From Herpetosiphon giganteus (GTDB lineage Bacteria > Chloroflexota > Chloroflexia > Chloroflexales > Herpetosiphonaceae): DNA of 53,982 nt. The stretch covers positions 1-53,982 of the forward strand of contig NZ_JAFBCZ010000038.1 of NCBI RefSeq assembly GCF_016907925.1, read 5' to 3'. The notes beneath the pieces are model-generated. The model saw nothing but the letters and a program-made list of their open reading frames with translations, was not told the DNA's origin and searched no databases. A program made the position numbers and the translations under genes. Below, in pieces: positions 1-53,982 of this stretch (positions are counted from its first letter, which is position 1; each line of letters opens with the position of its first letter).

Positions 1-126
1 TGAAGGATGAAGGATGAAGGATGAAGGATGAAGGATGAAGGATGAAGGATGAAGGATGAAGGATGAAGGATGAAGGATGAAGGATGAAGGATGAAAATTC
101 CCCGTTTTTATCGATCCTTCATCCTT
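1..126. repeat. Heptanucleotide tandem array with inverted tail
   Basis: Thirteen perfect copies of TGAAGGA occupy 1-91, and the array probably continues left of the window. An inverted 13-base copy (ATCCTTCATCCTT, 114-126) pairs with 80-92 around a 21-base loop. The transcript could therefore form a long hairpin 25 bases beyond the stop codon of the leftward esterase gene. The unit length of 7 is the same as in the other intergenic arrays of the window. No coding function is visible. Confidence 0.95.
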
Positions 127-151
127 GTTTGAGTCTATGAATTTGAGGTTA

Positions 152-1141
152 CTACTGCTCAAGCTGATGCTGTTGCATAAATTCCCAAGCAGCGTCGGCG
201 GCATAAAAATCACGGTTTTGGGGATTCTGGCGCTGATTCACGCGGGCTGCTTGCTCTAAACTTGGCCAGTTATGACCACCACCATCAATCCGATAGAAAC
301 GAACGAGGCTATCTTGGTAGCTATTAATGGTAACTGTACTGTTGTCTGCGGGATAAACATCAGGTAGTTGGCTGATGCTTGGGGCCGTGGTTATGCCTAG
401 CATTTCAAGCCACAGTTGGATGGTTGCTTCGGCGGAAAGCACCATGCCTTGCTTACTCTCGCCAGGAATATCAATTGCGCCACCTGCATACGGCATAACT
501 GGGTCGGCAGTGCCAGCCAAGAGCATCAATGGCGCAGGTCTTCCAATCGCTGTGCATTGGCTATTTTGAGCCATATACCCAGCGCTACCAACCACAGCTG
601 CAATCCGGTCGGGTAATTCGATCGCAAGCCGCAGCGCCATCATTGAGCCATTCGAATGGCCAGTCGCATACACACGAGATTGATCAATTGGATACGCTTG
701 GGCAAAATGGTCAATTAAGCTCCTGATAAATTGCACATCATCGCTCGTCGAAGGATTATCCCAATCAGCGCGGCAATCGTTCCAACGCCGATTCATGCCA
801 TCAGGATAGACCACGATAAAGCCATACTGGTCGGCAAGCGTGTTCCAACGGCCTTGGGTGGTTAAATTCATGGCCGAAGCGCCTGCGCCGCCGCCGCCAT
901 GTAACATAAAAATCAAGGCTGCTCCAGCTGGGTCTAGTTTGGCTGGCAGATAATAGCTAAAATGGCGAGTTTCCCCAGCAACGAGCAAATCTTCTTTGCT
1001 GTGGATTGTGCCTTCGGGATTTACTGTGCTTGGTTGACTGGTTGAGTTGGGTTCAAGCGTAGATTGGCGATTCACGCGACTACAACTCAGTAGAATAATA
1101 CTTAACATAACCAAAATTGAAAAACGCAATAAACGCTGCAT
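152..1141 (-). CDS. Secreted esterase lipoprotein, PHB depolymerase/LpqC family
   Basis: This is an alpha/beta-hydrolase of the polyhydroxybutyrate depolymerase / feruloyl esterase (LpqC, CE1-like) family, probably cleaving ester bonds outside the cytoplasmic membrane. The 329-residue form starts MQRLLRF, has a hydrophobic signal segment and the lipobox LLSC with the lipidated Cys at residue 20. An oxyanion-hole motif HGGGGAG, the nucleophile elbow GHSNGS and a late GGGHNWP histidine motif are visible. An ATG 13 codons upstream (1180) is possible but has no clear ribosome site. The chosen start has AAGAGG 12 bases upstream, slightly far. The substrate cannot be told from the sequence. Confidence 0.88.
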   Translation of the reverse strand: MQRLLRFSILVMLSIILLSCSRVNRQSTLEPNSTSQPSTVNPEGTIHSKEDLLVAGETRHFSYYLPAKLDPAGAALIFMLHGGGGAGASAMNLTTQGRWNTLADQYGFIVVYPDGMNRRWNDCRADWDNPSTSDDVQFIRSLIDHFAQAYPIDQSRVYATGHSNGSMMALRLAIELPDRIAAVVGSAGYMAQNSQCTAIGRPAPLMLLAGTADPVMPYAGGAIDIPGESKQGMVLSAEATIQLWLEMLGITTAPSISQLPDVYPADNSTVTINSYQDSLVRFYRIDGGGHNWPSLEQAARVNQRQNPQNRDFYAADAAWEFMQQHQLEQ

Positions 1142-1253
1142 TTGCTCGATCAACCTCTTAGCTAAAAGAATGAGTTTCATCGTAGCAAATGCTTGCTTGC
1201 TGCAACATCACCTCTATAGGCGATTGTTGTATCCACTGAGCCAAAATTCATGC

Positions 1254-1295
1254 TTGACAAACTGGAAACTCAATATACAATATATCTAGTATAAA
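1254..1295 (+). promoter_or_regulatory. Promoter of Rrf2 gene with overlapping operator
   Basis: TTGACA (1254-1259), a 16-base spacer and TACAAT (1276-1281) form a near-consensus housekeeping promoter. Directly behind the -10 box lies TATCTAGT (1283-1290) followed by ATAAATT, covering the expected transcription start. The same TATCTAGT word recurs twice upstream of the next gene (1760-1767 and 1814-1821), so it is probably the binding site of the Rrf2 protein and the gene is probably autorepressed. Operator identity is inferred. Confidence 0.7.
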
Positions 1296-1310
1296 TTATT
1301 GCTGAGCATT

Positions 1311-1730
1311 ATGAGTTATTCACTGGCGTTTTCGCAGGCAATTGCCATCAGCCTCTACATCACCTATAAAGTCGAGGAACATTGCTACGATTTCGTGCCA
1401 ACCCACGAAATTGCCGATTTTTTAGGGATTGCCAAGCCAAGCGTGGTCAAAGTTGTCCAAGCCTTGACCAATAATGGCCTGATTGAAACCCGTGAGGGTT
1501 CAAAAGGTGGTGTGCGGCTTACCCGCGCAAGCACAGCGATTACCCTGTTGGATATTTTTAATGCGATTGAGCAAGCGAAGCCCTTGTTTCGCGTCAATAT
1601 CACCTTCAAAGAGCAAAAAGAATCGGCGCTCGCTGCTCGTCAACGTATGCTCGATAGTTTTCAACGCGCTGAGGATGCCATGAAACGCGAGTTGCAAGCG
1701 GTTTCTTTGGCCGATCTTTCGATCGATTGA
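1311..1730 (+). CDS. Rrf2-family transcriptional regulator
   Basis: This 139-residue protein is a winged-helix DNA-binding regulator of the Rrf2 family. The typical helix-turn-helix and wing run from THEIADFLGIAKPSVVKVVQ to LIETREGSKGGVRL, about residues 32-77. The three-cysteine [2Fe-2S] ligand set of IscR/NsrR is absent: the only Cys is near residue 24. It therefore more likely answers a small molecule or thiol signal than an Fe-S signal. The ATG at 1311 was chosen over a TTG at 1299 because the family start matches. Repeated TATCTAGT sites at its own promoter and before the following reductase gene suggest it controls both. Confidence 0.88.
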   Translation: MSYSLAFSQAIAISLYITYKVEEHCYDFVPTHEIADFLGIAKPSVVKVVQALTNNGLIETREGSKGGVRLTRASTAITLLDIFNAIEQAKPLFRVNITFKEQKESALAARQRMLDSFQRAEDAMKRELQAVSLADLSID

Positions 1731-1740
1731 TTTTTTTGGG

Positions 1741-1823
1741 ATAAACTAGCTCTACTTTGTATCTAGTTTATTGTGTTCGCCATGTTTTTTTATTTGAAAC
1801 TCGATAAACTATTTATCTAGTTT
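1741..1823 (+). promoter_or_regulatory. Two inverted-repeat operator candidates before the reductase gene
   Basis: Site one is a perfect 9-base inverted repeat, ATAAACTAG (1741-1749) and CTAGTTTAT (1763-1771). Site two, AAACTA (1806-1811) and TAGTTT (1818-1823), repeats the same half-site. Both match the word at the Rrf2 promoter. Site one could alternatively be a weak hairpin after the regulator gene, but it lacks a U tract and has a 13-base loop. The pair fits binding by the adjacent Rrf2 protein (inference). Confidence 0.6.
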
Positions 1824-1843
1824 GTTAATTGAAAGGAACTCTG

Positions 1844-2863
1844 ATGAGTAAACGTGTGTTGGTCACTGGCGCAAATGGTCATTTAGGCTCGGTGTTAGCC
1901 CAAAGGTTGGTTGAACAGGGCTGCGATGTGCGGGCAAGCGTGCGTAATCGCAGCCAAATCAAGCCCGAGCTTGGCTACGAGCAGGTGTATGCCGATTTGA
2001 TGGATATTAATTCGTTGCAGCAATCCTTGGTTGGCATTGACACGCTGTATCAAGTGGCTGCAGTATTCAAACATTGGTCGCGCAATCCGCAGCGTGAGAT
2101 CATTCAACCCAATGTTGAAGGCACGCGCAATATTCTGCGGGCAGCGGCACAAGCTGGGGTCAAACGGGTGGTGTATGTCAGCTCGATTGCGGCGGTTGAT
2201 AAAAATAATCCACAGCGCCAAATCCCTGCTGATGAAACCACATGGAACCAATATACCTATGGCAATCCCTATTATCAATCGAAAATTGCCTCGGAACAGC
2301 TGGCTTGGAAGTTGGCGCAGGAATATGGTCTGGATATGGTAGCGGGCTTGCCGGGCACAATTATTGGCGACCCCAATGGCCGTACCACGCCATCGCTAGG
2401 CATTTTGGAGCTTGTGTTGAGCAATAAACTGCCGCTTGACATCAATATGGATTTTAATTTCGTTGATGTGGCTGACGTTGCCGAAGGCTTGATTGCCGCT
2501 GAGCGCCAAGGTCGATCTGGCGAACGCTATATTTTGGCCAACGATCAATCATTGCCCTTGCGGCGCTTATTTGAAATTGGCCAAGAATTCAACCCTAAAA
2601 TTAAAATCCCAATGCGGGTTTCCAAAAGCATTACGCGCGTTGCCGCTGGCATGATGGAATTGCTTGCGAATCTGACAGGGCGTGAGCCGCTGATTTTGCG
2701 TAGCCAAGTGGGCTTGTATTGCGGAGTTGAACAGCGCTTATCGATTGCCAAAGCCAAGCGCGAGTTGGGCTATAATCCGCTACCTGCGGTCGAAGCAGTG
2801 CGCAAAACCTTTGGAATTCTCGCCCAACAAACTCCCAACCAAGTTGCCGTAGGCCAAGCGTAG
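1844..2863 (+). CDS. NAD(P)-dependent epimerase/reductase (extended SDR)
   Basis: This 339-residue extended short-chain dehydrogenase resembles dihydroflavonol-4-reductase/HpnA-like proteins. The Rossmann motif GANGHLG is at residues 9-15, right after RVLVT. The serine of YVSSIAAVD and the YYQSK motif supply the catalytic Ser, Tyr and Lys. A GAAAGGA ribosome site ends six bases before the ATG, which decides this start over the upstream TTG at 1829. It lies 113 bases after the Rrf2 gene and behind two copies of the putative Rrf2 operator, so its expression is probably controlled by that regulator. The substrate is unknown. A C-terminal variable domain of about 120 residues would bind it. Confidence 0.85.
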   Translation: MSKRVLVTGANGHLGSVLAQRLVEQGCDVRASVRNRSQIKPELGYEQVYADLMDINSLQQSLVGIDTLYQVAAVFKHWSRNPQREIIQPNVEGTRNILRAAAQAGVKRVVYVSSIAAVDKNNPQRQIPADETTWNQYTYGNPYYQSKIASEQLAWKLAQEYGLDMVAGLPGTIIGDPNGRTTPSLGILELVLSNKLPLDINMDFNFVDVADVAEGLIAAERQGRSGERYILANDQSLPLRRLFEIGQEFNPKIKIPMRVSKSITRVAAGMMELLANLTGREPLILRSQVGLYCGVEQRLSIAKAKRELGYNPLPAVEAVRKTFGILAQQTPNQVAVGQA

Positions 2864-2912
2864 TTTGCCGAGACGTGGTGGCAGTTGGGTTGGCTGCCAC
2901 CACTGTTTGCAA

Positions 2913-3938
2913 TTAATCGCGTTCGACGATTGTGTTGCGCAAGATGCCAATCCGTTCAATTTCTAGCTCGACCACATCGCCAACTTCGAGCCATGGGCCT
3001 TCGCCGCGGGTGGTTTCGAGCAAGCATCCAGTGCCAACCGTGCCAGAACCAATAATTTCGCCTGGCAGCAGCGTCACATCACGCGAGGCATGGGCAATTA
3101 ACTCGCCCAAGGTGTAGTAAATATCGGCAAACGAGCCACGCCCGCGTTCTTCGCCATTAACCCGCACAACCATTGCCAAATCGTAGCGGCCATCGCCCAG
3201 CGCTTTATCCTCAATTTCGTCGAGCGTGATCATTGCTGGTCCAAACGAGGTGGCAAAATCTTTGCCCTTGGCTGGCCCCAAGCCAACACTCATCTCGCGG
3301 GCTTGAATATCGCGCGCCGACCAATCGTTCATAATCATCAAGCCAGCAATATAATATTCGGCCTCATCTGGCTCAATATCGCGGCATGGCCTGCCGATAA
3401 CCGCCGCAATTTCCAGTTCGTAATCAAGCTGGCTGGTGCGCGGCATCATCACATCAGTATCTGGCCCAACGACCGTGGTCGGATTGCCAAAGTAAAAAAC
3501 TGGCATATCGTACCAAGAATTCGGTACGTCGCGGCCATGTTGGGCGCGAATCTCACGCACATGGTGCTCGAAAGCATAGAAATCGCGAATGGTTGGGGGT
3601 TGGGGAATTGGCGCTAATAAACGCACGCTATCTGGTGGGTAAATCACAGTTTCGCCGCCCAGTGAAAGCATGCTATTGATCGCATCGGGATCATCCCATT
3701 CGATGCCATCGCCGTCACCACCAAGCACATCAACAACTGCGGCAACGATCTGGATTGCTGCATCGATGCCAAAGCCATCGGCTTCATGTTGAAGCATGCT
3801 CATCAGCGACCAATCGTGGGGCAGATCCTCAAAAACCAATGCTGCTGCCGCTTGCAGATCGATAATGCCCATTGGCAGCCAAGCCCCGGCTCGAGCCTCC
3901 GAGCCTTCGCCATACCGTCGAAATGAAACAAATTTCAT
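2913..3938 (-). CDS. Fumarylacetoacetate hydrolase family protein
   Basis: A 341-residue enzyme of the FAH family, which hydrolyses C-C bonds in beta-diketo acids or isomerises/decarboxylates related catabolites. The metal-binding acidic motif DYELEIAAVIG and the downstream MNDWSARD motif are present, as is the late GSGTVGTGC segment. The length and N-terminal extension resemble bacterial fumarylacetoacetase-like proteins rather than the short acylpyruvase. It is convergent with the reductase gene and stands alone, with no aromatic-degradation genes nearby, so the precise substrate cannot be assigned. Only a weak GGGGG run precedes the start. Confidence 0.87.
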   Translation of the reverse strand: MKFVSFRRYGEGSEARAGAWLPMGIIDLQAAAALVFEDLPHDWSLMSMLQHEADGFGIDAAIQIVAAVVDVLGGDGDGIEWDDPDAINSMLSLGGETVIYPPDSVRLLAPIPQPPTIRDFYAFEHHVREIRAQHGRDVPNSWYDMPVFYFGNPTTVVGPDTDVMMPRTSQLDYELEIAAVIGRPCRDIEPDEAEYYIAGLMIMNDWSARDIQAREMSVGLGPAKGKDFATSFGPAMITLDEIEDKALGDGRYDLAMVVRVNGEERGRGSFADIYYTLGELIAHASRDVTLLPGEIIGSGTVGTGCLLETTRGEGPWLEVGDVVELEIERIGILRNTIVERD

Positions 3939-4298
3939 AAAAAGCCCCCGTTAATTGTGTTTCAATTATAGATGAAGTGTTAGAAGCGAGAACATAGAAC
4001 TGGGGATCGGTTGTTGGGGATTGGGGATCGGGGAGCAGGGATCAGGCTATAGGCTTTTGGCTAGCGGGATGTTGCGGTTCTTGCGTGGCTAGGTTTTTAA
4101 CGCAGAGCCGCGGAGCAAAGGATGAGGGATGAGGGATGAGGGATGAGAATTTGTGGCTAAAAAAAGACCTTGGCGATCTTCGCGCTCTTCGCGGTTTCGT
4201 CTTTCGTGGAATTCGTGGCTAAAAAACTTAACCTTCGCGCTCTTCCGGTTTCCAGTCTTCGTGTTCCTTCGTGCTCTTCGTGGATCAAAAATTGTACC
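3939..4298. repeat. Word-repeat intergenic region before CHAT gene
   Basis: No gene is visible in this stretch. From 4002 to 4071 the DNA reads as ten consecutive 7-base words (GGGGATC, GGTTGTT, GGGGATT, GGGGATC, GGGGAGC, AGGGATC, AGGCTAT, AGGCTTT, TGGCTAG, CGGGATG). A GGATGAG array of four copies lies at 4120-4147. From about 4163 the motif TTCGCGCTCTTCGCGG and relatives, ending in CTTCGTGGATCAAAAA, give 9-base words. The same words recur in other intergenic regions of the window. Confidence 0.85.
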
Positions 4299-4299
4299 C

Positions 4300-4329
4300 T
4301 TGCCCTGACAAGATCTTTCAGTGTATGAT
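4300..4329 (+). promoter_or_regulatory. Candidate promoter of CHAT gene
   Basis: TTGCCC (4300-4305), an 18-base spacer and TATGAT (4324-4329) lie just after the repeat block and about 40 bases before the chosen start codon. The -35 box is only a partial match. Confidence 0.4.
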
Positions 4330-4369
4330 GCTGCTAGTTTCGCACCTTAGCGCCATGGAGTTGTTGCTG

Positions 4370-5875
4370 ATGAGTAGTTATGCCGATTTTGAGCTGACGA
4401 TCAATCCAAAAGATGCTGAACAGAGTTTTGTTGTGCATGGGCGAACAGCTAAGGGGATGCAAGATAGTGATAGCTTGATTTTGCCCATCGATGATCCACG
4501 CTATCAAGCCTTTCAAACAGCGCTTGACTATAGCACGCCGCTAACCGAAGATCAGGTAATTGATTTTGGAATTGTGCTCTACGAAACATTATTGAAGGGC
4601 AAGATTTGGGCACTATTTATGGCTGCCCGCGATGCAGCACGCTCGCAAGGTCAGTCGCTGCGAATCAAACTTAACATTGATGCGAATAACCCTGCCTTGG
4701 CTACAATTGCGACAATTCCTTGGGAATTTGCCTGCGATAATGCTGGCATCCCTTTGGCAACAGATCACTCGATTTGCCGCTTTTTGAGTTTCCCCGAAGC
4801 GCTTCCAGTGCTTAATTTAGGCCAAGAAAAATTGCGAATTGCCTTAGTTGGGGCCTTACCTGCCGAAATTGCCAGCACCCATCCGGTTGATATTCAAGGC
4901 GAATTGGCGGCAATTCAGCATTCATTAGCGCCATTGGTCAACCAAAATCAGCTTGAAATTATCGAAGAAACCCAATTAACTGCCCCCAAATTGCAACGCT
5001 TGCTTCGCGAACAGCGGCCTCATATTTTGCATTATGTTGGCCATGGCGATTTTCAAGGCACGACGGGCGCATTAATTCTTGATGATGGCAATGGCAAGAA
5101 ACATCTTACAACAGCTCGCACCTTGGCAATGCTCTTGCGCAATAGTTCCGTCCATTTAGTTGTGTTGAATGCCTGTAAAACTAGCACTGTTTCTTCGACG
5201 GCCTTGTTGCGTGGCATTGCTCCAGCCCTGATGGCGGCCAATATTCCCGCAGTGGTGGCGATGCAATCGTCAATTTTGGATACAGCAGGCAAGGCCTTTG
5301 CCGAAGAATTTTATCGGGTTTTGGTTAGCGGTACGCCAATTGATGCCTGCGTCGCTGAAGGTCGTAAATCGATTATTACCTATGGTTTTGGCCAGTTGGA
5401 TTGGGGCTTGGCGACGCTCTACATGCGGGCTAGCGATGGTTTGCTCTTTACGCCACCAAGTATCTCAGGCCCGAGTAATCAGGTTATTGCCTCAACCAGC
5501 GATCCGATCTCGCCAGCAGGCAATAGCGTCAGTAATCTGGCTGGTAGCGGCAATACCTATAATGGCGCTGTTAATTTTGGCACAATCCAAGCTGGGCATA
5601 ATATTCAGGGCAATACAATTAATGGCGGCAATATTGCAATTGGCAATACAGTTCAGGGCAATTTGAATCAAACAAATACGCCAAATCAGCCAAATAACTC
5701 AGATTTGGATAATTTAAAACAACGCTTAGCAATCAAACAACGGAATTTGCAAACTATCGAGAGCCAGATTGAAAGTTATGGCATTAAAATCCCGGTTTAT
5801 CTCGTTAATCAACGTAATAATCTGGCTGATGAGATTGAAGCGCTTAAGCGTGAAATTGCCGAATTGAGCCGCTAA
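4370..5875 (+). CDS. CHAT-domain (caspase-like) protein with glycine-rich repeats and helical tail
   Basis: This 501-residue protein carries a CHAT peptidase domain, about residues 130-365. The caspase-type dyad is intact: His225 in HYVGHGDF and Cys269 in LNACKTS. After it comes a segment (about 393-440) of short repeats of the form G-N/H-x-I-x-G (AGHNIQGNTINGGNIAIGN), which looks like a small beta-solenoid. The tail (about 445-501) is a predicted helical hairpin/coiled coil. CHAT proteases with such repeats and adaptor-like tails are known from bacterial conflict and programmed-death systems; this role is inferred. GGAG at 4357-4360 selects this start. A longer reading from 4271 would run into repeat DNA. 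It overlaps mobA by one base (TAATG), probably only a positional link. Confidence 0.88.
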   Translation: MSSYADFELTINPKDAEQSFVVHGRTAKGMQDSDSLILPIDDPRYQAFQTALDYSTPLTEDQVIDFGIVLYETLLKGKIWALFMAARDAARSQGQSLRIKLNIDANNPALATIATIPWEFACDNAGIPLATDHSICRFLSFPEALPVLNLGQEKLRIALVGALPAEIASTHPVDIQGELAAIQHSLAPLVNQNQLEIIEETQLTAPKLQRLLREQRPHILHYVGHGDFQGTTGALILDDGNGKKHLTTARTLAMLLRNSSVHLVVLNACKTSTVSSTALLRGIAPALMAANIPAVVAMQSSILDTAGKAFAEEFYRVLVSGTPIDACVAEGRKSIITYGFGQLDWGLATLYMRASDGLLFTPPSISGPSNQVIASTSDPISPAGNSVSNLAGSGNTYNGAVNFGTIQAGHNIQGNTINGGNIAIGNTVQGNLNQTNTPNQPNNSDLDNLKQRLAIKQRNLQTIESQIESYGIKIPVYLVNQRNNLADEIEALKREIAELSR

Positions 5876-6486
5876 TGCCAATTGATTTAAGCTGTGTGAT
5901 TATTGCTGGTGGCCAAGCGCGGCGCTTTGGCAGTGATAAACGCCGCCTGCGCTTGTGGGGCGAAGCAGGTCCAACCCTGCTCGAACATACGCTGGCAGTT
6001 GCCCAAACTGTTTGCGCGCAGGTTGTCGTGAGCCTCAATGATCCCAGTGCTTGGCCCGAATTAGGTGTGCCCTTGGTGCAAGATCGTTATGCCAACGCAG
6101 GCCCATTGGCTGGAATTGTGGCTGGCATGCAGCATTTTGCCAGTGAATGGACATTGGTGCTGGCCGCCGATTTGCCCTTGCTAGCAACGCCGTTTTTGGC
6201 TGAATTACTGGCCCAACCACGCCATGGCTTGGCGGTCGTGCCCCAGATCCAAGCAGTTGATCAGCGTCATGCTGGCTGGGAACCGTTGTGTGCGCTCTAT
6301 CAGCGGGCAGCCTTGCCGTATTTTGAGCAAGCGTTGGCTGCTGGCCAGCATCAATTAATCAGGATTATTGCTCAATTGCCGCCCCAAATTTGGCCGATTG
6401 CCAGCGCTAGCCCATGGCTGCAATGTTTACATAATCTCAATCGCTTGGACGATATGCAGCAACTAGCGGCATTTAAGGTACTATAG
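5875..6486 (+). CDS. mobA: Molybdenum cofactor guanylyltransferase (MobA-like)
   Basis: This 203-residue nucleotidyltransferase would attach GMP to molybdopterin to make the MGD form of molybdenum cofactor in the cytoplasm. The N-terminal signature IIAGGQARRFGSDK at residues 8-21 is the MobA/IspD nucleotide-binding loop, and LAADLP around residue 100 is the metal-binding Asp motif of this family. Length is normal for MobA. Its ATG shares a base with the stop of the CHAT gene, so translation may be coupled. No other molybdenum genes are in the window. A related NTP-transferase of other specificity is possible. Confidence 0.82.
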   Translation: MPIDLSCVIIAGGQARRFGSDKRRLRLWGEAGPTLLEHTLAVAQTVCAQVVVSLNDPSAWPELGVPLVQDRYANAGPLAGIVAGMQHFASEWTLVLAADLPLLATPFLAELLAQPRHGLAVVPQIQAVDQRHAGWEPLCALYQRAALPYFEQALAAGQHQLIRIIAQLPPQIWPIASASPWLQCLHNLNRLDDMQQLAAFKVL

Positions 6487-6510
6487 CCAAAATGTTAGTT
6501 GAGGCGTGTC

Positions 6511-7866
6511 ATGCAGCGTGTGGCTTTTTGCACTCCGGTCAATCCAGTTGAATCGGGCATTTCGGATTATAGCGAGGAATTATTGCCCTACTTGGGGCAG
6601 TATGTTGATTTAACTGTCGTGGTTGATGATGAGGTTCAGCCAACCAATCAACAGTTAATCGCCACGCTGCCCGTTATCCGAATTAGCGATTTAGCCAAAC
6701 AGCATGCGCGCCAACCCTTCGATGCAATTATTTACCACATAGGCAACAGCCCCGCTCACAGCCGCTTTTGGCAGAGTTTGCAGCGCTTGCCGGGGATTGT
6801 GGTGCTGCATGATTATGTGTTGCACCATTTAATGCTTTGGCATGCAGCCAATCGACTCAAAAATTTGGCCAGCTATCGCCAACAAATGCAGCACTATTAC
6901 GCTGAACAGGGCCTACAGCTGGCCCAACGCATGGAGCGCGGCCAGCTTGGCGATGCAGTTTTTGATTTTCCGCTGTCTGAGCCAGTGATTGCCCAAGCAA
7001 GCAGCTTGATTGGCCATAGCAACTATGTGCTTGAACGAGCACAAAAGCAACGCCCCGATTTGGCAACCTCACTCGTGCCAATGGGCGTGCCGCTTTTGCC
7101 GCCAGCCGATCGTTTGGCCGCTCGCCAAGCGCTGCAACTACCCGCCGAGATTCCAATTTGGGCTAGTTTTGGCCATATCAACCCCTACAAACGGATCGAA
7201 CAGGCCTTGCACGCCTTTGCCCAATTTCGCCGCAGTTACCCCGATGCGCGTTATATGTTGGTTGGCAGCGTCTCGCCAAGCTACGATCTTAAAGCATTGC
7301 TGCAACGCTTGCAATTAGGCGATAGCGTGCAGGTGACGGGCTATGTTGATCACGCTGATTTTAATCGCTATGTCGCTGCCGCCGATCTTTGCTTCAATGG
7401 GCGCTATCCTTCTGCTGGCGAGACTTCGGCCAGCTTGCTGCGCTTATTGGGCGCTGGGCGTGCCGTGTTGGTCAGCGATATTGCTACATTTAGCGAATTG
7501 CCTGCTGATGTGGTGGCCCATGTGCCAGTTGACCGCGATGAAGTTGGCTTGATTGCGGCCTATGCTGAGCGTTTATGGGCCGATGTGGCGTTGCGCGAAG
7601 CTTTGGAGCAGAATGCACGGCGCTATGTCGCCGAAAAGCATAATCTGCCCTTGGCCGCGCGGGGCTATGCCGACCATCTAAGCAAGGTTCAGGGCTGGCC
7701 GCGCTTAGAAATTCAACGTGAACCATTATGGGATCTGAATCAGGTCACGATCCAAACCTCGATTCCGCAAGTGATTGGCCACAAAGCGGCGCAACTTGGC
7801 TTGGTTGATGCGGATGCGCCGTTGCTTGATCGCTTGGCTGCGCGCTTGCGGAATCTGTTGGCATAA
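6511..7866 (+). CDS. Glycosyltransferase family 4 protein
   Basis: This 451-residue enzyme has the two-Rossmann (GT-B) layout of family GT4. The C-terminal half includes SFGHINPYKRIEQAL (acceptor/donor core), VQVTGYVDH and PSAGETSASLLRLLGAG, which contains the donor-binding acidic motif followed by VLVSD. GAGG six bases before the ATG supports this start over the TTG at 6499. It lies 24 bases after mobA. It converges with a carotenoid gene, so a role in glycosylating lipids, carotenoid or cell-surface polysaccharide is possible but unproven. Confidence 0.87.
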   Translation: MQRVAFCTPVNPVESGISDYSEELLPYLGQYVDLTVVVDDEVQPTNQQLIATLPVIRISDLAKQHARQPFDAIIYHIGNSPAHSRFWQSLQRLPGIVVLHDYVLHHLMLWHAANRLKNLASYRQQMQHYYAEQGLQLAQRMERGQLGDAVFDFPLSEPVIAQASSLIGHSNYVLERAQKQRPDLATSLVPMGVPLLPPADRLAARQALQLPAEIPIWASFGHINPYKRIEQALHAFAQFRRSYPDARYMLVGSVSPSYDLKALLQRLQLGDSVQVTGYVDHADFNRYVAAADLCFNGRYPSAGETSASLLRLLGAGRAVLVSDIATFSELPADVVAHVPVDRDEVGLIAAYAERLWADVALREALEQNARRYVAEKHNLPLAARGYADHLSKVQGWPRLEIQREPLWDLNQVTIQTSIPQVIGHKAAQLGLVDADAPLLDRLAARLRNLLA

Positions 7867-7868
7867 GC

Positions 7869-8672
7869 TCAATTGGTTAATTGATCATACTTCCAATGCC
7901 AGCGGGTTTGGCGTTGCTGCAAACGCCAGCCAAATCCGGCGAGCAGCAATAAACCCAATGTGCCTGCGGCCAGCTGTTGATGGGTCAGATTCACAATCGT
8001 AAACAAGGCCAAATTCAGCAAATAAATTGCGATTGGCAACGTTAAGCTCGCAGCTTCTGCTGGCTGATTAATTGGTTTGCGACACAGCGCTTCGGTTGCG
8101 AGGGCCAAAATCAAGGCCAAGACCCACCACGCTATAAAATTGGCGGTTGGAATGCCAAAGATCGGGCCTGATTCAAGCCATGTCCAATAGCGGTTGATAT
8201 AAACGGCGACTGGCTCGATCACCAAATCAAACAACATTGCCAAGCTAGCAGCCCCAAGCACTCGTTGCCAAAACCCCGCCGTGGGCATCAGCATGCGGCT
8301 CAATTCGAGTGCGCCTGGCACAACCAACAACCATGCAAACGGAATCGCCAAGGGCACAACGCCCAAAATCTCTGGCAGCAGCACGCCGTTATATTGATAT
8401 GCGCCGAATGGCCAGCCAGTCGTCACGCCGAGATGCTCGGTTAGCCATGAGCCAATGCCAATAATGCCAGTGCTCAGCCAGCCCATGTTGCCGTAGCGTT
8501 GAATTAACCACCAAGCAGCAAGCCCGCCCGGCACAACCAGCATCAAGGTTGCCATAAATTCGCCGCCAGCAGGCACAAGGTCAAACGCCAATAAAGGCAC
8601 ACTCCAAGCCCAAACAAACAAATAACCTACCCATAACCAATGTCCAAGGCGTAAAGTAGCCACAAAGTTCAC
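7869..8672 (-). CDS. cruF: Carotenoid biosynthesis membrane protein, CruF/DUF422 family
   Basis: A 267-residue, very hydrophobic protein with about seven transmembrane helices belonging to the DUF422 carotenoid 1',2'-hydratase (CruF / bisanhydrobacterioruberin hydratase) family. The diagnostic motif GVTTGWPFGAYQY lies around residues 82-94. The enzyme hydrates the psi-end of linear carotenes such as gamma-carotene so the hydroxyl can then be glycosylated. Its stop lies two bases from that of the convergent glycosyltransferase gene. No other carotenoid genes are in the window. Family assignment is firm and exact substrate is inferred. Confidence 0.82.
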   Translation of the reverse strand: MNFVATLRLGHWLWVGYLFVWAWSVPLLAFDLVPAGGEFMATLMLVVPGGLAAWWLIQRYGNMGWLSTGIIGIGSWLTEHLGVTTGWPFGAYQYNGVLLPEILGVVPLAIPFAWLLVVPGALELSRMLMPTAGFWQRVLGAASLAMLFDLVIEPVAVYINRYWTWLESGPIFGIPTANFIAWWVLALILALATEALCRKPINQPAEAASLTLPIAIYLLNLALFTIVNLTHQQLAAGTLGLLLLAGFGWRLQQRQTRWHWKYDQLTN

Positions 8673-8695
8673 CCCTGAAATAGTAAAATCGTCTC

Positions 8696-8724
8696 TTGCG
8701 ATCTTACTCTAGTCCCGCTAGGAT
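8696..8724 (+). promoter_or_regulatory. Candidate promoter of cyclase-ATPase gene
   Basis: TTGCGA (8696-8701), a 17-base spacer and TAGGAT (8719-8724) lie in the divergent region between the carotenoid gene and the cyclase gene, 65 bases before the start codon. Confidence 0.45.
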
Positions 8725-8788
8725 GGATGCATTCATTCTAAGCTTAATCCACGTTCAGCGTTGATCGTTTGATAAAGGACGCACCTGC

Positions 8789-11700
8789 ATGGCCGCCAAT
8801 CCTCAGATCAGCAGTTTTCTGCCACGCTATGTCCTGCAACGGCTCATTGACGAGCAACAACTCCGCCAACCGCTGGCCGAAGATCAATTGGCTACGGTCT
8901 TGTTTGCCGATTTTTCTGGTTTCAGTCGGCTCAGCGAGCAATTTGCCTACGATCAAACCACGATCCTCGAATATATTTCCGATGTGCTCAACGATTCATT
9001 TAGCCAATTAATTGATACCGTGATTGCCCATGGCGGCGATGTGGTTAAATTCGCTGGCGATGCATTAATTGCCATTTGGATGGCCGATGATCTTGAGCAA
9101 CTGCGCCAAACAACTCAGCTTGCAGCCCAATGTGGCCTAGCGATTCAAGCAAGCTTCACCTTGCCAAGTGCTGCTGAACGCTTGGCAATTCGGGTGCAAA
9201 TTGGGGCTGGCTCAATTTCAAACTTTATCGTGGGCGGCGTGAATAATCATTGGGAACAGTTGATCAGTGGCGAGGCTTTGCTGCAAGTCCATTTGCTTGG
9301 CTCGCAAACCCATGCTGGCCAAGTCGTCATCTCGCCAGAAGCGCGCTCGTTGATTCGCGAGCAAGGCCAAGGCGAGGATTTACGCGCCCAAGCCTTTCGC
9401 TTAACTGGCTTAGTTGAAAATCTGCCCTTGCCTGAAATCAATCAGTCGCTGCCCAACTACCCAACTGAACAATTGACTCCGTTTATGCCAACTGCGGTGA
9501 TTGCGCGCATTAATGCAGGGTTGCACGAATGGCTGGCCGAATTGCGCCATCTGAGTGTGATGTTTATTAATGTGCCAGCCTTGAGCTTTTTCACCACCCT
9601 TGAGCAGGTGCAAGCAGCGATTAGCGCGTTGCAAACGGTTATTTTTCGCTACGAAGGCAGCATCGATAAATTATCGGTTGACGATAAAGGCGTGAGCTTG
9701 TTGGCGGCCTTTGGCTTGCCGCCGCTCTCACATCGCGATGATGCTGAACGCGCTGTGCGAGCTGCCCTCGAAGCCTCGACCGCACTGACCAAATTGAGCC
9801 TGACTCACACAATTGGCATTGCAACTGGCCCAGCCTTTTGTGGCGAAATTGGCAATAGCCAGCGGCGCGAATTTACCATGATTGGCGATGTGGTTAATCG
9901 GGCTGCGCGCTTGATGGAAGCCAATCTTGCGCCAATTTTATGCGACCAAACCACCGCCCAAGCTAGCCAACAGCAGGTGCGTTTTCAAGTATTGCCGCCA
10001 ATTATGATCAAAGGCAAAAGCCAGCCAATTACGATTTATCGCCCGCAACAAACCAATTATAGCCCCGACCAGATTCGGCCTCGGCGTTTGATTGGCCGCC
10101 GCCGTGAGCGTGGCCAGATTGAGCAGCTTTTTACCCAAGCTCTGCCCACAATCCAACATCTGATGCTCACTGGCGAGAGTGGCATGGGCAAATCGGCTTT
10201 GTTGTATGAGGCGGTCGAAATTGCCGAGCACTATGAGCGCCAAGCCTTGCTGATCACCAGCAGCAGCCTGCGCCAATCGGCCCAATATCCTGGCTGGCGC
10301 TTGTTGCTTGAGGCCTGTTTGGCGGTTGAGCAATGGCCACATCAAGCCAGCCAATGCTATCAATTAATTATTCAACGCTTGCAATTGCCCGACCAATTGG
10401 CCAAATCGGTGCAGCTGTTGCACGATGTTTTGGAATTACCTGGCCGTGCCGAAAGCAACGCCACGCTTGATCAAGCCCAACAAGTGCAAATCATTCATGA
10501 ATTAATTGGCCATGCACTCAGCCAACTCCATCAGCAAAAACCCTTGGTCTTGTGCATCGATAATTTGCAATGGTTTGATTCGCTGGCGCTCAACACGCTT
10601 GAGCAGCTCTTGCAACAACAGCCTGAGATTATTTTAATTACGACTGCACCGACCAAACTAGCAGGCCTTGCAGCCCAACAGCTTTTGCACTTGCAAGCGC
10701 TTGATCCAGTGGCTTGTATTGCGGTCGTCGCCCAATCGTTGGGCGTGCAGGCAATCCCACCAAGTGTGGCCGCGTTTATTAATCAACGGGCTGCTGGCCA
10801 TCCTTTGTGGAGCATCGAGCTTGCTCAGGCCTTGCGCAACGCTGGCATGATTCGGATCAACAACGGCATTTGCAAGCTTGATCAATTTAGCCAGCTTGAA
10901 AAACTCAATTTGCCAAGCACCATCCAAGGGGTGTTGGTCAGCAGGATTGACCAACTGCCTCCGCAGCCCCAATTGACGCTGAAAATCGCTAGCGTGATTG
11001 GCCATGAGTTTCAGGTGCAGCTGCTTGAGGCGATTTATCCGTTAGCCCACGAACGTGAGCATATTCCAGCTCACCTCGACTTGCTTGTGCAGCAAGGGTT
11101 TATTCACGAGGCCAGCGAGGGCTATCGATTTAGCCAAGCAATTATTCACGATGTAGCCTATTCGTTGTTGCTCTTTGGTCAACGGCGGGCTTTACACCGC
11201 GCGATTGCCGAGTGGTACGCCAGTGAACATCCGCATTTGGCCGAGGCTGGCAGCAGCCTTTTGGCCCACCACTGGAGCCATGCGATTGATCCAGATGAGC
11301 CAGAAAGCCGCCAGCCAGCGATTGAGGCCTTGCAACGGGCTGGTGAGCAAACGCTGCTGCGCTGTAGCTATCGCGAGGCAATTCCCTTTTTCGAGCGCGC
11401 CTTGCATTTGTTGGCAGTTGATGATGATTTTGCTGCTCAACAACAAATTGTGCGCATGCAATTCAATTTGAGCCAAGCCCGCTGGCGTTTGGGCGACCAC
11501 AGTATGGCCCTGACCAATTTGGATTCGGCGTTGGTAACCGCTCAACGGATTGGCGATGGCGTGGGTGAGGCCGATGTGCTCCGCCAATTTGGCAATATCG
11601 CCTATGTGCAAGGCGATTTGTACACCGCCCAACAACATTTTTCGGCCAGCGTCAATCGGGCGCGCCATGCCAACTACCACAGCGGGATTATTAGCGGGGT

Positions 11701-12184
11701 GAGCAATGTTGGGGTTGTGGCGTTTGCGCGGGGCGATTATCAGGTTGCGCGTGAAGCCTATCGCGAAGGCTTGGCAACCTCGCGCGAGCAAGGCCACGAT
11801 TTTGGCATCGCGGTCAACCAGCTTAATCTTGGTGGCTTGGCAATTGTTGAGCAAGCATGGGACGAAGCACGCCATTATCTTTATGAAGCGTTAAACTTGG
11901 GCTATACCAAACATATGACCTTAGTATGTTTACATAGTTTGGTTGCTTTGGCAGAATGGCGGTTAGCAACCAATCAAGCTGAAGCCAGCGCCAATTTGAT
12001 TCAGATCGTGCTGCATCACGAAGCAATTGATAGTGAAATCCATGCAGCGATCGATAAACTGAAACCACAGTTGATTCAAATTTTGGGTGAAACCCAATGG
12101 CTAATTTTGAGCCAGCGTCCAACCACGCCATTTGAGCAAATTATCCCAGCGATTGTGCAAGAATTGGCGACTGAACAGCACTAA
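8789..12184 (+). CDS. Soluble-adenylyl-cyclase-like protein: two cyclase domains, AAA ATPase, TPR
   Basis: A 1131-residue cytoplasmic protein with the architecture of soluble adenylyl cyclase. Cyclase domain C1 (about 30-190) has both metal aspartates, D41 in LFADFSGF and D91 in KFAGDA, but no Asn/Arg transition-state pair. C2 (about 245-410) lacks the first Asp (FINVPA) but has K294, T363, N370 and R374 in the spacing used for ATP selection and catalysis. The two domains together can build one active site. An AAA/STAND-type ATPase follows (Walker A GESGMGKS 462-469, Walker B VLCIDNLQWFD), then TPR-like helices from about 870. AAAGGA nine bases upstream supports the start. It probably makes cAMP; the signal is unknown. 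The Arg of the bicarbonate site was not found. Confidence 0.87.
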   Translation: MAANPQISSFLPRYVLQRLIDEQQLRQPLAEDQLATVLFADFSGFSRLSEQFAYDQTTILEYISDVLNDSFSQLIDTVIAHGGDVVKFAGDALIAIWMADDLEQLRQTTQLAAQCGLAIQASFTLPSAAERLAIRVQIGAGSISNFIVGGVNNHWEQLISGEALLQVHLLGSQTHAGQVVISPEARSLIREQGQGEDLRAQAFRLTGLVENLPLPEINQSLPNYPTEQLTPFMPTAVIARINAGLHEWLAELRHLSVMFINVPALSFFTTLEQVQAAISALQTVIFRYEGSIDKLSVDDKGVSLLAAFGLPPLSHRDDAERAVRAALEASTALTKLSLTHTIGIATGPAFCGEIGNSQRREFTMIGDVVNRAARLMEANLAPILCDQTTAQASQQQVRFQVLPPIMIKGKSQPITIYRPQQTNYSPDQIRPRRLIGRRRERGQIEQLFTQALPTIQHLMLTGESGMGKSALLYEAVEIAEHYERQALLITSSSLRQSAQYPGWRLLLEACLAVEQWPHQASQCYQLIIQRLQLPDQLAKSVQLLHDVLELPGRAESNATLDQAQQVQIIHELIGHALSQLHQQKPLVLCIDNLQWFDSLALNTLEQLLQQQPEIILITTAPTKLAGLAAQQLLHLQALDPVACIAVVAQSLGVQAIPPSVAAFINQRAAGHPLWSIELAQALRNAGMIRINNGICKLDQFSQLEKLNLPSTIQGVLVSRIDQLPPQPQLTLKIASVIGHEFQVQLLEAIYPLAHEREHIPAHLDLLVQQGFIHEASEGYRFSQAIIHDVAYSLLLFGQRRALHRAIAEWYASEHPHLAEAGSSLLAHHWSHAIDPDEPESRQPAIEALQRAGEQTLLRCSYREAIPFFERALHLLAVDDDFAAQQQIVRMQFNLSQARWRLGDHSMALTNLDSALVTAQRIGDGVGEADVLRQFGNIAYVQGDLYTAQQHFSASVNRARHANYHSGIISGVSNVGVVAFARGDYQVAREAYREGLATSREQGHDFGIAVNQLNLGGLAIVEQAWDEARHYLYEALNLGYTKHMTLVCLHSLVALAEWRLATNQAEASANLIQIVLHHEAIDSEIHAAIDKLKPQLIQILGETQWLILSQRPTTPFEQIIPAIVQELATEQH

Positions 12185-12338
12185 AACTGCTCTGCGAATG
12201 GCTTGATCGTGATGAAGCATTGCCGCCTGCAACCGCCAATTTGGGCCAAATTGTTAAGATCCCGTCAGCAAATGGTCTAGGCACGATCTACCAAACCCGT
12301 TACAATAGACGACGGTACGATCAAGAATAGAGGTATTT

Positions 12339-12701
12339 ATGCCGACGATTTTAGTGATTGAAGATATTCCTGACAATGCTGCTTTGGCGCGCCGAGTTTT
12401 GAATGCCTATGGCTATTCGGTGCTCGAAGCGGCTGATGCTGCCAGTGGCTTGGATATGGCGCTCGAACAACATCCCGACCTGATTTTGCTTGATTTGGGC
12501 TTGCCTGATGCCGATGGCCAAACAGTGGCTGGGGTATTGCGCGGTACGCCTGAAACCCAAAACATTCCGATTGTGGTTTTTACCGCTTGGCCCGAAGAAA
12601 CCGCCCGCCAAATGGTTCGTGCCTATGGATGTAACGGCTTTATTCGCAAACCGCTGTCAGTTGTTGATTTTGCTCAAGCGATTGCCAGTTACCTCTCCTA
12701 A
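12339..12701 (+). CDS. Single-domain response regulator receiver
   Basis: A 120-residue CheY-like receiver without an output domain. The acidic pair lies in VIEDIPDN, the phospho-accepting Asp in LILLDLGLPD (about residue 53), the Thr in VVFTAW and the Lys in FIRKPL. AGAGG precedes the ATG. It lies 154 bases after the cyclase gene and 26 bases before the GNAT gene. It could be a phosphate sink or protein-protein switch for one of the hybrid kinases. The partner kinase is unknown. Confidence 0.88.
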   Translation: MPTILVIEDIPDNAALARRVLNAYGYSVLEAADAASGLDMALEQHPDLILLDLGLPDADGQTVAGVLRGTPETQNIPIVVFTAWPEETARQMVRAYGCNGFIRKPLSVVDFAQAIASYLS

Positions 12702-12727
12702 ATAGGTTCCAGCTATCAAGGATCTAT

Positions 12728-13594
12728 ATGACAACAGATGGTTTTCACGATGGTTCGGCCATAGAGCTTACTCCCGCAGCCAGCTTTACCATTGATGAAT
12801 TGGTCGCAATTTATAACCAGACTCGGATCGATTATATTGTGCCAATGCCAATGAACAGCCAGCGGCTCGCTGAATATATTCGGTTATATGATGTTAACTT
12901 AGATGCCTCGTTTGTCGCCAAGGCCGATGGCGACATTATGGGCCTGGCAATGCTGGGCGTGCGCCGCGACCATGCCTGGGTTACCCGGCTGGGCGTGTTG
13001 CCCAATCGGCGCAAGGGTGGCATTGGCCGCGCCTTGATGATCGCAATGGTCGAAGCTGCGCGTCAGCATTGGCTTAAATATGTGCAGCTTGAAGTTATTT
13101 TGAATAACACGCCAGCGCATAAGCTTTTTTTGGCGCTCGGCTTTGAGGAAACCAACCAACTGCTGGTGATGCGGCGGCCTCCAGGCCCAGTCAAAATTCC
13201 CGCAGTTGGCTCGGTCGAATGGCTTGATTGGTCGCAATTGCAACGGCTCGTGCGCCAACAAGCGCAAGGCGTGCCATGGACCAACCAAGCTGATTCCTAT
13301 GACCATATGGCTATGGTCGAAGGGTGCCGCGTAAGTTTGCCCGATGGTGGCCGTGGTTGGTGCATTTTCCGTCGCCAACCGTTGGTCATGTCGCATATTC
13401 GGTTGCATACTGAAGCTGGCGATCCTGAGTCGGTTGGTTCAGCCTTGCTGAGCCATGTGCACCAACGTCATAGCCGCTTGGATACGCAAGCAGAAAATAT
13501 TTGCTGCGATGACCCACATTTGACCGCCTATACCAACCATGGCTATATCGAAGCCTTCCAACGAATTGAAATGCTATTAAACCTTATCCAATGA
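12728..13594 (+). CDS. GNAT-family N-acetyltransferase
   Basis: A 288-residue protein with an N-terminal GNAT fold. The acetyl-CoA pyrophosphate-binding motif RRKGGIGRAL lies at about residues 96-105, preceded by VTRLGVLPN, and is followed by the VQLEVILNNTPAHKLFLALGF core (given here in part). The C-terminal 130 residues form a second, weaker GNAT-like half, as in many tandem acetyltransferases. An AAGGA site precedes the start. The acceptor is unknown. Distance to the upstream receiver gene (26 bases) allows co-transcription. Confidence 0.84.
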   Translation: MTTDGFHDGSAIELTPAASFTIDELVAIYNQTRIDYIVPMPMNSQRLAEYIRLYDVNLDASFVAKADGDIMGLAMLGVRRDHAWVTRLGVLPNRRKGGIGRALMIAMVEAARQHWLKYVQLEVILNNTPAHKLFLALGFEETNQLLVMRRPPGPVKIPAVGSVEWLDWSQLQRLVRQQAQGVPWTNQADSYDHMAMVEGCRVSLPDGGRGWCIFRRQPLVMSHIRLHTEAGDPESVGSALLSHVHQRHSRLDTQAENICCDDPHLTAYTNHGYIEAFQRIEMLLNLIQ

Positions 13595-13681
13595 GCGGGT
13601 CAATAAATATCCCCCCCAAGTTGCAACATAAACGGGACTAAGGACAATCAGCAATAGCAGTCAATTTGGGTTGGAAATAGG

Positions 13682-13687
13682 TATAAT
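13682..13687 (+). promoter_or_regulatory. Possible -10 box of the giant kinase operon
   Basis: A perfect TATAAT stands about 95 bases before the kinase start, without a convincing -35 box. A perfect 10-base palindrome AGGTTAACCT follows at 13711-13720 inside the presumed leader and could be an operator. Confidence 0.35.
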
Positions 13688-13782
13688 CACACAATGCAGT
13701 TGTTCCCTTTAGGTTAACCTGCAACAACGGTTGGCAGCATTGTTCCCAAGCGCAAATTTGGCACAGTATACGAGGTAGGGTT

Positions 13783-16700
13783 ATGGCTAGTGGAATCTCG
13801 CATAGCACATTGAATAACATTCGGCTCAAGCGCATTCTTCGCTTTGGTATTTTTACCATGATTGTTGGCTTCATCATGGCAATTCCCTATGGCTTAGAAG
13901 CAGTGCGCGTGCCATCGTGGCAAAATTACATGAGCCTGATCAGCATTGTTGTGGCAACAATCGGTGGCTTGTGTGCAACGATCTCCGCCCGACAAGGCTG
14001 GCTGATCGCTGGGGCCTATAGTTTAATTATCGCGATTGCGGTTGCCACCTTTCCGAGCCAGCTCTTTATTGCTGAGTTTGGCTTTATGCTCTCGATTTTA
14101 AATGTCTTCTTTGTGCTGGTTATCTCGATCCAAACCCTCCCCGAACGCCATATTTTCCCAGTTATCTTGGGGATTATTAGCCTTGGCGTGATTGCAACCT
14201 TGCTCAAAACCTTCCTCAATATTCAAGAGGTTCGGGTTTCGGGCAATCAAGAAATTTATATGCCTGTGATGGCTATCGCAGCCATATTAATCTTGATTTT
14301 CTTTGTCTTTCGCGAATTTGGCACGCTCTCAATTCGCAATAAAATTCTGATCTCGTTTGTGCTGGTAACAACGCTGCCAATTGCGGTTATTTCGTTTATT
14401 ACCCTGCGCTCAACCAGAACGTCGCTGACCAACCAAGCCAATAGCCTGATTTTGGTCAACGCGACCAATATTGCCAACGAAATTGACGATTTTGTCAATC
14501 GGAATATCAACCGCGTCAGCGCACTCTCGCGGATTCCTGAACTCAGCGAATATTTGCTGGCCGCCGAACAAAACACCTTGGTTCCCGACCAAGATCGCGA
14601 TACCCGTAACTTGTTCCGCGCAGTTACCACCGAAAATAACGATACGCTCTCGGTTGCGTTGCTGAATAATCGCGGCATTGTCTTGGTCGATACCGTGCCA
14701 ACCAACGTTGGGGTCAACGATTCAGGCCTGTCGTATTATCAAAATGCGATTCGCACTGGCCAAAGCATTATTTCGCCAGTTACCTTCGGCAATGATAATT
14801 TGCCTTCAATTTATTTCAGTACGCCGGTGCGTAACCCGCAAAGCCAAGAAATTATCGGCGTTTTGCGGATTCGCTACAGCGCCAGCATTATTCAATCGCT
14901 GGTTGCGCGCAGCAACGACCGCGCTGGGCAAAACTCATTCGGGGTTGTGCTTGATGAATATGGCATGCGCATCGCCCAAGGCAGCGAATTAACCCTTTTG
15001 TATAAAATTGCCGATAGCTTGCAACCAGATGAAATTAAACGCTTGCAAGACGAACGGCGCTTGCAAAATATCAATGCATCCAACCTGCTTGTGCCATATC
15101 CAGCCTTGATTAATGCAATCAAGGGCGTGGTGCTCGATCCCCAAAGTACTGGTCAAGTGATCACGATTCCAAGCTCGGTTGCTGAAGAGCAAAAACCAGG
15201 CGATCCTGATCCTGAAGGCAACGATATTTATGCCTACACAGCGACCAAAACCGTGCAATGGCGGATTCTCTATCACCAAAGCGAATCGACCTTCTTAGCG
15301 CCAATTCGGCAATCTGAGCGTTCGACAACCTTGATTGTGTTGGTGCTTTTGGTTGGGATTAGTATGATCGCTGTCTTTGCAGCGCGCATTCTGACCACGC
15401 CAATTGAACGTTTGACCGCTTTTGTGGAGCGCTTCCGCGCTGGCGACTTATCAACCCGTGCGCCAGTAACCTCGCAAGACGAAATTGGCCAGCTCACGAC
15501 AACCTTTAATAGTATGTCGGAGCAGTTGGCCCAAACGCTGCAAGGCTTGCAACAACGCACAATCGCCTTGGAAACCTCCAACGAGGTCAGCCGCCGCCTC
15601 TCAACGATTTTGAATCCCAACCAATTGGTGTTGGAAGTGGTTGAGCAGCTCAAAAATACCTTCAACTACTATCACGCTCACATCTACTTGGTTGATCAAC
15701 AAACCAATGATTTTGTGATGATGGGTGGTACGGGGCAAGCAGGTCGCACGTTGTTGGCCCGCAATCACCGCATTCCGCAAGGTCGTGGTTTGGTTGGACG
15801 CGCCGCCAGCACCAAAGATGTGGTGTTGATTCCCGACGTGAGCAAAGAAGCAGGCTGGTTGGCAAACCCATTGCTACCCGAAACGAAGGCTGAAATTGCT
15901 GTGCCAATTATGCTGGGCGATGAAGTGCTCGGCGTGTTGGACGTACAAAATGCTGAAGTCAATTCGTTGACCAACGATGACGCAACCTTGCTTCAATCGA
16001 TTGCAGCCCAAGTGGCGGTTGGGTTGGAAAATGCCCAATCGTTCGAAGAAATCAATCGCACTCAAGAACTGCTGCGGATTCGTGAACGCGCAATCACCGC
16101 TAGTAATGACGGGATTGTAATTGTTGATCCCTATCAGTTTGATATGCCAGTGGTGTATGTCAACCCAGCCTTCGAGCGGATTACTGGCTATACGCCTGAA
16201 GATGTGCTTGGCAAAAATTGCCGTTTCTTGCAAGGCGATGATAGCGACCAACAAGGCTTGCGCGAATTACGTCATGCCATTCGTGAAAAACGCGCTACGC
16301 GTGTGTTGTTGCGCAACTATCGCAAAGATGGCACGTTGTTCTGGAACGAACTCGACATCAACCCAGTCTTTGATGAAAACGGCGAGTTGATCAACTTTAT
16401 CGGCGTTCAACAAGATGTTAGCGAGCGGGTTGAGGCCCAACAAGCCTTGCAAGAATCCTTAGGCTTCCAGCAAACCATGCTTGATAGCGCCAACTATATG
16501 ATTATTGCAACCTCGCTCGATGGCAAAATTACCTCGTTCAACCGCACTGCCGAGCAAATGCTTGGTTATGAGGCTCACGAAGTTATTGGCCAGAATCTGC
16601 TTGACTTAGCCAATGATCCTGGAGAAGTTGAGCAATTTACCAATCAATTGCGTAAGCAAACAGGCATGACCTTGAGCAACCACGATGCCTTGGTCTATGA

Positions 16701-19416
16701 TGCCCAGCGCGGACGGCCATCAAACACTGAATGGACGTATGTGGCCCGTGATGGTCGGCGCTTCCCCGTCTTGCTGTCGATTACGGCGTTGCGTGACCGC
16801 CAAGGCGAAGTAACTGGCTACCTTAAAATCGCCAATGACATTAGCACGGCCAAGCAACAACAACAAGCCTTGCGTGATAGTGAAACCCGTTATCGCTCGC
16901 TGGCTGAATCATCACGCGATTTGGTCTTCATCTTCGACCGCGAAAATCGCTTGCAATATATCAACGATTTTGCGGCTGGGATTTTTGACAAGAAACCTGA
17001 TGACTTGGTTGGCTTGCTTGATGAGCAAATTTTCTTGCCATCAACGGTTGAAGCGCGCCGCGAAGATGCAGAAATTATTTTCAATACTGGTCAGAGCCTT
17101 ACTCGTGAGTCAATGTTTACCTTGAGTGGCGAGGAAACCTGGTTCGACTTCCAGTTGCTGCCAATTCTTGATGATCAAACCAACAGCCCAGATTTGATTA
17201 TGAGCGTTGGTCGTAACATTACCGACCGTAAGCGCGACGAACAAGAACGTGAACAAACCTTGCTCGAAATTGACCGCCAACGCCGAACGCTGCAAGGGAT
17301 TCTCGAAGCCTTGCCGGTGGGTGTAGTGGTCTATAACGCGCAGTTCGAAATGCAATTGCGCAATCAAAGCGCTGAATTAATTGTCGGGCAACCATTGGGT
17401 GACGTTGATTCCGAGCAGTTGGAATCGATTAGTGATGCCTATAAACTCTTCATTCCTGGGACGGATACCCCATTTGATCCCAACATGATTCCTGTGTTCC
17501 GCGCTTTGCAACATGGCGAGCGGGGCCAAGCTGAATTTGATATTCGTCACGCTGATGGTCGCAGCTTCACAGTGTTGGCCAGCGGTGCACCAGTATTCAA
17601 CAACGAAGGCCAAGTTATTAGCGGCATTGCCTTGCTGCAAGATATTACTGACCGCAAGCTGAACGAACAAGAACGTGAACGCTTGTTGCAAGCAACAATT
17701 GAACAAGAACGCTTGCTCACAGCGATTCTCGATAACATGCCGATTGGCGTGTACGTGGTCAATAACAAGGGTGTCAGCCAGTTGATCAACCGCTCGACGA
17801 TGGAAATCTTGGGCGTAGCTGGCCAGATGGGCGCTGCGGTCTTAGACCAAGCAGACTTGCCACGACCGAAGTTCTTGCATGAATCCACCGATAAAGAATT
17901 GGAAGTGCATGAAACTGGCTTGTTCAAAGCCCTAAGCAGCAAAAAGGTCACCCACGAGTTGGTTGATGTGATGCGCTTTGATGGCAGTCGGGTTTCTGTC
18001 GATTCAACCTCAGTGCCAATGTTCGACGAGAACCAACAATTGACCGGCGTGCTTTCGCTGATTCAAGATGTGACTGAACAACGCAACGCTCAGCGCGAGC
18101 GTGAACAACTGCTGACCCAAGTGGAATATCGCGCACTCGAACTCGAAACCGTGGCCCAGGTGAGTACCTCGGCGGCTGGTCTGTTGAATGTGGAAGAATT
18201 GCTGCAAACGGTGGTTGATCTGACCAAACATCGTTTCGGTCTCTACCACGCTCACATCTATTTGTACAACCCTGATGACCAACAATTTGAGTTGGCCTTC
18301 GGGGCTGGCGAAATTGGCCGCACCATGGTCAAGGAAGGGCGGACAATTCCACTAGATCGCGAGCAATCGCTGGTGGCGCAAGCTGGTCGGGCACGCCGCT
18401 CAATTATTGAAAATGATGTGCGTTCAAACCCAAGCTTCTTGCCGCACCCACTCTTGCCCGAAACCCGCGCTGAAATGGCTACGCCGCTGATCGCTGGCTC
18501 GATGCTCTTGGGTGTGCTCGATATTCAATCAGACAAAGACCACATCTTTACTGATGATGACCGCAAGATTCAAACAACCTTGGCCAGCCAAATTGCCATC
18601 GCCTTGCAAAATGCGCGCTTGTTCGTGGAGCAAACCGCCACAATGCAGCGCTTGCAAGAGCTTGACCAACTCAAATCGGCCTTCTTGGCCAATATGTCGC
18701 ACGAATTGCGCACACCGCTCAACTCGATCCTTGGCTTTACCGAGGTTATTCTCGAAGGCATCAACGGGCCAATCAACGACCTGATTCATAATGACTTGAG
18801 CATTATTCATCGTAACGGTCGCCACTTGCTCAACTTGATCAACGACATCTTGGATATGGCGAAGATCGAATCTGGCAAGCTGACCTTGTTCCGCGAAACC
18901 TTCGATGTGGTTGAAGTGTTGCATGAAGTTGCTAGCACGGTTGGGCCATTAGCCACCCAGAAACATCTGGAACTGAAGGTCGATATTGAACCGCAGCTCA
19001 AACTGCCAGTCTATGCTGACCGTTTCCGCATTCGCCAAGTATTATTGAACATCGTAGGCAATGCCTTGAAATTTACCGAGCAAGGTTCGGTGATAATAGG
19101 CATTGACACAACGCCAACGACCCGTATGATTAAAATCCAAGATACAGGCATCGGGATTCCGTTGGATAATCAAGACACGATTTTCATGGAATTCCATCAG
19201 GTTGACAATTCGACAACCCGTAAGGCGGGCGGTACGGGCTTAGGCTTACCAATCAGTCGCCACTTGGTAGAAATGCACGGCGGCAAACTTTCAATGGTCA
19301 GTACTGGCAATCCTGGTGAAGGCTCGCTCTTCACAATTGAATTGCCAATCAACGCCAGCGAAGATGAAGTTGATCCTAACGAAGCGCCAGCCAATCAGCC
19401 TATATCTGTAGAGTAA
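13783..19416 (+). CDS. Giant membrane sensor histidine kinase with LOV, PAS, GAF and Cache-like domains
   Basis: This 1877-residue kinase begins with about six membrane helices (about 18-180), then a further helix, a Cache-like extracytoplasmic region (about 210-500), another helix and a HAMP domain (526-585). Cytoplasmic sensors follow: GAF (about 600-755), a LOV-type PAS (770-885), four more PAS domains (890-1026, 1030-1153, 1165-1295, 1310-1436) and a second GAF (1460-1616). The LOV domain has the GKNCRFLQG flavin signature with adduct-forming Cys813, plus NYRKDGTLFWNELDINPV and FIGVQQDV. HisKA has His1640 in MSHELRTP, and HATPase shows DTGIGIP and GTGLGLP. There is no receiver. The next two genes carry receivers and are likely phosphorylation targets. 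Output is inferred. Confidence 0.92.
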   Translation: MASGISHSTLNNIRLKRILRFGIFTMIVGFIMAIPYGLEAVRVPSWQNYMSLISIVVATIGGLCATISARQGWLIAGAYSLIIAIAVATFPSQLFIAEFGFMLSILNVFFVLVISIQTLPERHIFPVILGIISLGVIATLLKTFLNIQEVRVSGNQEIYMPVMAIAAILILIFFVFREFGTLSIRNKILISFVLVTTLPIAVISFITLRSTRTSLTNQANSLILVNATNIANEIDDFVNRNINRVSALSRIPELSEYLLAAEQNTLVPDQDRDTRNLFRAVTTENNDTLSVALLNNRGIVLVDTVPTNVGVNDSGLSYYQNAIRTGQSIISPVTFGNDNLPSIYFSTPVRNPQSQEIIGVLRIRYSASIIQSLVARSNDRAGQNSFGVVLDEYGMRIAQGSELTLLYKIADSLQPDEIKRLQDERRLQNINASNLLVPYPALINAIKGVVLDPQSTGQVITIPSSVAEEQKPGDPDPEGNDIYAYTATKTVQWRILYHQSESTFLAPIRQSERSTTLIVLVLLVGISMIAVFAARILTTPIERLTAFVERFRAGDLSTRAPVTSQDEIGQLTTTFNSMSEQLAQTLQGLQQRTIALETSNEVSRRLSTILNPNQLVLEVVEQLKNTFNYYHAHIYLVDQQTNDFVMMGGTGQAGRTLLARNHRIPQGRGLVGRAASTKDVVLIPDVSKEAGWLANPLLPETKAEIAVPIMLGDEVLGVLDVQNAEVNSLTNDDATLLQSIAAQVAVGLENAQSFEEINRTQELLRIRERAITASNDGIVIVDPYQFDMPVVYVNPAFERITGYTPEDVLGKNCRFLQGDDSDQQGLRELRHAIREKRATRVLLRNYRKDGTLFWNELDINPVFDENGELINFIGVQQDVSERVEAQQALQESLGFQQTMLDSANYMIIATSLDGKITSFNRTAEQMLGYEAHEVIGQNLLDLANDPGEVEQFTNQLRKQTGMTLSNHDALVYDAQRGRPSNTEWTYVARDGRRFPVLLSITALRDRQGEVTGYLKIANDISTAKQQQQALRDSETRYRSLAESSRDLVFIFDRENRLQYINDFAAGIFDKKPDDLVGLLDEQIFLPSTVEARREDAEIIFNTGQSLTRESMFTLSGEETWFDFQLLPILDDQTNSPDLIMSVGRNITDRKRDEQEREQTLLEIDRQRRTLQGILEALPVGVVVYNAQFEMQLRNQSAELIVGQPLGDVDSEQLESISDAYKLFIPGTDTPFDPNMIPVFRALQHGERGQAEFDIRHADGRSFTVLASGAPVFNNEGQVISGIALLQDITDRKLNEQERERLLQATIEQERLLTAILDNMPIGVYVVNNKGVSQLINRSTMEILGVAGQMGAAVLDQADLPRPKFLHESTDKELEVHETGLFKALSSKKVTHELVDVMRFDGSRVSVDSTSVPMFDENQQLTGVLSLIQDVTEQRNAQREREQLLTQVEYRALELETVAQVSTSAAGLLNVEELLQTVVDLTKHRFGLYHAHIYLYNPDDQQFELAFGAGEIGRTMVKEGRTIPLDREQSLVAQAGRARRSIIENDVRSNPSFLPHPLLPETRAEMATPLIAGSMLLGVLDIQSDKDHIFTDDDRKIQTTLASQIAIALQNARLFVEQTATMQRLQELDQLKSAFLANMSHELRTPLNSILGFTEVILEGINGPINDLIHNDLSIIHRNGRHLLNLINDILDMAKIESGKLTLFRETFDVVEVLHEVASTVGPLATQKHLELKVDIEPQLKLPVYADRFRIRQVLLNIVGNALKFTEQGSVIIGIDTTPTTRMIKIQDTGIGIPLDNQDTIFMEFHQVDNSTTRKAGGTGLGLPISRHLVEMHGGKLSMVSTGNPGEGSLFTIELPINASEDEVDPNEAPANQPISVE

Positions 19417-19465
19417 TGGTTATGCGCATTGTGCCAAGGCATAAGCGCGTGGTGGTAAGGGCGTT

Positions 19466-21103
19466 ATGACAGATTTAGTTTGCCAAAACTGTGGCCATAT
19501 TCAGCCATACACCTTTCGTAGCTCGAATAGCTGTGCCCAATGCGCGAACGATTGGCTTGAAACTCATTACGATTATGCGAATTTTCGCGAGTTGGTGAAT
19601 AATCAACAACTGACTGGCCAGACGTTATGGCGCTATGCCAGCGTCTTGCCAGTGCCTGCGCCAAGCTCGCCAACCTATGTTGGCGGCACGCCCTTGGTGC
19701 ATGCCCAGCGCTTTGGCGGTTTGTTGGGCTTGCCCCGCTTGTATATCAAAGATGAGCGCTATAGTCCAACCAACTCGTTTAAAGATCGGCAGGCGGCGGT
19801 GGCGGTGGCGGCCTTGGTTGCCAACAACATTCGCGAATGCGTGATTGCCTCGACTGGTAATGCAGCGGTAGCTTATGCAGCGGCCTGTGCAGCAGCAGGA
19901 ATCAAGCTGTGGGTTTTTATGACCAGTGTTGTGCCAGAGGCCAAATTGCGCGAGGCGGCCTTGTTTGGGGCCGAGGTCATCAAAGTGAGTGGCAATTATG
20001 ATCAAACCAAGCAGATTGCCGCAGATTTTGCCCAAAACCGCAATATTATCTACGACCGTGGGGCCAATAGCATTCCTGCGCGCGAAGCCATGAAAACGAT
20101 TAGCTACGAGATTTGCGAGCAACTTGGCTGGCAAGCGCCCGATTGGTATATTCAGGCGGTGAGCGGCGGCCTAGGGCCGTTAGGCGTGTATCATGGCTTT
20201 GCAGAATTGCATGCCATGGGCTTGACCCAGCGGGTGCCGCAAACCGCCATTATTCAAGCTGATGGCTGCTCGCCGATGGTCCAAGCCTTTCATGCTGGCA
20301 AATCGGTGGCCGAAAAAGTTGTGCCAAACACCAGAATCGCGATTCTTTCGACTGGCGATCCAGGTAAAATTTATACCCGGCTCTGGCAGCGCATCCAAAC
20401 TTCGGGCGGCACGATGGAAGCAGTGACCGATGAGGAAGCGTTTAGTGCTATGCGCTTGTTGGCCCGTACCGAAGGCATTTCGGTCGAGCCAGCGACGGCG
20501 GTGGCATTTGCTGGCCTGCAAAAGATGGTCGCCCAAGGCCAAGTTAACCCAGAAGAACTAATTGTGGTAAATTGTACCGGACACACCTTTCCGGTCGATA
20601 AGCATGTGCTGAATGATCAATGGCACATCGATGTGCATGTGAGCGATACGCAGCAATCAGCACCCCAAGAAGGCTTGCTTGCGGCGCTTGAGCAATTGAA
20701 CGAAAAAGCAACAACGGTGTTGTTGATTGATGATAATCCTGACGATGCAGAATTGGTGCAACGAATCTTAGAGCGCCGCAAAGCCTATCGGGTCTATCGG
20801 GCTAACGATGGGGCTGATGGCGTGCGCCAAGCAATTGAGCGCTTGCCCGATGCAATCGTGATGGATTTAATGATGCCCAACATGGATGGGTTTCAGGTGA
20901 TGAGCACTTTGCGTCAGCACCCCAAGACCCGTGATATTCCGATTATTGTGGTGAGCGCTAAGGATATTACGCCCGATGAACGCCATCATTTAGCCACCCA
21001 TACCCGTGCTGTGTATCAAAAGGGCTCACTTTCACCGGTTGCCTTTGTCGAACAGGTTGTGAGTGTCATTGAACACAAAGAGCGTGATAGTGAGGACCAA
21101 TGA
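19466..21103 (+). CDS. PLP-dependent threonine-synthase-like enzyme fused to a response-regulator receiver
   Basis: This 545-residue protein joins two families. Residues 1-30 form a four-Cys zinc ribbon (C6, C9, C23, C26). Residues 50-395 are a fold-type II PLP enzyme close to threonine synthase, with Schiff-base Lys106 in SPTNSFKDR, phosphate-binding ASTGNAA, glycine loop SGGLGPLG and late VNCTGHTFPVD. Residues 418-540 are a CheY-like receiver with IDDNPDD, phospho-accepting Asp467 in VMDLMMP, VVSAKD and an atypical YQKGSL at the switch-Lys position. TAAGGG precedes the ATG. It is 49 bases after the giant kinase and overlaps the next receiver by four bases. Phosphorylation probably tunes the enzyme or its partners (inference). 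The reaction could be threonine synthesis or another PLP reaction. Confidence 0.9.
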   Translation: MTDLVCQNCGHIQPYTFRSSNSCAQCANDWLETHYDYANFRELVNNQQLTGQTLWRYASVLPVPAPSSPTYVGGTPLVHAQRFGGLLGLPRLYIKDERYSPTNSFKDRQAAVAVAALVANNIRECVIASTGNAAVAYAAACAAAGIKLWVFMTSVVPEAKLREAALFGAEVIKVSGNYDQTKQIAADFAQNRNIIYDRGANSIPAREAMKTISYEICEQLGWQAPDWYIQAVSGGLGPLGVYHGFAELHAMGLTQRVPQTAIIQADGCSPMVQAFHAGKSVAEKVVPNTRIAILSTGDPGKIYTRLWQRIQTSGGTMEAVTDEEAFSAMRLLARTEGISVEPATAVAFAGLQKMVAQGQVNPEELIVVNCTGHTFPVDKHVLNDQWHIDVHVSDTQQSAPQEGLLAALEQLNEKATTVLLIDDNPDDAELVQRILERRKAYRVYRANDGADGVRQAIERLPDAIVMDLMMPNMDGFQVMSTLRQHPKTRDIPIIVVSAKDITPDERHHLATHTRAVYQKGSLSPVAFVEQVVSVIEHKERDSEDQ

Positions 21104-21480
21104 GTACAACCGTTGTCTTATATATCGAAGATAACCCTGATAATATGTTGTTGGTGGAGCGTCTGTTAATTGCTCGTGGCTGCCAGATGGTCAAAGCGAT
21201 CAATGGCTCGACGGGGATTGAACTGGCGTTAGAACACACGCCCCACATTATTTTATTGGATATTAACTTGCCGGATATTGATGGCTATGAAGTGGCGCGC
21301 CGCTTGCGCGATAACCCCATAACCGCCACGATTCCGATTGTGGCCGTAACCGCCAACGCACTCAAGGGCGACGCTGAAAAGGCCTTGGCTGCTGGCTGTG
21401 ATGGCTATGTTTCCAAGCCAATCAACCTGCGCGATTTGTGGAACGCCATGTTGCAGTTTATTCAAGCGCCGTCGGCCTAA
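21100..21480 (+). CDS. Single-domain response regulator receiver
   Basis: A 126-residue CheY-like protein with IEDNPDN acidic pocket, Asp53-region motif IILLDINLPD, VTANAL (Thr) and YVSKPI (Lys). Its ATG overlaps the stop of the PLP-enzyme-receiver gene (ATGA), so translation is coupled. Together with the kinase two genes upstream it forms a phosphorelay set: one kinase without receiver and two receivers. The DIVK-like sequence of this receiver is typical of phospho-shuttle proteins. Function is inferred from context. Confidence 0.9.
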   Translation: MSTTVVLYIEDNPDNMLLVERLLIARGCQMVKAINGSTGIELALEHTPHIILLDINLPDIDGYEVARRLRDNPITATIPIVAVTANALKGDAEKALAAGCDGYVSKPINLRDLWNAMLQFIQAPSA

Positions 21481-21502
21481 ACCAAGCAGCGCTGAAACAA
21501 AA

Positions 21503-21534
21503 AAGCGGTAGTTGAATTGCTTCAACTACCGCTT
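21503..21534. terminator. Bidirectional intrinsic terminator
   Basis: A perfect 14-base stem, AAGCGGTAGTTGAA (21503-21516) and TTCAACTACCGCTT (21521-21534), has a 4-base loop. On the minus strand the stem is followed by a T run (complement of 21498-21504), so it best ends the leftward receiver gene. On the plus strand it closes the kinase operon with a weaker T-rich tail. Confidence 0.9.
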
Positions 21535-21558
21535 GTGTATTTAATTGACGCTTGGAAC

Positions 21559-21951
21559 TTAGCTATACCATGGCTTGGATTGATTGGAACCGGCGAGCCA
21601 AAGCTTGACCTTCTCCATTAATGACATAACGTCGAAGGGCTTGCTGACATAATCAGTCCAGTCGGGGGTCATCAATTGCTTGACTTCGCCAGGGCTGCAA
21701 CTCGCAGTTAACGCTACAATCGGGATATGAGCCAAGTGTGGGCTAGCTTTGACCGTCCGGCAGACTGTCCAGCCATCCATGCGTGGCAAATTCAAATCAA
21801 GCAATACAAGGTCTGGTTGGCTCTTTTGAATAGCTTCCAGGGCTTCGACCCCATCACGAGCCATCTCGGTTGTATAACCAGACCGTTGGAGCATTATTCC
21901 TAAAAGCTGACGGTTGTCAGGCATATCATCAACAACTAAGATGGTTGGCAT
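21559..21951 (-). CDS. Single-domain response regulator receiver
   Basis: A 130-residue CheY-like receiver starting MPTILVVDDMPDN, with the phospho-accepting Asp in LVLLDLNLPRMDG, VALTAS and YVSKPF. AGGAG eight bases before the ATG at 21951 decides the start over the in-frame ATG at 21996. It is convergent with the kinase/PLP-receiver operon and shares its terminator. It may be another partner of the same kinase or of an unlinked one. Confidence 0.9.
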   Translation of the reverse strand: MPTILVVDDMPDNRQLLGIMLQRSGYTTEMARDGVEALEAIQKSQPDLVLLDLNLPRMDGWTVCRTVKASPHLAHIPIVALTASCSPGEVKQLMTPDWTDYVSKPFDVMSLMEKVKLWLAGSNQSKPWYS

Positions 21952-22296
21952 ATGGGTATCTCCTAAAATTGTACCTTCTGATCTGCTCGTATCCAAATGT
22001 ACTGTAGCAAACGAACCTTACTAGCTAATTTACAGTAGGACTCGTGGGCGATTGCAGGGTTTGTTATGGAATGCTTGCGCCAAAGACGTGGATTAATAAG
22101 TGACGGTTGTTTAATTAGTAAAAGTATATGCAATTTTTTGCATACATGCCATGGTTCAATGGTCCGTAGCCGCTGTGGAAGGAAAGGGCTAGTTTTGCGG
22201 CTTGTGATCTCACTCGAGAGGGTGACATAGCGCTTGAAGGATGTTGGTGCGGTGGGTTGGGCGATGGCCTAGGCTCGATTAGCAAGATTGGGATAT
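21952..22296. other. Intergenic region without recognised gene
   Basis: About 350 bases hold no convincing ORF. A hairpin-forming sequence TATGCAA (22127-22133) - TTTT - TTGCATA (22138-22144) is visible and AT-rich DNA surrounds it. The promoter of the leftward receiver probably lies at the left edge. No repeats of the heptad type are present here. Confidence 0.6.
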
Positions 22297-22325
22297 TTGC
22301 CAATCATCAGGCTGCCTGATATACT
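22297..22325 (+). promoter_or_regulatory. Promoter of nucleotidyltransferase operon
   Basis: TTGCCA (22297-22302), a 17-base spacer and TATACT (22320-22325), with TG two bases before the -10 box, form a good housekeeping promoter. The predicted leader to the start codon is about 147 bases and contains a GCAGC-AA-GCTGC hairpin near 22367-22378, which may affect translation. No known riboswitch was recognised. Confidence 0.6.
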
Positions 22326-22478
22326 CAATGCGTCCTCAGTGTACCGTGGGTTTGTACTCCACGCGGCAGCAAGCTGCGTGCATGCATTCCAAAACAAACG
22401 CTAAATTCTGCAAATCAATGAAAGGGAGTACGGTTGGCTAGCAGCGTTTAACGCCTGCTGATCACCGTAAAATGCAGT

Positions 22479-23468
22479 ATGAATGTAATTATTCCTACCG
22501 CTGGTCTTGGAACCCGCCTGCGACCACATACACATACCCGTCCAAAGCCGTTGGTTCCCGTGGCGGGCAAGGCCGTGATTGGCCACTTGCTCGACAAACT
22601 CAAAGTTCTACCAATCGATGACGTGGTGTTTATTACCGGGTATTTGGGTACACAAATTGAGGAATATGTTCGCAAGAACTATAACTTCAAGAGCCATTTT
22701 GTTGAGCAAACTGAGCTTAAAGGCCAAGCCCATGCGATTGCCTTGGCCCAAGATATGGTTTCTGGCCCAACTCTGATTTTGTTTGTTGATACGATTTTTG
22801 AAGCAAACCTGAATGTTTTGAACCAAACCGACGCAGACGGCGTGATCTATGTAAGCGAAGTTGATGATCCTTCTCGGTTCGGGGTGGCATTGCTCGAAGA
22901 TGGGGTAATTACCAAGCTGGTGGAAAAACCAAGCACCCCTGTTTCCAACTTGGCTTTGATTGGCGCATACTATGTGCGTGAAGTAAAAGACCTGTTTGCA
23001 GCAATCGATGTCTTGATTGAAAAGAACATTCAAACCAAAGGTGAGTTTTATCTGGCCGATGCCTTGCAATTGATGATTAGCAATGGCACCAAATTCAGCG
23101 CTGAAACTGCGACCATGTGGGAAGATTGTGGCACGGCTCCCGCCTTGTTGCGTACCAATCGCTATTTGCTGCAACATGAAACTGGCAATGTTGAACAACG
23201 CGACGGCGCGATTATCGTTCCACCAGTGTTCATCGGCGAACATGTGGAGATTAGCAACTCGATTATTGGGCCGTTTGTCTCGATTGCCGACCATAGCGTG
23301 ATTGTCGATTCGATTGTCCGCGATTCGATTATCAACCAAGGAGCCACCATTCAATCATCAACCTTAGAAGGCTCACTCATCGGTGAAGGCGCGCATATCA
23401 GAGGCGAATTCCAACACCTGAACGTCGGCGATTCATCAGTGATTACATTTGGTAGTACGATTCAGTAA
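22479..23468 (+). CDS. Sugar-phosphate nucleotidyltransferase
   Basis: A 329-residue enzyme of the glucose-1-phosphate thymidylyl-/uridylyl- or mannose-1-phosphate guanylyltransferase type, making NDP-sugars for glycan synthesis. The N-terminal catalytic loop IIPTAGLGTRLRPHT (residues 4-18) with RPKPLVPVAGK is intact. Asp in FVDTIF coordinates metal. After about residue 235 a left-handed beta-helix with hexapeptide-type repeats follows (IIGPFVSIADHSVIVDSIV in part). No clear ribosome site precedes the ATG. The next gene begins directly after its stop. Nucleotide and sugar specificity cannot be read off. Confidence 0.88.
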   Translation: MNVIIPTAGLGTRLRPHTHTRPKPLVPVAGKAVIGHLLDKLKVLPIDDVVFITGYLGTQIEEYVRKNYNFKSHFVEQTELKGQAHAIALAQDMVSGPTLILFVDTIFEANLNVLNQTDADGVIYVSEVDDPSRFGVALLEDGVITKLVEKPSTPVSNLALIGAYYVREVKDLFAAIDVLIEKNIQTKGEFYLADALQLMISNGTKFSAETATMWEDCGTAPALLRTNRYLLQHETGNVEQRDGAIIVPPVFIGEHVEISNSIIGPFVSIADHSVIVDSIVRDSIINQGATIQSSTLEGSLIGEGAHIRGEFQHLNVGDSSVITFGSTIQ

Positions 23469-24557
23469 ATGCATGATCAATCAGGGGACTGGATGTCCCC
23501 ACCAACCAGCTTGCAGCGTGGCACCGGCTTTCACCATCTTATCGCCGACGAACATCGGTTGATAGCACAGGTGTTGACCTATTGTCATGCCGCCGGATAT
23601 GCGATTCCGCCCTTGTTGGTGATTGATTATCTGATTGCAATCAAGACTAGCCCCTTTGTCTTGTTGTTTGGGCCAAGCGGGCAGGGCAAAACTGAACTGG
23701 CCCGCTTGTTTGCCCAGGCTTTGGTGCTGCCCTTTGATGATCAATATACCTATGTGAATCTTGGCAGCAGCCTGCAAGCGAGCGAAATACAAGATCGGTT
23801 TGGGTGGATGAAGTTTGTCGAGACATTGGAGAATGCTGCTGCGCCAGCCAACGCTGGCCGATTGTTCTTCCTCTGTCTCGATAACCTACGGCCTCACGAT
23901 ATTTATACCTACTTTGCGAATGTGAGTCGTGATCCTGATGGGATTACCCGTTTGGTGATGCGCGGCTACCCGCCGCATAAATGGCCAGCCTTGCCGAGTA
24001 ATGTAATTATTACTGGCACGCTGGATGCTGAACATCCAGTTGATCGCGATCAAAGCTCATTGTTGGCCCAAATTAACTGTGTCTATATGCAGCCACAATG
24101 GTTGCAAAGCAACATTCGCACAGTTAAACGCCAACAACGGATGGCTCCGGTGGGCATGCAACGCTTGTTGCTTGATCAACAGTATCGCAGTGATGAGGCA
24201 GCAAGTGATCGCTTACATACGCTGCTTGGGCCGCATCTCGATGATATTTTGCAGCCACCAAGCGAATTGATGGCGATTCTGTGGCAAAGCAATTTGACCT
24301 ATACCCAGACTTGGCGCAGTACCATGTTGCGGGCTGTGGCAAATAGCTTTACCATAGAGGGACACGGATTATTCATTCCATATGATGTGCTTAACAACGC
24401 CCAGTTTGCCTATTCATTTGTGATGGCACGCCAGTTGTTGTTAAGGCTGTGGGGGCAACCGCAACATAGCGCCGCAATTGAGGCCTTGTTGCATCGTCAA
24501 CTTGCCCAACTACCAAGCACCACCTTGGTAGGCCTAACCGACTCTTTGCTCTATTAG
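23469..24557 (+). CDS. McrB/MoxR-like AAA ATPase
   Basis: A 362-residue ATPase. Walker A is GPSGQGKT (about residues 69-76), Walker B FFLCLDNL (about 137), and the sensor-1 strand VIITGTLD resembles the GTMN segment of McrB-type AAA+ ATPases. There is no nuclease or methylase partner nearby, so it is not a normal McrBC system. Its ATG follows the nucleotidyltransferase stop with no gap, indicating one operon. A later ATG at 23493, behind a GGGG run, is an alternative start. Function unknown; perhaps a remodelling ATPase for surface glycan or envelope assembly (speculative). Confidence 0.75.
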   Translation: MHDQSGDWMSPPTSLQRGTGFHHLIADEHRLIAQVLTYCHAAGYAIPPLLVIDYLIAIKTSPFVLLFGPSGQGKTELARLFAQALVLPFDDQYTYVNLGSSLQASEIQDRFGWMKFVETLENAAAPANAGRLFFLCLDNLRPHDIYTYFANVSRDPDGITRLVMRGYPPHKWPALPSNVIITGTLDAEHPVDRDQSSLLAQINCVYMQPQWLQSNIRTVKRQQRMAPVGMQRLLLDQQYRSDEAASDRLHTLLGPHLDDILQPPSELMAILWQSNLTYTQTWRSTMLRAVANSFTIEGHGLFIPYDVLNNAQFAYSFVMARQLLLRLWGQPQHSAAIEALLHRQLAQLPSTTLVGLTDSLLY

Positions 24558-24572
24558 GCTAGGAAGCTACGT

Positions 24573-24812
24573 ATGCCAGTTCACAACGATCTTGATGATA
24601 CTACCGTGGACATGCTCTTTCGTGATGCATTGCAGCAAGAATTAACGCATGCAGCACCAAAAGTCAGCTTACTTCAACGACTTAAATCGACCCCAAGTTA
24701 TGAGCGTCGCGTGCGCGGTGGCGGGCCTGGTGGCCAACCATGCTCAAGCTTTTACTTGCTATTTTATGTGATGAATTCATCACGTGCATCATGGAGCATT
24801 TTGCCAGCCTAG
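24573..24812 (+). CDS. Small hypothetical protein
   Basis: A 79-residue protein starting MPVHNDLDDTTVDML. The first 45 residues are helical and charged. The rest turns glycine-rich then hydrophobic (SSFYLLFYVM). AGGA seven bases before the ATG and the 15-base gap after the AAA gene support a real coding sequence in the same operon. Its 3' part contains a perfect 16-base palindrome (24768-24783), which could be an operator or hairpin. No family was recognised. Confidence 0.55.
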   Translation: MPVHNDLDDTTVDMLFRDALQQELTHAAPKVSLLQRLKSTPSYERRVRGGGPGGQPCSSFYLLFYVMNSSRASWSILPA

Positions 24813-24912
24813 GCTGTGTTTGCCAAACCTATTGAAAGGGGGTGATGGGTGACACATCAGGGATTATCGTTGTGTTGGTTTTCGTACTCGTTGAATTAAG
24901 GAGATAGCCTTC

Positions 24913-26688
24913 ATGCTCAAACGTCGTTTGACCCGCTTATTGGCCTTAATGGTATTGACCGTACCAACCTTGGCCGCTTGTGGCGCTGGGGATGCAACTC
25001 CAACGACTGCACCTGCCGCTGCAACTGCTACAACTGCGACTGGTGCAGAAGCAACTGCTACAACTGCGCCTGTTGCTGAAGCAACCGCAACAACCGCAGA
25101 TGCAACTGCAGAAGCAACCACTCCACCAGCCGCAACTGACGGAAACATTCTTCGCGTTCACCAAGTTGCCTATCCAGATGTCTTTGATCCACAGAAAAGC
25201 TCGTACAGCGCCGAAATCGTGTTGCTGTCGCAAAACTACGAAGGCCTAACCCGCCTCAATGACAAACTGGAAACCGTACCTGGTGCCGCCGAGAAATGGG
25301 AAGCAAACGCTGATGGTACCGTATTTACCTTCACCTTGCGCCCTGACCTCAAATACAGCGATGGCTCGCCGTTGACCTCGAAGAACTTCGCGTATTCGAT
25401 TCAACGCACCTGTGACCCAGTGACCGCTGGCGAATATCAATCAATTCTGTTTGATATTACTGGCTGTGCTGATTTCGCTGGCACGACCATCACCGACACC
25501 GCCAAGTACGATGCTGCTAAAGCTGCGTTGGGTGTTAGCACCCCAGACGATAGCACGATCGTTATTTCAACCGTTCAAGCTGCACCATACTTGCCAACGA
25601 TTGCTGGCTTGTGGGTTATGTACCCAGCCAAGCAAGAGTTGATCGAAAAAGGTGGCGAAAACTGGTGGAAAGATCCTGCTGCTCAAGTTGGCAACGGCCC
25701 ATTCCAATTCAGCCGGATTGCTGAAGACCAACAAATTGACTTTGTGCGGAACGAAAATTACTGGAACAAAGCCAAACTTGATGGCATCAGCATGATCTAC
25801 ATCGACGATTCATCAGTTGCCTTGGAAGCATATCGCACCGGCCAACTTGATATCTTCGCTCCAGATCCAAGCCAAATTCCAGCCGTCCAAAGCGACGCTG
25901 ACCTTGGCCCATTGTACATTTCATACCCAGGTGCCAACACGACCGGTTTGCAATTCAACACCACCAAGGAACCATTCAACGATCCTAAGGTGCGTGAAGC
26001 ATTTGCCTACGCGATCGATCGCGATACCTTCTGCGAAGTGATTCGCAACGGCGACTGTTTGCCAACCTTGACCTGGATTCCTCAAGGGATTCCTGGTTAT
26101 GATGCAACCGAAGATCGCTTTGCGTTTGACGCAGAAAAAGCCAAAGCAGCTTTGGCTGAATCAACCTATGGCTCAGCTGAAAAATTGCCAGAAATCACCA
26201 TGGCTTACAGCAGCAACGACACCGCTAACCAAGCTCGCCACGAGTTCTTGGCCAACACCTTCCGCGAAGTCTTGGGTGTTGAAGTTAAGTTGCAGCCATT
26301 GCCAAGCAAAGATTTGACCGCTGCTAAGAAAGACAACTCGACCTATCCTCAATTGTCATTGGGTGGTTGGATTCAAGACTATCCCGATGCTCAAAACTGG
26401 TTGAGCGTGTTCTGGAACAGCAACGCCACCTTTGCCCAACGCCAAGGCTACGGCAACCCAGCGGTTGACGAATTCTTGACCAAGGCCGACACCAGCACCG
26501 ACGACGCAACCCGTTTGGAAGCCTACACCGCTGCCCAAAAGTTGATCGTTGGTGACTTGCCAACCGCTATGATGTACAACCGGGTGAATAAATACGTGAT
26601 CAACCCACGCGTAAGCGGCTTCTCAAAGACCGCTGCTGATGATCAATTCCCTGGCCAATGGACTTCATACAGCATCGAAATCAAGTAA
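24913..26688 (+). CDS. oppA: Peptide ABC transporter substrate-binding lipoprotein (OppA-like)
   Basis: A 591-residue family 5 solute-binding protein that captures oligopeptides or similar solutes outside the membrane for the permease encoded downstream. The signal peptide ends in lipobox LAAC (Cys at 23). A low-complexity Ala/Thr linker (about 26-75) tethers the binding domain. Family 5 motifs FTLRPDLKYSDGSPLT and VREAFAYAIDRD are visible. A strong AAGGAGATAG site precedes the ATG. It is the first gene of a five-gene opp operon. The exact substrate (peptide, nickel, glycoside) is not shown by the sequence. Confidence 0.93.
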   Translation: MLKRRLTRLLALMVLTVPTLAACGAGDATPTTAPAAATATTATGAEATATTAPVAEATATTADATAEATTPPAATDGNILRVHQVAYPDVFDPQKSSYSAEIVLLSQNYEGLTRLNDKLETVPGAAEKWEANADGTVFTFTLRPDLKYSDGSPLTSKNFAYSIQRTCDPVTAGEYQSILFDITGCADFAGTTITDTAKYDAAKAALGVSTPDDSTIVISTVQAAPYLPTIAGLWVMYPAKQELIEKGGENWWKDPAAQVGNGPFQFSRIAEDQQIDFVRNENYWNKAKLDGISMIYIDDSSVALEAYRTGQLDIFAPDPSQIPAVQSDADLGPLYISYPGANTTGLQFNTTKEPFNDPKVREAFAYAIDRDTFCEVIRNGDCLPTLTWIPQGIPGYDATEDRFAFDAEKAKAALAESTYGSAEKLPEITMAYSSNDTANQARHEFLANTFREVLGVEVKLQPLPSKDLTAAKKDNSTYPQLSLGGWIQDYPDAQNWLSVFWNSNATFAQRQGYGNPAVDEFLTKADTSTDDATRLEAYTAAQKLIVGDLPTAMMYNRVNKYVINPRVSGFSKTAADDQFPGQWTSYSIEIK

Positions 26689-26703
26689 TTGATTTAACCT
26701 TCT

Positions 26704-26733
26704 GGGGAGTAGCGCTGGCCTGCGCTGCTCCCC
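26704..26733 (+). promoter_or_regulatory. Hairpin between oppA and oppB
   Basis: GGGGAGTAGCGC (26704-26715) pairs with GCGCTGCTCCCC (26722-26733) around a 6-base loop, 15 bases after the oppA stop. There is no U tract, so it is more likely an mRNA-stabilising or partial-termination hairpin that keeps the binding protein in excess over the permease, as known for other ABC operons (inference). Confidence 0.7.
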
Positions 26734-26846
26734 ACCCAAACCTAGCTCCCACTCTTTAAATTTTTTGCAAGCACCCTGTTAAAAAATTGCAATCAAGGCT
26801 CGCGAGGCAACACCCCGGCTCGCTCTCGCGCCAATGGAGGCATGGC

Positions 26847-27851
26847 ATGATTGGCTTTATAATTCGTCGCGTCTTGGCGATGATTCCGGTGTTGTTTCTC
26901 GTGGCATTAATCACTTTTTTTCTGATGAAACAGGCCAAAGGTGGGCCATTCGATCAAGAGAAAGAAGTTGCCCCGTCAACGATTGCCCTACTTAATCGTA
27001 AATTTGGTTTAGATAAACCTGCGTGGCTCAATACTGCCGAATTTAATAATCGTATGAGTGCTGATGGCCCATTCGCGGCAGTTCGTGGCTTGTTCGATAG
27101 CCAATTTGGCAACTATATGCTGAACGCAGTCCAAGGTGATTTGGGGCCAACCTATGCCTCAAAAGGCACCGAAACGGTTCAAGATAAAATTAAACAAACC
27201 TTTCCGATTTCATTGCGGCTTGGCTTAATTTCGCTTACTTTTGCCTTAGTGGTGGGTTTTCCCTTAGGCATTCTCGGTGCTTTGCGCCAAAATACGATCT
27301 TCGATTACTTTAGCTTGATTATCTCGACCATTGGCTTCTCGGTGCCAACTTTTGTGACTGGTTTGGTCTTGCTGCTGGTCATGAGCAAAGTCTTTGGCAT
27401 TGCGCCAATTAAAGATCCCTCGGTCTGGGAAGGCTTTAGTATGTCGTATTTCCCGCCAGCAATTATCTTGGGGCTTGGCACAATGGCGTATATTACGCGC
27501 TTGACCCGTAGTAGTGTGCTTGAAGTTAAACGCCAAGATTATATTCGTACCGCGAAGGCCAAAGGTCTCGGTGATCGGGTGGTGATTTTGCGCCACATCC
27601 TGCGCAATAGCCTGATTCCGGTGATCACCATTCTGGGGCCTGCGGTTGCTGGCTTGGTTACTGGTTCGTTTATTATCGAATCGGTCTTCCGCGTCCCAGG
27701 CATTGGCAGTGAATTTATTGGGGCAATTGGAAGCCGCGATTATTCAATGATTATGGGTTCGACCCTCTTTTTCTCATTGCTGGTTGCATTGGGCAATATT
27801 ATGGTTGACCTTTCGTATGGCTTGATTGATCCACGGATTCGTAACAGCTAG
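26847..27851 (+). CDS. oppB: Peptide ABC transporter permease (OppB/DppB-like)
   Basis: A 334-residue inner-membrane permease with six helices. It begins MIGFIIRRVLAMIPVLF as OppB/DppB proteins do. The coupling-helix EAA region RTAKAKGLGDRVVILRHIL and the GSFIIESVFRVPGIG segment are present. It forms the translocation pore with the following permease. GGAGG (26836-26840) six bases before the ATG shows that the in-frame ATG at 26787 is not the start. Confidence 0.93.
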   Translation: MIGFIIRRVLAMIPVLFLVALITFFLMKQAKGGPFDQEKEVAPSTIALLNRKFGLDKPAWLNTAEFNNRMSADGPFAAVRGLFDSQFGNYMLNAVQGDLGPTYASKGTETVQDKIKQTFPISLRLGLISLTFALVVGFPLGILGALRQNTIFDYFSLIISTIGFSVPTFVTGLVLLLVMSKVFGIAPIKDPSVWEGFSMSYFPPAIILGLGTMAYITRLTRSSVLEVKRQDYIRTAKAKGLGDRVVILRHILRNSLIPVITILGPAVAGLVTGSFIIESVFRVPGIGSEFIGAIGSRDYSMIMGSTLFFSLLVALGNIMVDLSYGLIDPRIRNS

Positions 27852-27863
27852 GAGACTCGAACA

Positions 27864-28862
27864 ATGGCAACCGCATCGAATGTGGCAGGGACGAATCCTG
27901 CCCAAGCCCAAGAATTTACGCGGCCTGTTCGGAGTCTTTGGAGCGATGCATGGATGCGTTTGCGCCGCAATCGTTTAGCAATGGCAAGTATTATTTATTT
28001 GTTTTTGCTGGCGTTGGTCGCAATTTTCGCCCCAGTCATCGCACCCCATTCGCCTGGCCGACCAACCACAACCGAATTACGCGAACGGGGCGTTTATCGC
28101 CAAGCAGCGTGGGTTGTTGATGAGAAAAATCCTAAACGCAGTGGGATTTGGAAGTTTCCGCTCGGCACCGATTCTGCTGGCGGTGATGTACTTAGTCGTT
28201 TGATTTATGGAACCCGGGTTTCGATGGTTGTGGGCTTTATTCCCATGATCTTTACCTTGACGATTGGGATTACGATTGGCTTGATTTCAGGCTTTGCGGG
28301 CGGCAAACTTGATAGTTTGCTGATGCGCTTCACTGATATTATCTTTTCGTTGCCCGATATTTTGTTCTTTATTATTGTGCAAACGGCCTTCAGCCAGACC
28401 GCATTTGGCAAGACGTTTAATGGCTTGCTGTTGATTTTCTTATCGTTCTCAGCAGTCAACTGGGCCAGTGTTTCGCGCTTGGTGCGTGGCCAAGTGCTTT
28501 CATTAAAAGAAAAAGAATTTGTTGAGGCCGCCGAGGCAGTTGGCGTTCGCCGTGGCTCAATTTTGTTCCGCCACATTTTGCCCAACACGCTGGCCCCAAT
28601 TATTGTGGCAGGCGCGTTTATTGTGCCAAGCGCGATTGTCACCGAAGCAACCCTCAGCTTTTTGGGGATTGGCATCCAGCCTGATACCAACCCAAATAAT
28701 CCGTTTCCTACCAGCTGGGGCCAGATGATTTTGGAAGGTAAGTCGGCGATTGATTCGCAACCATGGATTTTGATCGCCTCGGCGATTGCGATTGCTTCAA
28801 TTACGATTGCCTTTGTGGCATTGGGCGATGGGTTACGCGACGCACTTGATCCCCGTCAATAG
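27864..28862 (+). CDS. oppC: Peptide ABC transporter permease (OppC/DppC-like)
   Basis: A 332-residue permease, second pore subunit of the peptide importer. The first transmembrane segment follows residues DAWMRLRRNRLAMAS, typical of OppC. The EAA motif FVEAAEAVGVRRGSILFRHI couples to the ATPases. An insert after about residue 80 forms an extracytoplasmic loop. It starts 12 bases after oppB with GGAG upstream. Confidence 0.93.
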   Translation: MATASNVAGTNPAQAQEFTRPVRSLWSDAWMRLRRNRLAMASIIYLFLLALVAIFAPVIAPHSPGRPTTTELRERGVYRQAAWVVDEKNPKRSGIWKFPLGTDSAGGDVLSRLIYGTRVSMVVGFIPMIFTLTIGITIGLISGFAGGKLDSLLMRFTDIIFSLPDILFFIIVQTAFSQTAFGKTFNGLLLIFLSFSAVNWASVSRLVRGQVLSLKEKEFVEAAEAVGVRRGSILFRHILPNTLAPIIVAGAFIVPSAIVTEATLSFLGIGIQPDTNPNNPFPTSWGQMILEGKSAIDSQPWILIASAIAIASITIAFVALGDGLRDALDPRQ

Positions 28863-28898
28863 ATCAAGGCAAATTGCTCGACATCATGAGGAGCACAT

Positions 28899-29972
28899 AT
28901 GGCTGAAGCACCTTTGCTTGAGGTCAAAAACCTACAAGTTCAATTTAAAACCGCTGATGGCGTGGTCAATGCTGTCAATAATGTTTCATTTTCGGTCAAT
29001 CGCGGCGAAACGCTCGGGATCGTCGGCGAATCTGGCTCGGGCAAAAGCGTTACATCACTTTCGATTATGCGCTTGATTCCCTCGCCTCCAGGCAAAATTG
29101 CCGGCGGCCAGATTTTGTTCGATGGCGATAATCTGGTCGATTTTAGTGAGTCGGAGATGCGCAAAATCCGTGGTAATCGGATTTCGATGATCTTCCAAGA
29201 CCCCATGACTTCGCTCAATCCGGTGCTAAGGATTGGCAAGCAGATGACTGAATCGCTGCAATTGCACATGGGGATGACTGCCAAACAGGCGCGCAATCGA
29301 GCCATTGACTTGCTCTCAATGGTTGGGATTCCAGCGCCCGACAAACGACTTGACGATTTTCCGCATCAATTTTCTGGCGGGATGCGCCAACGGGTGATGA
29401 TCGCCATGGGTTTGGCCTGTAACCCTGAGCTGTTGATTGCCGACGAACCAACGACCGCACTTGATGTAACTATTCAAGCGCAAATTCTCGAATTACTTAA
29501 CCGTCTCAAGAACGAGACGGGGACAGCGATTATTTTCATTACCCACGATCTTGGGGTTGTGGCAGGCATGACCGACCGCGTGATTGTGATGTACGCAGGG
29601 CGCGTGGTCGAACAAGCGTCGACCAACGAGCTATTCCGCAATCCGCGCATGCCGTACACCATTGGCTTGCTCGATTCGATTCCACGGCTTGATGGAATTC
29701 AAACCCGACTTACGCCAATCCCGGGGCTTCCACCAGATTTGTTGGAAAAGACCAATCGCTGCCCATTTGCGCCACGCTGCGATTTTGTGCAAGAGCAATG
29801 CTGGATCGAAACCCCAAGTTTGCGCCAAGTTGCACCCGATCACACGGCGGCCTGCTTATTCGATATTGATCGTGATCAGCGCCAAGTGATGGCTGAAAAG
29901 AAAATTGCCGAAGAACAAGCAGTCTTGGATGCAGCACTTGAGGATGTTTTAGCCCACGAACAAGCATCGTAG
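28899..29972 (+). CDS. oppD: Peptide ABC transporter ATPase (OppD/DppD-like)
   Basis: A 357-residue ATPase powering uptake. Walker A GESGSGKS (about 43-50), Q-loop IFQDPM, signature FSGGMRQR, Walker [13 protein letters not shown] and switch ITHDLGVV are intact. The C-terminal region [15 protein letters not shown] carries the Cys cluster used by the OppD/DppD family to bind an [4Fe-4S] cluster. GAGGAG precedes the ATG. Confidence 0.94.
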
Positions 29973-29989
29973 AACCAGAGGAAGGCCAC

Positions 29990-31009
29990 ATGGCAGTACA
30001 AAATGAGAATCTGCTCGATATTAACGGCTTAAAAATGCACTTCCCAGTGAAATCCAACGGTTTATTACGCCGCACGGTTGGGGCAGTTAAAGCAGTTGAT
30101 GGCTTGAGCTTTTCAGTTAAACGCGGTGAAACCCTCGGCTTGGTGGGTGAATCAGGCTGTGGTAAATCGACGACTGGGCGGGCAATTTTGCAGTTGCATC
30201 GTCCAACCGCTGGCACGGTCAACTTCGATGGCAAAGAGTTGACCAAACTTCATGGCGAGTCTATGCGCCAGATGCGGCGCAAAGTGCAGATTATTTTCCA
30301 AGATCCGTATGCTTCGCTCAATCCACGCATGACCGTGGGCGATATTGTGGGCGAGCCAATTCGGGTGCACAATTTGCGCACTGGCAAAGAGGTGCGCACG
30401 CGGGTCGAGGAATTGCTGCGGGTTGTGGGTCTCAACCCGTACTTTATCAACCGTTACCCGCACGAATTCTCTGGCGGCCAGCGCCAACGGATTGGGATTG
30501 CGCGCGCTTTGGCGGTTGAACCAGATTTTATCGTCTGCGATGAGCCTGTTTCAGCGCTCGACGTGTCGATTCAAGCCCAAATTATCAACCTGTTGCAAGA
30601 TTTGCAAGGCCAATTTGGCTTGACCTATCTGTTTATCGCCCACAACTTGAGCGTGGTGAAGCACATCAGCGATCGAGTAGCGGTGATGTATTTGGGCAAA
30701 ATGGTCGAGTTGGCTCCTTCGAAGCAACTTTATGCCAACCCAATGCACCCCTATACGCAAGCGTTGCTCTCAGCAGTGCCGATTCCCGATCCTGAGATTG
30801 AGAAACAACGCCAGCGGATTATTTTGCAAGGCGATGTGCCAAGCCCGCTTAATCCACCTTCTGGCTGTCACTTCCATACTCGTTGCCCAATTGTCATCGA
30901 AAAGTGCAAAGCAGAAGATCCACCATTCCAAGATTATGGTGGCGGCCATTTTGTGGCTTGCTGGCGCGCAACCGAATCACAAGCGCAAATGGAGAAGAAA
31001 TTACAGTAG
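29990..31009 (+). CDS. oppF: Peptide ABC transporter ATPase (OppF/DppF-like)
   Basis: A 339-residue second ATPase of the importer. It has Walker [10 protein letters not shown]-loop IFQDPY, signature FSGGQRQR, Walker [13 protein letters not shown] and FIAHNLSVV. The C-terminus again has spaced cysteines ([14 protein letters not shown]). A GAGGAAGG site precedes the ATG, 17 bases after oppD. It is the last gene of the operon, which ends at the hairpin at 31094. Confidence 0.94.
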
Positions 31010-31016
31010 CAATGAA

Positions 31017-31060
31017 GGGTCGGGGTTCAGGGCTAGGGGCCAGGAATGCTGGCCACAATT
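31017..31060. repeat. Short heptad-word stretch
   Basis: Directly after the oppF stop the DNA reads in 7-base words: GGGTCGG, GGTTCAG, GGCTAGG, GGCCAGG, AATGCTG. GGGGCCAG words recur at 33264 and 33301. It is probably part of the dispersed word-repeat family. Confidence 0.55.
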
Positions 31061-31082
31061 GCTGCCGAGCGATCTAAGTTAC

Positions 31083-31526
31083 TCAATTCAAAGGCTCCAC
31101 TCTGATTCGATGAGTGGGGCTTTTGGGTTGCTCTGCTAATGATTGCGTGTTTTGGCTTAGCTCAATTCGCAGGCCAACGATTTGATAATTATAATTAACA
31201 AAAACATGTAGCCATTCGCCATGGGGAAATTGCTGGGCTTGAACAACTAATTGATAGACGATCAGCCCATGCGGACATTCCAGCGGAATTTCTCCATACT
31301 CACGAATAACAAATTGGGTGAAGTGGAATAGTTGCTCATTGATTGAGATTGGAAATTCAAGCAATTGTTCTAAGAAATGGACTGGTGCGTATTCTAGGGC
31401 ATATTCTGGCAATAGTTTGTGCTGATCGATAGGAAAGCTATTAAAATAATTACTAATGGGCTGTTGGTCATTTTGATCAAAGCAAAGGTCGTTAGTCAAT
31501 GCGCTATGCCAAGAATAAATGTTCAT
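31083..31526 (-). CDS. Hypothetical protein
   Basis: A 147-residue soluble protein, acidic and rich in aromatic residues, starting MNIYSWHSALTNDLCF. No family was recognised. It ends inside the opp terminator hairpin and has no strong ribosome site (AGAAAG only). Codon use looks like the neighbours, and no competing frame is plausible, so it is probably real. Upstream DNA is a word-repeat region without an obvious promoter. Confidence 0.55.
   Translation of the reverse strand: MNIYSWHSALTNDLCFDQNDQQPISNYFNSFPIDQHKLLPEYALEYAPVHFLEQLLEFPISINEQLFHFTQFVIREYGEIPLECPHGLIVYQLVVQAQQFPHGEWLHVFVNYNYQIVGLRIELSQNTQSLAEQPKSPTHRIRVEPLN
31094..31124 (+). terminator. Terminator of opp operon
   Basis: GCTCCACTC (31094-31102) pairs with GAGTGGGGC (31112-31120) with one T-G wobble, followed by TTTT. 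It overlaps the 3' end of the leftward hypothetical gene. Confidence 0.7.
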
Positions 31527-31854
31527 TTGCTTGCTTTCTGATTTGCTTATTACTCTGCGTTAACGAATTGATCCACGAAGGGCACGAAGCACACGAAGGA
31601 CATTTTAGCCACAGATTACAAAGATTAGCGCAGATTATTAATTTCCCTTAGCCAAGCGCCAAAAGCCCATAGCCTTATTGCTCTGCGCCTCTGCGTTAAA
31701 TTGATTGATCCACGAAGGGCTGAAACCACGAAGAACACGAAGAGCGCGAAGAAGATTTTAGCCACAGATTACACAGATGGATTGGATTAGCTTCCTGAAT
31801 TAATAACTCCTTCTCCTCTTCATCCCTCATCCTTCATCCTTCATCCTTATAGTG
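31527..31854. repeat. Word-repeat intergenic region with TCATCCT array
   Basis: There is no gene here. At 31570-31600 and 31718-31757 9-base words of the CACGAAGAA type alternate. At 31654-31700 7-base words run (TTAGCCA, AGCGCCA, AAAGCCC, ATAGCCT and so on). At 31820-31847 four TCATCCT-like copies end seven bases before the stop codon of the fabF-like gene. Confidence 0.85.
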
Positions 31855-33123
31855 CTAGCCTTGCCAACGTTTGAAGATTACGCTGGCGTTGACTCCACCA
31901 AAGCCGAAGCCGTTGGATAAGGCATATTCGATGGGCATTGGCCGTGGCTCTTTTGCAACCAGATCAATGCCTTCGCTGGCTGGATCGGGATTTTCCAAGT
32001 TGAGCGTGGCGGGAGCAATTTGGTCGCGAATCGCCAAGGCGGTGAAAATTGCCTCGACCGCGCCAGCAGCACCAAGCAAGTGACCAGTCGATGATTTGGT
32101 GGCGCTCACGGCTAAACGGGAGTTTTCGCCAAATACGTGCTTGATAGCTGCCAACTCGCCGCGATCGCCAACTTGGGTCGAGGTGGCATGCGCATTCAGA
32201 TGTTGAATTTGCTCGGGTGAGATTTGAGCTTGACGTAATGCTAAACGCATTGCTCGGGCTGCACCTGAGCCATCTTCTGGGCCAGAGGTGATGTGATAGG
32301 CATCGGCGGTTGTGCCATAGCCCACTACTTCGACCAAGGGCGTTGCGCCACGGGCTAAAGCATGTTCTAAATCCTCCAAGACCAATACGCCTGCGCCTTC
32401 GCTCATTACAAAGCCATCGCGCGCTTGATCAAACGGACGCGAGGCGCTGGTTGGATTGGCGTTGAATTCGGTTGCCAAGGCGCGAGCAGCAGCAAACCCA
32501 CCCAAACTGACCGGATCGAGTGCTGCTTCGGTGCCGCCACAAACCGCAACATCGGCCTCGCCGCTATGAATTAGGCGTGCGCCGTCGCCGATTGCTTGCA
32601 AACTGGCGGCGCACGCGGTGACTGGTGCAGCGATTGGGCCGCGAAAGCCATAGCGAATTGAAATATGACCTGCTGCCAGATTGATCAAAAAGGCTGGGAC
32701 GGTAAATGGTGAGAGCCGCTGTGGGCCTTTGCTATCTAAAGTGCGCACTGCTTGGGTAATGGTAGAAAAGCCGCCAACGCAAGAAGCAATCAAGGTTGCT
32801 GTGCGCTCTTGAGCATCTTCGGTTTCTGGCTGCCATTGCGCTTGCTGCAAGGCCTCAGCGGCTGCCGCCAAACCCAAGACGATAAAGCGATCCATTTTGC
32901 GGAGCTCTTTGCTATTGGCGATGGCGCTTGGCTCAAAGCCAGCCACTGGATCAGCTGCCAAACTTGGCACAACCCCGCCAATCGTGCTGGTCAAGCCTGC
33001 GCTAATCTGCTCTGGCAATGGCCCAATCCCCGATTGGCCCGCCAATAAGCGCTGCCAAACGACATCGACTCCGCAACCCAACGGCGAAACAATTCCCATT
33101 CCCGTAATCACAACACGACGCAT
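31855..33123 (-). CDS. fabF: 3-oxoacyl-ACP synthase II (FabF-like)
   Basis: A 422-residue ketosynthase that condenses malonyl-ACP with acyl-ACP in fatty-acid elongation, cytoplasmic. The start MRRVVITGMGIVSPLG is typical. The catalytic Cys171 is in VTACAAS, and the two histidines are in NAHATSTQVGD and SSTGHLLGAAG. Length fits FabF. AAGGAAG precedes the ATG. No acyl-carrier or other fab genes adjoin, so a role in a secondary lipid pathway is also possible. Confidence 0.9.
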   Translation of the reverse strand: MRRVVITGMGIVSPLGCGVDVVWQRLLAGQSGIGPLPEQISAGLTSTIGGVVPSLAADPVAGFEPSAIANSKELRKMDRFIVLGLAAAAEALQQAQWQPETEDAQERTATLIASCVGGFSTITQAVRTLDSKGPQRLSPFTVPAFLINLAAGHISIRYGFRGPIAAPVTACAASLQAIGDGARLIHSGEADVAVCGGTEAALDPVSLGGFAAARALATEFNANPTSASRPFDQARDGFVMSEGAGVLVLEDLEHALARGATPLVEVVGYGTTADAYHITSGPEDGSGAARAMRLALRQAQISPEQIQHLNAHATSTQVGDRGELAAIKHVFGENSRLAVSATKSSTGHLLGAAGAVEAIFTALAIRDQIAPATLNLENPDPASEGIDLVAKEPRPMPIEYALSNGFGFGGVNASVIFKRWQG

Positions 33124-33217
33124 AGTGCTTCCTTAACAGATGTTGCTTCGGATCGGAGCAATCACAGTCAACACTATACCGCAGTTTTTTAGGCTATGGG
33201 CGATTTGGTATTTTGTT

Positions 33218-33310
33218 GATCCACGCAGGACACGAAGAGCGAGGGGGCAGGATTCAGAAGTCAGGGGCCAGATTTGTATTACGCAACCCAATTATAATTC
33301 CTGGCCCCTG
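33218..33310. repeat. Word-repeat region with inverted repeat
   Basis: Nine-base words of the CACGAAGAG type are followed by 7-base words (GGGGCAG, GATTCAG, AAGTCAG, GGGCCAG). CAGGGGCCAG (33262-33271) pairs perfectly with CTGGCCCCTG (33301-33310), which sits four bases before the stop of the leftward lipoprotein gene, so the transcript could fold into a terminator-like hairpin. Confidence 0.75.
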
Positions 33311-33314
33311 CTAC

Positions 33315-33851
33315 CTACTTGATTTCCTGCAACCAACTCTGCATTTGTTGGTTTTCAGCAGTTTGGGCGGCGATCACTGCATCGGCAAAGCTTTTGAGTT
33401 CATTGCGTTGAGTGCTGCTTTTGATGCTTTGGGCCATCGCGATTGCACCGTCGTGATGGCTGATCATCGCGCTCAAAAAGCGCCGATCGTAGCTTTCGCT
33501 GCCTGCGGGAACATCCATCGAACCCATGTGCAATGCGCTCAGATCGCTGGCTGGCGCATCGCCAAACCAGGCTTTGCGCCATGCTTGCAGCTGAGTAATT
33601 TCTGGCTCTTGGGCTGCAATAATTTGCTTGGCTAGCTCTTGCACGCGGGGATCGCTGGCTTGCGTTTGGGCATCCTTGGCCATAGCAATTGCCCCCCGAT
33701 GATGCTCGATCATGCCATCAAGAAACTGTAGATCGCTCATGCTCATACTGCCATGATCCATTGTGGGAGCTTCGGTAGCGTGATCGTCGTTGCTGGCGCT
33801 ACAGCCTGCGAGCAAGAAAATGAGCGTTATAACCATCATCCATCGTTGCAT
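33315..33851 (-). CDS. DUF305 lipoprotein
   Basis: A 178-residue secreted protein with a signal peptide and lipobox LLAGC (Cys at about 17). It contains two DUF305 halves, MIEHHRGAIAMAK (about 47-59) and MISHHDGAIAMAQ (about 130-142). The paired HH residues in each are thought to bind metal, often copper, in this ferritin-like helical family. AAAGGAAC precedes the ATG. It is divergent from the NtrB-like kinase, and two palindromic sites lie between, so the two-component pair may control it (inference). Confidence 0.88.
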   Translation of the reverse strand: MQRWMMVITLIFLLAGCSASNDDHATEAPTMDHGSMSMSDLQFLDGMIEHHRGAIAMAKDAQTQASDPRVQELAKQIIAAQEPEITQLQAWRKAWFGDAPASDLSALHMGSMDVPAGSESYDRRFLSAMISHHDGAIAMAQSIKSSTQRNELKSFADAVIAAQTAENQQMQSWLQEIK

Positions 33852-33953
33852 TATTAAGTTCCTTTCAAACCAAATGTGCCTAGCCTTAGCCTACCCACAT
33901 TTGGCAGCAACGGCTAGTTTTCGGCAATTTGCGGCTTTTTAGCAGGATTCGGC

Positions 33954-33988
33954 TGTGGCAAATGCCACATTCTGTAGCAAATGCCACA
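33954..33988. promoter_or_regulatory. Tandem palindromic operator sites
   Basis: TGTGGCAAATGCCACA (33954-33969, perfect 7-base arms) and TGTAGCAAATGCCACA (33973-33988, one change) are spaced 19 bases apart, nearly two helical turns. They lie in the divergent region between the DUF305 gene and the kinase gene. They are the most likely binding sites of the Fis-type helix-turn-helix of the neighbouring regulator (inference). Confidence 0.7.
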
Positions 33989-34090
33989 TTCTGCGCTGCA
34001 TTACAGTAATAATTTTATAAAAAATTGTTTGCTGAACAGAATGAATCTACAATGCTCATGACGATTGGTGTAACACGACGAGGCTGTTTT

Positions 34091-35410
34091 ATGGTTAAGG
34101 TTGCTCAGCAACGGCATTGGTTGTGGTTTGTGCTCAGCAGCGAGCTGATTATTACGGCGCTGCATTATCTGACCAGCGCCCATCTTTTGCCCTATCATTC
34201 GATTTATCGCAGTTTGTATTATCTGCCGGTTGGTGTGGCGGCAGTGATGTGGGGCCGTACATTTGGGCTTGGGCTGGCGCTTTTTACCGCGTTGGTCTAT
34301 TTACCGCATGCCCATTGGCTCGATGTCCATGCTTCTAATAGCTTACTCGATAATACGTTGGAGATGGTGACCTTGATTGTGGTGGCAGCGTTGCTTGGCA
34401 GTTTAGCCGAGCGCGAACAACAGGCCCACAGCCGTGCCGAAGGCTTGCGGGTGTACATTCACGACGTGCTAGCAAGCCTGCCGGTAGGCGTTGCCACGAT
34501 TGAGCAGCAGCAGTTGAAATTGCAAAATCCAACAGCGAAACATTTATTGCAGCCAACTCCAAGCCTCGCCCAATTGCCCCAAACCAATGGCTATAGCGAA
34601 ATGCAGCTTGCTAAAGGCGCGTTGGCGGTGCGGCGTTCAGCATTACATAATATTGAGGGTCAGCCAATTGGGGCGGTTTTGGTGTTTGAGGATATTCGCG
34701 AGCAGCAAGCAATCGCCGAGCGCATTCGCCAAGCTGAACGTATGGCAGCCTTGGGCCAATTGGCTGGCGGTCTCGCCCACGAGGCCCGCAATCCATTGGG
34801 CATTGTGCGTGCTACCAGCCAACTCTTGGGCCATAAATTGGCTCAACAACCAGCCTTAGCCCACTATACAAGCGTGATTAATAGCGAGGTTGATCGTTTG
34901 GATCGCTTGATTAGCTCGCTGTTAAACTATGCCCAGCCCCAAGCGTTGCAACGCCAGCCATTGGCAATCAACCAATTATTAGCCGAATTTGGGGCTACCT
35001 GTCAGCCGTTGGCAGCAGAACATGGCGTTGCCTTGCAGCTAATCCTCGATTCTACTGAACCGTGGATTGAAGCTGATCGCGATGCAATCTGGCAAATGCT
35101 ATTAAACCTAAGTTTGAATGCGCTGCAAGCAAGCCAAACTGGGCAAGTGATTCAGCTTGAAAGCCTGATTGTCGGCCAACAGCTTGAAATTCTGGTGCAG
35201 GATCAGGGAGTGGGCATCGATCCGGCGATTCGCGAGCGGATTTTTGATCCATTTTTTACCACCCGAGACGATGGTACAGGCATGGGTTTGGCCTTGGTTG
35301 CGCGCAGTGTTGCCGAACATGGCGGCACAATTAGCCTCGAAGCTGGGCCAAATCAAGGCACGTTGGCTCGTTTGCGGCTACCTCTGTTGCGGCAAGGAGC
35401 ACAAGCATGA
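34091..35410 (+). CDS. NtrB-like sensor histidine kinase
   Basis: A 439-residue membrane kinase. Three to four transmembrane helices fill about residues 10-120, followed by a PAS-like region (about 140-220, LPVGVATIEQQQLKLQNPTA), HisKA with AHEARNPLGIV (phospho-accepting His in the LAGGLAHEARNP motif) and HATPase with DQGVGIDP and GTGMGLAL. GAGG upstream supports the ATG at 34091 rather than 34025. Its stop overlaps the response regulator start by four bases. The signal is unknown; the divergent DUF305 protein hints at metal or redox stress. Confidence 0.87.
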   Translation: MVKVAQQRHWLWFVLSSELIITALHYLTSAHLLPYHSIYRSLYYLPVGVAAVMWGRTFGLGLALFTALVYLPHAHWLDVHASNSLLDNTLEMVTLIVVAALLGSLAEREQQAHSRAEGLRVYIHDVLASLPVGVATIEQQQLKLQNPTAKHLLQPTPSLAQLPQTNGYSEMQLAKGALAVRRSALHNIEGQPIGAVLVFEDIREQQAIAERIRQAERMAALGQLAGGLAHEARNPLGIVRATSQLLGHKLAQQPALAHYTSVINSEVDRLDRLISSLLNYAQPQALQRQPLAINQLLAEFGATCQPLAAEHGVALQLILDSTEPWIEADRDAIWQMLLNLSLNALQASQTGQVIQLESLIVGQQLEILVQDQGVGIDPAIRERIFDPFFTTRDDGTGMGLALVARSVAEHGGTISLEAGPNQGTLARLRLPLLRQGAQA

Positions 35411-36564
35411 GCAAACGCGTTTTGGTAATTGACGATGAGGCGAATTTGCGTTGGGTGCTGAGTGAAGCCTTGAGCGACCAAGGCTATGAGGTTGTGGTAG
35501 CAGCCAATGCCAATGATGGTTTAGCGGCGATGAGTCGCCAGCCTGCCGATGTCGTGATTCTCGATTTGAAATTAAAAGGCATGGATGGACTGGTAACCTT
35601 GGCTCGGTTGCGCGAACGCTGGCCTGATGTGGTAGTGCTGATCTTGACCGCCTATGGCACGGTTGCGAGTGCAGTTGAGGCTATGCAACGGGGAGCTGCC
35701 GATTATTTGCGCAAGCCCTTTGATTTGGAAGAAATTGGTTTTAAGCTGCAACGGGCGTTGGAGCGGGCTGCACTCCAGCAAGAGATTCGCTATTTGCGCC
35801 AAAGCCAGCAGCAAGCCACGATTGCTGGTTTAATTGGTAGCCATCCTGCTTGGCTCGCCTGTCGCGCGCAACTTGAGCGCATGATCGATCGCTTGCCATT
35901 GCTGGTGTTGGTTGGCGAAGTAGGCGTTGGCAAAGCTCAATTGGCGCGTTATGCTCATGCAATCAGCCAGCGCCACAATGCGCCTTTGATTGAGCTTGAT
36001 GGAGCGTTATTAACTGAGCCGATGCTCGTAGCGGCGCTGCACGAGGCTGGCCAAGGCACTCTGTTGATTCGCCATGGCCTAAATTGGCTCGATTGGCTTT
36101 TAGACCAAACCCTCCAACCGAGGATCATAGTGACCAGCCTTAAATTGCCTGAACAACCACTGCCAACGCTTCAGGTTCCTAGTTTGAACCAACGCCGCAG
36201 CGACATTGGTTTGTTTGCTAGGACTTGGCTTGGCGCGCAATCGTTAAGTGCAGCAGCGCTCCAACAGCTTGAGCAAAGCCATTGGAGCGCCAATTTGCCA
36301 GAGTTGCGCCATGTGTTGGAGCGGGCAGCGATGGCGGCAAATGGCCAAACGATTCAGCTTGAGCATTTACCGCATGATTTGGCTTTGGCTACTGCCGAGC
36401 CAATTGCCTTGCCCGCAACTGGCCTGCAACTAGAATTGGTTGAGCGCAGTTTATTGCAGCAAGCCTTGCAACGTGCCAATGGCAATAAAACCCGCGCCGC
36501 CGAATTGTTGGGCTTGTCGCGCCATCAATTACTGTATCGGCTCGAAAAACATGGCCTGAGTTAG
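35407..36564 (+). CDS. Degenerate NtrC-type response regulator without sigma-54 contact motif
   Basis: A 385-residue protein with receiver (Asp53 in VILDLKLKG, TAYG, LRKPF), an AAA-like region and a C-terminal Fis helix-turn-helix (347-385, KTRAAELLGLSRHQLLYRLE). Walker A is kept as GEVGVGKA (170-177) and the arginine-finger region as QRRSDI, but the AAA part is shortened: the GAFTGA loop is missing and the Walker B strand reads TLLIRHG instead of TLFLDE. It therefore cannot activate sigma-54 in the normal way and probably acts on the housekeeping polymerase, likely at the two palindromes upstream of its operon. Its 3' end overlaps the convergent gene by four bases. Confidence 0.85.
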   Translation: MSKRVLVIDDEANLRWVLSEALSDQGYEVVVAANANDGLAAMSRQPADVVILDLKLKGMDGLVTLARLRERWPDVVVLILTAYGTVASAVEAMQRGAADYLRKPFDLEEIGFKLQRALERAALQQEIRYLRQSQQQATIAGLIGSHPAWLACRAQLERMIDRLPLLVLVGEVGVGKAQLARYAHAISQRHNAPLIELDGALLTEPMLVAALHEAGQGTLLIRHGLNWLDWLLDQTLQPRIIVTSLKLPEQPLPTLQVPSLNQRRSDIGLFARTWLGAQSLSAAALQQLEQSHWSANLPELRHVLERAAMAANGQTIQLEHLPHDLALATAEPIALPATGLQLELVERSLLQQALQRANGNKTRAAELLGLSRHQLLYRLEKHGLS

Positions 36565-37427
36565 CCATTGATCACTTCGCCGCCATTGGGGTGTAAGATT
36601 TGCCCCGCCATATACGAGGCATCATCGCTGGCCAGAAACACATAACAATTGGCAACTTCTTCTGGCTGGCCTGCGCGTTTCATCGGCACATCACTGCCGA
36701 AGGTCGCTACTTTTTCTGCATCAAAGGTTGCGGGAATCAGCGGTGTCCAAATTGGGCCGGGTGCTACGCCATTAACCCGAATGCCTTTTTCGATTAGGGA
36801 TTGCGAGAGCGAGCGGGTAAAGGCCACGATTGCGCCCTTGGTCGCTGAATAATCGAGCAATTGCGGGCTGCCACGATAGGCTGTGACCGAAGTCGTATTG
36901 ATAATGCTGCTGCCTTTTTTGAGCTGTGGCAAGGCTGCTTTGGTCAGGTAGAACATGGCAAAAATATTGGTGCGGAAGGTACGCTCCAATTGCTCGGCAC
37001 TAATATCAGTAATCGATTCTTGCGGATGTTGCTCAGCAGCATTATTAATCAAAATATCAAGCTGGCCGAATTTCGCTATTGTTTGCTCGACGAGGCTTTG
37101 GCAATAAGCTTCATCGCCAATATCGCCTGCTGAGAGCAAGCAGCGGCGGCCTTCGGCCTCGACTAAGCGCTTGGTTTCTTGTGCGTCGTCATGTTCATTC
37201 AAATAATTAATCACAACATCAGCGCCTTCTTTGGCATAAACAATCGCGACTGCCCGCCCAATCCCACTATCGCCCCCAGTAATCAAGGCAACTTTATCTT
37301 TAAGCTTGTCGCTCCCTTGATAGCGGCGATCCTGGGCTTTGGGCTTGGGCTGCATTTCCGATTCGATGCCAGGCTGTTGATCTTGGGTTTGGGGTGGAAA
37401 TTGCTGTTTTTTTTCTTCGTTTGACAT
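36561..37427 (-). CDS. SDR family oxidoreductase
   Basis: A 288-residue short-chain dehydrogenase of the YhdF/YghA glucose-dehydrogenase-like group. A hydrophilic, Gln/Pro-rich N-terminal extension of about 40 residues precedes the NAD(P) motif GGDSGIGRAVA. Asn in INNAAEQ, Ser in NTTSVTAY and the YSATK motif form the active site. AAGGAGAT before the ATG at 37427 fixes the start. This subfamily is often linked to stress or spore/desiccation functions. The substrate is unknown. Confidence 0.88.
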   Translation of the reverse strand: MSNEEKKQQFPPQTQDQQPGIESEMQPKPKAQDRRYQGSDKLKDKVALITGGDSGIGRAVAIVYAKEGADVVINYLNEHDDAQETKRLVEAEGRRCLLSAGDIGDEAYCQSLVEQTIAKFGQLDILINNAAEQHPQESITDISAEQLERTFRTNIFAMFYLTKAALPQLKKGSSIINTTSVTAYRGSPQLLDYSATKGAIVAFTRSLSQSLIEKGIRVNGVAPGPIWTPLIPATFDAEKVATFGSDVPMKRAGQPEEVANCYVFLASDDASYMAGQILHPNGGEVING

Positions 37428-37579
37428 AATCTTTATCTCCTTAACACGTAACCACACTTCACTGTCTAGCGAAGCAAGAAACATACCAATTGCTGAAGTA
37501 GCTTCAGGCTTGCGATGGAGTGCAGCGCTAGGCCAATCGGCTAGACTTGCTCAGTTATGCTAGACAGGAGCCTTTGGCA

Positions 37580-38629
37580 ATGAAAGCATTTGATCAATTA
37601 ACTGAGCGTGGGCAGCATCAGCGGCGACGGCGCTTGGCCGAGGCAGCCTTGGCGGCGTTTGGCATCAAAGCTGAACAAATAACGTTTATTAATCATGGTG
37701 AAAATACAACCTATCGCGTCAAAACTGCTGCGGCAGATGGCTCACAGACTGGGTTTTATCGCACTGGCTATTATTTGCTGCGTTTGCATGGCATCAACTA
37801 CAACAGCGCTGCCGAAATAAATTCGGAGCTGCAATGGCTCAAAGCCTTGGCTGAAGAAGCCAAATTACCAGTGCCCTTGCCGGTTGCTGGCTTAGATGGG
37901 CGTTATGTGCAAAGCGTGCAGATTGCCGAAATTCCTCATCGTTACAATTGCTCATTGATGGAATGGCTTGATGGCCGTTTGCAAATCAATAATCCTACGC
38001 CAGCCCATTGCCAACAACTTGGGCTACTTGTCGGCCAATTACATCAACATGCGCAAAATTGGGTTTTGCCAAGTGATTTTCAGCGCCGCAGTTGGGATTG
38101 GGAAGGCCAATTTGGGGCCAATGTGAGCAACGGCGCTGATCATGCCACGGTTTGGGCAGCGATTCCGGCGCAACATCATCAACTTTTGCAACAAACCATG
38201 GATGATTTTGCTGAAGTTGAGCGCATGCTAGGCAAAGGTCGCGATGTTTATGGCTTGATTCATGCTGATCCACATTGGGGCAATATTTTATTTGCCGATG
38301 GCGCGGCGCGTGCGATCGACTTTGATGATTGTGGTTTTGGTTATTGGCTGTATGATTTGGCGATTGCGGTGGGACGTTGGCGGATCACCCCCCAGTGGGA
38401 TGGCATTTGGCAGAACTTTTTAAAGGGCTATTGTCAGCTCCAACGCTGGGACGAAGCCGCTTCCAAGCTGCTTGACGTAATTATTGCGGCACGCTGTACC
38501 AACGTGCTACAATGGTATGTCGGTCATGCAACCTACGACCCGCTTTTTGCGAGTGATGTTCATGAGGTGATCGAAACATTCACCACAAGGATTAGAACAA
38601 TTTATCTCCATCCCCCACTCGCCCGCTAA
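37580..38629 (+). CDS. Aminoglycoside phosphotransferase-family kinase (SrkA/homoserine-kinase-like)
   Basis: A 349-residue kinase-like protein. The N-terminal lobe has NHGENTTYRV. The catalytic loop GLIHADPHWGNILF and the metal Asp in AIDFDDCGFG are intact, and the sequence around YDLAIAVGRW resembles the SrkA/YihE and ThrB2 groups. Substrate may be a small metabolite or protein. AGGAG nine bases upstream supports the ATG at 37580 rather than TTG 37547. It stands alone between an SDR gene and the AP2-domain gene. Confidence 0.83.
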   Translation: MKAFDQLTERGQHQRRRRLAEAALAAFGIKAEQITFINHGENTTYRVKTAAADGSQTGFYRTGYYLLRLHGINYNSAAEINSELQWLKALAEEAKLPVPLPVAGLDGRYVQSVQIAEIPHRYNCSLMEWLDGRLQINNPTPAHCQQLGLLVGQLHQHAQNWVLPSDFQRRSWDWEGQFGANVSNGADHATVWAAIPAQHHQLLQQTMDDFAEVERMLGKGRDVYGLIHADPHWGNILFADGAARAIDFDDCGFGYWLYDLAIAVGRWRITPQWDGIWQNFLKGYCQLQRWDEAASKLLDVIIAARCTNVLQWYVGHATYDPLFASDVHEVIETFTTRIRTIYLHPPLAR

Positions 38630-38814
38630 CTGCCCATAGTTGCTAGGCTAGCATATACCAACTGCGGTTATCCAAAAGCTACCCATGTAGATAGGGCCAA
38701 GTGCATAGATTCAATAAGCGATTTTCGCGTTATAATCGTGCTACGTTTTACCTCTTCCTAACCATGAGAGAAGGGTTACTAAGTAGAGGTTTACACCAAC
38801 GGACAAGGATGCAT

Positions 38815-39546
38815 ATGGCAACACAACAAAAGTACAAAAACATCCGACGGATTGAGAACGTCGAGGCCAATTCGTATGGTTGGTGGGTGCGGGTGAGGAT
38901 CGATGGTGAATTGTTCAGCAAGTTTTTCAGCGACAATGCGTTCAATGGCTCTGGTAATGCGCTGCGCAATGCTTTAGAGTATCGCGATTCAATTAAGCGC
39001 GAACGAGGGCGACCCCACATTGAAACGGTTGATCCTGAGGTGCATTACAAGGGTATCAGCCGGATAGATCGTGAGATCAAACGGACACATGGCTGGTATG
39101 TGCGGGTGTTCTACAAAGGCCAACAACGAGTTAAATTCTTCAGTGATATGCTCTACGATGGTCGCGAAGGCGCTTTGGCTGCTGCTTTGGATTTTCGTGA
39201 CGAGGCCGAACGCGAGTTGGGCAAGCCACGGACTGATCGCCCGGTGGTTACGGTTAGTCGCCGCAACGCGACTGGCAAAATTGGCGTGACCAGAGTGCGC
39301 CGCAAAGATCGCAATCGCAAAGGCGAGGTTTATCTGCGTGATGTTTATGAAATCACCTGGTGTCCGCGCCCAAATGAAATCCATCGGACTTCGGTGTCGG
39401 TGCGCAAGTATGGCGAAGAAGAAGCTCGCAAACGAGCCTTTATGATTCGCGATAACAAAGAGCGCGAAATTTTTGGCAAAGTTGTTTCGCAAACCCCCAG
39501 CGCCGAAGAGTTGGCAATACTTGATGGTGACGAACTGGTGACATAG
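38815..39546 (+). CDS. Protein with three tandem AP2-like DNA-binding domains
   Basis: A 243-residue basic protein made of three units, each with three short strands then a helix, as in AP2/ERF and bacterial AP2 domains. Unit 1 (about 6-65) has [28 protein letters not shown] and [10 protein letters not shown]. Unit 2 (about 77-140) has [25 protein letters not shown] and [12 protein letters not shown]. Unit 3 (about 155-235) has [32 protein letters not shown]. No nuclease domain such as HNH is attached, unlike in homing endonucleases. It probably binds DNA and may be a regulator. AAGGA before the ATG at 38815 sets the start. The next gene is asnS, 102 bases on. Confidence 0.7.
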
Positions 39547-39647
39547 CCCATCACGTATTGGCTTGCGGCAGTACATGGTATTATTGCGAGAAACATGGCG
39601 GTGCCTTGGTGCATCGCCATCGTGTTGTTTTGTTGGAAGGAGCATCT

Positions 39648-40991
39648 ATGGCACTGCTGCCCTCGATGTATATCCGCGATAGCGCCGACCACGTTGGCGA
39701 AGCGGTAAAACTTGCTGGTTGGGTCTATAACAAAACCGAAAAAGGCAAGTTGGTTTTTATTCAATTACGCGATGGTACCGCCACCATTCAATGTGTGGTG
39801 TTTAAAAAGAACGTTAGCGAAGAAGTGTTTGCTCGCGCCAAGGAATTAACCCAAGAATCGTCGTGCTATATCCATGGCACGTTGCGCGCCGACGAACGCT
39901 CAAGCCTGGGTTTTGAATTAGATGTGACTGATATTGAAATTGTGCATCTAACCCAAAATTACCCAATTACCCCCAAAGAGCATGGCACCCAATTTTTGAT
40001 GGAGCATCGCCACTTGTGGGTGCGCTCGGCCAAACAACACGCCTTGCTGCGCATTCGCGCTCAAGTCATTGCTGCTGCCCAAGAATATTTGAATAGCGAG
40101 CATTTTGTGCGCTACGATTCGCCAATTCTGACGGCAACCGCCGCCGAAGGCACCAGCGATTTGTTTGCAACCGAATATTTTGATTTGGGCAATGCCTATT
40201 TGGCGCAAACCGGCCAGCTCTATGTTGAATCGGGCATGGCTACCTTTGGACGGGTCTATTGTTTTGGCCCAACCTTTCGGGCTGAAAAATCGAAAACCCG
40301 CCGTCACCTCACCGAATTTTGGATGATCGAGCCAGAATTTGCTTTCGCCGACCAAGACGATAATATGGAACTGCAAGAAAACTTCGTTTCATATATCGTT
40401 CAGCGGGTGCTTGATCGCTGCGAAGATGATCTCAAAATTTTAGAGCGCGATACCTCGAAGCTCGAAAATATTGTGCCACCATTCCCCCGCATCAGCTACG
40501 ACGAAGCGATTGAAAAGATCAAAGAAGGTGTGGCTGCTGGCGCAACTGTCGCTCCCGATAATGCACCATTAGCACCTTTGGAATGGGGCGACGATTTTGG
40601 CGCACCTCACGAAACCTACTTGGCGAGCTTGTTTGATAAGCCCTTGTTTATCTACAACTATCCAACCAAGGTTAAAGCCTTCTATATGCAACCAGCTGAA
40701 GGCCGCCCAGAAGTGGTGCGCTGCGCCGACATGATTGCACCAGAAGGCTATGGCGAAATTATCGGTGGCTCGCAACGTATCCACGATGCAGAGTTGCTCG
40801 AAGCCCGCATTCGCGAACATGGCCTTGATGTCGCCGATTACCAATGGTATTTGGATCTGCGACGTTATGGCAGTGTGCCGCACTCTGGCTTTGGCATGGG
40901 CATCGAGCGCTGTGTCGCTTGGCTGGCTGGCACGCGCCACATCCGTGAAGCAATTCCATTCCCACGCCAACTTTACCGGATTTATCCATAA
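39648..40991 (+). CDS. asnS: Asparaginyl-tRNA synthetase
   Basis: A 447-residue class II synthetase that charges tRNA-Asn. An N-terminal OB-fold anticodon-binding domain (about 15-105, [10 protein letters not shown] ... FIQLRDGT) is followed by the catalytic domain with motif 2 [20 protein letters not shown] and motif 3 [26 protein letters not shown] is characteristic of AsnRS rather than AspRS. AAGGAGC before the ATG at 39648 decides the start. The upstream ATGs at 39558 and 39594 would add an unrelated leader. No T-box was seen upstream. Confidence 0.92.
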
Positions 40992-41272
40992 AGAACATAG
41001 AACACAGAGCATAGAACAGAGGGCTATCGGCTAAGAGCAATAGGCTATCGGAACAATGGTTGGAATTTCCAACGAATCCCCGATAGCCAAACGCCTAGAG
41101 CCAATAGCCTTAATTAGTGCATAAATTGATTTAACGCAGCGGCGCAGAGCATCAATGGCTCTAGGCTGAAGGCTCTAGGCTATCGGAACATACGGTGGTA
41201 GAATAAATAATTCCGCTAGCCAAAAGCCAAAAGCCTAGAGCCTTACTTCGTGCTCTTCGTGCTCTTCGTGGA
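40992..41272. repeat. Heptad-word repeat region with 42-bp palindromic element
   Basis: From 40994 to 41112 the sequence parses into seventeen consecutive 7-base words (AACATAG, AACACAG, AGCATAG, AACAGAG, GGCTATC, GGCTAAG and so on). Inside it, 41045-41086 is a 42-base element bounded by CTATCGG and CCGATAG that recurs inverted at 50845-50886 with two mismatches. A shorter relative lies at 41177-41220. The region ends in 9-base words that run into the end of the leftward gene. Confidence 0.9.
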
Positions 41273-42223
41273 TCAAAAACTGGCTCCGCGCATTGCCAAA
41301 AGATAGAGTTTAGCCGCAAATTTTCCAATTGTGTGCTTCAGCGCAATTCTATTGGCCCATGGCAGTTGCAGTACGCTTTCGCCATAATACGCGCCTGCCA
41401 ACTGACCATAAATTGCTCCCGTCGTATCAGCATCGTTGCCCAAATTGACTGCCAATAAACAGCCTTGCTCAAATGAAGTGCTGTGGTAAAACGCCCATAA
41501 CGCTGCTTCGAGCGTCCGTGGTACATAGCCCAAGGCTTCGATTGCTGGTGGTTGGCGCTCGCGGAATGAGCCAGCGGCGATTTCGGCAATCTCAGGGCTG
41601 AGCGCTTGCTGCTGCCAGTAGTTGGGCAATGGATGATAATTGGCTGCTAAAAGCTGCATTTTTGGCACACCCCGTAATGCACCAATAATTAACCCAGTGA
41701 AATAGCGACAGGCATCGATCGCAATTTGATTGCCATGAGTAGTGCGGGAGCTAGCCGCAGCGTAGCTATCGGCTAATTGGGGATTATTGACATACGCAAG
41801 GGCAATTGGCGCAATCCGCATCAACGAGCCATTACCCGCCGACCAATGATCTTGGTCACCTGCATAGGCATCGCCAGTTTGAATAAAATAGTTAATTGCT
41901 TCGCGAATGGTACGCCCGCTATCGATATAGCCACCAGTGCTGCTTAAATGGCCTTCTTTGAGCCAACGCCGATAGCGCTGCATTTGATCGACCGGATCAA
42001 AGCCCTTGGATTCGATTAAACTTTCAGCAAGGCAGAGCAGCATGGCGGTGTCGTCTGTCCATTGGCCAGGAGCCAAATTGAACACGCCACCACCAAGCAT
42101 ATCGCTGATTGGCGCGAAGTTGCCTGGGCGCTGAAATTCTAAAGTTGCGCCGAGGGCATCGCCAATTGCTGCGCCAACCAAGCATGCCGCGTAGCGTTGC
42201 CACGCAATTGTTGCTTGTTGCAT
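41273..42223 (-). CDS. ADP-ribosylglycohydrolase family protein (DraG-like)
   Basis: A 316-residue helical enzyme of the DraG/ARH family that removes ADP-ribose from arginine or other acceptors using two Mg ions. The N-terminal AAIGDALGATLEF, the metal motif QWTDDTAM and the C-terminal GNDADTTGAIYGQLAGA are all present. The last residues (GASF and the stop) are encoded by the shared intergenic phrase GTGGATCAAAAA, so its 3' end merges with repeat DNA. The cellular substrate is unknown; a macrodomain protein is encoded 4.8 kb away. Confidence 0.88.
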   Translation of the reverse strand: MQQATIAWQRYAACLVGAAIGDALGATLEFQRPGNFAPISDMLGGGVFNLAPGQWTDDTAMLLCLAESLIESKGFDPVDQMQRYRRWLKEGHLSSTGGYIDSGRTIREAINYFIQTGDAYAGDQDHWSAGNGSLMRIAPIALAYVNNPQLADSYAAASSRTTHGNQIAIDACRYFTGLIIGALRGVPKMQLLAANYHPLPNYWQQQALSPEIAEIAAGSFRERQPPAIEALGYVPRTLEAALWAFYHSTSFEQGCLLAVNLGNDADTTGAIYGQLAGAYYGESVLQLPWANRIALKHTIGKFAAKLYLLAMRGASF

Positions 42224-42246
42224 GATGATCTCAATGTTAAAGAGTG

Positions 42247-42447
42247 GCTATTTTTAACGCAGCGGCGCAGAGAATGAAGGATGAAATCAAAAGTCAAAAG
42301 TCAAAAGCCGATAGCCTTACTTCGTGCTCTTCGTGGTTTCAAGCCTTCGTGTGAAATTTGGTTCTCTGCGCCGCTGCGTTAAATTCCCCTATGCTCTATG
42401 TTCTATGCTCTATGCTCTATGTTCTATGCTCTATGTTCTATGCTCTT
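42247..42447. repeat. Word-repeat region with heptad ATGYTCT array
   Basis: AAAAGTC words at 42289-42309 and 9-base CTTCGTGCT words precede eight consecutive 7-base copies of ATGCTCT/ATGTTCT (42391-42446). The array stops two bases before the stop codon of the leftward gene at 42449. Confidence 0.9.
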
Positions 42448-42448
42448 C

Positions 42449-43183
42449 TTATGCCCCAAACAAATAGCTCAAGAAGCGTTCGCCAACTTTTTGTTCAACT
42501 GCTTCAGTATTATTCGCTTCTTCGCGGGCAAATTTGACTGCTTGTTGCAATTTGCTAATCCGTTCGAGCAATTCATTAACGCGGCGGGCTGGCAACGCAC
42601 CTGAGAATTTAATTGTGCGCCAATAACCAACAATCACATCTTCATAATACACTTCAACTTGAGCTGGGTGCTTTTCGGTTGCTTCAGCCTTAACGTGGTT
42701 ACGGGGAATTTTCTTGGTGCGCACGGTTTGCACTGGCTCGGTTGCCCATGTATCGGTCGATTGATCAAGATTCCAGCTTTCTGCTGCATCAAGGGTTGGT
42801 AATTTGCGTACAAATGTTTGCAAATCAACTAATTGTTTTTCTAAAAAGAGCAAATAAGCAACTGGTACATCGCTGAGCAAGGTTTGGCCATCGACGACAA
42901 CATTGGCCTTGGCAACGCAATTTGTCCAATCTTTGGTTGCAGTAACATCAAATAAACGCGTTAAAATCGTGCTTGTTTGACGAATAATTTCTTCGGCGCG
43001 CATTTGCACTTTGGTCGATTCTGGCGGTAATTGTTCGCCTTCTTCATCTTTTGGGCGATAGGTGCGGCTAATTCCGGCTAAGAGTGCTTGTTTTTGCAGC
43101 GCTTGGTGCGCTTCGGTCAACTCCGAAAATGAGCGGCTTTTGACCCCTTTTTCAACCGCGATGATTTGATTTAATTTAGCCAT
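42449..43183 (-). CDS. Conserved hypothetical protein (DUF7873-like)
   Basis: A 244-residue soluble protein starting MAKLNQIIAVEKGVKSRSF. I recall near-identical N-termini (with GISRTYRPKDEEGEQLPPE) from actinobacterial conserved hypotheticals now grouped as DUF7873. This is memory, not a search. It is alpha-helical and charged, with no catalytic motif seen. GGAGG eight bases before the ATG at 43183 fixes the start. The unusual conservation across phyla suggests horizontal spread. Confidence 0.7.
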   Translation of the reverse strand: MAKLNQIIAVEKGVKSRSFSELTEAHQALQKQALLAGISRTYRPKDEEGEQLPPESTKVQMRAEEIIRQTSTILTRLFDVTATKDWTNCVAKANVVVDGQTLLSDVPVAYLLFLEKQLVDLQTFVRKLPTLDAAESWNLDQSTDTWATEPVQTVRTKKIPRNHVKAEATEKHPAQVEVYYEDVIVGYWRTIKFSGALPARRVNELLERISKLQQAVKFAREEANNTEAVEQKVGERFLSYLFGA

Positions 43184-43392
43184 TCTGGAATCCTCCAACT
43201 ACTAATTAATTTGAATCTGCCCGCAGTATAGCCGATGTGCCTGCGCTTGAGCCATAGCCCTCAGACCGATTGGAATCAGTCGTTGGGCTTAATCCCAATA
43301 GATTGTTGGCGAGTTCTTCATAATCTTTGAACAATTATTTTCTAAACTAGCTTTAGCGATTTGAACAACCTTGACCAATAAAGGATTAGCGT

Positions 43393-43923
43393 ATGCAGAC
43401 GGCAACCAAGCTCAAAACTGGCAATCGAAGCAAAACAAACTATATCGTCGATCTGGTGATCGGAATGAGCTTTTTAATTGCAACCGCACCCAACGCCACC
43501 GGCGAGCCAATTCACGAATGGCTCAGCATGGGCTTGTTGGTGATGATCGTGGTGCACTTGCTCTTACACTGGCAATGGATTGTGGCGATCACGAAGAAGC
43601 TTTTTGGCAACGTGGCTTGGCAACAACGAATTAATTACATGTTAAATATTGGCCTGTTTATTGATCTGACGATCATCATGTTTACTGGCGTGATGATTTC
43701 CAAAACGGTTGTGCCCTTGTTGGGCCTGGAATTACCCAGCAATATGACGTGGCGTAGCCTGCACGGGCTTGCTTCCAACATAGGTGTGGTGCTGATAGGC
43801 TTGCATTTGGCGTTGCATTGGGATTGGATTGTGCGCAGCTCGAAGCGCTATTTGATTCAGCCAATTGCCAAGCGCCTGCACAAACCAACCAATCAATTAG
43901 CTACCAAGGAGCAATCATCATGA
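43393..43923 (+). CDS. DUF4405 (cytochrome b-like) membrane protein
   Basis: A 176-residue protein with four transmembrane helices. Paired histidines (HEW, VHLLLHW, SLHG, LHLALHW) at about the positions used for haem in cytochrome b561-like and DUF4405 proteins suggest haem binding and electron transfer at the membrane. AAAGGA precedes the ATG. It overlaps the next gene by four bases and starts a four-gene operon with a two-component system, so it may supply a redox signal (inference). Confidence 0.82.
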   Translation: MQTATKLKTGNRSKTNYIVDLVIGMSFLIATAPNATGEPIHEWLSMGLLVMIVVHLLLHWQWIVAITKKLFGNVAWQQRINYMLNIGLFIDLTIIMFTGVMISKTVVPLLGLELPSNMTWRSLHGLASNIGVVLIGLHLALHWDWIVRSSKRYLIQPIAKRLHKPTNQLATKEQSS

Positions 43924-44249
43924 AACTATTAGGACGCATTGTTATTATCGCGCTGGCAGCGGCCTTGGTAATTGGAAGTTTAGTTACATTCGTGCCAAAT
44001 AGTGCGGCAACTGGCTTTGCTGCTGGGCGACCTGAACGCCAATTGACACTTGAGGCTGACCAACCAACCACTGAGCAATCGACCAGCGCTGCCCGACCGG
44101 AATTTGCTGGCCGCGAGCGTGGTGGCGATCATCATGAAGGTGGTTTTGGCCATATCATTCGCAATGCTGCTATTATGGCAATTATTATTGCGTTGGTGGC
44201 GTTTGGCATGCGCTGGTTGCGTCGCCGCCGCGATGTTGTTTGGCTCTAG
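43920..44249 (+). CDS. Small membrane protein
   Basis: A 109-residue protein with an N-terminal helix (about 5-25), an acidic/His-containing outside segment (GDHHEGGFGH near residue 80) and a second helix ending in basic RWLRRRRD. AAGGAG before the ATG and the ATGA overlap with the DUF4405 gene support it. No family was recognised. With its neighbours it may form a membrane sensor. Confidence 0.75.
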   Translation: MKLLGRIVIIALAAALVIGSLVTFVPNSAATGFAAGRPERQLTLEADQPTTEQSTSAARPEFAGRERGGDHHEGGFGHIIRNAAIMAIIIALVAFGMRWLRRRRDVVWL

Positions 44250-44289
44250 CTGCTTGTTTGCACCCGCTGCGGGAGATTGGAAACGTATA

Positions 44290-44985
44290 ATGGCTCAAAC
44301 AATTTTAGTCATCGATGATGAAGCAAAGCTGCGCGAATTGCTGCGCAGTTATTTGCAAAATGAAGGCTTTAACGTTTTTGAGGCCAAAAATGGTCGTGAA
44401 GGTTTGTATGTGGCTCGTGAAGTCAAGCCCGATTTAATTTTGCTTGATATTATGATGCCCGAACTTGGTGGGCTTGATTTTATGCGCGCTTGGAATAAAG
44501 AAGCAGAAACGCCAATTATTTTATTAACTGCCAAAATTGAAGACCACGATAAAATTATTGGCTTGGAACTTGGCGCAGATGATTATATTACCAAGCCATT
44601 TAATGCACGCGAAGTTATGGCACGAGTGCGAGCTGTGTTGCGCCGCAGCTATAAAGCGCCAACTCAAGCCGATATGCTGCGAATTGGCGAAATTGTGCTA
44701 GAGCGTTCGGCATGCACCTTGATGGTTGGCGAGCAGATTATCGACCTCACGCCATCGGAATTTGAAATTTTGGCGACATTAATGGCCTCGCCTGGACACG
44801 TATTTTCGCGCTTAGATTTGCTTGATCGCACCTCGGGCCAAGCGTATGAAGGCTATGAACGCACAATTGATGTGCATATTCGCAATTTGCGCAGCAAAAT
44901 CGAACCCGACCCAAAGAACCCGCGTTATATCGAAACTGTCTATGGGGTTGGCTATCGCTTTGCCCGCCCGAAACGGCCAGAATGA
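44290..44985 (+). CDS. OmpR-family response regulator
   Basis: A 231-residue regulator: receiver with VIDDEAK, phospho-accepting Asp in LILLDIMMPE, LLTAK, YITKPF, then a winged-helix domain (about 135-231) ending in IDVHIRNLRSKIEPDP and VYGVGYRF. The start at 44290 is chosen because the family begins here. The long upstream reading frame is in another gene. Its stop overlaps the kinase start (ATGA). Confidence 0.92.
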   Translation: MAQTILVIDDEAKLRELLRSYLQNEGFNVFEAKNGREGLYVAREVKPDLILLDIMMPELGGLDFMRAWNKEAETPIILLTAKIEDHDKIIGLELGADDYITKPFNAREVMARVRAVLRRSYKAPTQADMLRIGEIVLERSACTLMVGEQIIDLTPSEFEILATLMASPGHVFSRLDLLDRTSGQAYEGYERTIDVHIRNLRSKIEPDPKNPRYIETVYGVGYRFARPKRPE

Positions 44986-46361
44986 TGATGCTGCGCTCAT
45001 TGACTTGGAAATTGACCATTGCCTTCTTGGGCGTTGGCTTGATTGGCGCTTTAGTCGTGGCTTTGCTGGCCCGCCAAAGCGCGCGCAACGAGTTTGATCG
45101 CTTTATCTCGGAGCGCGATCAAACGGCATTAATTACTGCCGTGACCAATTATTATGTGAGCCACGCTAGCTGGGATGGCTTAGAAACCGAGATCAATCAA
45201 GCGCCCGATTTGGCCTTTTATCGGCGCAGCGCAACTCTGTTTGACCGTGATGGCAAGGTGGTTTTGGCCAATGGCCCGTATCTTCCAGGCGTGACGGTTG
45301 ATCAAGCTACCTTGGATGCGACCCAACCCTTGACTGTTGCCAACCAAACTGTGGGCTATATTGCGTTTGGGATTATTCAAGGCGTGCAACCACCTGCCTT
45401 CAGCCCCGAAATGCTGACCAAAACTGGGCCATCGCCCGGCCAGCTGGCCTTTGATCAACGGATTACGTGGGCGATTACGATCAGTGCGATTTTTGCTACT
45501 AGCGTTGCTTTATTGGTTGGCACGTTTTTGGCGCGACGGCTAACCCGCTCGTTGCGCGAGTTGACGGTGGCAACCCAAGCTATGGCTGCTGGCCATTTGG
45601 AGCAACAAGTGGCAGTGCGTTCAAATGATGAAATTGGCGATTTGGCTCGTTCGTTTAATCATATGAGCGCCGATTTGAGCAAAGCCACCCATTTGCGCAA
45701 ACAGATGACCGCCGATCTTGCCCACGATTTGCGCACGCCGCTGAGCATTTTGCGTGGCTATGCAGAAGGCTTGCGCGACGGCGTTTTGCAGCCCTCAGAG
45801 ACGATCTACACCGTGATTTTTGATGAAGTGACGCATCTTCAGCGCTTGGTTGACGATTTGCGCGTGCTTTCGTTGGCCGATGCTGGCGAACTCTCGCTCA
45901 ATCGACGTTTGGTTGATCCAGCGGCATTGATGGAGCGCACCGTTTTGGGCGCGTTTGTGCAGGCTGAGCGTCAAAATATCGAGCTAAAACTTGAAACTGA
46001 AGCAGGTTTGCCATCAGTATCGGTTGATACAGATCGCATGGCCCAGGTCTTGAATAATTTGGTTAATAATGCCTTGCGCCATACCAAAGTTGGCAGCATT
46101 AGCCTGCTTGCCAAGCGCCAAGCGCAAACAGTCCAACTGATTATTCGCGATACTGGCAGCGGAATTGCCGCTGCTGATGTGCCCTATATTTTCGCCCGTT
46201 TCTACCGTGGTGATAGCTCGCGCCAACGTGAAGATCAAGCCTCGACTGGCTTGGGTTTGGCAATTGTCAAAGCAATTGTTGAGGCCCATGCTGGCCAAAT
46301 CGAGGTCGAATCGACCGTAGGTCAAGGGACGAGTTTTAGCATTACATTACCAATTGCTTGA
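44982..46361 (+). CDS. Sensor histidine kinase (BaeS-like)
   Basis: A 459-residue kinase with two transmembrane helices (about 8-30 and 160-182) bounding an extracytoplasmic sensor of about 130 residues, then HAMP (about 183-235), HisKA with AHDLRTPLSILRGY and HATPase with NNALRH, DTGSGI and GLGLAI. It pairs with the OmpR-family regulator by overlap. Three ATGs stand in a row, so the exact start is uncertain by two codons. Confidence 0.92.
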   Translation: MMMLRSLTWKLTIAFLGVGLIGALVVALLARQSARNEFDRFISERDQTALITAVTNYYVSHASWDGLETEINQAPDLAFYRRSATLFDRDGKVVLANGPYLPGVTVDQATLDATQPLTVANQTVGYIAFGIIQGVQPPAFSPEMLTKTGPSPGQLAFDQRITWAITISAIFATSVALLVGTFLARRLTRSLRELTVATQAMAAGHLEQQVAVRSNDEIGDLARSFNHMSADLSKATHLRKQMTADLAHDLRTPLSILRGYAEGLRDGVLQPSETIYTVIFDEVTHLQRLVDDLRVLSLADAGELSLNRRLVDPAALMERTVLGAFVQAERQNIELKLETEAGLPSVSVDTDRMAQVLNNLVNNALRHTKVGSISLLAKRQAQTVQLIIRDTGSGIAAADVPYIFARFYRGDSSRQREDQASTGLGLAIVKAIVEAHAGQIEVESTVGQGTSFSITLPIA

Positions 46362-46415
46362 CAACAGGCGTATACTGTTTGAAACATGTGTTCGTATAGT
46401 TAAAGGGTGAATGGT

Positions 46416-46799
46416 ATGCAAATCAAGATGACCAGCGTGTTTGTCGACGACCAAGCCAAGGCCTTGAAGTTTTATACCGAAGTGTTGGAGTTTATTAAAA
46501 AGTTTGAAGTGCCGGTTGGCGAATTTTTATGGCTAACTGTGGTTTCGCCCGAAGCCCCCGATGAAATTGAACTTGTGCTCGAACCCAACAATCATCCGGC
46601 TGCCAAAGCCTACCAAGCGGCGCTCAAAACCGATGGAATCCCTTGTTTGAGTTTGGCAGTTAAAGATATTGATGCAGAATATAAGCGCATGCAGGGTTTG
46701 GGCGTTGAATTTCGTAGCCCACCCACCGACATGGGGCCAACTCGCGCTGCAATCTTCGATGACACATGTGGTAATTGGATTCAAATGTATCAAAGTTAA
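46416..46799 (+). CDS. VOC/glyoxalase-like protein
   Basis: A 127-residue vicinal oxygen chelate fold protein. It has the two beta-alpha-beta-beta-beta halves: TSVFVDDQAKALKFYTEVL and SLAVKDIDAEYKRMQGLG, ending in FDDTCGNWIQMYQ with the typical metal-region Asp/Asn. Glu or Gln metal ligands at the usual places are partial, so it may be an enzyme or an antibiotic-binding protein. AAAGGG precedes the ATG at 46416. GTG at 46407 is an alternative. Confidence 0.82.
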   Translation: MQIKMTSVFVDDQAKALKFYTEVLEFIKKFEVPVGEFLWLTVVSPEAPDEIELVLEPNNHPAAKAYQAALKTDGIPCLSLAVKDIDAEYKRMQGLGVEFRSPPTDMGPTRAAIFDDTCGNWIQMYQS

Positions 46800-46801
46800 C
46801 G

Positions 46802-46845
46802 GGGAGTGCAACCGCGAAGAGCGCGAAGAACACGAAGAAAATGCA
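46802..46845. repeat. Nine-base word repeat
   Basis: CGCGAAGAG, CGCGAAGAA and CACGAAGAA stand in tandem just after the VOC gene stop. The same words recur at 31740, 33228 and 53290. Confidence 0.8.
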
Positions 46846-46890
46846 TGATGGGGAAATCGAACGATCTTCACAATCTACCAAATGAATTTT

Positions 46891-46951
46891 AGGGGGTGCA
46901 GGGGATGAAAACCCCCTGCGTTTCCCTCCGGCGGAGGGACGGAAGGGTGGC
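46891..46951. repeat. Tandem GC-rich hairpins
   Basis: GCAGGGG (46898-46904) pairs with CCCCTGC (46913-46919), and CCCTCC (46924-46929) pairs with GGAGGG (46933-46938). Such GC-rich double hairpins look like dispersed repetitive elements. It lies upstream of the macrodomain gene and may end VOC transcription. Confidence 0.65.
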
Positions 46952-46974
46952 AAACGATAGAAGTGAGCATTGCC

Positions 46975-47427
46975 ATGCTTGAATATTGCCAAGGAAATCT
47001 GCTAGCAGCCAAAACTGCGGCCTTAGTAAACCCAGTTAATTGTGTTGGGGTGATGGGCAAGGGCCTGGCGCTGCAATTTCGCCAAGCTTTTCCTGCCAAT
47101 TATCAAGCCTATGTCAAGGCATGTCGGGCTGGAGTTGTGCAGCTTGGCTCGATGTTTGTGTTTGTTGAATCAAGCGTTGAGCAGCCAGTGACAATTATCA
47201 ATTTCCCCACCAAACAGCATTGGAAGCAGCAATCGCGCTTGGCCGATATTGCGAGCGGCTTAGATGCCTTAATCACTGTAGTTGCAGCGCATTCGCTTGA
47301 TTCGCTGGCGCTGCCTGCCTTGGGCTGTGGCTATGGCGGCTTGGCGTGGGCCGACGTTGAGCCACTGATCATCAAGGCCTTTGAGCGCGTGCCAAACGTG
47401 CATGTTCATTTGTACCTACCGCAATAA
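46975..47427 (+). CDS. Macrodomain protein, DarG/TARG1-like
   Basis: A 150-residue single macrodomain. NPVNCVGVMGKGLALQF (about residues 19-35), NFPTKQHWKQQS and ALPALGCGYGGL match the DarG/TARG1 subgroup that removes ADP-ribose from DNA or proteins. No DarT toxin gene stands next to it, and it lacks the long C-terminal domain of DarG, so it acts as a solitary antitoxin or repair enzyme (inference). No strong ribosome site is seen; GTG at 46963 is an alternative start. A terminator follows. Confidence 0.86.
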   Translation: MLEYCQGNLLAAKTAALVNPVNCVGVMGKGLALQFRQAFPANYQAYVKACRAGVVQLGSMFVFVESSVEQPVTIINFPTKQHWKQQSRLADIASGLDALITVVAAHSLDSLALPALGCGYGGLAWADVEPLIIKAFERVPNVHVHLYLPQ

Positions 47428-47456
47428 CCAAAACAAATACTCTGTTCTGTTGGAAG

Positions 47457-47477
47457 CACGCCTTAGGCGTGTTTTTT
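47457..47477 (+). terminator. Intrinsic terminator after macrodomain gene
   Basis: CACGCC (47457-47462), loop TTA, GGCGTG (47466-47471) followed by TTTTTT (47472-47477). Confidence 0.9.
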
Positions 47478-47502
47478 CTATTTAATCCTGAGTGTGCAAA
47501 AT

Positions 47503-47531
47503 TTGGCATTTAATTGCAGCTAACCTACTAA
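47503..47531 (+). promoter_or_regulatory. Candidate promoter of small AT-rich gene pair
   Basis: TTGGCA (47503-47508), a 17-base spacer and TACTAA (47526-47531) lie about 27 bases before the start codon of the next gene. The -10 box is imperfect. Confidence 0.4.
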
Positions 47532-47557
47532 CGATGATTAACGAAAGGATTATTAAG

Positions 47558-47884
47558 ATGGCAAAGTCGCTATTGTATAGCCTTCAATCGTCACATTGTT
47601 GTGCTAGCCGCAGCCTCATTGTTGTTAGTCGTGAAGGCGGATTTATCACTCAAAATTGTACAAGCTGTGGCAAACCCCGCGCAATCAGACCTGAGCATAT
47701 TCCTAGTGCTCTATGTACTCTTTGCTCAATTCCAATGCTTGTTAAGGTCTTTAATAAAAATTATGCCTATATTTGCCAACGTTGTACGAATATTCATATG
47801 ATCTACCAGTTAGTTCCAGCGTGGGAAGAATACTTTGAATATACTGGCTTTGCTATTCCAAATCTTGATAATTATAGCTTTTGA
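47558..47884 (+). CDS. Small zinc-ribbon-type protein
   Basis: A 108-residue protein with three CxxC pairs: CTSC (about residue 36), CTLC and CQRC, spaced as in one or two zinc ribbons, plus an early CC. Its DNA is visibly richer in A and T than that of the neighbours. AAAGGA before the ATG at 47558 supports this start. The earlier ATG at 47534 and GTG at 47492 are less likely. It and the next gene share a near-identical leader (AAAGGATT) and are 32 bases apart. Function unknown; nucleic-acid binding is plausible. Confidence 0.65.
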   Translation: MAKSLLYSLQSSHCCASRSLIVVSREGGFITQNCTSCGKPRAIRPEHIPSALCTLCSIPMLVKVFNKNYAYICQRCTNIHMIYQLVPAWEEYFEYTGFAIPNLDNYSF

Positions 47885-47916
47885 TAATTGATATAAACAT
47901 GAAAGGATTGATTGTA

Positions 47917-48252
47917 ATGACCACTCAAGCTCTTCGAAAAGAAACATTTGCCAGCTATTATAAAGATTTGCTACTGTATTTATGGAATAATGGCACACCT
48001 CGAACGATTATAAAATCACAAATCTATCAATTGGTTGGCGCGAGTGCATATGGTAATCATAATAAACTGAGTTTAGCTCCTTGGGCATTAGTCGAAAATT
48101 GTGATCGTAATAAAGCTCGTTGTCTAAATCAGCGTGGAATCGAATTTATTCAAGGGCAATTACAAATTCCATTGATAATTGTGCGCGATGAGACAGAAAT
48201 CTGGCGAGCTGACACAGGTACACGTTTAATTCATTTTCAGGATGTGGAATAA
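47917..48252 (+). CDS. Hypothetical protein, partner of zinc-ribbon gene
   Basis: A 111-residue protein starting MTTQALRKETFASYYKD. The middle (LVGASAYGNHNKLSLAPWALVE) and the end (RGIEFIQGQLQIPLIIVRD) look like a winged-helix fold, in the way seen in some phage or mobile-element proteins, but I cannot assign a family. AT-rich like the previous gene, with an AAAGGA site nine bases before the ATG. Probably one transcription unit with the zinc-ribbon gene and possibly laterally acquired. Confidence 0.6.
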   Translation: MTTQALRKETFASYYKDLLLYLWNNGTPRTIIKSQIYQLVGASAYGNHNKLSLAPWALVENCDRNKARCLNQRGIEFIQGQLQIPLIIVRDETEIWRADTGTRLIHFQDVE

Positions 48253-48312
48253 GTTTAATGGAGAGAGTGCTGCTTTTGTGCTATAAACGTTTATGAAAGG
48301 AGCACTCAATTT

Positions 48313-49134
48313 ATGCCTACACAAATTCTTGATGTGGTAGTGGAGCGCTTGCGAACGGTGGCTGGAGTGGAGGCCTTGGTGCTTGGTGGCTCGCGGGCAC
48401 GAGGCACGCATCACGCCGAATCGGATTATGATATTGGGATTTATTATCGCAGCGCTTTGGATGTTATGGCCTTGCAAGGCCATGCGCAGGCGCTTGATGA
48501 TTTGCAGCGCGAGCAATTGCTGACCGACATCGGCGGTTGGGGGCCGTGGATTAATGGCGGTGGTTGGTTGACGATCCAGGCGATGCCTGTTGATTGGCTG
48601 TATCGCGATTTGAACAAGGTTGAGCAGGTGTTGGCTGCTTGTAACGCTGGCCAAGTGACAATTGATTATCAGCCAGGCCATCCTCATGGCTTTGTTTCGG
48701 CAATTTATCTGGCTGAAGTGGCGCTTTGCCAGCCCTTGTATGATCCCCATTTGAACGTGGCCAACCTCAAGCAACAGCTGCATGCCTACCCACCTACCTT
48801 ACAAGAAGCATTGATTGGACGTTTTTGGGAAGCTGATTTTGCCCTTGCTAATGCGCGCAAAGCAGTGAAACACGGTGATTCGGCGTATATTGCAGGCTGT
48901 TGCTTTCGGTCGGTTATGGTTCTAACCCAGACGCTCTTTGCGCTCAATCAGCACTATTGGATGAACGAAAAAGGTTCGGTTGCGCTGGCAAGTGGGTTTA
49001 AGCACGTGCCAGCTGGTTACGATCAGCAGGTTGCGCGGATATTTAGCCTGCTTCAGCCGCAGCCCGAATCAATTGCTCAAGCCTTAGATGAGCTAGAACA
49101 GTTGATTCGAGCGACAGCAGCCTTGTTAGCTTAG
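48313..49134 (+). CDS. Nucleotidyltransferase-domain protein
   Basis: A 273-residue protein of the Pol-beta-like nucleotidyltransferase superfamily. The motif GGSRARGTHHAESDYDIGIYY (residues about 24-44) contains the GS and D-x-D metal aspartates; the C-terminal part is helical, as in DUF4037/aminoglycoside adenylyltransferase-like proteins. AAAGGAGC precedes the ATG. It converges with the anti-sigma gene with a 4-base overlap. It may modify a small molecule or another protein. Confidence 0.8.
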   Translation: MPTQILDVVVERLRTVAGVEALVLGGSRARGTHHAESDYDIGIYYRSALDVMALQGHAQALDDLQREQLLTDIGGWGPWINGGGWLTIQAMPVDWLYRDLNKVEQVLAACNAGQVTIDYQPGHPHGFVSAIYLAEVALCQPLYDPHLNVANLKQQLHAYPPTLQEALIGRFWEADFALANARKAVKHGDSAYIAGCCFRSVMVLTQTLFALNQHYWMNEKGSVALASGFKHVPAGYDQQVARIFSLLQPQPESIAQALDELEQLIRATAALLA

Positions 49135-49952
49135 TTGGCTTGCAAGCTTTCGGCAATTTGCACGAGCTCTGCTTGGCCCAAGATATAGCTTTCAACCGTC
49201 ACGATTTGGCCGTTTTCTTCCCACAAGATCAAGTTGACTGCCACCGTTTCGAGATCATCATGATACATTTTGCCACCCAAATCTTTGATGTACAACGGTG
49301 CTTGCTCAACATACAAGCCTTGCTTGTTGCGCACAGTGATTGGAGTGGTGCTGGCTGCGCCAACGCTTAAGGTATCGCCTTCTTCGATTGATCGGACATG
49401 GATATAGATCGAATCGGCTGGATTTTCGTTGGCATAGTAGCGACCATTGTAGCTAGGTTTGGCAACGTAGCCTGCTGGTAAATAGCTTGGCGCGTAGACA
49501 AACTCGTCGCTCAACACTGGTGGGACTGCGGTTGGCTCGTCTGGAATTGGAGTTGCCTCCGACTCAGGCTCGTTGATCAATTTTTCAACGTTGGTTGGCT
49601 CATTATTGACGGTCAACCAGCCAATTTGGTACAAAATTTGGCTGGCATAGCTGCGTAATGGCGGCACGGCCACGGTTGCAACAACGAGTGCCATCATGAG
49701 CGCTAAGCCGATGCGCAATTTCGATTTCAACATAAAACCTCCATAAAGTGGTTTGCGATTACCGAGCAGCTGCTGTACTCGTTTGGCGGTAGCCGCCTGC
49801 TGAGTGCTGTTTGGCTGCAAACCGATTTGGCCTAACTGTTGGGCCAGAGCGAGTAGGGCTTGATGATCAGAGTCAGCGGACGATGGTAGTTGACCAGTGT
49901 CAAGCAAATGGTCAACATCAGCATTAAATTGCTGGATTTGCTTATCGATCAT
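49131..49952 (-). CDS. Membrane anti-sigma-factor-like protein (DUF4367-like)
   Basis: A 273-residue protein: cytoplasmic N-terminal helical region (about 1-75), one transmembrane helix (about 82-104), a Pro/Glu/Thr-rich linker (about 128-150) and an extracytoplasmic domain with YLPAGYVAKP, which resembles DUF4367. There is no HxxxCxxC zinc motif. Its ATG overlaps the sigma-factor stop by four bases, so it is probably the cognate anti-sigma factor (inferred from position). Confidence 0.75.
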   Translation of the reverse strand: MIDKQIQQFNADVDHLLDTGQLPSSADSDHQALLALAQQLGQIGLQPNSTQQAATAKRVQQLLGNRKPLYGGFMLKSKLRIGLALMMALVVATVAVPPLRSYASQILYQIGWLTVNNEPTNVEKLINEPESEATPIPDEPTAVPPVLSDEFVYAPSYLPAGYVAKPSYNGRYYANENPADSIYIHVRSIEEGDTLSVGAASTTPITVRNKQGLYVEQAPLYIKDLGGKMYHDDLETVAVNLILWEENGQIVTVESYILGQAELVQIAESLQAN

Positions 49953-50497
49953 TGTTCGTATCCTGTATTTGGCAACCATTGGCGGAGGCGTTGCAGGCTG
50001 CGATAAAGCATCACCCCTACATTGCTTTCGCTATGGCCGGTAATTTCGGCAATTTGGCGATTGTTCAAACGTGCCCCGAATTTCAAGGCAATCACGTCGC
50101 GTTCATGGGCTTTGAGTTTGCCCAAAGCTTGGTGCAATTGCTGATGGGTTTCGCCGCGCACAGTATCAGCCAGCAGGTCGCTATTGTCGGCAGCATGCTC
50201 ACGGATAAAATCTAATGAAAGCCAACGCTGGCGGCGTTGCCGCTGAAAATGGCTGTCAACACAGTGGCGGGCGATTCCAAAAATCCATGCTCCCAACGAG
50301 CCACGATCGGCGCGATAGGTATCGATTCGGGTCATTGCCCGCTCAAAGGTATGGGCAACGAGATCATCAGTGATACTGGGGTCGCGCACGCGATAGTCAA
50401 TGTAGCGATAAATTGCCGCGTAATGCTGTGCGTACAGTTCACCAAAATCAATTTGGGTTGTGCTTGTATCAAGCGTTGGTTGCTGAATCCTAATCAT
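49949..50497 (-). CDS. ECF RNA polymerase sigma factor
   Basis: A 182-residue sigma-70 family protein of the ECF type. Region 2 (YAAIYRYIDYRVRDP ... AHTFERA ... GSLGAWIFGIARHCVDSH) and region 4 (LKAHERDVIALKF ... NRQIAEITGHSESNVGVMLYRSLQRLR) are complete. GAGG five bases upstream of the second ATG (50497) makes it more likely than 50500 or 50521. It directs polymerase to stress genes under control of the overlapping anti-sigma gene. Confidence 0.92.
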   Translation of the reverse strand: MIRIQQPTLDTSTTQIDFGELYAQHYAAIYRYIDYRVRDPSITDDLVAHTFERAMTRIDTYRADRGSLGAWIFGIARHCVDSHFQRQRRQRWLSLDFIREHAADNSDLLADTVRGETHQQLHQALGKLKAHERDVIALKFGARLNNRQIAEITGHSESNVGVMLYRSLQRLRQWLPNTGYEQ

Positions 50498-50564
50498 CAT
50501 TGCCTCACTTATCTGACGCACTTAAACTACACTCAACCAGCAAAAGTATTACAAGCAATGTTTA

Positions 50565-51050
50565 AATTGGCTATGGGCTATGGGCTATGGGCTATATGTA
50601 CTGGTTCATTGGATTGACAACTAGGTGCATGCCCTCACCCCCAACCCCTCTCCCACTGAATGCGGGCGAGGGGACACGGATTCAGCGGTTTCCTCTCGCC
50701 TCGCGGGCGGGAGAGGGGGCTAGGGGGTGAGGGGAAATCAGTAGTTAACGTGATGAACCATTACATCTCTGTTCTCTGTTCTCTGTTCTATGCTCTTTGT
50801 TCTTTTTGACTTTTGACTTTTGACTTTTGACTTTTGACTTTTGACTATCGGGGATTCGTTGGAAACTACAACCATTGTTCCGATAGCCTATAGCCATTAG
50901 CCAATAGCCATCTGTTCTCTGTTCTATGCTCTTTGTTCTTTTTACCTTTTGACTTTTGATGGGTGTTCGTTAAACTGGCTATAGACGTGTGGCTATTGGC
51001 TATAGGTCAAATTTCGTTAGCCAAAAGGCAATAGCCAATAGCCTTTTAAC
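50565..51050. repeat. Long heptad-register repeat region
   Basis: There is no gene in about 560 bases. GGCTATG x4 (50569-50596) starts it. A GC-rich inverted-repeat element sits at 50632-50734. From 50765 to 50963 the DNA parses into 7-base words without slip: ATCTCTG, TTCTCTG x2, TTCTATG, CTCTTTG, TTTTGAC x6 (50804-50845), the 42-base palindromic element (50845-50886), then CCTATAG, CCATTAG, CCAATAG, CCATCTG, TTCTCTG, TTCTATG, CTCTTTG and so on. A further GCTATTGG/AATAGCC group precedes the xylB ribosome site. Confidence 0.92.
50632..50734. mobile_element. MITE-like inverted-repeat element
   Basis: Left arm CCCTCACCCCCAACCCCTCT (50632-50651) and right arm GAGAGGGGGCTAGGGGGTGA (50711-50730) are nearly complementary. 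The centre holds CTGAAT (50656-50661) and ATTCAG (50680-50685). The 103-base size, ends and lack of a coding frame suggest a non-autonomous palindromic element. Target-site duplication is not clear. Confidence 0.7.
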
Positions 51051-51061
51051 GGAGCATGAGC

Positions 51062-52561
51062 ATGGCATATGTACTTGGTTATGATATTTCAACGACGGCG
51101 ACCAAGGCACTGTTAATGGATCAACAAGGCACGGTGGTGGCAATTGGTCAGGCGACCTATGATTATGCAACGCCGCGCCCGTTGTGGAGCGAGCAAGCAC
51201 CGCATTTGTGGTGGCAGGCTTGCTGCGAAAGTACCCAAGAAGTGTTGGCCAAAGCAGGCGTGGCAGCCAATGAAATTGTGGCAATTGGTTTGGCGGGCCA
51301 AATGCACGGCCTCGTGTTGCTCGATCAAGCTGGCGAGGTGCTACGCCCAGCCTTGCTTTGGAACGATCAGCGCACGGCTGAGCAGTGCGCGCAAATTACC
51401 GAGCGGCTTGGCGCACAACGCCTGATCGAATTGACTGGTAATCGTGCATTAACGGGCTTTACTGCGCCCAAAATTTTGTGGGTGCAGCAGCACGAGCCAG
51501 AGCTTTATGCCCGAATTGCCCATATTTTGTTGCCCAAAGATTATGTGCGCTATTGTATGACTGGCGAGTTTGCCAGCGATGTGGCCGATAGTGCAGGCAC
51601 ATTGTTATTGGATGTGCGCAGCCGCCAATGGTCGGCAGAAGTGGCGCAGGCGCTTGAGGTCGACCTTGCTTGGTTGCCCCGTTTGTTTGAAGGCCCAGCG
51701 GTTACTGGCCAATTGCATGCCGAGGCTGCCGCAGCCTTGGGTTTGGTGGCTGGCATTCCGGTTGTTGGCGGCGGTGGCGATCAAGCTGCCAATGCGGTGG
51801 GAACTGGCGTAGTCGAGGCTGGCAGCATTGCGCTGAGCCTTGGCACGTCGGGCGTGGTTTTTGGAGCAACAGCCAGCCCAATTATCGAGCCAGAAGGCCG
51901 CTTGCACGCCTTTTGTCATGCAGTCCCTGGGCGTTGGCATTTGATGGGTGTGATGTTGAGCGCTGCTGGTAGCTTGCGTTGGTATCACGATACCTTTGCC
52001 CCGCAACTAAGCTACGATCAATTGCTGGAGCCTGCCGAACAGGTGGCGGTTGGCAGTGCAGGCTTGTTCTTTGCGCCCTATCTGACTGGTGAACGCACGC
52101 CGCACCCCGACCCATTAGCCCGTGGTGGTTTTATTGGCTTGACGGTGCGCCATACCCAAGCGCATCTTACCCGCTCGGTGCTTGAAGGCGTGGCCTTTGG
52201 TTTGCGCGATAGCCTTGAATTAATGAGCCAAGCTGGAATCGGTACCATTGGTGCGATTCGGGCTTCTGGTGGGGGCACGCGTAATCGGTTGTGGCGGCAA
52301 ATTTTGGCTGATGTGCTTGGCGCTCCATTGGTTGGGGTGAGCACGACCGAAGGTGCTGCTTATGGAGCTGCTTTGTTGGCGGCGGTTGGAGCTGGCTGGT
52401 TTAATGATGTTGATCAAGCAGTTGCGGCAACCGTGCGCTTGAGCGACCCTACCGAGCCAAGCGCCGATCAAGCGCGTTATGCTGAATTATACGCAACCTA
52501 TCGCGCAATTTATCCCGCTTTGCAACCATTGTACCCAGCCTTGGCAGCCGCCGAAGCCTAA
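51062..52561 (+). CDS. xylB: Xylulokinase
   Basis: A 499-residue FGGY-family kinase that phosphorylates D-xylulose in the cytoplasm. It starts MAYVLGYDISTTATKALL with the N-terminal ATP/sugar fold; GQMHGLVLLD and ALLWNDQRT, LPKDYVRYCMTG and GGGGDQAANAVGTG are XylB-type motifs; RASGGGTRNRLWRQ is the FGGY signature region. GGAG at 51051-51054 suits the ATG at 51062. No xylose isomerase gene is adjacent. A strong terminator follows. Confidence 0.93.
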   Translation: MAYVLGYDISTTATKALLMDQQGTVVAIGQATYDYATPRPLWSEQAPHLWWQACCESTQEVLAKAGVAANEIVAIGLAGQMHGLVLLDQAGEVLRPALLWNDQRTAEQCAQITERLGAQRLIELTGNRALTGFTAPKILWVQQHEPELYARIAHILLPKDYVRYCMTGEFASDVADSAGTLLLDVRSRQWSAEVAQALEVDLAWLPRLFEGPAVTGQLHAEAAAALGLVAGIPVVGGGGDQAANAVGTGVVEAGSIALSLGTSGVVFGATASPIIEPEGRLHAFCHAVPGRWHLMGVMLSAAGSLRWYHDTFAPQLSYDQLLEPAEQVAVGSAGLFFAPYLTGERTPHPDPLARGGFIGLTVRHTQAHLTRSVLEGVAFGLRDSLELMSQAGIGTIGAIRASGGGTRNRLWRQILADVLGAPLVGVSTTEGAAYGAALLAAVGAGWFNDVDQAVAATVRLSDPTEPSADQARYAELYATYRAIYPALQPLYPALAAAEA

Positions 52562-52575
52562 ATTTAACTAAAAGT

Positions 52576-52610
52576 TGCGCTGCTTGAATTTCAGGCAGCG
52601 CAGTTTTTTT
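52576..52610. terminator. Terminator shared by xylB and convergent gene
   Basis: TGCGCTGC (52576-52583) pairs with GCAGCGCA (52595-52602), extended inward by TTGAA/TTCAG. It is followed by G and seven Ts (52604-52610). Confidence 0.9.
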
Positions 52611-53145
52611 AATAGCGGATTTTGTTGCGATTGGGAATAACCATTAATACGATCATGCCCAAAACCCCTAAGATTGATACCAAACCGAGCCATGGCGAAT
52701 AGCCTTTGCTTTTGGTTGAAAAGCACCATGCAGTGACCCATGCAATGCCAGCAAGCGCAAAAGCGATCAAGGATAGCGTTCTTTCAGGCTCAATACGATT
52801 ATTATTGAGCAGAAAACCACCAATAATCGACCCCACAATACACAATCCAAAGGCAATATTCGAACGTCGTCGATCGATTTTGGGATCGATCTGCAGGAGA
52901 TTCGGCACCTGATAAGGATAATTGACTGGCTGATATTGAGCTTGGTATGGATTTTGGCCATACGGCGCTTGTGGTGGATATTGGGCTTGATACTGATTTT
53001 GACCATACGGCGCTTGCGGTGGATATTGAGCTTGGTATGGATTTTGGCCATACGGCGCTTGCTGATATTGGCCTTGATAGGGATCTTGGGAGTTTGGTTG
53101 GTTGTTGGGTGGCGTTGGCGGGTAGTAATTGGGTTGGTTACTCAT
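52609..53145 (-). CDS. Membrane protein with Tyr/Gln/Pro-rich repeat N-terminus
   Basis: A 178-residue protein. Residues about 1-75 are low-complexity, with three 15-residue repeats of the type APYGQNPYQAQYPPQ encoded by DNA repeats at about 52930-53060. Three transmembrane helices follow (about 100-175). GAGGAG before the ATG at 53145 sets the start. Such Y/Q/P-rich tails on small membrane proteins can promote self-association, but no function is known. Repeat number may vary between strains. Confidence 0.8.
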   Translation of the reverse strand: MSNQPNYYPPTPPNNQPNSQDPYQGQYQQAPYGQNPYQAQYPPQAPYGQNQYQAQYPPQAPYGQNPYQAQYQPVNYPYQVPNLLQIDPKIDRRRSNIAFGLCIVGSIIGGFLLNNNRIEPERTLSLIAFALAGIAWVTAWCFSTKSKGYSPWLGLVSILGVLGMIVLMVIPNRNKIRY

Positions 53146-53282
53146 GATTATTCTCCTCAAAACGCGAATGGCTGACTATAGCATTGTTGCGTTGCCAAAT
53201 TAATCCCAGTTAGTGTTGATTGTAGGCGCTATCTTTTTTGGGACGATAGTTTTGATGTTGGGAATTGAAAAAAGACATAGTG

Positions 53283-53410
53283 CGTTTTTTAACCACGAAG
53301 AACGCGAAGAGCACGAAGAGGAGAGGGCTATAGGCTATAGGCTTTGATAAGTTTCATCCCTCATCCTTCATCCTCCATCCTTCATCCCTCATTCTTTATC
53401 CCTTGTCCCT
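53283..53410. repeat. Word-repeat region with TCATCCT heptad array
   Basis: CACGAAGAA-type 9-base words (53293-53322) and GGCTATA words precede eight 7-base copies of TCATCCT-like words (53354-53409). Confidence 0.9.
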
Positions 53411-53449
53411 CTTACTGCATGACATCGATTGCTCCTTGGAACTAAAAAG

Positions 53450-53478
53450 CTGACTCCATCAACGCTATCCGCTATGAT
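53450..53478 (+). promoter_or_regulatory. Candidate promoter of transposase gene
   Basis: CTGACT (53450-53455), a 17-base spacer and TATGAT (53473-53478) lie 38 bases before the transposase ATG. Confidence 0.45.
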
Positions 53479-53515
53479 ATGGATGCTTAAACCTTAATCC
53501 TAGCAGGAGTTCGCG

Positions 53516-53982
53516 ATGGAATCAGCCCCTTTAGTATACGCCGATTCGCCAACAGCCCAGTGTATTAGTCCATGGATTCGGCTGCATCTTCCCACCCTGC
53601 ATCCCGTCGTCCAGCATCGCCTCATCCAGCTCACCACGGGTTTGATGGAAACCGTTGATGTGCGCGTTGAGCAGCTTGCCACGGGGAGCGCCTTCCGCGC
53701 AACTCCGGTTAGCAATGCCACCCAAGTCCGCCGCATTCTCCGCGATGAGCGTCTCACCGTTGAGACCGTCCTTGACCCCTTGATCCGCTCGGTCTTGGCG
53801 GCCCATCGCGCCGATACGCTCTGTCTTTGCATCGATGAATCGCATCACACCGACCGTGTACGTATCCTCCAAATTGTGATTGCCACCGATGCCATGGCGT
53901 TACCGATTCGCTTCTTTCTCTATGACCCCCATGCGGCGTGGGCTGACGATGCCCGTCAGTGTCTGTACGCCCTCGCCCAGGT
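53516..53982 (+). CDS. Transposase, 5' part (truncated by window end)
   Basis: An open frame without stop runs from ATG 53516 (AGGAG six bases upstream) to the end of the window, at least 155 residues. The segment LCLCIDESHHTDRVRILQIV with downstream ALPIRFFLYDPHAAWADD looks like the first DDE Asp and following strand of IS4/IS701-type transposases. The DNA is richer in G and C than the neighbours, as expected for an insertion sequence. The left end of the element was not identified. Antisense frames here are shadows. Confidence 0.65.
   Translation, partial: MESAPLVYADSPTAQCISPWIRLHLPTLHPVVQHRLIQLTTGLMETVDVRVEQLATGSAFRATPVSNATQVRRILRDERLTVETVLDPLIRSVLAAHRADTLCLCIDESHHTDRVRILQIVIATDAMALPIRFFLYDPHAAWADDARQCLYALAQ

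Follow-up and report, generated by a model that had tools for sequence, protein, structure and literature searches.

A fold-type-II PLP enzyme fused to a receiver domain beside a sensor kinase in Herpetosiphon and other Chloroflexota, a putative enzymatic response regulator

Introduction

Can a sensor kinase switch an amino-acid-type reaction directly, through a receiver that is part of the enzyme itself? The question is raised by a locus of Herpetosiphon giganteus (NCBI RefSeq assembly GCF_016907925.1, contig NZ_JAFBCZ010000038.1, positions 1 to 53,982), a stretch of 53,982 nucleotides called the window below, in which the gene for a PLP-dependent enzyme ending in a receiver lies between the genes for a giant sensor kinase and a stand-alone receiver. 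A first-pass annotation of this DNA had read the three genes as an operon in which a phosphorelay, perhaps responding to light or other signals, switches a threonine-synthase-like enzyme with phosphohomoserine as its likely substrate.

CheB, PleD and RpfG are response regulators with enzymatic output domains; PALP-fold enzymes are a class regulated by small ligands, and the AAT fold mentioned below is fold type I. Metabolic enzymes that carry a receiver (REC) domain have been described, the archaeal ones being lineage-limited according to the section of PMC5847659 devoted to them, and PMC8503589 describes REC-derived wings on the AAT-fold lysine, ornithine and arginine decarboxylases of E. coli.

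Results and Discussion

Organization of the locus

The three-gene layout of the first-pass annotation was recovered from the ORF coordinates. A membrane sensor histidine kinase gene of 1877 aa (13783-19416; ORF and Pfam) is followed after a gap of 49 bases by the PALP-receiver fusion gene (19466-21103, 545 aa; ORF and Pfam), which overlaps by 4 bases the gene for REC2, a stand-alone receiver of 126 aa with Asp54 (21100-21480; ORF, Pfam and family motif), all on the + strand. The fusion protein consists of a PALP (fold-type-II PLP) domain (residues 1-376, 19466-20593, + strand; Pfam and alignment), a conserved interdomain linker (residues 377-412, 20594-20701, + strand; alignment and dN/dS) and a C-terminal receiver domain (residues 413-540, 20702-21085, + strand; Pfam and family motif). 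Upstream on the + strand lie RECup, a stand-alone receiver with Asp52 (12339-12701; Pfam and family motif), and its partner, a GNAT-family acetyltransferase of 288 aa (12728-13594; Pfam). This RECup-GNAT pair (12339-13594) probably belongs to the same module as the kinase, the fusion and REC2, because 8 of 80 relatives have a homologous pair on the downstream side of their fusion gene. Domains of the window proteins were called with Pfam at a threshold of E 0.001, and His1640 of the kinase, Lys106 and Asp467 of the fusion, Asp54 of REC2 and the LOV Cys813 were placed by family motif in the translations. Past the end of REC2, and ahead of a receiver gene that converges on it, lies a terminator-like inverted repeat with a 14-pair stem (21503-21534, unstranded); the region holds 15 terminator-like hairpin sites against 11.6 expected, and only position and length speak for this one.

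The fusion is genuine and widespread among relatives

Pfam places PALP at residues 71-372 (E 7.8e-74) and Response_reg at residues 418-509 (E 1.6e-18) in a single ORF, which bears out the earlier description of a PLP enzyme with a complete C-terminal receiver carrying Asp467. A stop codon between the domains in other strains had been feared. The fusion frame (551-552 aa) is free of internal stops in all six genus members, and the receiver is in frame with PALP in 80/80 relatives, 77 with one receiver and three with two. A frameshift or misjoined genes as the source of the fusion are ruled out by the same six genomes and 80 relatives.

The 80 relatives are the best of 99 found in a search that covered one genome per GTDB species with six exact 8-residue Herpetosiphon patterns. 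This first search was biased to fused copies, since its query, residues 1-401, reached halfway into the linker and the linker also holds one of the six patterns. The bias was reduced by searching residues 1-382 against 301 Chloroflexota genomes, of which 33, under ten family labels, yielded 42 matches with identities of 48% or more. All 42 are in open frames of at least 551 aa, and the next-best match has 39% identity and a 437-aa frame. All 30 matches examined as loci, a set that overlaps the other locus sets, have the receiver in frame with the enzyme; for the other 12 the basis is frame length alone, which is not clean proof. Some matches below 40% identity have frames of 500-537 aa, two long frames in genome G212 (537 and 585 aa) are unfused enzymes with an over-long N-terminus, and a doubtful long frame in G152 is an unfused second PALP gene adjoining the fusion. 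Among the 27 matches in the 48-56% identity range, 14 (loci L125-L138) were viewed with more of their surrounding DNA, and the receiver is present in 14/14.

At E 1e-60 the enzyme occurs in 6 of 41 genomes around the window, namely in 6/6 genus members and 0/35 others, and the latter comprise the three other genomes of Herpetosiphon's family and 32 others of its order. Since none of these family and order genomes matched, horizontal transfer of the fusion into Herpetosiphon is possible. The carriers of the first-search fusion are Herpetosiphon and mostly Anaerolineae. The Anaerolineae loci come almost entirely from metagenome-assembled genomes. Plasmid carriage was considered and rejected: 895 plasmid records match part of the fusion, and none spans at least 80% of it.

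Gene neighbourhood and groups

The first-pass annotation had placed a PLP enzyme with a complete receiver next to a kinase, and this arrangement is kept as a unit: a histidine kinase lies directly upstream of the fusion in 79 of the 80 first-search loci (all except L091) and adjoins it in 13 of the 14 further loci (all except L125). The kinase-enzyme spacing is -5 to 60 bases in 71 of the 79; of the other eight pairs, seven overlap by more and one is 74 bases apart. A separate receiver gene follows downstream in 78 of 80 loci, or in 76 by a stricter count; that of L065 is a two-receiver gene, and the two loci without one are L021, which reaches the contig end, and L093.

In a rerooted FastTree tree of the fused enzymes, group A takes in the window, L017 and a further 73 enzymes, while group B comprises 14 loci (L093, L125 and L127-L138) and group C comprises L090, L091, L092 and L126, in each of which the fusion has two receivers. 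The printed supports are 0.90 for the 73 and 0.14 once Herpetosiphon is added to them, with A+B at 1.0 and A+B+C at 0.80, and because rerooting can misplace support labels no group is made to rest on them.

In 11 of the 14 group-B loci the fusion is followed on its own strand by an EamA-type transporter gene, counting L127, where this gene comes after one other; in L135 it is on the opposite strand, and it was not found in L125 or L128, nor in the loci of groups A and C. The three EamA proteins tested matched only TIGR00950 (carboxylate/amino acid/amine transporter) among the NCBIfam models, far below its cut-off, and the EamA protein gave no match in the PDB. Eight of the 14 group-B loci have a ParA-type ATPase gene ahead of the kinase gene, and such a gene is present in five first-search loci. 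A second PALP gene (PALP2) lies downstream of REC2 in 36 of the 80 first-search loci, and a receiver-GNAT pair is found there in eight, never together with PALP2; the hypergeometric value for this exclusion, 0.002, was calculated on 71 loci, a base different from the 80-locus counts, and the loci are related, which makes it weak evidence. The context names no product, because group A, where EamA was not found, has PALP2 or RECup-GNAT instead, and the group-B transporter gene is the best hint for a small-molecule output.

Both halves of the fusion are conserved

The N-terminus of the PALP domain has a CxxC...CxxC arrangement (Cys 6, 9, 23 and 26), and the PLP lysine is Lys106. Lys106, S129-T-G-N132 and the SGGxGP residues are invariant in the 80 relatives; in the larger alignment these, together with G372 and H373, are kept in 92/92 relatives, position 371 being Thr or Ser. 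The receiver signature of an acidic pair, a phospho-acceptor Asp, a Ser/Thr and a Lys is complete in the fusion: Asp423, Asp467 and Lys519 are invariant in 80/80, and Asp422 and Ser497 are each kept in 79/80, with one Glu and one Thr, respectively. A 72-sequence alignment agrees on the invariant sites and has a well-conserved linker. Compared with H. aurantiacus, dN/dS of the window genes is 0.029 for PALP and 0.026 for the fused receiver; the linker has 0.034, measured over just 36 codons, REC2 has 0.045, the kinase 0.104 and RECup 0.006. Judged from these sequence comparisons, the PALP and receiver domains are both under purifying selection, and both halves of the fusion look active, putatively.

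These sites bear on two other explanations. The receiver might be a structural add-on that needs no phosphorylation to set the oligomeric state, as with the wing of the E. coli decarboxylases, which provide a precedent for a REC-derived domain on a PLP enzyme (PMC8503589). We regard this as very unlikely here, since the phospho-site residues, each kept in 79 or 80 of the 80 relatives, would be superfluous in a domain with a structural role alone, and since the kinase stands beside the fusion in nearly every locus. Alternatively, the PALP domain could be non-enzymatic here and bind PLP or an amino acid, acting as a sensor or scaffold to adjust the receiver or the kinase, a role that would suit a locus otherwise full of GAF, dCache, substrate-binding and receiver proteins; the PLP lysine and the other residues kept in all 92 aligned relatives, a dN/dS as low for PALP as for the receiver and the group-B transporter gene downstream all speak against it, and we consider it improbable.

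Is the fused enzyme a threonine synthase?

The fused enzyme resembles threonine synthases of the PRK08197 and Thermus types in being a fold-type-II PLP enzyme, in its nearest solved structures, which by PDB sequence are threonine synthases, and in the four-Cys N-terminus that it shares with PALP2; among the best 60 of 113 PDB matches, no sequence covers PALP and receiver together. It might thus be a true threonine synthase, a second isozyme acting on O-phosphohomoserine, through whose receiver the kinase sets threonine flux. Against TIGR00260 (thrC; cut-off 167.1) the window protein scores 170.6 and the protein of L018 174.2, both narrowly above the cut-off, whereas L130 of group B scores 151.1. 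Moreover, the one PALP2 tested, that of L034, scores as a threonine synthase of the PRK08197 type, at 575 bits (cut-off 303). The EamA family likewise includes threonine/homoserine exporters, e.g. RhtA.

The fused enzymes themselves, however, all remain below the PRK08197 cut-off of 303 where scored (window 240.8, L018 252.6, L130 264), and unlike threonine synthase they carry the extra C-terminal receiver and lack the motif P[YH]RxEG, which we take to be phosphate-binding in threonine synthase. The motif is shared by Herpetosiphon's own ThrC and 35 aligned PALP2 (consensus P-Y-R-x-E-G), and two aligned PDB sequences have PYR and PHR at the site; among titles and abstract beginnings we found no paper on the threonine-synthase phosphate site. 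In the alignment it is absent from the fused enzymes, 78 from the first search and 14 others, and even its Arg position varies, being R in 70, K in 6, H in 1 and V in 1 of the 78, and I in 5, R in 4, V in 3, K in 1 and T in 1 of the 14. What the 92 aligned fused enzymes do fix, among other residues, is SFKDRQ, SGGxGP and GHT.

The genomic background argues the same way. One or more separate, unfused ThrC-like genes occur in 33/33 carrier genomes, so that the fusion is never the sole ThrC-like gene, and a canonical ThrC (at least 53% to Herpetosiphon's own ThrC) is present in 27 of the 33. Among 11 carrier genomes searched, homoserine kinase TIGR00191 passes its cut-off in seven, adjoining the canonical ThrC in all seven, and stays below it in G102, G095 and two Herpetosiphon genomes; TIGR00938 passes in none of the five genomes searched, and homoserine dehydrogenase was found in 11/11. 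G102 and G095 keep the fusion with neither a canonical ThrC nor a thrB above the cut-off, which is only a hint, because the Herpetosiphon ThrC also lacks a recognised homoserine kinase. Phosphohomoserine as the likely substrate, as proposed in the first-pass annotation, thus fits poorly with the missing motif and the separate ThrC-like genes of every carrier genome. The fused PALP enzyme is probably not the housekeeping threonine synthase, and a second isozyme working on O-phosphohomoserine seems unlikely to us.

The sensor kinase, light and the relay

The window kinase has a hydrophobic N-terminus, followed in Pfam by dCache_1 (residues 215-400), HAMP (532-583), a GAF, several PAS and another GAF domain; the PAS repeats make up four stretches by PF13426 and five by TIGR00229. 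The catalytic core consists of HisKA (1631-1698), with the predicted phospho-accepting His1640 (codon 18700-18702, + strand; family motif), and HATPase_c (1746-1856). Neither Response_reg nor Hpt has a Pfam match in the 1877 aa at E 0.001. The kinase had been described as having no receiver, and that stands; with neither receiver nor HPt, it would most simply head a branched two-component system serving two or three receivers, a scheme that fits better than the phosphorelay that had been suggested. The group-B kinases carry receivers of their own in 13 of 14 loci; the remaining one, L125, has no kinase beside the fusion.

Partial co-divergence among the four parts was 0.14 for kinase-fused receiver, 0.25 for kinase-REC2, 0.29 for kinase-PALP, 0.37 for fused receiver-REC2, 0.54 for PALP-fused receiver and 0.19 for PALP-REC2, calculated on the 69 loci that have all four parts among the 74 left after L015, L016 and L090-L093 were dropped. 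It singles out no kinase target, and the kinase-fused receiver tie is weak.

A LOV-type PAS domain with the motif GKNCRFLQG and Cys813 occupies kinase residues 768-889 (16084-16449, + strand; family motif). The LOV core motif G.NCR[FM][LI]Q is present in the window kinase and in 3 of the 80 upstream kinases, all from Herpetosiphon, and one additional LOV motif lies in a neighbouring upstream sensor of L092; no other ORF longer than 150 aa has it in the 80 and 14 (L125-L138) loci, a number of these being cut off within the kinase or at a contig end. This distribution does not sustain light as a general input. Light may be one possible input in Herpetosiphon, and it does not define the system.

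Among the loci listed, multi-GAF proteins without kinase cores are often found upstream in the first-search set. In the annotated examples L018, L034 and L070 these proteins have dCache or PDC together with HAMP, or, in L034, an ABC_sub_bind domain; a separate NMT1-type protein is encoded in L070 and a phosphonate-binding-type protein in L075. The kinase adjoining the fusion is short in the three annotated examples and long in other loci listed. The Herpetosiphon kinase resembles a multi-GAF-type sensor and a kinase united in one chain, and this resemblance suggests that the separate upstream sensors and kinases work together.

Proposed mechanism

Our preferred reading, which we consider moderately likely, makes the product of the middle gene an enzymatic response regulator: phosphorylation of its own C-terminal receiver would gate the PLP reaction allosterically, and the enzyme would form a separate subfamily within the threonine-synthase superfamily. 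The scheme is drawn from domain anatomy, conserved sites and gene order. At first, the upstream multi-sensor kinase would integrate its signals and autophosphorylate on His1640. The phosphoryl group would then pass to Asp467 of the fused receiver, with Asp54 of REC2 as a second branch, and the phosphorylated receiver would change PALP activity through the conserved 36-residue linker. The layout is that of threonine deaminase and cystathionine beta-synthase, in which a PALP fold is likewise followed by a C-terminal regulatory domain (ACT-type and CBS, respectively); these domains sense ligands, whereas the regulatory domain of the fusion is a phospho-receiver. Finally, the enzyme would make or remove an amino-acid-like molecule other than housekeeping threonine, and in group B the product may leave via the EamA-type transporter encoded nearby.

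A more far-reaching version is a two-component output outside both transcription and motility, in which phosphorylation gates the synthesis of a dedicated amino-acid-like compound serving as a sensor-triggered chemical signal or secreted metabolite, which would be exported by EamA in one group and processed or supplemented by the acetyltransferase or the second PLP enzyme in the other; we offer this as a tentative and rather doubtful possibility.

Relation to known systems

The fusion is like known enzymatic response regulators in having an intact receiver joined to an enzyme, a kinase next door and a lineage-limited distribution. It differs from the REC-enzymes of PMC5847659 (section 14 on REC and metabolic enzymes), where a PALP output is not named, in that the enzyme is N-terminal and of an amino-acid-metabolism type, and it spans ten Chloroflexota family labels against one family or genus for the cases in that section. 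With the AAT-fold Lys/Orn/Arg decarboxylases it shares the combination of a PLP enzyme and a REC-derived domain; they have an N-terminal wing (PMC8503589), whereas the fusion has a PALP fold, a C-terminal receiver, a full phosphorylation site and a kinase neighbour. The first-pass annotation knew of no described system of this sort, and we likewise found no published description of a PALP-receiver fusion among the titles and abstract beginnings listed, though an earlier survey may mention one. The REC-enzyme kind is therefore already known; the PALP output class and the conserved operon appear undescribed in the literature searched at that depth.

Conclusions

The presence of the fused gene with sensor-kinase neighbours in two distant Chloroflexota groups suggests direct, signal-driven switching of a small-molecule reaction. 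If this is true, a sensor kinase in these lineages would switch an amino-acid-type reaction directly, bypassing transcription, and a PALP-fold enzyme would have been placed under two-component control. It would also mean that an unknown metabolite is important enough to have stayed with its sensors in both Herpetosiphon and Anaerolineae.

Two copies of the fused enzyme, in which a PALP domain (fold-type-II PLP enzyme) is joined to a C-terminal receiver, are encoded in each of the genomes G102 and G095, whose completeness is 98-99%; in neither genome was a canonical threonine synthase (ThrC) found, nor a homoserine kinase scoring above the cut-off. Both ThrC and homoserine dehydrogenase are present in the Herpetosiphon genomes G000 and G001, in which no homoserine kinase exceeded the TIGR00191 or TIGR00938 cut-off; these two genomes possibly encode a homoserine kinase that goes unrecognised.

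The fusions of loci L090, L091, L092 and L126 form a third group, in which the PALP domain is followed by two receivers. Locus L088 lies on a contig labelled Herpetosiphon sp. isolate IMS_BF (a MAG). Its fusion is Anaerolineae-style, with 65% identity and a second PALP gene downstream, the named Herpetosiphon records showing 96-99%; L088 may be wrongly labelled or wrongly binned.

Immediately upstream of the module in the window is a gene (8789-12184, + strand) whose 1131-aa product combines an adenylate/guanylate cyclase domain with AAA and TPR domains (Pfam); among the matches listed for the related loci, the only cyclase match near a fusion was a weak one, in locus L034. On the 3' side, beyond the terminator-like hairpin, a lone receiver gene (21559-21951, - strand; Pfam Response_reg) lies convergent to the module, and it is also found in the related loci L015-L017.

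In the group-B locus L128, three tandem S-adenosyl methyltransferase genes (3558-6141, + strand; Methyltransf_19, PF04672) are immediately 5' of the hybrid kinase and fusion. A gene encoding a ParA/MinD-type ATPase (AAA_31) precedes the hybrid kinase in eight group-B loci (L129-L132, L134 and L136-L138), and this ATPase may serve in positioning of the signalling complex.
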